Assembly: GCA_021161905.1 (NCBI GenBank)
Contig: JAGGZT010000020.1
Location: 1-42,358 of the forward strand
Source: Acidobacteriota bacterium
Lineage (GTDB): Bacteria; Acidobacteriota; B3-B38; Guanabaribacteriales; JAGGZT01
Direction: 5' to 3'
Length of the DNA stretch: 42,358 nucleotides
Made by a program: the position numbers and the translations under genes. The notes below the pieces were generated by a model. That model ran no database searches and was not told the origin of the DNA. It saw only the letters and a list, made by a program, of their open reading frames with translations. Each line of letters opens with the position of its first letter. Position 1 is the stretch's first letter. Of the stretch, positions 1-42,358 are shown one piece after another.

Positions 1-292
<292 letters not shown>

Positions 293-348
293 TAAAATTC
301 GCCCTGAGCGAATTCGGGTTCAGACCCTTTCCTATTCGATATAGATTT

Positions 349-464
349 CCCGGTGGCCATAGCGGAGGGGAAACACCCGTTCCCATTCCGAACACGGCAG
401 TTAAGCCCTCCAGCGCCGATGGTACTGCACGGGCGACCGTGTGGGAGAGTAGGTCGCTGCCGGG
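349..464 (+). rRNA. 5S ribosomal RNA
   Basis: This is a complete 5S gene of about 116 bases. The ends CCCGGTGGC and GTCGCTGCCGGG pair to form helix I, and the internal CCGTTCCCATTCCGAACACGG block and GGGAGAGTAGG block are the usual conserved 5S elements. It closes the rRNA operon that begins with the 23S gene outside the window, and a strong terminator follows 18 bases later. Confidence 0.96.
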
Positions 465-482
465 ATTAAAAACTGAATAATA

Positions 483-526
483 AAAAGCCCGCCTTTCCAG
501 TAAAAGGAAAGGCGGGCTTTTCGTTT
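483..526 (+). terminator. Intrinsic terminator of the rRNA operon, probably two-way
   Basis: A perfect 16-bp stem pairs 483-498 with 506-521 around a 7-base loop (499-505), with the GC core GCCCGCCTTTCC followed by a T-rich tail. Because the stem begins with AAAA and ends with TTTT, the minus strand also reads as stem plus T-run. It can therefore serve both the rRNA operon and the convergent operon ending at 541. Confidence 0.93.
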
Positions 527-540
527 TTAACTTCCTTATC

Positions 541-939
541 CTATTCCAGCCAGATCCTGACCCTTGTCCCCTCCTTCTTATCCACTACCTCGACCAATTC
601 AGTAGGACTAAGTTTCTGTATCTCATCCCAAGTTGATGCCATCGTCAGGATCGCCAACACATCCTCATCGCTACAGCCACCCTTTTCCTTCGCTATCTTG
701 AGGAACTCCTCCCGATGTGCCATAAGGGCGTTGACCACCTTTATCGGAATGTTTACGATCACCTGTGCCCCTTCCTCTCCTTTTTCATACACCCTTATCT
801 TGAGCCAGGTGGCTTTCTTGAAGCTCGTTCCCTTCACCTTCCTGGAGGTGATCCTCTTTACCTCCTGACCGAAGAGGGGAAAGGTAACGAGGGAGATAAT
901 GATAAGGGGAAGGATGATGAGTGTAGCCTTTTTCTTCAT
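541..939 (-). CDS. Exported protein sharing a C-terminal module with the upstream gene
   Basis: The protein has 132 aa. Residues 1-24 form a signal peptide (KKK, long hydrophobic run, then LFGQ), so it is probably exported. The rest is a compact module with the pattern WLKIRVYE near the start, VNIPI in the middle and VRIWLE at the very end. The same pattern closes the product of the gene at 991-1872. The module resembles the small SHOCT-like/YvlB-LiaX N-terminal type found in envelope-stress proteins; that assignment is from memory and tentative. A strong AAAGGAGGG site precedes the ATG. It is the last gene of a sigma/anti-sigma operon, 51 bases after its neighbour, so it is probably a target or sensor of that system. 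No catalytic residues are evident. Confidence 0.75.
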   Translation of the reverse strand: MKKKATLIILPLIIISLVTFPLFGQEVKRITSRKVKGTSFKKATWLKIRVYEKGEEGAQVIVNIPIKVVNALMAHREEFLKIAKEKGGCSDEDVLAILTMASTWDEIQKLSPTELVEVVDKKEGTRVRIWLE

Positions 940-990
940 CTCTTGCCCTCCTTTTACCTATTTAAACGGATCAAGGAGGGAGTAGGTTTA

Positions 991-1872
991 TCATTCGACC
1001 CAGATTTCCACCCTTTCCCCGGATTCCTTGTCTATCATCTTGAAGAGCGGTCCCGGAGGAAGATCCTTGATGCTCTTCCATAAATTGGCGATGTCGATCC
1101 CTGTCTCCTTGATGAACTCCTTCTTTTGCTCCTCAGTAAGGGAGTTTATCACCAGATCAGCCAATACGATGGGGAAGTTCAAATCCACCGAAGGGGTTTT
1201 CTTTCCCGGTTCGTAGACCCGGAGTTTGATCCACCTTATCCCTTTACCTCTTCTCCTCTTTGGTTTTTCTATGATCTTCGCCTTCTTATCCACCTTAAGG
1301 ATGGCGAGTTTAATCCGGTCCTTTATCGTCTCGTCGAGCGAAGGATCACGAAGTGCTCGGTATAATACCGGTTTTGCCCTCTTCTTCGCCTCTTCGTTGC
1401 CACCAGCGAGCTCGAGGGCAGCGTAGTAAGCGACCATCCTGTCAGCATCGGAGAGGAAGGAGGAAAGCTCAGTGAGGTACTTCTGCTTTTCCTTTTCTCG
1501 GAGGAATTTTCCCAGAATGGAGATGAGGGATATCTTCGCCTCTTCGACTAAGGGCGAGCTCTTTCCATAGGTTTTGATGAAGGAACGGTAGGCACGAGCT
1601 GCCTGTTCCCACTTTCCCTGTCTTTCCAGTGAACGGGCGAGGTAGAAACGGACGGTTCCTAAATCCTTGCTCTTGGGGTACCGGGCGATGAACTCCCGCG
1701 AAAGCGTCTCCGCTTTGGCGAAGTTTAGGTCAAACATAGCCAGTTTTATCTCTCGGAGGAGCTTCTCCTCGTCCTTCTTTCCAGGAAAGCTGACGAGGAT
1801 GCTAACGAGGAAAAGGGGAAGAATAACCCCCAAGGTGATGATCTTAAGGCTATCTCTTGATTTTAGCTTCAT
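991..1872 (-). CDS. Membrane-anchored repeat protein with shared C-terminal module
   Basis: The protein has 293 aa. An N-terminal hydrophobic segment (about residues 11-29) should act as a membrane anchor or uncleaved signal. Residues 35-115 look like tetratricopeptide helices (a LARSLERQGKWEQAARAYRS stretch is typical), followed by a helical HEAT-like stretch to about 195. The last 80 residues repeat the module of the gene at 541-939: WIKLRVYE, then LNFPI, ending VEIWVE. The ATG directly abuts the stop codon of the anti-sigma gene, with GGAG 8-9 bases upstream, so translation is probably coupled. It may be an envelope-facing partner of the anti-sigma factor. The function is not recognised. 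Confidence 0.75.
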   Translation of the reverse strand: MKLKSRDSLKIITLGVILPLFLVSILVSFPGKKDEEKLLREIKLAMFDLNFAKAETLSREFIARYPKSKDLGTVRFYLARSLERQGKWEQAARAYRSFIKTYGKSSPLVEEAKISLISILGKFLREKEKQKYLTELSSFLSDADRMVAYYAALELAGGNEEAKKRAKPVLYRALRDPSLDETIKDRIKLAILKVDKKAKIIEKPKRRRGKGIRWIKLRVYEPGKKTPSVDLNFPIVLADLVINSLTEEQKKEFIKETGIDIANLWKSIKDLPPGPLFKMIDKESGERVEIWVE

Positions 1873-2574
1873 CTATGTCATCTCCTTGGTGAGGAGGTTT
1901 ATCTTCATTATAAGCTCTTTTTCCCGCACCATATCCCTTATCTCCCTCATCTCTTTCGGTGAAGGATTTGCTCCCAAGCTGGTTATATTGAGCATTATCG
2001 CCTCAAGCTCATTGGCAAGCCCCCGTACCTTAGCCAGTTCCGGCTTATCAAGTGCCCAATCTATGAACTTCTTCTTGGTAAGGAGGCGCCGGGAAAGCTC
2101 CTTGGTCAGGACGATATCAGTGCCCTCCCCCCCCTCATCGAGGCTAAGGAGGAGGGTTTCGCTTCCCGCAAGGTATTCTACCACCGCTGATTTCGCCACC
2201 AACAGCTCATAGCGGGAGAGATCTGGTGTCTCCTTTCTCCTGATGTTCGGGTAGATCAGAAGGAGGAAAAAGAGGGCTGCGGAGGCGGCGATGAGGGCGA
2301 GTTTCGCAGGAAGGGGGATCAGTTTTTTCTTTAAATGACCCCGCCTTTTGAGCTCAGCGATCACCTCTTCAGGAAAACGCTGCCAGTTGATGTAATCCAC
2401 GGGATAGGTAGAATGGGAAGAGATGAGTTCAATGACCCCCTTCAACTCCTCATACCTTGCTCGGCAGGAGGGGCATTGATCGAGATGGGTGAGAAGTTCC
2501 CTCTCCTCCTTTGGGGATAATTCTCCATACAGGTGGAGGGTAATCAAGGCTTCGAATCTCTCACATCCCTTCAT
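1873..2574 (-). CDS. Zinc-finger anti-sigma factor, membrane-bound
   Basis: The protein has 233 aa. The N-terminus carries the zf-HC2 anti-sigma pattern: C4, then H30-x3-C34-x2-C37. One transmembrane helix lies at about residues 91-109, leaving a C-terminal domain of about 120 residues that should face the periplasm or exterior. The start overlaps the stop of the ECF sigma gene by four bases (ATGA), the normal arrangement for a sigma factor and its cognate inhibitor. The zinc domain would hold the sigma factor at the membrane until an envelope signal releases it. The outer domain is not one I recognise, so the signal is unknown. Confidence 0.88.
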   Translation of the reverse strand: MKGCERFEALITLHLYGELSPKEERELLTHLDQCPSCRARYEELKGVIELISSHSTYPVDYINWQRFPEEVIAELKRRGHLKKKLIPLPAKLALIAASAALFFLLLIYPNIRRKETPDLSRYELLVAKSAVVEYLAGSETLLLSLDEGGEGTDIVLTKELSRRLLTKKKFIDWALDKPELAKVRGLANELEAIMLNITSLGANPSPKEMREIRDMVREKELIMKINLLTKEMT

Positions 2575-3134
2575 ATTGCCACTACCCCCTCTTCCTCCAA
2601 TTCCCTTTTTATTCGGGTTATCGCCTGATGGAGACTCGCCTTCACCGTACCTAGGGCACAGCCCCTTATCTCAGCTATCTCCTGTAGGGATAGCCCTTCA
2701 TAATGCCTCAAGATAAATACCTCCCTTTGCCCATTAGGAAGGGAGTTTATCGCCCGCTCAACCATTTTGCCCACCTCCTTCCCCCACAATATACGGTAGG
2801 GGCTCGGTTTCTGGGAGGGGTTTTCCCATCCTGTCGAGGTTTTCTTCTCCCTTTTTTTCCTTCTCAGTTGGTCAAGAGCTAAGTTTATGGCGATCCTCGT
2901 AATCCAGGTAGCTGGTTTGGCCCTTGGTTCCCAGTTCTTGCTTTTAGTGAATACCCGGATGAATGTCTCCTGGAGGATATCCTTCGCCTCAGCTGGATCT
3001 CGAAGGAGATGGTAGAGGATGCGGAATAACCGCCGTTCGTACCGGAGGATGAGCTCTCTCAGGGCAGATTCCTCTCTTTCTTTCACCCTCTCCATCAGTT
3101 GATAGTCGTCGAGCGGTTGACCGCCCCGTTTCAC
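2571..3134 (-). CDS. ECF-type RNA polymerase sigma factor
   Basis: The protein has 187 aa. Region 2 (about residues 20-90) includes the AKDILQETFIRVF and ATWITRIAINLALDQLRR stretches typical of the core-binding and -10-recognition helices. Region 4 (about 128-180) has the helix-turn-helix SLQEIAEIRGCALGTVKASL. There is no region 3, as expected for the ECF group. The start is a GTG with AGAGGGG eight bases upstream. It heads the four-gene operon down to 541, and its product is presumably held by the anti-sigma factor encoded next. I could not identify an ECF-style promoter in front of it, so autoregulation is possible but unsupported. Confidence 0.93.
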   Translation of the reverse strand: MKRGGQPLDDYQLMERVKEREESALRELILRYERRLFRILYHLLRDPAEAKDILQETFIRVFTKSKNWEPRAKPATWITRIAINLALDQLRRKKREKKTSTGWENPSQKPSPYRILWGKEVGKMVERAINSLPNGQREVFILRHYEGLSLQEIAEIRGCALGTVKASLHQAITRIKRELEEEGVVAI

Positions 3135-3261
3135 CTTCTTTTCCCCTCTCCAATAAGTTAAACGGATATTTTCGGGTTTAGTTTATCCCATTTCTACCAT
3201 TTTTTCACCATTGCAATGAATCACATCTATATCATATTGTGGGAAAGTGATTCGAAATTGA

Positions 3262-3290
3262 TTGACAGGCAAATTCCTTTCTCTTACTAT
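3262..3290 (+). promoter_or_regulatory. Sigma-70-type promoter of the ior operon
   Basis: TTGACA (3262-3267) and TACTAT (3285-3290) are separated by exactly 17 bases. The predicted start of transcription is about 3297, leaving a leader of about 55 bases before the ATG at 3352. The promoter lies in the divergent gap between the ECF operon and iorA. Confidence 0.75.
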
Positions 3291-3351
3291 AGAGGGAAAG
3301 CTTTATGTTGTTAAAAGTTAAAGAGTTATGATAATCGAGGGGGTAGATGTT

Positions 3352-4953
3352 ATGGAAAAATTAGTACTCCTCGGCGATGAGGCGGTGGCTCTGGGAGCGA
3401 TACATGCTGGTATTTCGGGCTCTTTCTCCTACCCTGGCACACCGGCGACCCAGATCCAGGAGTTCATCCAGAGGGTGGCTAAAGATGATATCCGCTGTCA
3501 CTGGTCGGCGAATGAGAAGGCGGCTTATGAAGAAGCTCTGGGAGTTTCCTATGTGGGAAGAAGGGCTCTTGTTTCGATGAAGCATGTGGGGCTCAATGTA
3601 GCAGCAGATCCCTTCATAAACTCAGCGATAACCGGTGCTGATGGTGGATTGGTAGTGGTGACGGCTGATGATCCTGGGATGCATAGCTCCCAGAACGAGC
3701 AGGACAACCGCTTCTACGCCCAGTTTGCCAAGATCTTTTGTTTCGAGCCAAGCAACCAACAGGAAGCCTATGAGATGACCCGGGAGGCGTTCGATGTCTC
3801 GGAGAAGTTCAGGCTTCCGGTGATGGTGAGGCTGGTTACCCGGCTCGCCCATAGCCGAGCCAACATCAAGGCAGGAAAGGGAAGGAAAGAGAATGAGTTG
3901 AAGCCGACTGATGACCTAACTCGATGGACGGTTCTTCCGGCGAATGCCCGAGTGAGGTTCAAGGAGTTGGTCGAGGAACAGAAGGAGCTCGTTCGATATT
4001 CTGAAGAGTCCCCCTGGAATGAGCTTCATCTTTCGCCTGGGGCAGAGGTTGGGGTTATCGCCTCCGGCATTGCTTTTAACTATCTTATTGAGGCGCTTTC
4101 CTTTATTTCTCTTAAGGTTTCATATTTAAAGGTAAACACCTACCCCCTGCCCCTTAACAAGATAAAACAGCTCATCTCCTCTGTCTCCGAACTGTTGGTG
4201 GTGGAGGAGGGATACCCCTTGATCGAAGGTTCCCTCCGGGGGCTTCTCGATTGCGCGGGCATCAAGATAAGGGGGAAAATGAGCGGTGACCTTCCGATAA
4301 CCGGTGAGCTTACCCCGGATGCGGTATATCGTGCTTTGGGAGGAAAGGAACGGTCGTATCCCGTTAATCTATCCTTTGAACTTCCGGTAAGGCCTCCGAT
4401 GCTCTGTCCCGGTTGTCCTCATGCCGATACCTTTACCGCTTTGAAGGACGCCCTGGCTGATTACCCGAATGCCCGTGTCTTCTCCGACATCGGTTGTTAT
4501 ACCTTGGGTTTTCTTCCTCCATATCGAGCGGTCCATTCCTGCGTGGAGATGGGAGCGAGCATTGGTATGGCGAAGGGAGCAGCTGAGGCAGGGCTTTATC
4601 CTTCGCTCGCTGCTATTGGCGATTCTACCTTTGCCCATTCGGGTATGACCGGGCTCATCGGTGCTGCCAAGAACAACACCGATATGACGGTGGTGATTAT
4701 GGACAATGAACATACTGCGATGACCGGGGGACAGGATACGATGGCCACTGGTGATAGGTTGGTGGAGCTGGTTAAAGGATTAGGGGTTGATCCGGCACAC
4801 ATTCGGGTGATCGTTCCCCTTCCCAAGAACAGGGAGAGAAACGCCGATGTCTTCCGCGAAGAGATAGCCTACCACGGGCTCTCGGTTATCATCTCCCGGC
4901 GGGAGTGTGTGGTGGCAGCGAGGAAAAGAAAGGAAGGAGGGGAGAAGAAATGA
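3352..4953 (+). CDS. iorA: Indolepyruvate:ferredoxin oxidoreductase, alpha subunit, lacking the ferredoxin domain
   Basis: The protein has 533 aa. It should oxidatively decarboxylate aryl 2-oxoacids (from Trp, Phe, Tyr) to aryl-acetyl-CoA with IorB. The N-terminal pyrimidine-binding half has SGSFSYPGTPATQI and YVGRRALVSMKHVGLN. The C-terminal TPP domain has CPGCPHADTF, then GDSTFAHSGMTGL and DNEHTAMTGGQ. Family members usually run to about 600-650 aa and end in a domain with two CxxCxxC-type clusters. This one stops at a Lys/Glu-rich tail right after ISRRECVVAARKR, with no such clusters. I chose ATG 3352, behind GAGGGGG, over the in-frame ATG at 3328, which has no good site. It overlaps iorB by four bases. 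Confidence 0.93.
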   Translation: MEKLVLLGDEAVALGAIHAGISGSFSYPGTPATQIQEFIQRVAKDDIRCHWSANEKAAYEEALGVSYVGRRALVSMKHVGLNVAADPFINSAITGADGGLVVVTADDPGMHSSQNEQDNRFYAQFAKIFCFEPSNQQEAYEMTREAFDVSEKFRLPVMVRLVTRLAHSRANIKAGKGRKENELKPTDDLTRWTVLPANARVRFKELVEEQKELVRYSEESPWNELHLSPGAEVGVIASGIAFNYLIEALSFISLKVSYLKVNTYPLPLNKIKQLISSVSELLVVEEGYPLIEGSLRGLLDCAGIKIRGKMSGDLPITGELTPDAVYRALGGKERSYPVNLSFELPVRPPMLCPGCPHADTFTALKDALADYPNARVFSDIGCYTLGFLPPYRAVHSCVEMGASIGMAKGAAEAGLYPSLAAIGDSTFAHSGMTGLIGAAKNNTDMTVVIMDNEHTAMTGGQDTMATGDRLVELVKGLGVDPAHIRVIVPLPKNRERNADVFREEIAYHGLSVIISRRECVVAARKRKEGGEKK

Positions 4954-5780
4954 AGAAAGACATAATCTTGGCGGGCGTTGGCGGACAGGGGATACTCTCG
5001 ATAGCCTATGTCATCGACGAGGCTGCGGTGGAATCGGGGCTTAACATCAAACAGGCAGAGATCCACGGTATGGCTCAGCGGGGAGGAGCTGTTTATTCCC
5101 ATCTCAGGATCTCATCCTCCCCCATCGCCAGCGACCTGATACCTAAGGGAAGCGCCGACCTCATCATCTCGATCGAGCCCATTGAGGGATTGCGTTATCT
5201 TTCCTATCTCGCTCCCGATGGCATACTGATAACCAACAGTAGCCCGGTGAGGAATATTCCCAACTATCCCGATATGGAGAAGGTGATGGGGGATATCCTC
5301 TCCCTTAAAAAACACATCATAATAGATGCAGAGTCGCTGGCGCGGAGAGCGGGCTCCTTTCGGGCGCAGAATATGGTGATGCTTGGGGCTTCTTCCGCTT
5401 ACCTTTCTTTAGATAGGGAGTTACTTAAGAAGTATATCGGGGAGCTCTTCTCCCCGCGCGGGGAGAAGATAGTGGAGTTGAACCTCTCCGCTTTTGCCTT
5501 CGGTGAGCGGATAGGGCGGTTTTACACCTTGCTTCTGGAGGAAGGTGTTCCTCCACTTTCCGCATTTCTGCTTTCCTCAAAGATAGAAGCAGGGGAGGCG
5601 CTGACGGAGAGTGTGGACCTCTGGGGGAAGCTTCTTTCCTCCCGGGCAGAGGAGTTTGTCCCCATTCTCAAGGAGTTTTCCGGGGAGATATCTCCTCGGG
5701 CAGAGGTACCGAAGAAGCTCCTCGGGCTTTCATTGGAGAAGGTTGATAAAGAAGAGCTCTTCTCCATCTTAGCCGGTTGA
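4950..5780 (+). CDS. iorB: Indolepyruvate:ferredoxin oxidoreductase, beta subunit
   Basis: The protein has 276 aa. The N-terminus has the gamma-type 2-oxoacid oxidoreductase fold: DIILAGVGGQGILS, then the QAEIHGMAQRGGAVYSHLR signature, and ADLIISIEPIEGLRYL. This subunit completes the active site with the TPP-bearing IorA. The protein is longer than the roughly 200 residues usual for IorB; about 70 extra C-terminal residues are mostly helical. The ATG at 4950 sits in an ATGA overlap with the iorA stop, behind GGAGGGGAG, so the two subunits should be made in step. An in-frame start further upstream inside iorA (about 4905) would add an unrelated tail and is not favoured. Confidence 0.93.
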   Translation: MKKDIILAGVGGQGILSIAYVIDEAAVESGLNIKQAEIHGMAQRGGAVYSHLRISSSPIASDLIPKGSADLIISIEPIEGLRYLSYLAPDGILITNSSPVRNIPNYPDMEKVMGDILSLKKHIIIDAESLARRAGSFRAQNMVMLGASSAYLSLDRELLKKYIGELFSPRGEKIVELNLSAFAFGERIGRFYTLLLEEGVPPLSAFLLSSKIEAGEALTESVDLWGKLLSSRAEEFVPILKEFSGEISPRAEVPKKLLGLSLEKVDKEELFSILAG

Positions 5781-5844
5781 TTATCGGGCTTTCAATTTTG
5801 AAAAGTTTGGAGCTTGGTCGATTGTCCTTCTCGAGGAGAGCGAT

Positions 5845-8214
5845 ATGGGTGAGATCGATTTTGAAAGAATAGATTTCATTTTAGAAAAGGCAGAAAAAGA
5901 AGGAAGATCTTCCCTTTTCGAACACGAGGTCTACTCGGTACTCGAGGCAGCGGGAGTGAAAACGCCCGCTACTTTCTTCATCCCCAAGGATGGAAGAGGT
6001 GGGATTACTCTCCCCTCTTTTCTCTCCGGGAGAGCGGTTTTGAAGATCGTCTCTCCCACCATCGTCCACAAGACCGATGTTGCTGGAGTAGCTATCGTGG
6101 AGGGGGGAGAGGAGGAGATAGTGGAGCGGGCAAGAAAGATGATTGAGGAGGTTCCCCCTCGCTATGTCGCTTGGCTTAGAGAACACCCAGAGCTCACTCC
6201 CGCCCCTTATCGAGGTCTCTCCGATGAGGAGCTTGAAAAAAGGGTTTATGCCGATATCCGCGGGGTACTCGTTGCCGAGTTCGTCCCCTATTCCGGAAAA
6301 GGGCTTGAGGGTGAGTTTCTCCTCGGTGTCCGTACCACTTCTGAATTCGGACCGATAGTCGCCTTCGGCGTTGGTGGGGTAGAGACCGAGTTTTTGGCGG
6401 AGAGGATGAAGCCGGGAGAGGCGGTCTCAGTATCCTCTGCCCTTCTAATGGGGGATATCCCTTCCTTTATAAGGAAGCCCGCCATTTCCCTTAAGCTTTT
6501 GGGAGAGACCCGGAGGGGAAAGAAGGTGGTTTCCTCGGAGGAGATGGAGCGGGTCGTTTTCGCCTTCGCTGAGATCGCTCGTTATTACTCCGACTATGAG
6601 GAAAGATCCCCCTTCGTCATCACCGAGCTCGAGGTGAACCCATTGGTGGCGAACGAGGGGAGGCTTGTCCCTCTCGATGGTCTTCTCAAGTTCAGAAGGA
6701 GAAGAGAAAAGCCCATTCCTCGTCCGACGGATAAGGTGGGGAAACTCCTTATTCCGGAGAGCATCGCCATCATTGGGGTTTCGGGCAAGGAGATGAATAT
6801 GGGACGGATCATCCTGAGAAATATCATCGGGATGGGTTTTCCCAAGGAACGGCTCTATATATTGAAGAAGGGGGTTTCCGAGATAGATGGCTGTCGGGCA
6901 TTCCCCGATGTCTCCTCACTGCCGGAGAAGGTGGATACCCTGATCGTTGCCATCTCAGCGGATCAAGTCCCTTCCCTCATCAGGGAGACGGTTGAGGAGG
7001 AGAAGGCTGAATCGATCATTATAATCCCTGCCGGTATGGCGGAAAAAAAGGGTGGAGAGAGCCGGGAGGAGGAGATAAAAAAACTCCTCGCTGAGAGGCG
7101 TTCCCAGGGGAAGGATGCTCCGGTGATCAATGGAGGGAACTGCCTTGGCATTCACTCCGTCCCCGGGCGGTATGATACCCTGTTCATCCCCGAGAGGAAG
7201 TGGGAACGAGTGCCGGTATTTGCGAGGAACATCGCCTACATCAGCCAAAGCGGTGCCTTTATGATCTCCCGGATGACCAAACTGCCCCGGCTCGAGCCCC
7301 GGTACGGGATATCGGTGGGAAACCAGGTCGATCTCACCATCTCCGATTATTTGGCTTATCTCAAGGATGATCCGGAGATAGCGGTTTACGGAGTTTATAT
7401 CGAGGGGTTCAAGGAGGGGGATGGCATCGCCTTTGCCCGGATATCGCGGGAGATACTCGCCGCCGGACGGGATGTGATCGCTTACAAGGCGGGGCGTACC
7501 GCTGAGGGAAGGGATGCCACCTCGGGTCATACCGCCTCAATAGCTGGTGATTATTATGTCTTTGAGGCAGTGGCGAGGGATGCAGGAGTACTTGTTGCTC
7601 GGGATTTTGCCGAATTTGAGGGATTGACCAAGCTCGCCTCCTACTTCGCCGAGATGGGGAAAAAGATTAAGGGAGATCGAGTGGCAGCGGTTAGCAACGC
7701 TGGTTTCGAGTGCGTCGGCTTCGCTGACAACATCCGAGGGGAAGGCTACGAACTCCGCCTCGCCAAGTTTTCGCCGGAGACCGAGAAAAGGATCGCCTCT
7801 GCCTTTTCCTTAAGGAAGATAGACGCCATCATCGATATCCACAATCCCCTTGACCTCACCCCAATGGCGACTGACGAAGTGGTGGCGGAATGCATCCGGG
7901 CGCTTATCGAGGATGATGGTGTTCACTCCATTATCTTGTCCCTTGTTCCCCTTACCGCTGCCTTAAACACCTTGCCTCCAAGCCCAGAGTACGAGGAGAG
8001 TATTGAGCGTGAGGAGAGCGTTGTGAAGCGGGTTATAGCGCTCAATAAAGAGACCGAGAAACCGCTTATCGCCGTTATCGATTGTGGTGGCAGGTACGAT
8101 CCTATGGTATCCGCCCTCGAGGTGGGGGGGATCCCGGTTTTCAGGACCGCAGATTATGCGATGAGGCTTTTGGGTTATTACACCTTCTATCGACTGGCTT
8201 TGGAGCGGATATAG
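5845..8214 (+). CDS. ADP-forming acyl-CoA/acetyl-CoA synthetase, fused with beta domain first
   Basis: The protein has 789 aa. It should convert acyl-CoA, ADP and phosphate to acid, CoA and ATP. Residues 1-285 are the ATP-grasp (beta) part, with the conserved SPTIVHKTDVAGV segment (H75) and VLVAEFV. Residues 300-789 are the alpha part: the CoA-binding Rossmann domain (SIAIIGVSGKEMNMG), the ligase domain (YISQSGAFM), and SGHTASIAG with the phospho-histidine H562. Both histidines expected to carry phosphate are present. The best-known fused enzymes have alpha before beta; this one is reversed. A GAGGAGAG site precedes the ATG, 64 bases after iorB. The context points to aryl-acetyl-CoA as substrate. 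An intrinsic terminator follows. Confidence 0.92.
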   Translation: MGEIDFERIDFILEKAEKEGRSSLFEHEVYSVLEAAGVKTPATFFIPKDGRGGITLPSFLSGRAVLKIVSPTIVHKTDVAGVAIVEGGEEEIVERARKMIEEVPPRYVAWLREHPELTPAPYRGLSDEELEKRVYADIRGVLVAEFVPYSGKGLEGEFLLGVRTTSEFGPIVAFGVGGVETEFLAERMKPGEAVSVSSALLMGDIPSFIRKPAISLKLLGETRRGKKVVSSEEMERVVFAFAEIARYYSDYEERSPFVITELEVNPLVANEGRLVPLDGLLKFRRRREKPIPRPTDKVGKLLIPESIAIIGVSGKEMNMGRIILRNIIGMGFPKERLYILKKGVSEIDGCRAFPDVSSLPEKVDTLIVAISADQVPSLIRETVEEEKAESIIIIPAGMAEKKGGESREEEIKKLLAERRSQGKDAPVINGGNCLGIHSVPGRYDTLFIPERKWERVPVFARNIAYISQSGAFMISRMTKLPRLEPRYGISVGNQVDLTISDYLAYLKDDPEIAVYGVYIEGFKEGDGIAFARISREILAAGRDVIAYKAGRTAEGRDATSGHTASIAGDYYVFEAVARDAGVLVARDFAEFEGLTKLASYFAEMGKKIKGDRVAAVSNAGFECVGFADNIRGEGYELRLAKFSPETEKRIASAFSLRKIDAIIDIHNPLDLTPMATDEVVAECIRALIEDDGVHSIILSLVPLTAALNTLPPSPEYEESIEREESVVKRVIALNKETEKPLIAVIDCGGRYDPMVSALEVGGIPVFRTADYAMRLLGYYTFYRLALERI

Positions 8215-8239
8215 CCCTCATTGATAACCCATATCACCT

Positions 8240-8272
8240 AAAAAGAGGGGGTTCTTTTCCCCTCTTTTTTTT
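8240..8272 (+). terminator. Intrinsic terminator after the ior/acyl-CoA synthetase operon
   Basis: The stem AAAAAGAGGGG (8240-8250) pairs with CCCCTCTTTTT (8259-8269) around an 8-base loop, and the T-run continues to 8272. It lies 25 bases after the synthetase stop and just ahead of the pta promoter. Confidence 0.88.
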
Positions 8273-8281
8273 AAAACGATA

Positions 8282-8310
8282 TTGACAATTTAATAGAAGA
8301 CTGCTATCAT
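8282..8310 (+). promoter_or_regulatory. Sigma-70-type promoter of pta-ackA
   Basis: TTGACA (8282-8287) and TATCAT (8305-8310) are 17 bases apart. A TG two bases ahead of the -10 box adds an extended -10 element. Transcription should begin near 8317, giving a leader of about 104 bases before the pta start. The leader contains only a weak imperfect hairpin (about 8363-8388). Confidence 0.8.
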
Positions 8311-8420
8311 AACACCGATAAAGAGATATGAGTTTTTATGGATATTTCAAAACTTAATAGGCTTTGAGAAGTTATTTTTTTCTCTAAACTTAAGATGGAA
8401 TCATCGTAAGGAGGTTGATG

Positions 8421-9428
8421 ATGGAGAGTGAAGATTTTCTCGCTGAGATAATGAAAAAGGCGACCGCTAATCCCAAAAGGATAGTCTTTCCCGAAGGGAC
8501 CGAGGAGCGAGTGCTTACCGCGACCAAAGGGATATTGGAGAAGGGGATAGCGGAAGTCATCCTCCTTGGAGAGGAGGAGGTGATCAAAAAGGGACTTTCT
8601 GAGCGGGCTGTTTCTCTGGACAAGGTAACGGTGATAAATCCCGTTACTTCTGACAAACTTAGGCCTTATGCTGATGTTTTTTATGAGCTCCGGAAACATA
8701 AAGGGATCACTGAGGAGCAAGCCCTCGAAACGATGAAGAACCCGAACTACTTCGGGACGATGATGGTCTATAAAGGGGAGGCTGATGGGCTTGTCTCCGG
8801 TTCCACCCACACCACCGCGGAAACGGTCCGTCCCGCCCTTCAGATCATCAAGACAAAGGAGGGTTCGAGCACTGTATCGAGCTTCTTCTTTATGGTGTTT
8901 CCCGAGACAACCTATATCTTTGCCGACTGCGCCATCGTGGAGGACCCAACCCCGGAACAGCTCGCCGAGATCGCCCTTGATGCTGCCCACAATGCCAAGG
9001 CGTTCGGGATACCACCGCTGGTGGCGATGCTCTCCTATTCTACCAAGGGCTCGGCGAAAAGCCCGATGACGGAAAAGGTGATTAAGGCGACCGAGATAGC
9101 CAGGAAGCGTCTTGCCAGTCTTTATCCTAATGGCACTGATATCAAGATAGACGGTGAGCTTCAGCTCGATGCGGCGATAGTCCCCAAGGTCGCCGAGAAG
9201 AAGGCGAAGGGGAGCGAGGTTGCTGGTAGGGCTCGGGTGCTCATCTTCCCCGATCTAAATTCAGGCAACATCGGATATAAGCTTACCCAGAGATTAGGGG
9301 GGGCTGAGGCATATGGTCCCATCCTTCAAGGGCTTGCCAAGCCGGTAAACGACCTCTCACGAGGTTGTTCTGCAGAGGATATCATAGGTATAACCGCCAT
9401 TACAGTAATACAGGCACAGGGTGTGTGA
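8421..9428 (+). CDS. pta: Phosphate acetyltransferase
   Basis: The protein has 335 aa, the usual length for a single-domain phosphotransacetylase. It interconverts acetyl-CoA and acetyl phosphate. Signatures are PKRIVFPEGTEERVL near the N-terminus, the SGSTHTTAETVRPALQII stretch, and the C-terminal ARVLIFPDLNSGNIGYKL and RGCSAEDII motifs. The reading frame opens with TTG-ATG-ATG. The strong AAGGAGG at 8408-8414 is six bases from the second ATG (8421), so I start there. ackA follows after 47 bases. Together they make acetate and ATP from acetyl-CoA. The protein has no N-terminal DRTGG regulatory extension. Confidence 0.96.
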   Translation: MESEDFLAEIMKKATANPKRIVFPEGTEERVLTATKGILEKGIAEVILLGEEEVIKKGLSERAVSLDKVTVINPVTSDKLRPYADVFYELRKHKGITEEQALETMKNPNYFGTMMVYKGEADGLVSGSTHTTAETVRPALQIIKTKEGSSTVSSFFFMVFPETTYIFADCAIVEDPTPEQLAEIALDAAHNAKAFGIPPLVAMLSYSTKGSAKSPMTEKVIKATEIARKRLASLYPNGTDIKIDGELQLDAAIVPKVAEKKAKGSEVAGRARVLIFPDLNSGNIGYKLTQRLGGAEAYGPILQGLAKPVNDLSRGCSAEDIIGITAITVIQAQGV

Positions 9429-9475
9429 TAATTTTATTTAATTAATAACCTTAACCTAATGGGGGGGTAAAAGAA

Positions 9476-10672
9476 GTGAAGATATTGGTTATAAACTCTG
9501 GGTCCTCATCCATAAAATATCAGCTCTTTGAGATTGAGAATGGGGATTATGAGCTTCTTGCTAAGGGGTTAGTAGATAGGATAGGACTTTCCGGATCGGC
9601 GGTTTATCATCGTCCAAAGGATAAAAAGGAGACGGTGGTGGAAAAGGACATCCCCAATCACGAGTTGGGGATCAAGTTGATGCTCGACCTCCTTACTCAT
9701 CCGAGCCATGGAGTGATCAAGGATATGAAGGAGATAGAGGGGATAGGACACCGGGTAGTTCACGGTGGGGAGAAGTTCTATGAATCGGTTCTAATAGACG
9801 ATGAAGTTGAGAAGACGATCGAGGAGTGCATCGAGTTGGCACCGCTTCACAACCCGCCGAATCTCCTTGGCATAAGGTCCTGTAAACGGCTTCTTCCCGG
9901 TGTGCCTCAGGTGGCGGTGTTCGATACCGCCTTCCACCAAACAATGCCCAAAAAGGCGTACCTCTATGGACTTCCCATCGAGCAGTATGAGAGATATCGC
10001 ATCCGTCGCTACGGTTTCCATGGGACCTCACATAGATATGTCGCCTTCGAGGCAGCGAAGATACTTGGTAAGGACTTAACCGAGCTCAAGATAGTAACCT
10101 GTCATTTGGGAAATGGTTGCAGTATCACCGCGGTAAAGAATGGGAAGTCGGTGGATACCTCGATGGGTTTCACCCCGCTTGAGGGGTTGGTGATGGGTAC
10201 CAGGGCTGGTGATATGGACCCCTATATCCCGCTCTTCATCATCGAGAAGCAGGGGCTCACCCCTCAGGAAGTGAATAACCTGATGAACAAGAAGAGCGGG
10301 TTGCTCGGTCTTTCTGGCAACCGGGATATGCGCGATGTGATGGCGGCAGCGGAAAAGGGGGATGAACGGGCGAAGACCGCGCTTGAGATATTTGTATATC
10401 GGGTGGCGAAGTACATCGGCGCCTATGCAATGGCGATGGGTGGCCTTGACGCTGTTGTTTTTACTGCGGGAATGGGCGAAAATAGCCCTTACTTGCGGGA
10501 AAAGGTGCTCGAATATGGAGGATTCCTTGGGATAAAGGTGGACAAGGAGAAGAATGAGAAGAATGAGCGCATCTTCACCACCCCCGATTCCAAGGTAGTG
10601 GGTTTGGTCATTCCCACCAATGAGGAGTTGGTGATCGCCCGGGATACCTATAGTATAATTAGTAAGAAGTAA
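9476..10672 (+). CDS. ackA: Acetate kinase
   Basis: The protein has 398 aa, full length for the ASKHA-fold acetate kinase. It makes ATP and acetate from acetyl phosphate. Signatures are the N-terminal KILVINSGSSSIKYQLF, the central VFDTAFHQTMP and RRYGFHGTSHRYV, then VTCHLGNGCSI, and MGFTPLEGLVMGTRAGDMDP. The start is GTG 9476 behind a run of seven G residues. It follows pta by 47 bases and shares its promoter. The next gene, a diguanylate cyclase, starts only 24 bases downstream, so the signalling gene probably rides on the acetate transcript. Confidence 0.97.
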   Translation: MKILVINSGSSSIKYQLFEIENGDYELLAKGLVDRIGLSGSAVYHRPKDKKETVVEKDIPNHELGIKLMLDLLTHPSHGVIKDMKEIEGIGHRVVHGGEKFYESVLIDDEVEKTIEECIELAPLHNPPNLLGIRSCKRLLPGVPQVAVFDTAFHQTMPKKAYLYGLPIEQYERYRIRRYGFHGTSHRYVAFEAAKILGKDLTELKIVTCHLGNGCSITAVKNGKSVDTSMGFTPLEGLVMGTRAGDMDPYIPLFIIEKQGLTPQEVNNLMNKKSGLLGLSGNRDMRDVMAAAEKGDERAKTALEIFVYRVAKYIGAYAMAMGGLDAVVFTAGMGENSPYLREKVLEYGGFLGIKVDKEKNEKNERIFTTPDSKVVGLVIPTNEELVIARDTYSIISKK

Positions 10673-10674
10673 CC

Positions 10675-10693
10675 TTTCTCCCTGGGGGAGGGA
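10675..10693 (+). promoter_or_regulatory. Hairpin covering the ribosome binding site of the diguanylate cyclase gene
   Basis: TTTCTCCC (10675-10682) can pair with GGGAGGGA (10686-10693), including two G-T pairs, around a 3-base loop. The right arm is the purine-rich binding site just before ATG 10696. Folding would hide the site; no T-run follows, so it is not a terminator. The effect on translation is inferred. Confidence 0.35.
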
Positions 10694-10695
10694 AT

Positions 10696-12999
10696 ATGGA
10701 GGAGGGACGAGTAAGGGTTCTTCTACTCGAGGACGAACCCGACCACAGCGAGCTTATAAGACTCCACCTAACTGAGGAACAGGAGATAGAGGTGGAGTGT
10801 GTCTCCTCTCTCTCCGAGGCAAGAGAGATCTTGAAGGAGAAGGAGGTCGATGTAGTAGTAGCCGATTATGTTCTCGGTGAGGAGCGGGGGACTTTCCTTC
10901 TTAGGGAATTTGGCTCAGGGGATCGGAAGATCCCCTTCATTTTTCTCACCGGCAAGGGGGACGAGAGGGTAGCGCAGGAAGCGCTTAAACTGGGAGCTGA
11001 TGATTATCTCACCAAGGATGAGGTCTTTGCCGATTTCTCCCTTCTTCTCGGGAGTATAAAGCGAGTGGTTTCCTATCGTCAAGCGTTATCCTTCAGAGAG
11101 AAGCTTGAGAGCGAGCTTAGATTACATCGCCAGCTTAATGAGGAGATAGTTCGACAATCACCTTTTGGTATCGCTTTGATCGACCGGGAGGGAAACCTAA
11201 TTTTTGGAAATCCCGCCTTGTTTTCCATAATGGGCTTAAGCCCTGATGAACTGGTAGGACGAAGCATATTCTCGTTGGAGACGATGGAGCTCTTTGGCAT
11301 CTTGGATGATCTCCGTCAGTCCTTTACTGAGGGGAGACCGTTTGAGGTAAGAGATGCTGCTTTCATCACCCCTATTGCTGACCGGAAGCTTTATCTCAGC
11401 TGGGTTGGCACTCCACTCAGGAATGAACGAGGGGAGGTAGATCGAGTTCTCGTCTTTGTAATGGATACAACCAAGCAAAAACAGGCGGAAGAAAGGGCGA
11501 GGTTGCTTATCAAGAGGTTGAGGGCGGGAGCTAAGCTCAGTCGTTCCCTTCTTTTTAACCTCGATTTTCCTGAGGCTCTGTTGCTTTTGGGGAAGGAGGT
11601 GAGCAAGGTCTTTCCCCACTTGCTCTCCCTCTCTTTTATTGAGGGAGGTACGGGAAGTAGCTGTATAGCTCGATATCTTCCCAAGGAGAAAAAACTGGTT
11701 CTTTATGATTCCAATGAGGTTGGTTTAAGAAGTGGGAGGCTTCGGTTTCTTCTCGATTATCAACGACCCTTCTTGGTGAAAAAGATCCTTCCTCAGATTT
11801 GGTCAGAACGGGAAAGGAACTTTTTTGGAGATAAAGCCCAATCCCTTGCCTTTCTCCCCCTTGAGGTGGGAGGGCGTTTCTTTGGAGTGTTGCTGGCAAG
11901 TTTTGGCGGGGAGATAACCCCGGAAGCGGACTTTGGTTTTTTGAAGGACCTTGCCTTGAACCTCTCCCTCGCCCTCGAACGGACCAGGCTTTATCAGGAG
12001 CTTAAGCGTTCTCACGAGCAGGTGGTAATGCTCAACCAGCTGAGTAAGAGGTTGAACTCGGTGTTGGACCCTAAGGAGATAGTGAAGATCGCTGTTTCTG
12101 AACTTCCCGGAATATTGGGGATTAGGCTCTGCTCCATCTTCCTCTACGATCCGAGGGCAAAGACCCTCCGCCTCCTTGGACATAATCACCCAGATTTGGG
12201 GAAGAATATCGAGATCGTCATCTCGGCAGAAAGGGATTCCCTCATAAGTAAGGTCGCCTCGCAGAAGGAACCCCTTTTGGTTAAGGATGTGGAGAAGGAG
12301 CTCGGTATCTCCAATAAGGTTAAGTATAGGTCGAGCTCTTACCTCGGGGTGCCACTGGTATTGGGAGATGAGCTCATCGGGGTGCTCAATTTAAATGATA
12401 AGGTGAATGGGGAGGAGTTTTCCGAGGCGGACTTGGGGGTGGTGACTGCGGTAGCAGAGCACCTTGCCGCCGCTTTAGGCAACGCCCTTCGTTATCGGTA
12501 TACCCTTGATCTCTCCCAGCGGGATGGACTAACCAATCTATATAGCCATCGTTTCTTCCAAGAGGCTTTGGCTCGGGAGATAGCTCGGGTGGAGCGTTAT
12601 GGGACTAAGCTCACCCTTCTTATGGGGGACCTCGATCACTTTAAGAACATAAACGATCGTTACGGACATCAAGTGGGAGACCTGATCCTGAAGGGGATCG
12701 CTCTTATTCTGAAGGGTGATACTCGACTTTCGGACACGGTGGCGAGATATGGGGGCGAGGAGTTCGCCATTATTCTTCCCGATACCAACGGCGATCAGGG
12801 TTTCGCTATGGCAGAGAGGATAAGAAAGAGGGTGGAGGAGAAGCTCTTTTCCACCCCAGCGGGAAGGCTTACCATAACCATTAGTTTCGGTGTTGCCGAA
12901 TATAAGGAGAAGATGAAACCCTCGGAGCTGATCGAGCTTGCCGACCGCGCCCTCTATCGAGCTAAGACCAGTGGCAGGAATCGGGTAGAGCTTGCCTGA
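10696..12999 (+). CDS. Response regulator diguanylate cyclase (REC-PAS-GAF-GAF-GGDEF)
   Basis: The protein has 767 aa. The receiver domain (about 6-115) has the LLLEDE acidic pocket, phospho-acceptor D57 and a YLTKDE lysine. A PAS domain follows (about 150-265, SPFGIALIDREGNLIFGNPA), then two GAF domains (about 280-425 and 450-600). The cyclase domain (about 605-765) has an intact GGEEF at 686-690 and the product-inhibition motif RLSD at 677-680, spaced as in PleD. It should make cyclic di-GMP and be feedback-inhibited. No transmembrane segment is seen, so it is cytoplasmic. No partner histidine kinase gene lies nearby. It sits 24 bases after ackA; its 3' end faces comF with 15 bases between. 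Confidence 0.93.
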   Translation: MEEGRVRVLLLEDEPDHSELIRLHLTEEQEIEVECVSSLSEAREILKEKEVDVVVADYVLGEERGTFLLREFGSGDRKIPFIFLTGKGDERVAQEALKLGADDYLTKDEVFADFSLLLGSIKRVVSYRQALSFREKLESELRLHRQLNEEIVRQSPFGIALIDREGNLIFGNPALFSIMGLSPDELVGRSIFSLETMELFGILDDLRQSFTEGRPFEVRDAAFITPIADRKLYLSWVGTPLRNERGEVDRVLVFVMDTTKQKQAEERARLLIKRLRAGAKLSRSLLFNLDFPEALLLLGKEVSKVFPHLLSLSFIEGGTGSSCIARYLPKEKKLVLYDSNEVGLRSGRLRFLLDYQRPFLVKKILPQIWSERERNFFGDKAQSLAFLPLEVGGRFFGVLLASFGGEITPEADFGFLKDLALNLSLALERTRLYQELKRSHEQVVMLNQLSKRLNSVLDPKEIVKIAVSELPGILGIRLCSIFLYDPRAKTLRLLGHNHPDLGKNIEIVISAERDSLISKVASQKEPLLVKDVEKELGISNKVKYRSSSYLGVPLVLGDELIGVLNLNDKVNGEEFSEADLGVVTAVAEHLAAALGNALRYRYTLDLSQRDGLTNLYSHRFFQEALAREIARVERYGTKLTLLMGDLDHFKNINDRYGHQVGDLILKGIALILKGDTRLSDTVARYGGEEFAIILPDTNGDQGFAMAERIRKRVEEKLFSTPAGRLTITISFGVAEYKEKMKPSELIELADRALYRAKTSGRNRVELA

Positions 13000-13014
13000 T
13001 GTTTCATCCATCAA

Positions 13015-13755
13015 CTATGGGGTTCGAGCAAGGGTAAAGACGAAAACCTCCTTGGCTCCAGCGGAAAGGAGGGTGCGAGTGCATTCATCGGCGGTCGCCC
13101 CGGTGGTGAGGATGTCATCGACGAGGAGGATCTTTTTCCCGCCGAGGGAGATGTTCCCCCTTTTTGCTACGGTGAAAGCCCCTTTCACTACCTTCAATCT
13201 CTCCGTTCGGGTAAGAGAGGACTGAGGTGGAGTGGGTTTTACCTTTCTTAGAAGATTTGAGGTAAAGGGCAAACCCGTCCTTTTTGCCATCTCCTTTGCA
13301 AGGAGTGCCGACTGGTTGAAACCCCGCTCTCGCTCTCTCTTGGGATGGAGGGGAACGGGAACCACCAGATCAACACTGAGTAATTCGGGATAGGAGGAGA
13401 GGGCTTTCCACATAAGCTGGGAAAGGAAGGGAAGAAGCGTTTTCTTTTTCCCAAATTTGAAGCTATGAATCAGCTCTCGTCCCACCCCTTCATAGGCAAA
13501 GGCGGATCGCGCCATCTTGAAGTGTCGCTTTCCCGAGAGACATTCAGCACAGAGGTGTTTACTGGGGTAGGAGATGTCATAGGGAAGACCACATAGGGGG
13601 CAGAAGGGCGGAGATATAAGTTTCAGTTCGTTGAGACATTGGGGGCAGAGGAATCCTTCGGGGATAAACTTACCACAGCTTAAACAGAAGGCGGGATAGA
13701 TAAGAGATAAAATTGCCTCTTTCCCCTTGAAGAGGATTTTCCGCAGCCCGTTCAT
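13015..13755 (-). CDS. comF: ComF family protein (phosphoribosyltransferase fold)
   Basis: The protein has 246 aa. The N-terminus carries a zinc-ribbon-like set of CxxC pairs (CLSCGKF, CPQC, CPLCGLPY, CAEC). The C-terminal part is a PRTase-type fold with VPVPLHPKRERERGFNQS and the PRPP-loop signature ILLVDDILTTGAT. In Gram-positive and some Gram-negative bacteria ComF acts in DNA uptake; its role here is unknown. It is the last gene of the rplU-to-comF block. Only seven bases separate it from the stop of the LapA-LapB fusion upstream, so they are probably cotranscribed. A lone PRTase of other function is the main alternative. Confidence 0.9.
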   Translation of the reverse strand: MNGLRKILFKGKEAILSLIYPAFCLSCGKFIPEGFLCPQCLNELKLISPPFCPLCGLPYDISYPSKHLCAECLSGKRHFKMARSAFAYEGVGRELIHSFKFGKKKTLLPFLSQLMWKALSSYPELLSVDLVVPVPLHPKRERERGFNQSALLAKEMAKRTGLPFTSNLLRKVKPTPPQSSLTRTERLKVVKGAFTVAKRGNISLGGKKILLVDDILTTGATADECTRTLLSAGAKEVFVFTLARTP

Positions 13756-13762
13756 TTATATA

Positions 13763-15136
13763 TCAATCCACCCGGGGCGGATGAACTGGTGCTTCAGGAG
13801 GGGTGAGTTCCTTTGGAGAGGCAAGCTCTTTTGGAATGATGAGTTCTATCGTATTCCAACGGAGGCAATTATCACACCGTTCCTGCCACGCCTCATAGGT
13901 CTTTCCACAGAGGCGACAACGGTAATAATCATAAAAGAGTTTTGCCCGCTCGATGATGTTCCTAAGCCTTTGGGTTGCCTCCCGGTAATCTCCCCGTTTG
14001 AGGTAGAGCTCAGCGAGGAGGAGATCGATATCGAAGGAGTACTCTATTCTGCCGTCGATCTCGTTTGCCTCGGCCATCGCTTCATCTATCATCTCGAGTT
14101 TATAATAGAGCTTGGCGAGATAGAACCTCACTGGAATATCGCGCGATGCCTCCTTCAGTGCCTTTTGGTAAAGAGAGATAGCATAAGTGGGGTCCTCCTG
14201 GGAGAGGAGATATCCCTCCGCCAGTTTAAGGAGGAGAGGGTTTTCCGTAGCCCGGAAGCCATCGAGTATCATTTCCTCCCCCCCTTTGTTCTCCTGGTAG
14301 AGGATCTTGAAGAGCCGGAAATAGGCGGGTATGAACTTAGGGTGGCTCTTGATTATCTTCCGGAGGGAGTTTAAGGCCTCCTTTCTCTTCCCTTCGTCAA
14401 GGCGGAGGAGGATGAGTTGATAGTCGAGTCCCAAGAGTACCTCCTCCTCTTTTCTCCTTTCCTCTTCCTCCTCTCGAACCAGTCGAATAATCTCTTCCGT
14501 AAGTTCCCGTGCTTCCTCTATCCGGTCCTTTCTGGTAGCGATATCCCTCAATTCTCGATAAGCGGAGATCTGCCATTTTGTCTCTTTCTCTTTAAGGAGC
14601 TTTTTAAGAAGAGAGATGGCCTGTTTTTCCTTCCCTGCTCCAATGTAATCTTGGGCGAGGGAGAGGAGGAGTTTCGGATCGCTTGGGTTTATCATCTTGG
14701 CGCTTAAATGGAGGTTTACCGCCTCTTCATATTTTCCCCGGAGGCGAAGGATATCACCACCAGCGAGGAGAGCCTGGTAGTTTTTCGGGTCTTCCTCCAG
14801 TATCTTTTCGATAGTAGAGAAAGCCTCTTCGGGCTTTCCTTGGGAGAGCTGTTCCATCGCCTTTATATATAGCTCTCTGGTCTTCTCCTCCTTTTCTCTC
14901 CGTCTTTTTTCCCTTAAATTGGCGAGGAGAAGGCGGGAGTTCCTGATGAGGAGCCAGATGACCGAGGTAAGGAAGCCAGCTAAGAGGAAGATATAAAGGA
15001 AGAGCCAGAATGAGCCGGTGAACTTCCAGAAGTAAAGGTTTAAGGTCAACTGCTCTCTGTTCAGAGCAGCTACAAGGATGAGGAAACTCACCACTACGAA
15101 TATAAGCAACAGAGAGAAAAAGGTTCTTAAATTCAT
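13763..15136 (-). CDS. LapA-LapB fusion: membrane anchor, TPR repeats, rubredoxin-like metal site
   Basis: The protein has 457 aa. Residues 1-70 look like LapA (DUF1049): two transmembrane helices at about 6-25 and 42-64, with NREQLTLNLYFWKF between them. A charged linker leads to a long tetratricopeptide array (about 85-400). The end has the LapB metal module: C407-x2-C410 and C421-x2-C424, followed by RWNTIEL. In E. coli, LapA and LapB (YciM) are separate neighbouring genes; LapB steers FtsH degradation of LpxC and so sets lipopolysaccharide synthesis. Here one polypeptide holds both. The last 20 or so residues are Pro/Glu-rich. An outer membrane with LPS is implied but not shown by this window. 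Confidence 0.85.
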   Translation of the reverse strand: MNLRTFFSLLLIFVVVSFLILVAALNREQLTLNLYFWKFTGSFWLFLYIFLLAGFLTSVIWLLIRNSRLLLANLREKRRREKEEKTRELYIKAMEQLSQGKPEEAFSTIEKILEEDPKNYQALLAGGDILRLRGKYEEAVNLHLSAKMINPSDPKLLLSLAQDYIGAGKEKQAISLLKKLLKEKETKWQISAYRELRDIATRKDRIEEARELTEEIIRLVREEEEERRKEEEVLLGLDYQLILLRLDEGKRKEALNSLRKIIKSHPKFIPAYFRLFKILYQENKGGEEMILDGFRATENPLLLKLAEGYLLSQEDPTYAISLYQKALKEASRDIPVRFYLAKLYYKLEMIDEAMAEANEIDGRIEYSFDIDLLLAELYLKRGDYREATQRLRNIIERAKLFYDYYRCRLCGKTYEAWQERCDNCLRWNTIELIIPKELASPKELTPPEAPVHPPRVD

Positions 15137-15174
15137 AAAACTACCCCTCGTTCTAAAAGATCACACCCTCTTTT

Positions 15175-15180
15175 ATTATA
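15175..15180 (-). promoter_or_regulatory. Possible -10 box for the LapA-LapB/comF pair
   Basis: On the minus strand this reads TATAAT, a perfect -10 box, within the 73-base gap after the DksA-like gene. No matching -35 hexamer is present at 16-18 bases, so the promoter is uncertain. Confidence 0.3.
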
Positions 15181-15209
15181 ACCCCAAAATCACAAAAAAT
15201 GTTCGGTTT

Positions 15210-15584
15210 TTATTTAATTAACCCCTTATCCTGAAGTTCTTGGCATTTGATACAATGCCTTGCCCAAGGAACGGCATCAAGCCTTTTTTTGCTTATCCTT
15301 TCGCCACATTCCTGGCAGTAACCGTAGGTTCCCTTGGCGATCCGCTCCAGTGCCTCCTTTATAAGCCGGAGGAGGCGGCGATCAGCATCGGAAAGGGCAA
15401 AGAGGAACTCCCGTTCATATTCGAGCGCTGCCTGATCTGCCAGATCCCTGATGCCATCGTCAGGAGTTTCCTTAGTGTAATCCCTATTCTTGAGGTAATA
15501 CTGTAAAAGCTCCCTCTGTTTCTTTTGAAGTTTCTCTTTATAATACTCCAAGGTTTTCTTGGTCAGCCCCATTTTTGACCTCAT
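15210..15584 (-). CDS. DksA/TraR family zinc-finger protein
   Basis: The protein has 124 aa. The N-terminal half is a helical hairpin (LTKKTLEYYKEKLQKKQREL onward). The C-terminal half is the DksA-type zinc finger GTYGYCQECGERISKKRL with the second pair in RHCIKC. Proteins of this type bind the RNA polymerase secondary channel and tune transcription of stable RNA genes; some are sporulation- or stress-specific variants. The hairpin tip acidic pair of true DksA (DxxDxA) is matched by ALSDADRR, so a DksA-like role is plausible. The first ATG overlaps the rsfS stop (ATGA). A second in-frame ATG at 15572 has GAGGT five bases upstream and may be the real start. Confidence 0.88.
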   Translation of the reverse strand: MRSKMGLTKKTLEYYKEKLQKKQRELLQYYLKNRDYTKETPDDGIRDLADQAALEYEREFLFALSDADRRLLRLIKEALERIAKGTYGYCQECGERISKKRLDAVPWARHCIKCQELQDKGLIK

Positions 15585-15961
15585 TCTTCAAGTTTATCCA
15601 GTTCGATCCTTGGCGCATCTGCCCAAAGCTTTTCCAGTTCGTAATACTCCCTTGTCTCCGGGAGAAAGATGTTGACGATAAAGTCGATGTAATCGATCAA
15701 TATCCATTTCCCGTACTCATATCCTTCGATGTGATATGGGGATAGTTCCTTTCTCTCCAACTCCTCCCTAACCGCGTCGGAGATGGTCTGGGTCTGTTTC
15801 GTCGATGTCCCGCTACAGATGATGAAATAGTCGGTGAACGAAGCGATCTCCCGCACATCGAGGACGGTCAAGTCAAACCCCTTCTTCTCCCTTATCGCCC
15901 TTATCACCTCTTTCACCTGCCAAGCTATCTTCTTCTTGTCTATCGCTTTCTCCTCTCCCAT
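15581..15961 (-). CDS. rsfS: Ribosomal silencing factor RsfS
   Basis: The protein has 126 aa. The family pattern is intact: FDLTVLDVREIASFTDYFIICSG, then STKQTQTISDAV, and the C-terminal WILIDYIDFIVNIF with H near EGYEYG. RsfS binds ribosomal protein L14 on the large subunit and blocks subunit joining during starvation. The gene begins one base after the nadD stop, the common bacterial arrangement, and overlaps the DksA-like gene by four bases. It is part of the rplU-rpmA-obg-nadD-rsfS run. Confidence 0.95.
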   Translation of the reverse strand: MGEEKAIDKKKIAWQVKEVIRAIREKKGFDLTVLDVREIASFTDYFIICSGTSTKQTQTISDAVREELERKELSPYHIEGYEYGKWILIDYIDFIVNIFLPETREYYELEKLWADAPRIELDKLEE

Positions 15962-15962
15962 C

Positions 15963-16643
15963 TTAGCGATAGAGGTTTAACCGTTCAATGTATCTCGCCA
16001 CCCTTTCCGGAAGAAGGTGGTCAAACCTTTTCCCCGCTGTTATTCTCTCCCTGATCTCGGTAGATGAGATGGGTATCTCAGGCGTCTTTACCAGGAAGAT
16101 GGAGGCACCTTTTCTTTCTCCCCACTCCTTGATCGCCCTCTCCGCCTCACTGGGATTGGAGGAGGTAAGTTCGACCGTCCTCTCCCTTATCTCTTGAGGA
16201 AGGTGGTTGAGCCGAGAAAAGGGAACCCCTGCCCTTAGGTTCACTAAGAAGAGACAGTCTCCGAGGAGCTTTTCATAATCCTTCCAGGTGGTAATTTCGG
16301 CAAAGGAGTCGCTTCCGGTTATGAAGAAGATCTTTTCTTCAGGGAAACGGTTCCTAAACTCCTTAATCGTGTCTATGGTATAGGAGGGTTTGCTCCGCTC
16401 TATCTCCACGGTCGAGGGGACGAGCCTTTCCTCATCGATGGTAGCGAGTACCACCATTGCATAGCGGTGGATGGCGTGAGTGATCTCACCCGCTGGTTTG
16501 TGGGGTGAGATATAGGAGGGGACGATATAGATTAGATCAAGTCCCACCGCCTCAAGGATGCTCTTCGCCGTCTTTAAATGGCCGTAGTGGATGGGATCGA
16601 AGGTACCACCAAAGATGCCGATTTTTTGAACCTCTTTTTCCAT
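15963..16643 (-). CDS. nadD: Nicotinate-nucleotide adenylyltransferase
   Basis: The protein has 226 aa. It adenylates nicotinate mononucleotide to deamido-NAD. The nucleotidyltransferase signature GIFGGTFDPIHYGH is at residues 9-22, SPHKPAG is in the middle, and the ISSTEIR motif lies near the C-terminus. The gene sits one base after obg and one base before rsfS. nadE, which completes NAD synthesis, is encoded nearby on the other strand at 18474, so two late steps of the pathway are clustered here. Confidence 0.96.
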   Translation of the reverse strand: MEKEVQKIGIFGGTFDPIHYGHLKTAKSILEAVGLDLIYIVPSYISPHKPAGEITHAIHRYAMVVLATIDEERLVPSTVEIERSKPSYTIDTIKEFRNRFPEEKIFFITGSDSFAEITTWKDYEKLLGDCLFLVNLRAGVPFSRLNHLPQEIRERTVELTSSNPSEAERAIKEWGERKGASIFLVKTPEIPISSTEIRERITAGKRFDHLLPERVARYIERLNLYR

Positions 16644-16644
16644 A

Positions 16645-17655
16645 TCAGCCCCTCTTGACCGAACTGAAGAGAAGTTCCGCCATCCTCTCCACCAGCTGAG
16701 GCACCCCCTCTCCAGTAAGGGCGGAGATGAAAATCATTTCGCAACCCGCTTCTTTCAGTTTCGAGGCTATTTTCTCGATCTTTTTTCTCTCCTTTATCAA
16801 ATCTATCTTGTTTCCCACCAGAAGTTGTACCTTCTTCGGAAGTTCTTTGGAATAGGTGGCAAGTTCCTTGTTTATCGTTTCTACCTTATGGAGAACCTCC
16901 TCTGGATCGGCTGAGGAGATGTCAACAAGATGAACGATGAGCCTCGTCCTTTCGATGTGGCGGAGGAACTCATGTCCCAATCCGCTCCCCTTATGCGCTC
17001 CCTCGATCAACCCTGGGATATCGGCAACGGTGAATCGGCGATAATCGGGAAGTTCAACTACACCTAAATTTGGATTTAAGGTGGTGAAAGGATAAGAAGC
17101 GATCTTGGGATGGGCAGCTGAGATACGGGAAATAAGGGTGCTTTTGCCAGCGTTGGGAAGTCCTACCAGCCCAACATCGGCTATCAGCTTGAGTTCGAGT
17201 ATTAGCCACCGCTCTTCACCCTCTTCGCCGGGTTCAGCGTAATGCGGTGTTTGATTGGTTGGAGTGGCGAAATGAGCGTTGCCTCTTCCTCCGCGTCCTC
17301 CTTTAGCAATCAGAAAGAGCTCCTCCGGCTTGGTGAAATCATGGATCAACTCGCCCTTTTCCCCATCGAGGACCATAGTACCAGGAGGAACGGGTATGAT
17401 TATGTCCCTTCCTTTCTTTCCACTTCGGTTATTTCCCGAACCTCCGCCGCCATTTCCCGCCTTATATCTCAGCCGTTTAGCAAGATGGGAAAGGTCATCC
17501 ACCTCTTCCGTACTCTTGAGGTAGACATCCCCCCCTTTTCCTCCATCCCCACCATCCGGTCCTCCTCGAGGGGCGAATTTCTCCCGGTGAAAACTCACAC
17601 AACCCCTTCCGCCATTTCCCGCCTTGACATATATCTTTACCCGATCGACGAACAT
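16645..17655 (-). CDS. obgE: Obg family GTPase, ribosome assembly
   Basis: The protein has 336 aa. The glycine-rich Obg domain (residues 1-158) opens FVDRVKIYVKAGNGGRGCVS. The GTPase domain has G1 GLPNAGKS, the switch region FTTLNPNLGVV, G3 DIPGLIEGA, G4 NKID and G5 ISALTGEG. The protein ends soon after the G domain, so the variable OCT domain found in some Obg proteins is missing; that is common. It acts in 50S maturation and stringent signalling. It follows rpmA by 48 bases in the conserved rplU-rpmA-obg order. Confidence 0.97.
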   Translation of the reverse strand: MFVDRVKIYVKAGNGGRGCVSFHREKFAPRGGPDGGDGGKGGDVYLKSTEEVDDLSHLAKRLRYKAGNGGGGSGNNRSGKKGRDIIIPVPPGTMVLDGEKGELIHDFTKPEELFLIAKGGRGGRGNAHFATPTNQTPHYAEPGEEGEERWLILELKLIADVGLVGLPNAGKSTLISRISAAHPKIASYPFTTLNPNLGVVELPDYRRFTVADIPGLIEGAHKGSGLGHEFLRHIERTRLIVHLVDISSADPEEVLHKVETINKELATYSKELPKKVQLLVGNKIDLIKERKKIEKIASKLKEAGCEMIFISALTGEGVPQLVERMAELLFSSVKRG

Positions 17656-17703
17656 TTACACCACTGGTGTTCAGCCACCATTTGGGGATAGAAGATGGGG
17701 GAT

Positions 17704-17961
17704 TTATTCGCTCGGGAGGACACTGACGAATTTACCCTTTCGTCCCTTATTCTCGAATTTCACTACTCCGGTAACCAGAGCAAAGAGGGTGTCATCACCA
17801 CCCCTTCCCACGTTTAGCCCAGGTTTGAACCTGGTGCCCCGCTGACGGACGAGTATGGAGCCAGCGGTAACTACTTGTCCGCCAAACCGCTTCACCCCCA
17901 GCCGTTTTGCTTTGCTATCCCGTCCATTACGGGAGCTACCTCCGGCTTTTTTATGAGCCAT
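17704..17961 (-). CDS. rpmA: 50S ribosomal protein L27
   Basis: The protein has 85 aa, full length. The N-terminus reads [20 protein letters not shown], followed by the L27 signatures [15 protein letters not shown] and [11 protein letters not shown]. The N-terminal tail reaches the peptidyl transferase centre. It begins directly with the mature-like AHKKAGGS sequence, without the cleaved leader seen in Firmicutes. It starts three bases after the rplU stop. Confidence 0.98.
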
Positions 17962-17964
17962 AAG

Positions 17965-18330
17965 CTAAGCCTCCTTTTTTTCCTCTTCTTCCTTCTTTTT
18001 TCTTCTGGGCTTTGCCGCCTCAGCGGTTATCTTCTCCACCTTGAGAAGAGAATACCACTGACGATGCCCCCGCTTCCGGCGGTAGCCCTTTCTTCTTTTT
18101 TTCTTAAATACGATTATCTTCTTATCCTTTGCTTCGGTTAAAACGGTGCAAACCACTTTGGCATTAGGAAGGTAGGGGGTTCCCACCTTTATCCCTTTAT
18201 CGTCCTTTAAAAGGAGCACCTCCTTGAACTCAACCTTTTCCCCTTTTTCCTTTGCCAGCTTCTCCACCTTTAAAAGATCACCTGGTGAAACCCGATATTG
18301 TTTACCCCCGGTGGTTATTACTGCGTACAT
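17965..18330 (-). CDS. rplU: 50S ribosomal protein L21
   Basis: The protein has 121 aa. The L21 pattern is clear: MYAVITTGGKQYRVSPGDLL, then FKKKRRKGYRRKRGHRQ, which contacts 23S rRNA. A Lys/Glu-rich tail of about 17 residues extends beyond the usual end (about 103 aa). I start at ATG 18330, which has AAGGAG eight bases upstream, rather than at the in-frame GTG 18339, which overlaps that site. It heads the minus-strand operon behind a good promoter. Confidence 0.96.
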   Translation of the reverse strand: MYAVITTGGKQYRVSPGDLLKVEKLAKEKGEKVEFKEVLLLKDDKGIKVGTPYLPNAKVVCTVLTEAKDKKIIVFKKKRRKGYRRKRGHRQWYSLLKVEKITAEAAKPRRKKKEEEEKKEA

Positions 18331-18367
18331 TACCTTCACTCCTTCCTCATCAGTTTTGAAGTAATCT

Positions 18368-18396
18368 TAGATATCACAAAAACCAGCACCTGTCAA
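18368..18396 (-). promoter_or_regulatory. Sigma-70-type promoter of rplU-rpmA-obg
   Basis: Read on the minus strand, TTGACA (18396-18391) and TATCTA (18373-18368) are 17 bases apart, with a TG just ahead of the -10 as an extended element. The leader to the rplU ATG would be about 30 bases. Confidence 0.65.
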
Positions 18397-18412
18397 TACC
18401 AAATCCTTCCTC

Positions 18413-18442
18413 TTGTCTTTTCTAAGCGGTACCGGCTAAAAT
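18413..18442 (+). promoter_or_regulatory. Probable promoter of nadE
   Basis: TTGTCT (18413-18418) and TAAAAT (18437-18442) are 18 bases apart. The start of transcription would be near 18449, before the preferred nadE ATG at 18474. It is divergent from the rplU promoter. Confidence 0.45.
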
Positions 18443-18473
18443 ATAAGCCTAAATGGCAAAGGAGGCAAGGAAG

Positions 18474-19289
18474 ATGGAGGAATTATTTATAGATACCTCT
18501 TCAGTAGAGAAGAGATTGGTTAACTTCCTCAAGGAGACGGTGAAGGAGGCGGGTTTTTCCCGGGTGGTGATCGGTCTTTCTGGAGGGCTTGATTCCACTA
18601 CCTCTGCCTACCTTGCAGTGAGAGCGCTGGGAAAGGACGGGGTTGTCGGAGTGATGATGCCCTATAAAACGAGCTCCCCTTCTGGTGTAGCTGATGCGGA
18701 GCGGGTGATAAGGAAACTCGGCATCAAAAGCGAGAAGGTCGATATCACCCCAATGATCGACGCCTACTTCGATACCTATGAGCCCCAAGCGGATAAGATC
18801 AGACGGGGGAATAAGATGGCGCGGGAGCGGATGGCTATCCTCTTCGATCTATCCAAGAAACATAATGCCCTTGTCCTCGGGACCTCCAACAAGACGGAAC
18901 TACTGTTGGGCTATGGCACCCTCTACGGTGATACCGCTTGTTCCCTAAACGCAATTGGCGATCTCTATAAGATCCAGGTTCGTCAGCTTGCTCGCCATTT
19001 AGAGGTGCCGGAGCGGATCATAGATAAGGTGCCCACCGCTGATCTGTGGCAGGGGCAGACTGACGAGGGAGAGCTCGGTTATTCCTATTCTGAACTCGAT
19101 CGGTTTTTATTCCATCTGATAGAGAGAGAGGCAGACTTTCCTACCTTGCAAAAGCTCGGCTTTGCCGACGATTTCATCCGAGAGGTGATCGCCAAGGTGC
19201 GTGCTTCTCGGTTCAAGGTAAAGGTGCCTAAGATCGCTGTCCTTACCGAACATCCCGTATCTGGAGAGATAAAGCTTCCCAAGATCTAA
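18474..19289 (+). CDS. nadE: NH3-dependent NAD synthetase
   Basis: The protein has 271 aa. It amidates deamido-NAD using ATP and ammonia. The pyrophosphatase loop VVIGLSGGLDSTTSAYLAV, the GTSNKTELLLGYGTLYGD stretch and VPTADLWQGQTDEGELGYSY are family signatures. There is no glutaminase (nitrilase) domain, so free ammonia is the expected donor. An earlier in-frame ATG at 18453 exists, but AAAGGAGG (18458-18465) sits eight bases before ATG 18474, which I prefer. It faces the GWxTD gene tail to tail with ten bases between and no terminator. Confidence 0.95.
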   Translation: MEELFIDTSSVEKRLVNFLKETVKEAGFSRVVIGLSGGLDSTTSAYLAVRALGKDGVVGVMMPYKTSSPSGVADAERVIRKLGIKSEKVDITPMIDAYFDTYEPQADKIRRGNKMARERMAILFDLSKKHNALVLGTSNKTELLLGYGTLYGDTACSLNAIGDLYKIQVRQLARHLEVPERIIDKVPTADLWQGQTDEGELGYSYSELDRFLFHLIEREADFPTLQKLGFADDFIREVIAKVRASRFKVKVPKIAVLTEHPVSGEIKLPKI

Positions 19290-19299
19290 ACGGGTTCTC

Positions 19300-20787
19300 C
19301 TACTCGATTACGATGAACGGTATCCTCGAAGAGAAGAAACTCTTCTTGGCTATCATATCCTCTACTCCGATTATGAGCTGGTAGTCCCCTGGAGGGAAGG
19401 CGTAGGCGGGAATGGTTTCTATCACAAATAAGGTCGAGGAATCAGTAGAGGTTACCGCCGAGCTGGGAAGGGATAAAGCGAGTTCACCATCCTTGTAAAA
19501 AGAGTAGGAGATCGTCACCGAATTCTTTTTGGTTTTGTCATCGAGCGAAAGCCCGATTAACTGGAAAAAGATGGTCAGGGGAGCATCTCTTTTTAGAATG
19601 CCCCCTTTCAAGGGGAAGACCTGATACCCCCCAAGGTTTATTCCGTTTTTATCTTCCGCCGAACCTCTCCTTACCCCTTCTGCAAGGATGACCTTGGACA
19701 TACGGAGCCCTTTATTGGTCAAGTCGGGGATGGTGAGTTTGCGCTCAATCGCCCCTTTACCTCCGCTGATGAGATCACAGGCGCTGAAATCCATAGTATA
19801 TTCTCCAGGAGGAACGGAGAGCACTATGAAAAATGGCAATCGCTCTTCCGGAATTTTTTTGATCTCCTCTTTGTCTATCTTGAAGGAGATGTCCTTTTTT
19901 GTCTTTGCCCCTCCTTCTCCGCTGAGTGAGGCTTCTATCTCTATTTTAGGGGATAGCGTTTTCCCCTTCTCCTCATAAAGGAGGTCTTTTACCCTAAACC
20001 CCGCCCAAAAAAGTACATCCGTTTTCCCGTCTAAGCCAAGAAAATAATCCACTCTAAGCACAAAAGGAAGGGATCCCTTAGTAAGGGTCCGCTTCTCCCT
20101 CAATTTTCCTTTACTCGGCTCGAATTTCATTTCTTTGTTCACGATCATTTTCTTCTTTATTTTCTCTATAGCGTTGATCAGTGTTGGCGGTAGATATGGT
20201 GAGCCAGCTGGATTATGTATCTGTTCCGAAACCCAATGGGAATACATCTCACCCATATAGCTTAGGTCTGCTACCCGGTAATCGCCGTTTCCCGAGTAAT
20301 CTATGAATACCACCGTGTAGTGCATAGGAAGCACATCGCCTGGGGTCCGGTAGTAGGTCCAAGCAAGGTATTTCCTGAGATCGGCGGTCATCCCCTGTTG
20401 CACCTCGGAAGGGGGACCGAAAACGATATAGAGATGCCCCATCGGTGTTTTCCAGCCCGGTCGTTTACCAATACGAAACGCCTTATCCGTATAAGCAATG
20501 CGACGGAGGATTTCCTCCCGGAACTCGTTTCTCGATGTTTTTGGATTCGGATCCCGTCGATCCCAGAAGAACTTGATAAACTGGAGCTTCTCTTCCCTTG
20601 TCTTAAGCTTCTTGAATATCTTCTGTTCTTCTTTGGTTATCAGGTAACGGGCGATCTTCTCCCGCCAGGTTTTTATATAGCTATCTATCTCCTTATTGGT
20701 AATCTTCTTCTGCTGACTCAGGATAGAAGGAGAGAGGAGGATCCCGCTAAGGAGGAAAGCAATTGTTAGAAAGGATGTCCTTTTCAT
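19300..20787 (-). CDS. GWxTD domain protein, exported
   Basis: The protein has 495 aa. Residues 1-24 are a signal peptide (hydrophobic run ending LSPSILSQQ). The GWxTD domain covers about 35-190: the FWDRRDPNPKTSRNEFREE stretch, then PGWKTPMGHLYIVFGPPSEV, which matches the motif that names the family although the fifth position is Pro rather than Asp. The rest (about 220-495) looks like beta-sandwich domains (VLSVPPGEYTMDFS, then the end PPGDYQLIIGVED). The family is common in Aminicenantes, Acidobacteria and Bacteroidetes and has no settled function; envelope location is expected. It stands alone behind a possible promoter. Confidence 0.88.
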   Translation of the reverse strand: MKRTSFLTIAFLLSGILLSPSILSQQKKITNKEIDSYIKTWREKIARYLITKEEQKIFKKLKTREEKLQFIKFFWDRRDPNPKTSRNEFREEILRRIAYTDKAFRIGKRPGWKTPMGHLYIVFGPPSEVQQGMTADLRKYLAWTYYRTPGDVLPMHYTVVFIDYSGNGDYRVADLSYMGEMYSHWVSEQIHNPAGSPYLPPTLINAIEKIKKKMIVNKEMKFEPSKGKLREKRTLTKGSLPFVLRVDYFLGLDGKTDVLFWAGFRVKDLLYEEKGKTLSPKIEIEASLSGEGGAKTKKDISFKIDKEEIKKIPEERLPFFIVLSVPPGEYTMDFSACDLISGGKGAIERKLTIPDLTNKGLRMSKVILAEGVRRGSAEDKNGINLGGYQVFPLKGGILKRDAPLTIFFQLIGLSLDDKTKKNSVTISYSFYKDGELALSLPSSAVTSTDSSTLFVIETIPAYAFPPGDYQLIIGVEDMIAKKSFFSSRIPFIVIE

Positions 20788-20812
20788 TTCCCTTTTTCTC
20801 CCCTTTCTTTTC

Positions 20813-20841
20813 TAAATATATTTTCCTCGATCTTGGTCCAA
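20813..20841 (-). promoter_or_regulatory. Possible promoter of the GWxTD gene
   Basis: On the minus strand TTGGAC (20841-20836) and TATTTA (20818-20813) are 17 bases apart, giving a leader of about 20 bases. The -10 is weak. Confidence 0.4.
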
Positions 20842-20896
20842 CTTTCAAATAATTTTCCTTTTCTTTCCTCGTTTCTGCCCTTATTCTACCTAATGG

Positions 20897-20925
20897 TTGA
20901 AGTGGAGCTTCTTCCGATATATATT
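20897..20925 (+). promoter_or_regulatory. Promoter of tRNA-Ser
   Basis: TTGAAG (20897-20902) and TATATT (20920-20925) are 17 bases apart. Transcription would begin very close to the tRNA 5' end at 20933. No terminator lies between the tRNA and the methyltransferase gene, so read-through is possible. Confidence 0.55.
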
Positions 20926-20932
20926 AGGGGAT

Positions 20933-21023
20933 GGAGGGGTGGCCGAGCGGCTTAAGGCGGCGGTCTTGAAAATCGCTCTCCGGTTCTGCCGGAGCGTGGG
21001 TTCGAATCCCACCCCCTCCGCCA
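20933..21023 (+). tRNA. tRNA-Ser (anticodon UGA)
   Basis: The acceptor arms GGAGGGG (20933-20939) and CCCCTCC (21013-21019) pair, followed by G and an encoded CCA. The anticodon loop is CTTGAAA, so the anticodon is TGA, reading UCA. The long variable arm (CTCCGGTTCTGCCGGAG) confirms the serine class, and the T-arm reads GGGTTCGAATCCC. It lies directly upstream of the AT-rich restriction-modification genes. Confidence 0.97.
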
Positions 21024-21063
21024 GTTAATGATTAGTTTTTTCTAAAGGGATACTATTAAAAGG

Positions 21064-22371
21064 ATGGATCTATATACTCACCATAAGGTTATCATTGGGG
21101 ATGCCCGCGTTATGAGGGAGGTTTCCGATGAATCGATTCATTTGATAATCACCTCGCCTCCTTACTGGCAATTGAAAGATTATGGAGTAGTGGGACAAAT
21201 AGGTTTTTATGATAGCTATGAAGATTATATAAACAATCTGAACTTAGTATGGAAAGAGTGCTTACGGGTGCTTCATAAAGGTTGTCGTTTGTGTATTAAT
21301 ATTGGAGATCAGTTTGCTAGGTCAGTATATTATGGGAGGTATAAGGTTATACCAATTAGAACTGAGATAATTAAGTTCTGTGAAAGTATAGGTTTTGACT
21401 ATATGGGGGCGATAATTTGGCAGAAAGTTACTACTTGTAATACTACCGGTGGAGCTACGGTTATGGGTTCTTATCCTTATCCAAGGAATGGAATATTAAA
21501 GATAGACTATGAATTTATCCTCATTTTTAGAAAGCCTGGGAGAGCACCCAAGGTGAAGAGGGAGCTAAAAGAGCTATCTCGGCTGAGTGATAAAGAATGG
21601 AATGAATATTTTTCGGGTCATTGGAATTTTCCCGGCGAGAGACAGGAAAAACATTTAGCGATGTTTCCTATAGAGCTTCCTAAGCGGTTGATCAAGATGT
21701 TTAGTTTTGTGGGAGATACAGTTTTAGACCCTTTTTTAGGGAGTGGCACCACTGCTAGAGCGGCAAAGGATTTAGGAAGGAATTCTATTGGGTATGAAAT
21801 AAATAAGGACTTTCTGCCATTGATTAAGGCTAAACTAGGGGTTAATGAGGGAGATTTATTTACAAATGCCCAAATTGAAATAGTGGAACAGGGGAATTTA
21901 GAAGTAGATTTCGAGAAAAAAGTGAGGGAACTTCCTTATATTTTTTCTGATCCGGGCAAGTTCGATAAGGTAACGGATCCCAAAAAGTTTAACTTTGGTT
22001 CTAAAGTGTCTTCTTTTCAGCAAAAAGGTGATAATTTTTATCGAGTGACAGAAGTTATTACACCAGAGTCTTTGATTTTGGATAATGGTCTTAAGATTAA
22101 ACTTATTGGGGTAAAAGAAAAGAGGGAAACAGCTGAAAAGGCGGTGAATTTTTTAAAAGAAAGGCTAAAAGGACGAAAGGTTTTCTTTAAATTTGATAGC
22201 TTGTTATATCCTAATAAAGGAAGTGATTTTCTTTTATGCTATTTATATTTGAGAAATAGGACATTTATAAATGCCCATCTTATAAAGCGAGGGTTGGTAG
22301 AAGTTGATACCTCTTATGAATATAGATACAAGTCGCGCTTTTTAAAGTTAAGGAATAGTATCAATGGCTAA
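21064..22371 (+). CDS. Type II DNA methyltransferase (SPPY class) with C-terminal nuclease-fold tail
   Basis: The protein has 435 aa. The catalytic motif TSPPYWQLKDYG (S31-P-P-Y34) precedes the AdoMet-binding motif DPFLGSGTT (D222-T230), so the order is that of a beta-class enzyme; SPPY favours N4-methylcytosine but N6-adenine is possible. Residues 328-435 look like a staphylococcal-nuclease/OB-fold domain (LILDNGLKIKLIGV, FLKERLKGRKVFF, TFINAHLIKRGLVEV), but the positions expected for the nuclease active-site residues hold Lys/Glu/Arg or Phe instead, so it is probably a binding domain. The ATG has only AAAAGG directly before it. It overlaps the endonuclease gene by eight bases. Composition is AT-rich compared with both flanks. 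Confidence 0.88.
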   Translation: MDLYTHHKVIIGDARVMREVSDESIHLIITSPPYWQLKDYGVVGQIGFYDSYEDYINNLNLVWKECLRVLHKGCRLCINIGDQFARSVYYGRYKVIPIRTEIIKFCESIGFDYMGAIIWQKVTTCNTTGGATVMGSYPYPRNGILKIDYEFILIFRKPGRAPKVKRELKELSRLSDKEWNEYFSGHWNFPGERQEKHLAMFPIELPKRLIKMFSFVGDTVLDPFLGSGTTARAAKDLGRNSIGYEINKDFLPLIKAKLGVNEGDLFTNAQIEIVEQGNLEVDFEKKVRELPYIFSDPGKFDKVTDPKKFNFGSKVSSFQQKGDNFYRVTEVITPESLILDNGLKIKLIGVKEKRETAEKAVNFLKERLKGRKVFFKFDSLLYPNKGSDFLLCYLYLRNRTFINAHLIKRGLVEVDTSYEYRYKSRFLKLRNSING

Positions 22372-23038
22372 AGAGTGGATTCTGAATATGGCGGTTGGGA
22401 GATGGGGACTAAATAAGAAGAATAGAGTTGGTCCCGTTTCCAGTTGGATTAGGGAATGTGCACCAAAAGATCTTTCTGAATGGCAACAATTTTATTTTAA
22501 AAAATTGAAGATGTTTTTAGAAAGTAAAAAAATAAGTCTAGATCCTAAGGAATATTTGGCTTCTATAGGGAAAAGGTTATATATTAAAGTAAGTGAAGTT
22601 ATTCATTCAGAGGTGGAAGAAGTAACTGAGAGTGATTGTTTGGAATATATTTATAATTTAGTTATTAATAGAACCTATGAAGGATATCTTTTAGAGAAAC
22701 ATACTATTTACGGTCAACTTAGCGAGATACTTCAGGCTAAAATTGAACCTGCACCAGATAAGTGGGATAGAGTGTTCAATGTGGATTTTTTTATCAAGAT
22801 AGGAAAGCATTACATTGGTCTCCAGATAAAGCCTATATCTTTTGAATATGCGGTTGAATATCAGAGAAAATGGCGAGATATTTATCAAAATTCCCACAAT
22901 AAATTTACCGAGAAATTCGGAGGTAGAGTTTTTGTCGTGTTATCTATTAAGGAGGGACGCCGAAAAGTTATTTTCAATAAAGAGGTTATCGAAGAAATTA
23001 AAAAAGAGATAAGCCGGCTACAAGAGGCGAATGGTTGA
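22364..23038 (+). CDS. Type II restriction endonuclease, MjaI-like
   Basis: The protein has 224 aa. The opening MAKEWILNMAVGRWGLNKKN and the later VINRTYEGYL and KIEPAPDKWDRVFNVDFF are what I recall of the MjaI restriction enzyme family, which cuts CTAG. A plausible PD-(D/E)xK-like site is D141 (NVDFF) with Q154-I-K156 (LQIKP). The ATG overlaps the end of the methyltransferase gene by eight bases, behind AAGGA, the usual modification-before-restriction order. Base composition is very AT-rich: 22501-22560 holds 15 G+C in 60. This indicates recent acquisition. The specificity is inferred from family memory only. Confidence 0.82.
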   Translation: MAKEWILNMAVGRWGLNKKNRVGPVSSWIRECAPKDLSEWQQFYFKKLKMFLESKKISLDPKEYLASIGKRLYIKVSEVIHSEVEEVTESDCLEYIYNLVINRTYEGYLLEKHTIYGQLSEILQAKIEPAPDKWDRVFNVDFFIKIGKHYIGLQIKPISFEYAVEYQRKWRDIYQNSHNKFTEKFGGRVFVVLSIKEGRRKVIFNKEVIEEIKKEISRLQEANG

Positions 23039-23073
23039 CTTGAGATAGAGAGAATTTATCCCTACGATTTGAG

Positions 23074-23106
23074 AACGGGAAAATTGGATTTATTCCCGTT
23101 ATTTTT
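23074..23106 (+). terminator. Intrinsic terminator after the restriction-modification genes
   Basis: The stem AACGGGAA (23074-23081) pairs with TTCCCGTT (23093-23100) around an 11-base loop and is followed by ATTTTT. It overlaps the presumed -35 region of the moaA promoter. Confidence 0.7.
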
Positions 23107-23114
23107 ACTATAAT
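23084..23114 (+). promoter_or_regulatory. Probable promoter of the moaA-gatA operon
   Basis: A perfect TATAAT lies at 23109-23114. The best -35 candidate is TTGGAT (23084-23089), 19 bases away, which is a little long; it lies partly in the loop of the terminator hairpin. The leader to ATG 23136 is short, with AGGAG eight bases before the start. Confidence 0.45.
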
Positions 23115-23135
23115 AGGAACCTCAGGAGTGGCTCT

Positions 23136-23990
23136 ATGGAGGATAGATATGGACGAAGGGTGGATTATCTTCGGATAGCGGTTACCTCTCGTTGTAACCT
23201 AAGCTGTCCCTATTGTCATCATGAAGGCGAGGAAGGAGATGGAGGGGAGCTTTCGCCCGATTTCGTATCCCGGGTGCTTGATGATCTTGTTCCTCTTGGG
23301 GTAAGGAAAGTGAAAATAACCGGTGGGGAACCGCTACTCCACCCGGAGATCGTGGAGATAGTGCGTCGGGTGGCGGATTTTCCCGAGGTCGTTGATATCT
23401 CGATGACCACCAACGGTACCCTTCTTCAAAAGCTCGCTTATCCTCTAAAGGAAGCGGGTCTCAATCGGGTGAATATAGGTTGCGATTCTTTCACCTCAGT
23501 TCTCCCAAAGAATTTAAGGGAGATATCACCTTCGCTCAGGGCAGCAAGAGAGGCGGGGCTATCCCCAATAAAGCTTAATATGGTGGTATTAAAGGGGATA
23601 AATGAGAGTGAAGTAGAGCCGATGATAGAATATGCGAGGAAAGAGGGGGTTATCCTCCAGCTCATAGAGCTAATCGATATCGACCACAGTTTCTTTAAAG
23701 CACATTATTACAACCTGAGCCGGCTGGAGGAGGAGCTTGCAAGACGGGCAAGGAGGGTGGTGGTACGAAGGATGCAGGGAAGGAGACAGTACGATATCGA
23801 AGGGGTGTTGGTGGAGGTGGTGAGACCGCACCAACCGGAGTTCTGCAGGAACTGTACCAAGCTCCGGATAACCTCGAAGGGGATGATCAAGCCCTGCCTT
23901 ATGCGGAACGATAACCTTGTTCCTTATACCGGCATCTCCTCCGTCTATGAGGCGCTATCTCGTCGGGAGCCCTATTATGCCTATGGTTGA
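23136..23990 (+). CDS. moaA: GTP 3',8-cyclase MoaA, archaeal-like short form
   Basis: The protein has 284 aa. It is the radical-SAM enzyme of the first step of molybdenum cofactor synthesis. The N-terminal cluster motif is C-NLS-C-PY-C followed by HHEGEEG, and KITGGEPLLHPEI is the radical-SAM GGEP region. The C-terminal second cluster is FCRNCTKLRIT with a third Cys in KPCL. The CHHEGE segment and the REPYYAYG ending, without the Gly-Gly tail of typical bacterial MoaA (about 330 aa), resemble archaeal forms. It overlaps moaC by 14 bases and heads a six-gene operon. Confidence 0.93.
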   Translation: MEDRYGRRVDYLRIAVTSRCNLSCPYCHHEGEEGDGGELSPDFVSRVLDDLVPLGVRKVKITGGEPLLHPEIVEIVRRVADFPEVVDISMTTNGTLLQKLAYPLKEAGLNRVNIGCDSFTSVLPKNLREISPSLRAAREAGLSPIKLNMVVLKGINESEVEPMIEYARKEGVILQLIELIDIDHSFFKAHYYNLSRLEEELARRARRVVVRRMQGRRQYDIEGVLVEVVRPHQPEFCRNCTKLRITSKGMIKPCLMRNDNLVPYTGISSVYEALSRREPYYAYG

Positions 23991-24420
23991 TATATCGGGG
24001 AAAGAAGTGGTTCTCCGCCGGGCAGTCGCTCGGGGGGAGATAAGCCTTAAGCGGGAGACGATCGAGAAGATAAAAAAGGGGCTGATAAAGAAGGGCGATC
24101 CCATTCAGGCAGCGGAGATCGCCGCTACCCTCGCCGTGAAGAAGACCCCGGAGCTCATCCCCTACTGCCATCCCATCCCCATAGAGAAGGTGGCGGTGGA
24201 TTTCGCCATCGCTGATGATAAGATAGAAGCCCGTGCTGAGGTGGTAGCCCGGGCAAGAACCGGGGTGGAGATGGAGGCGCTCACCGCGGTAGTAATCGCT
24301 CTTCTCACCATCTGGGATATGGTGAAATATCTGGAGAAGGATGAAGGCGGGAATTATCCCACCACCTTGATAAGTGGGGTTCGGGTCCTTAAGAAGGTTA
24401 AGGAGGGGAAGAATGCCTAA
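23977..24420 (+). CDS. moaC: Cyclic pyranopterin monophosphate synthase
   Basis: The protein has 147 aa. It turns the MoaA product into cyclic pyranopterin monophosphate. It opens MVDISGKEVVLRRAVARGEI, has the IPYCHPIPIEK active-site segment and EMEALTAVVIALLTIWDMVK with the catalytic Asp and Lys. I start at ATG 23977 because GGGAG lies seven bases upstream; ATG 23983 is the alternative. An in-frame extension to 23917 inside moaA is not homologous to the family. It overlaps moaA by 14 bases and moeA by 8. Confidence 0.95.
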   Translation: MPMVDISGKEVVLRRAVARGEISLKRETIEKIKKGLIKKGDPIQAAEIAATLAVKKTPELIPYCHPIPIEKVAVDFAIADDKIEARAEVVARARTGVEMEALTAVVIALLTIWDMVKYLEKDEGGNYPTTLISGVRVLKKVKEGKNA

Positions 24421-25633
24421 GCCCGGTTTCTCTGAGCTCATTTCCCTTTCTCGGGCAAAGGAGATACTCTTCTCCCTTGCTGTTGAGCTTCCTGAGGAGC
24501 GTGTTCCCCTATCAGAAGCTTTTTTCCGGGTTCTTTCCCGTGATATCACCTCGCCCATCTCTGTTCCCCCATTTAAGAGGAGCGCTATGGACGGGTTTGC
24601 CGTGGTTGCTTCATCCACCTTTGGGGCTAAGGCGGAGAGTCCCGTGTCCCTCCGCTTTTTGGGGAAGGTTTCCGCTGGTGAGGTTTTCCCGAGGAGGGTG
24701 AGTGAGGGGGAGTGCGTGGAAATATCGACTGGAGCACCCCTTCCTGAGGGGGCGGATGCGGTGGTGATGGTAGAGCATACGGAGCGCGAAGAGGGGACGG
24801 TGCTCCTCTATCGTGCGGTAGCTCCTGGGGAGAATGTTAGCGGGGTGGGAAGCGATGTCAAAAAAGGGGAGCGGGTGCTTTCCAAGGGGAGATTGCTTAA
24901 GCCCAAGGATACCGGGGTGCTTGCCGCCATCGGGATAACCGAGGTGCCGGTTAAGAGGCGTCCTAAGGTTGCCCTCCTTATTACCGGGAATGAGCTTCTC
25001 TCTCCGGGCAAGGAGCTTTCTCCGGGGAAGATATATGATATAAACTCAAGGACCCTCACCGATTCCCTGAGGGGGATTGGTGCTTCGGTCATCGATCTTG
25101 GCATAGCCCCGGATGATAAGGGGGAGATAGAGGGAAGGCTTAAGAAAGCACTTCCTGAAGCGGATCTCCTTCTTATGACCGGCGGTTCGAGCTTAGGGGA
25201 GGAGGACCTTACCCTTGAGGTGGCGCGGAGCCTTGGCGAGGTGCTCGTTCATGGGGTGGCGGTGAAGCCGGGGAAACCGGTGGTCATCGCCCGGGTTTCG
25301 GGGAAGCCCTTCCTCGGGCTTCCGGGACATCCTACTTCGGCTCTCTCCAACTTCCACATATTGGTGGAACCGCTTATAGCTCGGATGCTTGGGATGAGTT
25401 TGAGGAAAAGAAGGGTAGAGGCGGTGCTTACAAGGAAGGTTGCCTCCACCATCGGGAGGTATGAGTTTCTCTCGGTATCCCTTGAAGAGAAGGGTGATGT
25501 TTTTTATGCCCATCCCATAATGAAGGGCTCAAGTGCCATAACCACCATCGCCTTGGGCGATGGGTTCATCGGCATCTCCGAGAACACCGAGGTTTTGGAG
25601 AAAGGAGCAAAGGTCATTGTGGAGGTGTTTTGA
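24413..25633 (+). CDS. moeA: Molybdopterin molybdenumtransferase
   Basis: The protein has 406 aa. It inserts molybdate into adenylated molybdopterin. Signatures in order: PPFKRSAMDGFAV, the EISTGAPLPEGADAVVMVEH stretch, ITGNELLSPG, then MTGGSSLGEEDLT, VAVKPGKPVVIA and GLPGHPTSALSNF. The ATG at 24413 follows AGGAGGGG and overlaps moaC by eight bases. No mogA, moaD or moaE is present in the window. The full domain set of the usual MoeA (about 400 aa) is present with nothing added. Confidence 0.95.
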   Translation: MPKPGFSELISLSRAKEILFSLAVELPEERVPLSEAFFRVLSRDITSPISVPPFKRSAMDGFAVVASSTFGAKAESPVSLRFLGKVSAGEVFPRRVSEGECVEISTGAPLPEGADAVVMVEHTEREEGTVLLYRAVAPGENVSGVGSDVKKGERVLSKGRLLKPKDTGVLAAIGITEVPVKRRPKVALLITGNELLSPGKELSPGKIYDINSRTLTDSLRGIGASVIDLGIAPDDKGEIEGRLKKALPEADLLLMTGGSSLGEEDLTLEVARSLGEVLVHGVAVKPGKPVVIARVSGKPFLGLPGHPTSALSNFHILVEPLIARMLGMSLRKRRVEAVLTRKVASTIGRYEFLSVSLEEKGDVFYAHPIMKGSSAITTIALGDGFIGISENTEVLEKGAKVIVEVF

Positions 25634-25635
25634 AG

Positions 25636-26091
25636 ATGGCTAAGGTATTATCGATAAACATAAGCGAGAAAAAGGGCATCGCTAAAACCCCTATCCCTGA
25701 AGGGGAGTTTAAGGAAGATTATGGATTGGTAGGGGATGCCCACGCTGGAGGGGGTATAAGGCAGGTTTCCCTTTTGGCAGTGGAAAGCAGGAGGAAGATA
25801 GAAAACCACCCCAAGATTAAACTCTGCCTGAAGAATGGCGATTTCGGAGAGAACATTACCACCGAGGGGATCATCCTTCACACCCTCCCTATAGGGACGA
25901 GGCTTAAGATCGGGGAGGTGGTCCTCGAGGTGAGCAAGATAGGGAAGGAATGTCATGCCTCCTGCGCTATCAAGAAGAAGGTGGGCATCTGTGTTATGCC
26001 GAATGAAGGGATATTTGCCGTGGTTAGAAAAGGAGGAAGGATAAGGGTAGGGGATTCAATCGAGATAATAGAGGAGGTGGCTGATGAGTGA
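25636..26091 (+). CDS. MOSC domain protein
   Basis: The protein has 151 aa. It has the MOSC-type EDYGLVGDAHAG opening, then RQVSLLAVESRR, GDFGENITTEG and IGKECHASCAI with the conserved Cys. It ends VRKGGRIRVGDSIEII. MOSC proteins bind molybdenum cofactor or its sulfur, and small stand-alone ones are often placed with moaC and moeA, as here. The ATG 25636 has GGAGG ten bases upstream; the in-frame TTG at 25630 is too close to it. It overlaps gatC by eight bases. The substrate is unknown. Confidence 0.9.
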   Translation: MAKVLSINISEKKGIAKTPIPEGEFKEDYGLVGDAHAGGGIRQVSLLAVESRRKIENHPKIKLCLKNGDFGENITTEGIILHTLPIGTRLKIGEVVLEVSKIGKECHASCAIKKKVGICVMPNEGIFAVVRKGGRIRVGDSIEIIEEVADE

Positions 26092-26398
26092 TAAGAGAAT
26101 AACCGAGGAGGAGGTGGCTTATGTCGCCCGGTTAGCCCATCTTAAGCTCTCCTCCGAAGAGGAGAAGAAGATCACCAAGGATTTAGGGGATATTCTCAGC
26201 TTCATCGATAAGCTGAACGAACTCGATACCGAGAAAGTAACCCCCATATTTCAGGTAGTACCGGGAGAAGGGAGATTCCGGGAGGATGAGGTGGTTCCAT
26301 CTCTTCCCCGGGAAGATGGGTTGGCTAATGCACCGGAGAGGGGAAATGGGTTCTTCAAGGTGCCGAAGGTGATTCCCGAACGAAAGGAGGAGGGGTGA
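26084..26398 (+). CDS. gatC: Asp-tRNA(Asn)/Glu-tRNA(Gln) amidotransferase subunit C
   Basis: The protein has 104 aa. The GatC pattern is [19 protein letters not shown], then [18 protein letters not shown], with a C-terminal [10 protein letters not shown]. GatC stabilises GatA with GatB. The start lies inside the end of the MOSC gene (8-base overlap), and its stop overlaps the gatA ATG by one base. No gatB lies in the window. Confidence 0.95.
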
Positions 26399-27858
26399 TG
26401 GAGCTATACCGGATGACCGCCCTCGAGCTTTCCTCTCTGATAAGAAAAGGAGAGGTTTCTCCTTCCTCATTGGTGGAGGCAGTGGCGAAGAGGATCGAGG
26501 AGGTGGAGGAAAAACTCTCCTCCTATGTAACCCTTACCATCGATGAGGCGCTTTCCGAGGCGAAGAGGGTTGAAGAGAGATTGACAAAGGGGGAGGAGCT
26601 CGGTCCCCTTGCCGGGATACCGATTGCGGTGAAGGATGTTATCTGTACCAAAGGGATAAGGACCACCTGCTCCTCGCGGATGCTCGAGAACTTTGTTCCA
26701 CCCTACGATGCTACCGTGGTCAGAAAGCTGAAGGAGGCGGGAGCGATCATAATCGGCAAGACCAATATGGATGAGTTTGCGATGGGCTCCTCCACTGAGA
26801 ACTCCGCCTTCTTTCCCACCAAGAACCCTTGGGATACATCGCGTGTTCCCGGAGGCTCGAGTGGAGGCTCAGCAGCAGCGGTATCAGCGGGGGAGACGAT
26901 ACTTGCCTTAGGCTCCGATACCGGGGGCTCGATAAGACAACCAGCTGCTCTCTGCGGGATAGTTGGGGTAAAGCCCACCTATGGACGGGTTTCCCGATAC
27001 GGCCTCGTCGCTTTCGCCTCCTCGCTCGATCAGATCGGACCAATGACCAGGACGGTTGCCGATTCTGCCCTTCTTCTCTCCGTTATCGCTGGCTATGATC
27101 CAGCCGATTCCACCTCGGTCGATCGACCGGTGCCCGATTATCTTTCGGCGTTGGAGGGGGATATCAAGGGGATGAAGGTGGGGATACCAAAGGAATATTT
27201 CGGTGAGGGACTTGATCCCGAGGTCGAGGATAAGGTGCGAGAGGCGATATCTCTTCTCTCTACGCTGGGGGTCGAGTTTTCCGAAGTCTCTCTGCCCTAT
27301 ACCGAGTATGCTATTCCCGTTTACTATCTCGTTGCCACTGCCGAGGCGAGTTCCAATCTCGCCCGTTATGATGGAGTGCGCTATGGGTTCAGAATGGAGG
27401 GGGATTTCTCCCTCAGGGAGATGTATATCGAGACCAGAGGGATGGGGTTTGGCGCCGAGGTGAAGAGGAGGATTATGCTTGGGACCTATGCCCTTTCCGC
27501 CGGTTATTACGATGCCTATTACCTCAAGGCACAGAAGGTCCGTTCACTAATCAAGGAGGATTTCGATAAAGCCTTCTCCGAGGTCGATTTGATAATCACC
27601 CCCACCTCTCCCACGCCGGCGTTTAAACTGGGCGAGCGGGTGGCTGATCCATTGAAGATGTATCTCTCCGATATCTTCACCGTTACCACCAATTTAGCGG
27701 GGATAACGGGGATATCCCTTCCCTGTGGGTTCACTAAGGAGAATCTCCCTGTGGGGCTTCAGATCTTAGCGCCCCCGTTTTCCGAGGAGCTTATGCTTAG
27801 GCTCGCCCATCGGTATGAGCAGGAGGCTGGTTATTATAAAAGAATGCCTCCCATCTGA
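26398..27858 (+). CDS. gatA: Asp-tRNA(Asn)/Glu-tRNA(Gln) amidotransferase subunit A
   Basis: The protein has 486 aa. It is the amidase that frees ammonia from glutamine to amidate misacylated Glu-tRNA(Gln) or Asp-tRNA(Asn). The Ser-cisSer-Lys triad is intact: K79 (AVKDV), S154 ([10 protein letters not shown]) and S178 ([12 protein letters not shown]). It starts at ATG 26398, after AAAGGAGGAGG; the GTG at 26395 is the alternative. It ends the moaA operon and meets the HIT gene tail to tail with no base between. Confidence 0.97.
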
Positions 27859-28203
27859 TCAGCCGGGGGGCCAATTCATCCTTCTTCCGCCCAATAGATG
27901 GAAGTGGATGTGGGGGACGGATTGTCCTGCTTCCTCGAGGCAGTTCGCTACCAGTCGGTAGCCCCTTTCCACTATCCCCTTTTCCTCGGCTACCTTCTTT
28001 GCGGTGAGAATGATGTGGCCGAGGAGGTTTTTGTCCTTCTCTTTTAGCTCGTTCAGGGTCTCGATATGGCGCTTGGGGATGATTAGAGTGTGAACCGGGG
28101 CTTTGGGGTCGATGTCTTCAATCGCTACCACGAGATCATCCTCGTAGACCTTGGTTGAGGGGATCTCCCCCTTTATGATGCGGCAGAAGATGCAATCGTT
28201 CAT
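27859..28203 (-). CDS. HIT (histidine triad) family protein
   Basis: The protein has 114 aa. It has the HINT-type N-terminus CIFCRIIKGEIPS, then VYEDDLVVAIEDI, and the histidine triad VPHIHFHLLGGR, ending WPPG as HinT proteins do. Such proteins hydrolyse nucleoside phosphoramidates. It is the last gene of the rpmE operon, 15 bases after murA. Its stop codon directly abuts that of gatA. Confidence 0.94.
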   Translation of the reverse strand: MNDCIFCRIIKGEIPSTKVYEDDLVVAIEDIDPKAPVHTLIIPKRHIETLNELKEKDKNLLGHIILTAKKVAEEKGIVERGYRLVANCLEEAGQSVPHIHFHLLGGRRMNWPPG

Positions 28204-28218
28204 CGTTTCCTCCTTGGT

Positions 28219-29478
28219 TCAGCCTATCTTCTCTATTTCTGCTCCCAATTGGCGGAGCTTTCCCACCAAATCCTCATAGCCCCGCTCAAGATGATAGATG
28301 TTTTCCACGATTGTCTCCCCTTCCGCCACCAAGCCGGCGATCACCAAAGAGGCGCTTGCCCTGAGATCGGTGGCGGTGACCAGAGCACCGCTCAGCGGGG
28401 TCTTGCCTGTTACTATGGCGCTTCTTCCCTCTATTCTGATATTCGCCCCCATCCGCATAAGCTCGCTTATATGCATAAACCTGTTCTCGAAGATGGTCTC
28501 GGTGATGATGCTCGTTCCCTCTGCCTGGGTCATCAGGCTGGTCCATTGTGCTTGCATATCGGTGGGAAAGCCGGGATAGGGGGCGGTTCTTACATCCACC
28601 GGCTTGAGTTCCTCAAGACCGGTTAGTTCTACCTCTGTCCCTTTTATCTTCAAGGAGGCTCCTGCTTCGATGAGTTTATCGAGAAGGGAGGTGAGGTGTT
28701 TTGGTGCAACTTTCTTCAGTTTGACCCCCCCTCCAGTGATAGCGGAGGCGATTAAGTAGGTTCCCGCTTCTATCCGGTCAGGGATTATTGAGTGTGAGGC
28801 TCCGTCGAGCTCCTCCACCCCCTCGATGATGATGGTAGGGGTCCCTGCCCCCTCTATCTTCGCCCCCATCTTGGTAAGGAGATGAGCGAGGTCCACTACC
28901 TCCGGCTCTTGGGCACAGTTCTGGAGTATCGTTTTCCCCTTGGCGAGGGTTGCCGCCATCATTATATGTTCTGTGCCGGTTACCGTTACCGTGTTGAAGT
29001 AATACTCCGCTCCCCGAAGCCTTTTTGCCCGTGCCTCGACATAGCCGTGGCGAACCGTGATCTCAGCACCGAGGCGGGAGAGGCCAGTTAGATGGAGGTC
29101 TATCGGTCTTGCCCCAATGGCGCAACCGCCGGGCATCGCCACTATTGCTCTTCCTGTTCGGGCAAGGAGGGGTCCCAAAACGAGGACCGAAGCCCGCATC
29201 CTTTTGACCAGTTCGTAGGGAGCCTGGTGGCTTTCTATCTTCTCCGCCCTTATCTTAACCCCCTTTTCCTCTTTTATTTCGACGCCCAGATGGGAGATGA
29301 GCTCAAGCATAGTGGTAACATCAGCCACCCGAGGGAGGTTCAGGAGGGATACCTCATTTGCAGTAAGGAGGGTAGCAGCAAGGGCGGGAAGGGCAGCGTT
29401 CTTTGCCCCCGATATCACCACCTCACCGGAAAGTGGTTTTCCTCCAGCGATCCTTATCCTTCCTCCGGTCTCGTTCAT
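28219..29478 (-). CDS. murA: UDP-N-acetylglucosamine 1-carboxyvinyltransferase
   Basis: The protein has 419 aa. It commits UDP-GlcNAc to peptidoglycan by adding enolpyruvate. Signatures are LSGEVVISGAKNAALP near the start, MRASVLVLGPLLARTG, then MPGGCAIGARPIDLHL with the catalytic Cys that fosfomycin attacks. APYPGFPTDMQAQW is in the C-terminal half. Two adjacent ATG codons overlap the prmC stop; the second (29478) has GAGGG six bases upstream. The enzyme confirms a peptidoglycan-making bacterium. Confidence 0.97.
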   Translation of the reverse strand: MNETGGRIRIAGGKPLSGEVVISGAKNAALPALAATLLTANEVSLLNLPRVADVTTMLELISHLGVEIKEEKGVKIRAEKIESHQAPYELVKRMRASVLVLGPLLARTGRAIVAMPGGCAIGARPIDLHLTGLSRLGAEITVRHGYVEARAKRLRGAEYYFNTVTVTGTEHIMMAATLAKGKTILQNCAQEPEVVDLAHLLTKMGAKIEGAGTPTIIIEGVEELDGASHSIIPDRIEAGTYLIASAITGGGVKLKKVAPKHLTSLLDKLIEAGASLKIKGTEVELTGLEELKPVDVRTAPYPGFPTDMQAQWTSLMTQAEGTSIITETIFENRFMHISELMRMGANIRIEGRSAIVTGKTPLSGALVTATDLRASASLVIAGLVAEGETIVENIYHLERGYEDLVGKLRQLGAEIEKIG

Positions 29479-30374
29479 CATTTGCCCTCATACCGGGCGG
29501 AGATAACCCGGGGGATACCGTTTAGATCCTCCCTCACATTAACCAATCGGAAAGGAGCAGAGGAGATGATATCCCTCACTCCCTCTTCCTGATTATAGCC
29601 TATCTCCACGACGAGGTACCCGCCCCTTTTAAGGAAGCGTCCACCCTGAGAAAAGAGACGGCGGTAGAAGATAAGACCATCCCCTGCGAGATAAGCCTCC
29701 CTCGGTTCCCAATCCCTCACCTCCTGGGGCAGGGTGGCTACCTCCTCCGAGGGGATGTAAGGGGGATTTGAGACGATGAGATCGAGTAAGGAGAATAAAC
29801 CCCGCTCCTCAAGGGGGGAAAGGAGATCCCCTTTAAGGAACTCCAATCGATGGCTAAGGCCATATTTTTCCGTATTCCTTTTCGCCACCGCGAGCGCCTT
29901 CTCCGAGATATCTATAGCAATGATCTTTGCTTCAGGGAGCTCAGAGGCAAGGGCAAGGGCGATATTTCCCGATCCGGTGCCGATATCGGCGATGAGGCGG
30001 AAATTATCTTTCTCCCTTAAGGAGAGAACCTCTTCTATTATATGTTCCGTCTCCGGTCTCGGGATGAACACCCCTTCCTTCACCTCGAGCTCGAGCGTCC
30101 AGAACCCCTGAGTTCCTAAAAGATAAGCTAAGGGACATCCTTCCGCTCGCTTTTTCAAGAAGGAGAAATAAAGCGTAGCCACCTCTTTAGAGACCGTTTT
30201 TCTTCCCTCCTGGTAGATCTTGGCTTCATCTAACCCAAGGATGTAGGAGAGGAGGGAAAGAGAGGCGAAATGTGGTGCCGCTATCTTTTTCCCCTTGAGA
30301 AACCTTCTTCCCTCGGCAAGAAGGGAGAAGATGGTGTTTTCGGAGAACGAAGGGCTCATCGGAGGATGGTTCAA
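29478..30374 (-). CDS. prmC: Peptide chain release factor N5-glutamine methyltransferase
   Basis: The protein has 298 aa. It methylates the GGQ glutamine of release factors. The N-terminal helical domain is followed by [16 protein letters not shown] (AdoMet motif I) and [15 protein letters not shown], the NPPY active-site motif of N5-glutamine methylases. It directly follows prfA, its substrate gene. The start appears to be a TTG at 30374 overlapping the prfA stop (TTGA), with GAGATAGG before it; an in-frame ATG at 30359 lacks a binding site. Confidence 0.94.
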
Positions 30375-31459
30375 CCTATCTCTTTTTCCATCTCTTTTTT
30401 CAACCGTTCTGTTTGGAAATGGGCGATCAGCCGGTCGATGATCTCGTCGAGGTCTCCATCCAGTATCTCCTCCAGACGGTAGAGGGTAAGCCCGATACGG
30501 TGGTCAGTAACCCTTCCCTGAGGGAAGTTGTAGGTCCGCACCTTTTCGCTTCTGTCGCCGGTTCCTATCATCTCCTTCCGCGTTTTGTCTATCTCCTCCT
30601 TCTGCTTCTTCTGCTCGAGCTCGTAAAGCCGGGCGCGAAGAACCCGGAGCGCCTTGGCAAGGTTCTTATGCTGCGATTTCTCATCCTGACAGGTGGCGAC
30701 GATACCGGTGGGGATGTGGGTTACCCTGACCGCGGAGTAGGTGGTGTTCACCGATTGACCACCAGGACCAGAGGAGCAGAAGCGGTCAATGCGGATGTCC
30801 TTCTCGTTGAGCTCCACATCGATCTCCTCTGCCTCGGGGAGCACCGCCACGGTGACCGCCGAGGTGTGGATCCTCCCTCCGGATTCGGTGACCGGCACCC
30901 GTTGAACCCGGTGAACCCCGCTTTCATGCTTCAGGAAGGAGTATGCCCCCTTACCCTCGATGATGGCGACTACCTCCTTGATTCCCCCCATACTCGTCTC
31001 GTGGATATCGGTTATCGCTACCCTCCACCCCTTTCGTTCGGCATAGCGGGAGTACATCCGAAAGATCTCCTGGGCGAACAGGGCTGCTTCCTCCCCTCCA
31101 GTGCCCGCTCTTATCTCGAGGATGACATTCCGCTCATCGTTCGGGTCCTTGGGGATGAGCATCAAGGTAAGCTCCTTCTTCAGCCCCTCCTCCTTTTCGG
31201 TGAGCTCCGTAAGTTCCTCCTCGGCGAGTTCCTTTAATTCGGGGTCGGCATCAGCGGATTCCAATATCCCCTTTGCTTCCTCGATTCCCTTTATCACCTC
31301 TTTGTATTCCCGATACTTATTGACGATAGGGGCGAGCTCAGCATAGGTCTTGGAGTATTTGAGATATCGTTCCTTATCCCCGATAACCTCGGGATCGGCG
31401 AGGAGACGAGAGAGCTCCTCGAACCTTTCCTCCATTTCCGAAAGTTTCTCAAACATCAT
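30371..31459 (-). CDS. prfA: Peptide chain release factor 1
   Basis: The protein has 362 aa, typical for RF1. It carries the RF1 codon-reading segment VPVTES (the P-x-T position), and the [15 protein letters not shown] segment with the GGQ peptidyl-release motif. RF1 terminates at UAA and UAG. The P-x-T rather than SPF motif separates it from RF2. A longer ORF antisense to it, on the plus strand at 30413-31237, is only a shadow. It begins nine bases after the DUF1385 gene and overlaps prmC by four bases. Confidence 0.97.
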
Positions 31460-31468
31460 CTTCTTCCC

Positions 31469-32380
31469 TTAAGCCGCTTTTTCGGACCATTCCTTTTCCA
31501 TTGCCAGTACCTCGGATAGAGCGGAGAGTGCTACCTCGAGCTGAGGATCGTCCGGCTCCCTGGTGGTCAGCCGTTGAAGATAAAGCGAGGGGAGGGTGAA
31601 TAGCTTCGCCAGGGGATTTCCCTCGTGCTTCGCCCCAAACATTAAGAGTTCATAGGAGATACCCGCGATGAGAGGGAGGAGGATGAACCGCAGGAGAAGC
31701 TTTTCAATGAATGGAGCATCCTTTGGGATCAGGGTAAAAACGAAGATGCTCACCACCATCACTGTGAGGAGGAAACCGGTGCCACAGCGGGGATGAAGGG
31801 GCGATTTATCCCGGGCGTTCTCCACGGTAAGGGGTAGTCCCTTCTCGTGGGTGAATACCGCCTTATGCTCTGCGCCGTGATAGGCGAAGATCCTCTTTAT
31901 ATCTTTAAGCTGGGAGATAAAGAGGAGATAGAGAAGAAAGAATAACACCCGGAAAAAACCGTCTATCAGGTTAAACCCGATATTGGTCTCACCGAAGGGA
32001 ATAACCCCCTTTAACAACTGGGTGAGATATAATGGCAGAAAGAAAAAGAGCAAAAAACCAAGCAACAAAGCAAGGACAAAGCTTATTCCTATGGCGAGAC
32101 CAAAGCTCTCTTTTCCCTTCTTCTCCTCCTCGGGTAGAGAAAGCTCAGCGGAGTAGGATAGCGCTTTCACTCCCAGGATAAGGGTTTCGATAAGGGCAAC
32201 CACCCCCCGGAGAAGAGGAAGCTTAAACAGGATAAATTTCTCCCTCAACTTGATAAACCAATCTTTTACTGTTTTTATCTTCCCATCGGGAGCCCTAACG
32301 GATACGGCGAAAGAGTGAGGTCCCCGCATCATCACCCCTTCGATCACCGCCTGGCCCCCGACAAGGGCTCGTTCATCCAT
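31469..32380 (-). CDS. DUF1385 family membrane protein
   Basis: The protein has 303 aa. It opens LVGGQAVIEGVMMRGP, the defining DUF1385 (YqhQ-like) signature, and later has FAYHGAEHKAVF and HPRCGTGFLL. Five or so hydrophobic segments follow (about residues 95-120, 135-165, 205-230, 240-260), so it is an inner-membrane protein. The function is not established. rpmE-DUF1385-prfA-prmC is a recurrent bacterial gene order. There is no strong ribosome binding site ahead of the ATG; it starts 15 bases after rpmE. Confidence 0.92.
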   Translation of the reverse strand: MDERALVGGQAVIEGVMMRGPHSFAVSVRAPDGKIKTVKDWFIKLREKFILFKLPLLRGVVALIETLILGVKALSYSAELSLPEEEKKGKESFGLAIGISFVLALLLGFLLFFFLPLYLTQLLKGVIPFGETNIGFNLIDGFFRVLFFLLYLLFISQLKDIKRIFAYHGAEHKAVFTHEKGLPLTVENARDKSPLHPRCGTGFLLTVMVVSIFVFTLIPKDAPFIEKLLLRFILLPLIAGISYELLMFGAKHEGNPLAKLFTLPSLYLQRLTTREPDDPQLEVALSALSEVLAMEKEWSEKAA

Positions 32381-32395
32381 ATTGGTGACAGATGG

Positions 32396-32623
32396 TTATT
32401 TCTTTTCTTTCTCTTTTTCCTGGTTGTATTTCTCGTACTTTCTGAGGAACCGCTCAACCCTTCCCGCGGAGTCGACCAGCTTTTGCTTTCCGGTGAAGAA
32501 GGGGTGGCACTTGGAGCATATCTCGAGCTTGAGCTCCTTCTTGGTCGATCTCGTTTTGAAGGTGTTGCCACAGGCGCAGACCACGGTTACCTCGTAGTAG
32601 CGAGGATGAATGTCCTTTTTCAT
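32396..32623 (-). CDS. rpmE: 50S ribosomal protein L31, zinc-binding form
   Basis: The protein has 75 aa. [20 protein letters not shown] and [19 protein letters not shown] are L31 signatures, and the four Cys (C-x-C and C-x2-C) place it in the zinc-containing C+ type. A Lys/Glu-rich tail extends the C-terminus. It has a clear promoter and AAGGAAAGGAG before the ATG. It heads the operon that ends with the HIT gene. Confidence 0.97.
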
Positions 32624-32667
32624 CTCTTACCCTCTCCTTTCCTTCGCACAGTTGCAACGAAAAAGAA

Positions 32668-32696
32668 ATTATAGGGGAATTTTTTTAAAAAAGCAA
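32668..32696 (-). promoter_or_regulatory. Sigma-70-type promoter of the rpmE operon
   Basis: On the minus strand, TTGCTT (32696-32691) and a perfect TATAAT (32673-32668) are 17 bases apart, in an AT-rich spacer. The leader to rpmE is about 38 bases. It lies just after the rho stop codon, so rho is on a separate transcript or reads through. Confidence 0.7.
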
Positions 32697-32709
32697 GCTT
32701 AAGGAGGAT

Positions 32710-33966
32710 TCATCCCTTGTTCATCGAGCGGAGGAACTCGATGTTGCTATCCGTCTTTGAGAGCTTGTCGACGAGAAGCTCCATCGCCTCGACCGGAGAG
32801 AGCTGACTCAGTATCTTCCTTAAGATCCACACCCGGTTCAGCTCCTCTTCAGTAAGGAGGAGTTCCTCCTTTCTCGTTCCCGATTTGTTGATGTTTATCG
32901 CTGGGAAGACCCTCTTTTCCACCAGCTTGCGATCGAGATAGATCTCCATATTGCCCGTTCCCTTGAACTCCTCGAAGATAACATCGTCCATTCTGCTTCC
33001 CGTCTCCACCAAGGCGGTGGCGATGATGGTAAGGCTCCCTCCGTTCTCGATGTTCCTCGCCGCTCCGAAGAACCTCTTGGGACGCTGGAGAGCGTTGGCA
33101 TCGATACCACCGGAGAGCACCTTTCCGCTCGGTGGGATGACAGCGTTGTAAGCACGGGCAAGCCGGGTGATGGAATCGAGGAGGATTACTACATCCTTGT
33201 CGTACTCCACCAACCTCTTCGCCTTCTCCAGCACCATCTCCGCCACCTGAATGTGTCTGTTCGGAGGCTCATCGAAGGTGGAGCTGATCACCTCTCCTTT
33301 CACCGAGCGTTCCATATCGGTAACCTCCTCCGGTCTTTCGTCGATCAGGAGCACGATCAAGTAGATCTCCGGGTGATTTTTGGTTATCGAGTTGGCGATG
33401 CACTGGAGGAGCATCGTCTTTCCGGTACGGGGGGCAGCTACAATGAGACCACGCTGTCCCTTCCCGATCGGGGTGAGAAGGTCCATTACCCGGGCGGAGA
33501 TGTTGTCCTTGTCCGTCTCCAACTTGATTCGCTCGGTGGGATAGAACGGGGTAAGGTTGTCGAAGAAGACCTTGTCCTTGGCGAGCTCGGGGTTTTCGAA
33601 GTTTACCGCTTCCACCTTGATCAGGGCGAAGTACTTCTCTCCTTCCTTGGGAGGCCTCACCTGTCCCGAGATGGTATCGCCGGTTCTAAGATCGAACTTT
33701 CTGATCTGCGATGGTGAGACATAGATATCATCCGGACTGGGAAGGTAGTTATACTCCGGTGCTCGAAGGAAGCCGAACCCCTCGGGAAGCACCTCAAGCA
33801 CCCCTTCTGAGAAGATGAGTCCGTTCTTCTCTGCCTGAGCCTCAAGTATCTTGAATATGAGCTCCTGCTTCCGCATTCCCGTGGCACCAGGGATGTTGAA
33901 ATCTTTGGCTATCTGGATGAGGTTGTTGATGCTTTTTTCTTTTAGTTCCTGGAGATTTAGGTTCAT
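32710..33966 (-). CDS. rho: Transcription termination factor Rho
   Basis: The protein has 418 aa. Residues 1-45 are the Rho N-terminal helix domain, then the RNA-binding cold-shock-like domain with [13 protein letters not shown]. The ATPase has Walker [11 protein letters not shown], Walker B region [17 protein letters not shown] and [15 protein letters not shown] (Q/R-loop region). It acts as a hexamer. It lies 23 bases after engB, so the two are likely cotranscribed. Its presence matters because several convergent gene pairs in this window have no intrinsic terminator. Confidence 0.97.
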
Positions 33967-33989
33967 AGCCCTCCTCTAACTTTGGTTGA

Positions 33990-34610
33990 TTATAGGTTTC
34001 TCAGATAACGGGGCGTACTCTGGTAGTAGCCCCGGACAAAGCGATCGATCCTTGCTATTAACTCCCTCTTCCCCTCCCCCGTCTTGGCGGAGAAGGGGAT
34101 TATCTCCTCCTTCTTTTGGTTCAATATTTGAGCAGCGGTTGAGAGCGCTTTCTCCCTTTTCCCCCGGGGAACCTTATCTATCTTGGTAAGGGCGATCACA
34201 TAGGGGATATGGTAATAGGAAAGCCAATCCCTCATCATTATATCACTTTCAAACGGAGGATGACGGGAATCGATTATGAGTACCGCAAACAGCCACCTTC
34301 TGCTTATTTTGAGATAGCCTTCGATCAGCTTCTCCCAACCCTTTCTCAGGCTTTCCCTAACCTCCGCATACCCATAGCCCGGAAGGTCAACAAGGTAAAA
34401 GGAATCCCCTACCCGGAAGAAGTTTATCGCCTTCGTCCTCCCTGGCTTCTTGCTTATCTGAGCGAGCTCCTTTCTTCCCGTTATCGTATTGATAAGGCTT
34501 GACTTTCCCACATTGGACCTCCCGATAAACGCCACCATAGGAAGAGGATCGGTCGGCAGTTCCTCAAGGGAAAAGACGCTTTTCACAAATTGCACTCGCT
34601 CTCTTAGCAC
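33990..34610 (-). CDS. engB: Ribosome-biogenesis GTPase EngB (YsxC/YihA)
   Basis: The protein has 206 aa. The GTPase signatures are MVAFIGRSNVGKSSLIN (G1), KPGRTKAINFF (G2), LVDLPGYGYA (G3), TKID (G4) and SAKTGEG (G5), all typical of the EngB subfamily involved in 50S assembly. The start is GTG 34610 behind GGGGG. The 122-base gap after lon holds no clear promoter or terminator. Confidence 0.95.
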   Translation of the reverse strand: MLRERVQFVKSVFSLEELPTDPLPMVAFIGRSNVGKSSLINTITGRKELAQISKKPGRTKAINFFRVGDSFYLVDLPGYGYAEVRESLRKGWEKLIEGYLKISRRWLFAVLIIDSRHPPFESDIMMRDWLSYYHIPYVIALTKIDKVPRGKREKALSTAAQILNQKKEEIIPFSAKTGEGKRELIARIDRFVRGYYQSTPRYLRNL

Positions 34611-34732
34611 CTTATCCCCCTTTTAAAGCGATGGGGAACTCTTTCCTTACTTAGGGGTGAAATTAATTTTCTTATGCTTAAGCTTTCACAAAAACCTCGT
34701 TTGGGGAAATATCTATCAAATTAATCCTTTGT

Positions 34733-37144
34733 TTATTGGGCAATAGGCTGGTCAGAAACCCGCTCGCCCGAGGAGAGAGGCGGTTTATACTTTCTTCCCA
34801 CCTCAGCCGGGCTGGGGAGCGGTTTGGCTAAAGCGAGGCGGAGGACCTCATCCATCTCCTCCACCAGATGGACCCTAAGCTCCCTTTTCACCTCCTCAGG
34901 TATTTCGGAGAAATCCTTCTCATTTTCCTTGGGGAAGATCACCTTTAATATCCCGGAACGATGGGCAGCTAAAAGCTTCTCCTTTACCCCACCGACGGGA
35001 AGGACCTTACCCCTTAAGGTTATCTCACCGCTCATCGCAATGGTTGAGCGGACTGGTATCCGGGTAAGGGCGGAGATCATCGCCGTGGCTATGGTTATTC
35101 CTGCAGAGGGACCGTCCTTGGGGATGGCTCCCTCGGGTATGTGGATGTGAAGGTCATATTTTTCGTGGAATTGAGGGTCTATACCGAACTCCTCTGCTCG
35201 GGAGCGAATATAGCTTAAAGCAGCCCGGGCGGATTCCTGCATCACCTCCCCCAATTGACCAGTAAGGTTGAGCTTTCCTTTCCCCCTCATCACCACGCAT
35301 TCGATGGGTAGGATCTCTCCACCCATCTCGGTCCAAGCGAGCCCCTGTGCCAGACCAACCTCGTCCTTCTTCTCCGCAATGTTCTTGCGATACTTCGGTT
35401 TTCCTAAATACTCTTCCACCATTTCCGGTGAGTTGATAACAAATGGTCCCTTTTCCCCTGCTACCACCTTCTTCGCTATCTTGCGGCAGATCGAGGCGAT
35501 GTGGCGTTCGAGGTTCCGCACACCAGCCTCCCTGGTGTACCGTTCGATGATATAGGTTATCGCCTCGTCCGAGAGTTCTACCTTCCTCCGGGAGAGGCCA
35601 TGGGCTTTTATTTGCTTGGGGAAGAGGAAGTTCTTGGCTATCGCTATCTTCTCATTCAGGGTGTAGCCTGAAAGATGGATTATCTCCATCCGGTCCTGGA
35701 GGGGACGCGGTATCGCCTCCTGGGTGTTGGCAGTGGCGATGAACATCACCTCTGAAAGATCGAACTCCACATCGAGATAGTGATCGACGAAGGAGTTGTT
35801 CTGCTCCGGATCGAGTACCTCCATAAGTGCTGCTGAGGGGTCGCCCCGGAAGTCCATACTCATCTTGTCCACCTCGTCCAGGAGGAAGACCGGGTTCTTC
35901 GTCTTCGCCTTGCGCATCATCTGGATTATCTGACCGGGAAAAGCACCGATATAGGTTCGCCTATGCCCTCTTATCTCCGCTTCATCCCGTACGCCACCCA
36001 GGGATAGACGGACAAACTTCCTTCCCGTAGCCCTGGCGATGGAACGAGCCAGGGAACTCTTCCCCACTCCTGGAGCACCGACGAAACAGAGGATGGAACC
36101 CTTCGGCTTCTTCACCAGCTGGCGAACCGCAAGGTACTCGATTATCCGCTCCTTCACCTTTTCCAAGCCGTAGTGGTCCTCGTTTAAGATCCGCTCCGCT
36201 CGGGAAAGGTCCCGGTTTTCCCTGCTCTTCGCCTTCCAGGGCACCGCGAGCAACCATTCGAGGTAGTTCCTGCTCACCGTCGCCTCGGCGGACATCGGAG
36301 GCATCGCTTCGAGCCTCTTAAGCTCGAGTAGCGCTTTTTCTTTCGCCTCGGCGGACATCGGGGTCTTCTCTATCCGCTCCCGAAGAAGGGATATCTCATC
36401 CCCTTTCTCCTCCGTTCTCCCCAGTTCTCGTTGGATCGCCTTGAGCTTCTCCGTGAGATAATACTCCTTCTGCGCCTTTTCCATCTGTTTCTTCACCTGC
36501 TCGTGGATCTTCTTGTCTATTAGTAGCTTATCCACCTCTTCCTTTAAAGCAGAGTAGACCTTTGAGAGTCGGCGGTAGGGCTCTATCGTCTCTAATAGAT
36601 CCTGCTTCGCCTCGGTGCTTATCGGTAGTTGGGCAGCCACCATATCGGCTAACCGCTCTGGATCATCTGCCCGGATGGAGGAGATAAGGGTCTCTGCATT
36701 TATGTTCTGCGAGAGCCTGATGAACTGCTCGAAGAGGAGGGCGGTTTTCCGCATCAGCTTCTCCAACTCCGGGGTCATCGAAAGGGGATAATATAAGGTT
36801 TCAAGTTCTACAAATAGGAAATCAGATGTGTCTTTGTAAGAAAGGATGCGCGCCCTCTCCACCCCTTCCACCAGAACCTTGTAATTGCCGTTAGCCATCT
36901 GCACGCTTTGGACGATGCGAGAGATGGTCCCTACCTCGAATATATCCGATGGGGTGGGCTCGTCTATCCGGGCATCCCTCTGAGCGGATAGGAATATCTT
37001 CTTGCCGTTTTTAAGGGCGTATTCAAGCGCAGAAATGGATTTCCTCCGCCCCACCACGAAAGGAACCAGGGTATTGGGAAAGACCACTGCGTCCCTCAGG
37101 GGAAGGAGGGGATATTCCTTTTTTTCTTCCTCTAATTCTTTCAT
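34733..37144 (-). CDS. lon: ATP-dependent protease Lon
   Basis: The protein has 803 aa. It degrades misfolded and regulatory proteins. The N-terminal substrate domain begins [14 protein letters not shown]. The AAA+ domain has [17 protein letters not shown] (Walker A) and [10 protein letters not shown] (Walker B). The protease domain has KDGPSAGIT with the catalytic Ser, and [12 protein letters not shown] with the catalytic Lys. The frame can also start at GTG 37156; ATG 37144 has GGAAG five bases upstream. It follows clpX by about 75-85 bases with no convincing promoter. The end ([17 protein letters not shown]) is a typical flexible tail. Confidence 0.97.
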
Positions 37145-37231
37145 CTTCTCTTCCACTGCTGCTCTATCTTACCAAGCAGGACAAAGCCGTCTGTAAGCCT
37201 CGTCACTTTTCAAGGGAGAATAAAATTAAGA

Positions 37232-38479
37232 TCAACCAGCTTTTCCCTCGATCAGGGTAATGGGGCTCTCGTCGCTCTCCACCGATTTTCTGGTGATGAT
37301 ACACTCCTTTATACCGGAGGATGAGGGGAGTTGATACATAAGATCGAGCATAAAATCCTCGAGGATCGCCCTCAATCCCCTCGCTCCCATCTTCTTCGCT
37401 ATCGCCTTCTCCGCTATCGCCTCCAAGGCGTCGTCGGTGAAGTGGAGATCGACATTCTCAAATTCGAACAGCTTCTGATACTGTTTGATAAGGGCGTTCT
37501 TAGGTTTGGTCATCACCTCGATGAGCGCCTTCTTATCGAGTTCATCTAAGGTGGCGATTACCGGTATCCTACCCACGAATTCCGGTATGAGCCCGTACTT
37601 TATCAGGTCTATCGGCTGTACCTGCTCTAATATCTTTCCGATGTTGTCTTCACCTTTCTTTTTCAGCTTGGCGGAAAAACCAAGCGATTTTTCCCCGATC
37701 CTCTGCTCGATTATCTTCTCCAACCCGACAAAGGCACCACCGCAGATGAAGAGGATGTTGGTGGTATCTATCTGGATGAACTCTTGATAGGGATGTTTCC
37801 TTCCTCCCTGGGGAGGAACATTGGCTACTACCCCTTCCAGTATCTTGAGGAGCGCCTGCTGAACACCTTCACCGGAGACATCCCGAGTGATCGAGGGGTT
37901 CTCGCTCTTGCGCGATATCTTGTCGATTTCGTCGATGTAGATGATCCCTTTCTGAGCCTTCTCTATGTCGTAGCCCGATGCCTGGAACAATCGGAGAAGG
38001 ATGTTCTCCACATCCTCCCCTACATATCCTGCCTCGGTTAAGGTGGTGGCATCGGCGATGGCGAAAGGAACCCTGAGAAGCCGGGCGAGGGTCTTGGCGA
38101 GCAGGGTTTTGCCCGAACCAGTAGGACCGATGAGGAGGATGTTGCTCTTTTCCAGCTCCACATCACCCCCTCCTCGCCTCCGCCACATCTCGATCCTCTT
38201 ATAGTGGTTGTAGACCGCTACCGCCAACCTCTTCTTTGCCTTTTCCTGGCCAACGACATATTGATCGAGGAAGGCTTTTATCTCGGCAGGTTTGGGAAGA
38301 TGGGGTTTTTTCTCTTTTTGCTCTCCTATCCTCTCCTCAGCCAGTATCTCCATACATATCTCCACGCACTCATCACAGATATAGGCGTTGGGACCAGCGA
38401 TTAGCTTTTTTACCTCGGCTTGGCTTTTGTTGCAGAAGGAACAACGGAGGAGAGGAGGCTTCTTTTCCCCTTTTGACAT
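37232..38479 (-). CDS. clpX: ATP-dependent protease ATPase subunit ClpX
   Basis: The protein has 415 aa. The zinc-binding domain has C13-x2-C16 and C35-x2-C38. The AAA+ domain has [19 protein letters not shown] (Walker A), [10 protein letters not shown] (Walker B) and the RKHPYQEF segment; [10 protein letters not shown] precedes the IGF-like loop that docks on ClpP. It unfolds substrates for ClpP, encoded 16 bases upstream. The ATG at 38479 follows AAGGAG; an upstream in-frame TTG (38482) is less likely. Confidence 0.97.
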
Positions 38480-38498
38480 CAATCTTCTCCTTCGAGGG

Positions 38499-39086
38499 CT
38501 AATCCCTCCTCTTTTCTATAATCTCATCTATTATACCATATTCTTTAGCCTGAGCTGCGGTCATAATGAAGTCTCGATCGGTATCCCGTTCTATCTTGGA
38601 AAGCGATTGTCCAGTGTGCTCCACCAATATCTCGTTCAGCCTCTTCTTCAGTCTTACTATCTCCCTTGCCTGGATGTCGATATCGCTCGCCTGTCCTTGA
38701 GCCCCACCCATCGGTTGATGGATCACCACCCGCGAGTTGGGGAGGGCGAACCGCTTTCCCTTCGCCCCTGCAGCGAGAAGGAGGGCAGCTATACTCGCCG
38801 CTTGGCCAATGCAGATGGTAGAAACATCTGGTTTGACGAACTTCATCGTGTCATAAATGGCAAGGCCAGCGGTCACCACCCCGCCAGGGGAATTTATATA
38901 GAGAGAGATATCCTTATCCGGGTTTTCCGCTTCCAAGAAGAGCATCTGGGCGATGACCAGGTTGGCTAAGTTGTCGTCGATCGGGGCACCGATGAAAATT
39001 ATGTTGTCTTTGAGGAGGCGGGAGTAAATATCATAGGCTCGCTCACCACGGCTTGTTTGTTCAATTACCATTGGGATGAGCTGCAT
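38499..39086 (-). CDS. clpP: ATP-dependent Clp protease proteolytic subunit ClpP
   Basis: The protein has 195 aa. It has the catalytic serine in the [11 protein letters not shown] segment, histidine in RVVIHQP and aspartate in RDTDRDFIM. The N-terminus ([21 protein letters not shown]) matches the family without a long propeptide. It lies between tig and clpX, the classical order, with 14-16 base gaps. Confidence 0.97.
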
Positions 39087-39100
39087 TTATTTTCTCCTCC

Positions 39101-40381
39101 TTAATCAATAATAGCCTTTTTTTTGAGAAAGTCAATCGCCTTCTTCATAAGGAGGTTCCGTTTCAACTCATCAAGGCTCCCTTCTTTCTTGATCCTTGCC
39201 TCAACCGCTTTTGCCCCCTTACCGCTCTGCTCCGCTATCCTCTCTATCTCCTCCTTCACTTCATCATCGGAGACGGTTAATCCCTCTTTTTTTATGATAA
39301 AGTCGAGGATCAATCCCTTTTTCACCGCTAATGTGGCGTTCTCTTTCTCCTGTTCCCGGAATCTATTCCAGTCTACCCCCCGGGGGTCAACCCCTTGCGC
39401 TGCTAAACTCCTCGCTACCTCTTCCACTCGGCTGTCGAGCTCCTGCCTCACCAGATACTCTGGCACGGGGAAGGGATTTTTGTCGATGATCTTTTTGAAT
39501 ATCTCGTCAAGGGCTTTTCTCTCCGCCTCCTGCTCTTTCTCAGCCCGGATGGTCTCCTCCACCTTTTTCTTTAGTTCCGCTAAATTTTCAAAGCCAAGAT
39601 CCTTGGCGAACTCGTCATCGAGTTCAGGGAGTTTCTTCTCCTTTATCTCCTTTATCTCCACCCGAACCGACGCCTCTTTCCCCTTAAGCTCATGGATGCG
39701 GTAGTCTTCCGGATAACGGAAGGTGAACTCCTTGACCTCGCCCGGGCGAAGCCCTATTATCGCTTTGCTGAAAGCTTCCGGCATCCCTGCGGAACCCACC
39801 TCGAAGGTAGCATCCCGCTGGAAGATGGGTTTTGCCTTCTCTCCCACGATCTCCCGGCGGTAATCGAGTTTTATCAGATCGCCCATTTTTACACCCCGAT
39901 CCTCAACGGGGATGAGTTCTCCCTGCTCCTTTCTTATTTGTTCCAATCGTTCTTCGACCTCTTTCTTTGTGATCTTGATCTTTCCCCGTTTCACCTTGAC
40001 CTTGTCGTACCCTTTTACCGTGATCTCCGGGACTACCTCGAAGGTAGCCTTGAACTTTAAGGGTTCTCCCTCTCTTATCAGCACCTCCTCGATGTAAGGG
40101 GGATGAAGGGGATTAAGCTCGTGTTTTTCGATCGCCAACCGGTAGTATTCGGGAACGAGTTTATCGATGATCCGCTGTTCTATGGTGGCTTTGTAGCGCT
40201 GTTTTATCACCGAGATGGGGGCTTTCCCTGGACGGAAACCCGGGATCTTCGCCCCTCTTCTTATCTCAGAGGAGATTGTTTCTATCTCCTCTGCCACCAC
40301 CCCTGCTGGCACCTCCACCAGAAGGTCCCGTTTATAATCGTCTATCTCGGTTAGGGTCGATTTGAAGTCCTTTTTCGCCAT
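39101..40381 (-). CDS. tig: Trigger factor, ribosome-associated chaperone
   Basis: The protein has 426 aa. The ribosome-binding signature GFRPGKAP is at about residues 48-55. A PPIase (FKBP-like) domain follows (about 160-245: VGMPEAFSKAIIGLRPGEV region), then the helical C-terminal arms. It receives nascent chains at the tunnel exit. It heads tig-clpP-clpX-lon. A GGAG lies 11 bases before the ATG. The five tRNA genes upstream run in the same direction. Confidence 0.95.
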   Translation of the reverse strand: MAKKDFKSTLTEIDDYKRDLLVEVPAGVVAEEIETISSEIRRGAKIPGFRPGKAPISVIKQRYKATIEQRIIDKLVPEYYRLAIEKHELNPLHPPYIEEVLIREGEPLKFKATFEVVPEITVKGYDKVKVKRGKIKITKKEVEERLEQIRKEQGELIPVEDRGVKMGDLIKLDYRREIVGEKAKPIFQRDATFEVGSAGMPEAFSKAIIGLRPGEVKEFTFRYPEDYRIHELKGKEASVRVEIKEIKEKKLPELDDEFAKDLGFENLAELKKKVEETIRAEKEQEAERKALDEIFKKIIDKNPFPVPEYLVRQELDSRVEEVARSLAAQGVDPRGVDWNRFREQEKENATLAVKKGLILDFIIKKEGLTVSDDEVKEEIERIAEQSGKGAKAVEARIKKEGSLDELKRNLLMKKAIDFLKKKAIID

Positions 40382-40449
40382 AATTTGAATTACTCCATAA
40401 AAAAATAAAGTTTAAGTTTCTATTTTATTTTATAAAGCCAAAAGATTAA

Positions 40450-40532
<83 letters not shown>

Positions 40533-40549
40533 CCAATTATAAAAACCAA

Positions 40550-40625
40550 TGGTAGGCCGTGAAGGACTCGAACCTTCAACCTTCTGATTAAGAGTCAGCT
40601 GCTCTACCAGTTGAGCTAACGGCCC
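40550..40625 (-). tRNA. tRNA-Lys (anticodon CUU)
   Basis: On the minus strand the acceptor GGGCCGT pairs with ACGGCCT (one G-T pair). The anticodon loop CTCTTAA gives anticodon CTT, reading AAG. CCA is encoded. It is 76 bases long. Confidence 0.96.
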
Positions 40626-40636
40626 ACCACTTTTTA

Positions 40637-40665
40637 TTTATATCCCAAAATGGGATATTTGTCAA
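40637..40665 (-). promoter_or_regulatory. Promoter of tRNA-Lys/tRNA-Leu with palindromic spacer
   Basis: On the minus strand, TTGACA (40665-40660) and TATAAA (40642-40637) are exactly 17 bases apart. The spacer contains the perfect 7-bp inverted repeat ATATCCC/GGGATAT (40640-40658), partly overlapping the -10. Confidence 0.65.
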
Positions 40666-40671
40666 GATTCA

Positions 40672-40747
40672 TGGTGCGCCTGGTAGGATTCGAACCTACG
40701 GCCTACGGATCCGGAGTCCGTCGCTCTATCCCCTGAGCTACAGGCGC
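40672..40747 (-). tRNA. tRNA-Arg (anticodon CCG)
   Basis: On the minus strand the acceptor GCGCCTG pairs with CAGGCGC; CCA is encoded. The anticodon loop CTCCGGA gives anticodon CCG, reading CGG. It is 76 bases long. Confidence 0.96.
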
Positions 40748-40795
40748 ACTCTCTTACCCTGCTCTCGATTATCTCGTTGTCAAAAGAAAGATAAA

Positions 40796-40873
40796 TGGGG
40801 TGAGCGAAGGGATTCGAACCCTCGACCCCTGGATCCACAGTCCAGTGCTCTTACCAACTGAGCTACGCTCACC
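40796..40873 (-). tRNA. tRNA-His (anticodon GUG)
   Basis: On the minus strand the acceptor GTGAGCG pairs with CGCTCAC. The extra G at -1 (40873) faces C73 (40799), the identity element of bacterial tRNA-His. The anticodon loop CTGTGGA gives anticodon GTG. CCA is encoded. Confidence 0.96.
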
Positions 40874-40880
40874 ACCTAAA

Positions 40881-40957
<77 letters not shown>

Positions 40958-40972
40958 ACTTCCACCTTACTA

Positions 40973-41001
40973 ATTTTATTCCCCTTGCTCATCTATGTCA
41001 A
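40973..41001 (-). promoter_or_regulatory. Sigma-70-type promoter of the tRNA cluster
   Basis: On the minus strand, TTGACA (41001-40996) and TAAAAT (40978-40973) are 17 bases apart. Transcription would begin near 40966, nine bases before tRNA-Arg(UCU). Confidence 0.75.
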
Positions 41002-41070
41002 GCTGATATTATGCTGGAGGATTGTACCACGAAGCCCTCAATTAGAGACTATTTATCCAAAAATAAGGAA

Positions 41071-42358
41071 CTACTTCTTTCCCGGACCGTACAGGACCAT
41101 CCCCGGTCTTGCCCCGGTGTGTTTTCCCTTCTCCGCAACCACCGTCCCGTTTACGATCACATAGTCTATCCCCTCGGGGTAGTGATGGGGGTCACGATAC
41201 CGGGCGGTGTCCTTTATCCTCGTATAATCGAAGATAACGATATCGGCATACATCCCGGGTTTTATCAATCCTCTATCGGTTAGTCGCAGCATTTCCGCGG
41301 GAAGGGAGGTCATCTTCCTTATCGCCTCCTCAAGCCTCATTATCCCTCGCTTTTTTACATAATAGCTGATAACCCGAGGGAAGGTCCCGTAATAGCGGGG
41401 ATGGGGAAAACCTTCGCCCAACTTGGCTAAGGCTCCGTCCGAGGCGATCATATTATAGGGATAAACCATAAGCTTCTCGGTATCCTCCTCGCACATCTGG
41501 AAGAAAACCGCTTGGGCATCGCCGTTTTTCATTATCTCTATTACCAGGTCGGCGGCGTTATCCACGGTGGGCTTCTTCCCGAGCATCGTCAAGATCTCGG
41601 TTAGGTTCTTTCCCTCGAACCGAGGATCCTTCTCATAGCGCGATATGATGATGGCGCTTACCGTATCCACTCCTTTGCTTGTGGTGAAGCGTCTCTTGAT
41701 TAACTCCTTCTTCATCTCGGCGTATAGCTTAGGGTCTTTCGTCCGCTCAATGAACTTCTCGAGCCCCCCTTCCCGCGCCCAACCGGGAAAGCTTGAGGAG
41801 AAGCCAGAGGAGGTGGCAAGATAAGGATACATATCACAGGAGACCTCTATCCCTTCCGCCCTCGCTTTGTCGAAGATCCGAAGGAGCTCTTTCGTCTTTC
41901 CCCATACTGTATCCCGAGCCAGCTTGATGTGGGAGACCTCAACCCGACAACCGGCTTTTCGCCCGATCTCTATCGCTTCCTCCACCGCCTCGAATATCTT
42001 ATCGCCGTGGGAGCGGATATGGCTGGCATAAAAACCGCCATAACGAGCAGCTACCTTGGCGAGCTCTATTAGTTCCCCGGTTTTGGCATAGACCCCGGGC
42101 ATATAGGCAAGTCCGGTGGAGATGCCCATCGCCCCTTCCTCCATCGCCTGAGCCACCAGTTTCTTCATCTTGGCCATTTCTTCCTCGGTGGGAGCGGCAT
42201 CTTTCAACCCCATCACCTTCTTCCTTATGGTGTTGTGTCCTACGAGGCAGGCGAAATTGAGCGAGATGCCGTTCTTCTCGAGCTTGGCGAAATATTCACC
42301 GAGAGGAAAAGGAGAACCGCCACAATTTCCCCCTAAAGCGGTGGTTACCCCCTGAAGC
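41071..42358 (-). CDS. D-aminoacylase / N-acyl-D-amino-acid deacylase family amidohydrolase (partial)
   Basis: The open frame continues without a stop to the right edge, so the N-terminus is missing. About 429 residues are visible. The first ATG seen (42216) is internal: upstream codons read QGVTTALGGNCGGSPFPLGEY and NFACLVGHNTIR, the conserved zinc-cysteine region of the D-aminoacylase group. Later signatures are MGISTGLAYMPG, then ASHIRSHG, VEVSHIK, MIASDGALA and the C-terminal GMYADIVIFDYTRI. The enzyme would release free amino acids from N-acyl-D-amino acids or related amides; the substrate cannot be told. It fits an amino-acid-using metabolism. The Zn-binding HxH motif would lie outside the window. 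Confidence 0.88.
   Translation of the reverse strand, partial: LQGVTTALGGNCGGSPFPLGEYFAKLEKNGISLNFACLVGHNTIRKKVMGLKDAAPTEEEMAKMKKLVAQAMEEGAMGISTGLAYMPGVYAKTGELIELAKVAARYGGFYASHIRSHGDKIFEAVEEAIEIGRKAGCRVEVSHIKLARDTVWGKTKELLRIFDKARAEGIEVSCDMYPYLATSSGFSSSFPGWAREGGLEKFIERTKDPKLYAEMKKELIKRRFTTSKGVDTVSAIIISRYEKDPRFEGKNLTEILTMLGKKPTVDNAADLVIEIMKNGDAQAVFFQMCEEDTEKLMVYPYNMIASDGALAKLGEGFPHPRYYGTFPRVISYYVKKRGIMRLEEAIRKMTSLPAEMLRLTDRGLIKPGMYADIVIFDYTRIKDTARYRDPHHYPEGIDYVIVNGTVVAEKGKHTGARPGMVLYGPGKK

Follow-up and report, generated by a model that had tools for sequence, protein, structure and literature searches.

A single-chain protein with a LapA-type anchor and a LapB-type body encoded near obgE and rsfS in an Acidobacteriota genome

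The stretch of DNA analyzed here (the window) comprises 42,358 nucleotides of an Acidobacteriota genome (GCA_021161905.1, contig JAGGZT010000020.1). One open reading frame on its minus strand (13763 to 15136), with an ATG start preceded by an AGGGG a few bases 5' of it (by eye), encodes a chain of 457 amino acids with a LapA-type anchor and a LapB-type body. Are these lapA and lapB fused into one gene, as the original prediction had it, and does the product belong to a pathway for LpxC control, as it also suggested? In E. coli, the helix of LapB binds FtsH and its body recruits LpxC (PMC9356133), and the LapB ribbon adjoins the substrate site of LpxC (PMC13333357). How LapA influences LapB is described as unclear even in this species in PMC12444477. 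In the literature searched, which left out most subscription papers, neither a LapA-LapB fusion nor the family of fused proteins described below came up.

Architecture of the fused protein

The Pfam domain LapA_dom (PF06305, which we take to be the former DUF1049) matched residues 26 to 86 (14879 to 15061; all parts of the gene lie on the minus strand) with 29.4 bits (cut-off 28), and reached 33.6 bits when the first 95 residues were searched alone. The DUF1049-like anchor that had been predicted is therefore backed by a profile match. Profile-profile comparison of the N terminus of the fused family with separate LapA proteins gave a probability of 96.9 (E = 1.4e-10, 77 columns). BLAST of the fused protein against the LapA of the same genome returned no convincing match, and the C-terminal coiled-coil tail of LapA is absent from the fused chain (by eye). 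In the AlphaFold model (42-row alignment, mean pLDDT of 87.9), the chain starts with a helix at residues 3 to 24 (15065 to 15130), putatively transmembrane given its hydrophobic sequence. It is followed by a beta hairpin at residues 29 to 42 (15011 to 15052; strands 29 to 34 and 37 to 42) that would face the periplasm and is modeled with low confidence (block pLDDT 58 to 62; the block means over residues 21 to 40 are 62 and 58, and residues 441 to 457 stay under 50). A second helix from residue 43 to about 65 (14942 to 15010) continues as one long helix up to residue 98. In E. coli, LapA (YciS) likewise has two anchor helices joined by a short hairpin and a LapA_dom match over the cut-off, but it is a small protein of its own with a coiled coil at its end, whereas here helix 2 enters the TPRs.

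The TPR superhelix spans about residues 86 to 400 (13937 to 14881), as found by Pfam (TPR_19, 95.9 bits), AlphaFold and structure comparison, and TPR helices and ribbon complete the model. The LapB-type zinc ribbon occupies residues 405 to 432 (13841 to 13924; Pfam and alignment). The predicted order of anchor, TPR array and ribbon in a single chain was thus recovered by Pfam and AlphaFold, and the four cysteines of the rubredoxin-like end (C407, C410, C421 and C424) are where they had been placed, kept in 63/63 fused and 30/30 canonical proteins of a joint alignment. The ribbon profile Zn_ribbon_LapB (PF18073, residues 405 to 431) remained at 21.4 bits in hmmscan, below the cut-off of 25.7, and reached 26.1 bits, just above it, in the genome scan. 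Compared with canonical LapB by hhalign, the fused-family profile gave a probability of 100 (E = 7e-42, 375 columns), and by these profile comparisons the similarity of the family to LapB and LapA is beyond chance.

Among solved structures, the four top matches of the model by Z were all LapB chains (Z 19.9 to 21.9): 7t6d (Z 21.9, rmsd 12.3 over 369), 4zlh (20.6, 6.4 over 326), 9up5 (20.6, 6.2 over 325) and 8v24 (19.9, 5.7 over 315). The next row had a Z of 18.0 over a short stretch of 134. By E-value, Foldseek placed LapB below two consensus TPR chains, but its TM-scores were higher for LapB. The equivalog cut-offs of the NCBIfam LapB models, which may be narrow, were not reached (best 52.7 bits versus 363). 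Overall, the fused protein has in common with LapB (YciM) of E. coli and Ght of Neisseria the TPR superhelix, the C-terminal rubredoxin-type ribbon, an N-terminal anchor and the fold. It differs from them by two anchor helices in place of the single transmembrane helix of LapB, a separate clade, another gene neighborhood and the loss of R125 in most members.

A separate lapA-lapB pair and the spread of the family

The window lies in contig 20 of a 2.09-Mb genome that is listed as 100% complete. On contig 60 of the same genome, kdsB, pyrG, kdsA and kdsC (identified by reading the sequence) are followed by genes for a LapA of 116 residues and a LapB of 392 residues, both confirmed by Pfam. The fused gene is therefore an extra paralogue, and the idea that lapA and lapB simply merged here is rejected, since both separate genes are present. 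Held out from the profiles, the window protein scored 400 with the fused profile and 98 with the LapB profile, against 145 and 476, respectively, for the LapB of the same genome. The ribbon profile exceeded its cut-off at three places in this genome, namely LapB, the fused protein and a 473-residue frame that is probably RadA.

These two types of protein are also distinct across genomes. In a tree of 90 rows, from which two duplicates and two long branches of the original 94 had been dropped, a single branch (support 100/100) separated 59 fused proteins from 31 LapBs, including that of E. coli. Among the former, 26 Nitrospirota rows (L134 being counted there by our own assignment) and the other 33 rows each formed one side of a branch, with supports of 99/95 and 100/99, respectively. 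A quick tree of all 94 rows gave the same split of fused proteins and LapBs, and it also placed the fused proteins together with E. coli LapB on one side of a branch with a support of 67. Fused-profile scores were 322 to 627 for fused proteins and 75 to 147 for LapBs, and LapB-profile scores were 206 to 631 for LapBs and 53 to 170 for fused proteins, with no overlap in either case, some of the scored rows having also helped to build the profiles. This topology would fit a single origin followed by vertical keeping. The tree is unrooted and reads equally as a fusion of two genes or as the split of an ancestral single gene. Thus, the part of the original prediction that saw lapA and lapB fused here is weakened by the separate pair and by the distinct clade, and the gene looks like an old sister of LapB that has been widely retained. 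One fused-type protein (L024, in genome G027) is highly divergent, with a branch length of 2.05 and a partial match to the window protein. It was the one partial match of a protein search across 60 genomes, which found near-full-length relatives in 22 genomes besides that of the window, several of them with a second, LapB-like place too. The fused proteins of G001, a genome of the same order as that of the window, and L079 (B38) are identical, and their lapB places agree in coordinates, which puts the window genome in the order of B38. Another Acidobacteriota genome, G151, agrees by coordinates with the Acidobacteria record of L083. As for a phage origin of the fused gene, a single weak PHROG match, of unknown function, was all that turned up, and we rejected it.

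To the phylum survey that had been proposed, we can contribute a prevalence in Acidobacteriota and a set of carriers in Nitrospirota. Profile searches of 149 Acidobacteriota genomes with a completeness of 90% or more found the fused protein in 44 and canonical LapB in 31 (17 with both), and 91 had neither at the chosen cut (at least 243.9 bits with profile A1 for fused proteins, next score 143.8; at least 205.7 bits with profile A2 for canonical LapB, next score 143.4). LapB without the fused protein was found in 14 genomes and the fused protein without LapB in 27 (25 to 27, given weaker second places of 121 bits in G006 and 143 bits in G046). The association of the two classes had a Fisher p of 0.0015, kinship ignored. 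Since E. coli LapB scored 226 with the LapB profile, an equally distant LapB would be detected, and a more distant one might escape. lpxC was present in 146 of the 149 genomes, so in those with neither protein LpxC would be under the control of another mechanism or of a more distant protein.

Scanning named genomes with a motif yielded 351 relatives; the best 80, which were all retrieved by this one motif, came mostly from Acidobacteria or Nitrospirae, with one from Deferribacteres and a few labeled plainly as "bacterium". Thirty named genomes were chosen from these best 80 of 351 for carrying the fused gene and are thus uninformative about its prevalence in Nitrospirota. The LapB profile found the fused protein as the sole LapB-like protein in 28 of these 30 carriers (22 of them Nitrospirota) and a separate LapB in the other two, both B38-type. 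By coordinates, its best match was the fused gene itself in 27/30, no match passed an E of 1e-15 in L143, and other places reached at most 83 bits. lpxC was present in 29/30, the exception being a 1.5-Mb bin. Loss of a stand-alone LapA as a rule among carriers was contradicted by a LapA_dom match over the cut-off in a small frame (225 amino acids or fewer) in 21/30, including 15 of the 22 Nitrospirota; five controls, B. subtilis and C. glutamicum among them, also had LapA_dom over the cut-off, so such proteins need not be LapA.

Putative clients of the fused protein

With a makeup suited to LapB-type work, the fused protein is most naturally read as an adaptor or tether of the inner membrane. 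With a slight leaning, based on sequence and predicted structure, we take it for a LapB-like adaptor that is anchored in the membrane, belongs to a separate, old subfamily and would have a client other than LpxC in this genome. The function that we infer would start with the anchor, fixing the protein in the inner membrane so that its body lies in the cytosol. Together, the TPR body and the ribbon would capture a client protein and retain it at the membrane, perhaps for delivery to FtsH, which is how LapB treats LpxC. In the window genome, LpxC would rather fall to the separate lapA-lapB pair, and the fused protein would serve another client or condition; LpxC is the less likely client here because a better LapB candidate lies among the Kdo genes. 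Where it is the sole LapB-like protein found, i.e., in the Nitrospirota carriers and some Acidobacteriota, it may do the job of LapB, which it has perhaps replaced in the lineages where it is alone.

According to PMC7730581, the E. coli LapB substitutions A88V, D124Y and R125L arose as lapC suppressors with a loss of LapB function. In the joint alignment (63 fused, 30 canonical), A88 was kept in all proteins of both types, D124 in 26/30 canonical but 17/63 fused proteins, and R125 in 29/30 versus 8/63, both D124 and R125 being sites of function-losing suppressors rather than mapped contacts. H181, another site from the same paper, was conserved in neither type. Such a pattern would be expected, short of proof, if the fold were preserved and the client surface had changed, and the best reading is that the client surface of the fused protein has probably diverged from that of LapB. 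The fused family has conserved columns of its own, such as N26 (62/63), R197 (60/63) and P316 (63/63). The block LYYKLEM of the window protein (residues 343 to 349; 14090 to 14110) corresponds in alignments of fused proteins to L343, Y344, R346, L347, E348 and M349, with 55 to 60 each of 63 (K346 in the window protein). These counts overstate conservation, since the block LYYRLEM itself served to retrieve 41 of the 63 rows, and several rows retrieved without it deviate there.

The alternative is that the fused protein is a working LapA plus LapB that controls LpxC, either as an FtsH adaptor or as a Ght-like membrane tether, which we regard as possible but doubtful. Its domains are those of LapA and LapB, and the window genome contains, as had been proposed for checking, lpxC and one FtsH-type M41 peptidase, together with the Kdo genes. 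The fused-only genomes (25 to 27 of the 149 Acidobacteriota and 28 of the 30 named carriers, 29 of these 30 with lpxC) would fit an LpxC role too and speak against a separate client. However, it is the separate pair that sits among Kdo genes in this genome, and the fused family is a clade apart in which R125 is mostly lost. A translated search of the flanks found lapA, kdsA, kdsB, kdsC or pyrG at 0/80 fused loci (best 80 of 351), and lapA, kds genes or pyrG were beside 0/20 further Acidobacteriota fused loci, whereas lapA, a kds gene or pyrG was within about 4 kb on either side of 31/31 canonical lapB loci. YejM-type proteins (PF11893) had no match over the cut-off in the window genome and 14 other carriers (0/15), and one in 1/14 controls, presumably E. 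coli. The LpxC of the window genome ends in EGFLPEKAPSTE, without the E. coli degron, which is cited as LAxxxxxAVLA, but Ght of Neisseria is a LapB homologue although LpxC there lacks a degron (PMC12444477), so this control would be compatible with the lack of a degron. Finally, 91/149 Acidobacteriota have neither protein while 146/149 have lpxC, so control of LpxC by such proteins is not general in the phylum. The LpxC pathway of the original prediction has thus lost ground for the window genome and may hold where the fused gene is the sole LapB-like one found.

The adaptor reading with another client can be taken further, and here we are tentative: the fused form might be a second LapB-type adaptor that has so far gone undescribed and serves a client of its own in at least two phyla, and its single chain might be ancestral to the split lapA and lapB. 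In any case, a family that is alone in the examined Nitrospirota carriers and found beside lapA-lapB in some Acidobacteriota offers natural cases for the role of the LapA hairpin. It also bears on what LapB-like adaptors control outside Proteobacteria, and labeling the fused gene plainly as "LapB" would be misleading wherever a genome carries both.

Gene neighborhood and the remaining alternatives

Upstream of the fused gene, all on the minus strand, are a DksA/TraR-type zinc-finger gene (15210 to 15584; Pfam) and the conserved neighbors rsfS (15581 to 15961), a nadD-like cytidylyltransferase gene (15963 to 16643) and obgE (16645 to 17655), identified by Pfam and the flank survey. A comF-like gene (13015 to 13755, minus strand; Pfam) starts 7 bases past the stop. 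The translated search found obgE, nadD, rsfS or rlmH in the flanks of 79 of the best 80 loci out of 351 (rsfS alone in 74/80), the single exception having 297 bases of upstream flank. It should be noted that this search is the better count, as the gene labels from a greedy ORF caller miss the fused ORF in 15/80 loci. A frequent order is rplU-rpmA-obgE-nadD-rsfS-(rlmH)-(dksA)-fused gene-(comF or gpmI), with gpmI, rlmH, rplU and rpmA, like kdsA, kdsB, kdsC and pyrG, named by reading the sequence rather than by Pfam. Of the 20 further Acidobacteriota loci, 16 had a gene of the obgE group and one of the other four was cut short upstream; at canonical lapB loci this group was found in 0/31. At the Acidobacteriota loci L068 (G012), L072 (G040) and L073 (G028), the fused gene lies outside the obgE/nadD/rsfS/rlmH cluster.

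The conservation of obgE, rsfS, rlmH and dksA as neighbors in two phyla could speak for a membrane scaffold for ribosome assembly or the stringent response, and a reported action of ObgE on LpxA in E. coli (PMC12444477) could link both themes. We consider this improbable, as the order of housekeeping genes is often kept without a common function and the cluster is absent at the three loci just mentioned, which do have flanks. Least probable is a HemY-type protein that has gained a ribbon: HemY too has two N-terminal helices followed by TPRs (and, to our knowledge, no ribbon), HemY_N came close to its cut-off (30.6 bits versus 31; 36/42 family members at an E of 0.1), and E. coli HemY aligned colinearly from the N terminus with the fused-family profile, but it did so with 47 bits versus 117 for E. 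coli LapB, NCBIfam HemY gave 43.9 bits against a cut-off of 142, the top structural matches are LapB, the ribbon cysteines are in 63/63 fused proteins, and the N terminus alone matched LapA_dom in 29/31 and HemY_N in 13/31.

A promoter and terminator scan gave 6 promoter-like sites versus 3.9 expected and 12 terminator-like sites versus 7.8 expected, to which we give no weight. A 767-amino-acid response regulator with PAS, GAF and GGDEF domains is encoded at 10696 to 12999 (plus strand), and a 495-amino-acid protein with a GWxTD domain at 19300 to 20787 (minus strand), a similar gene being found near the fused gene in L062.
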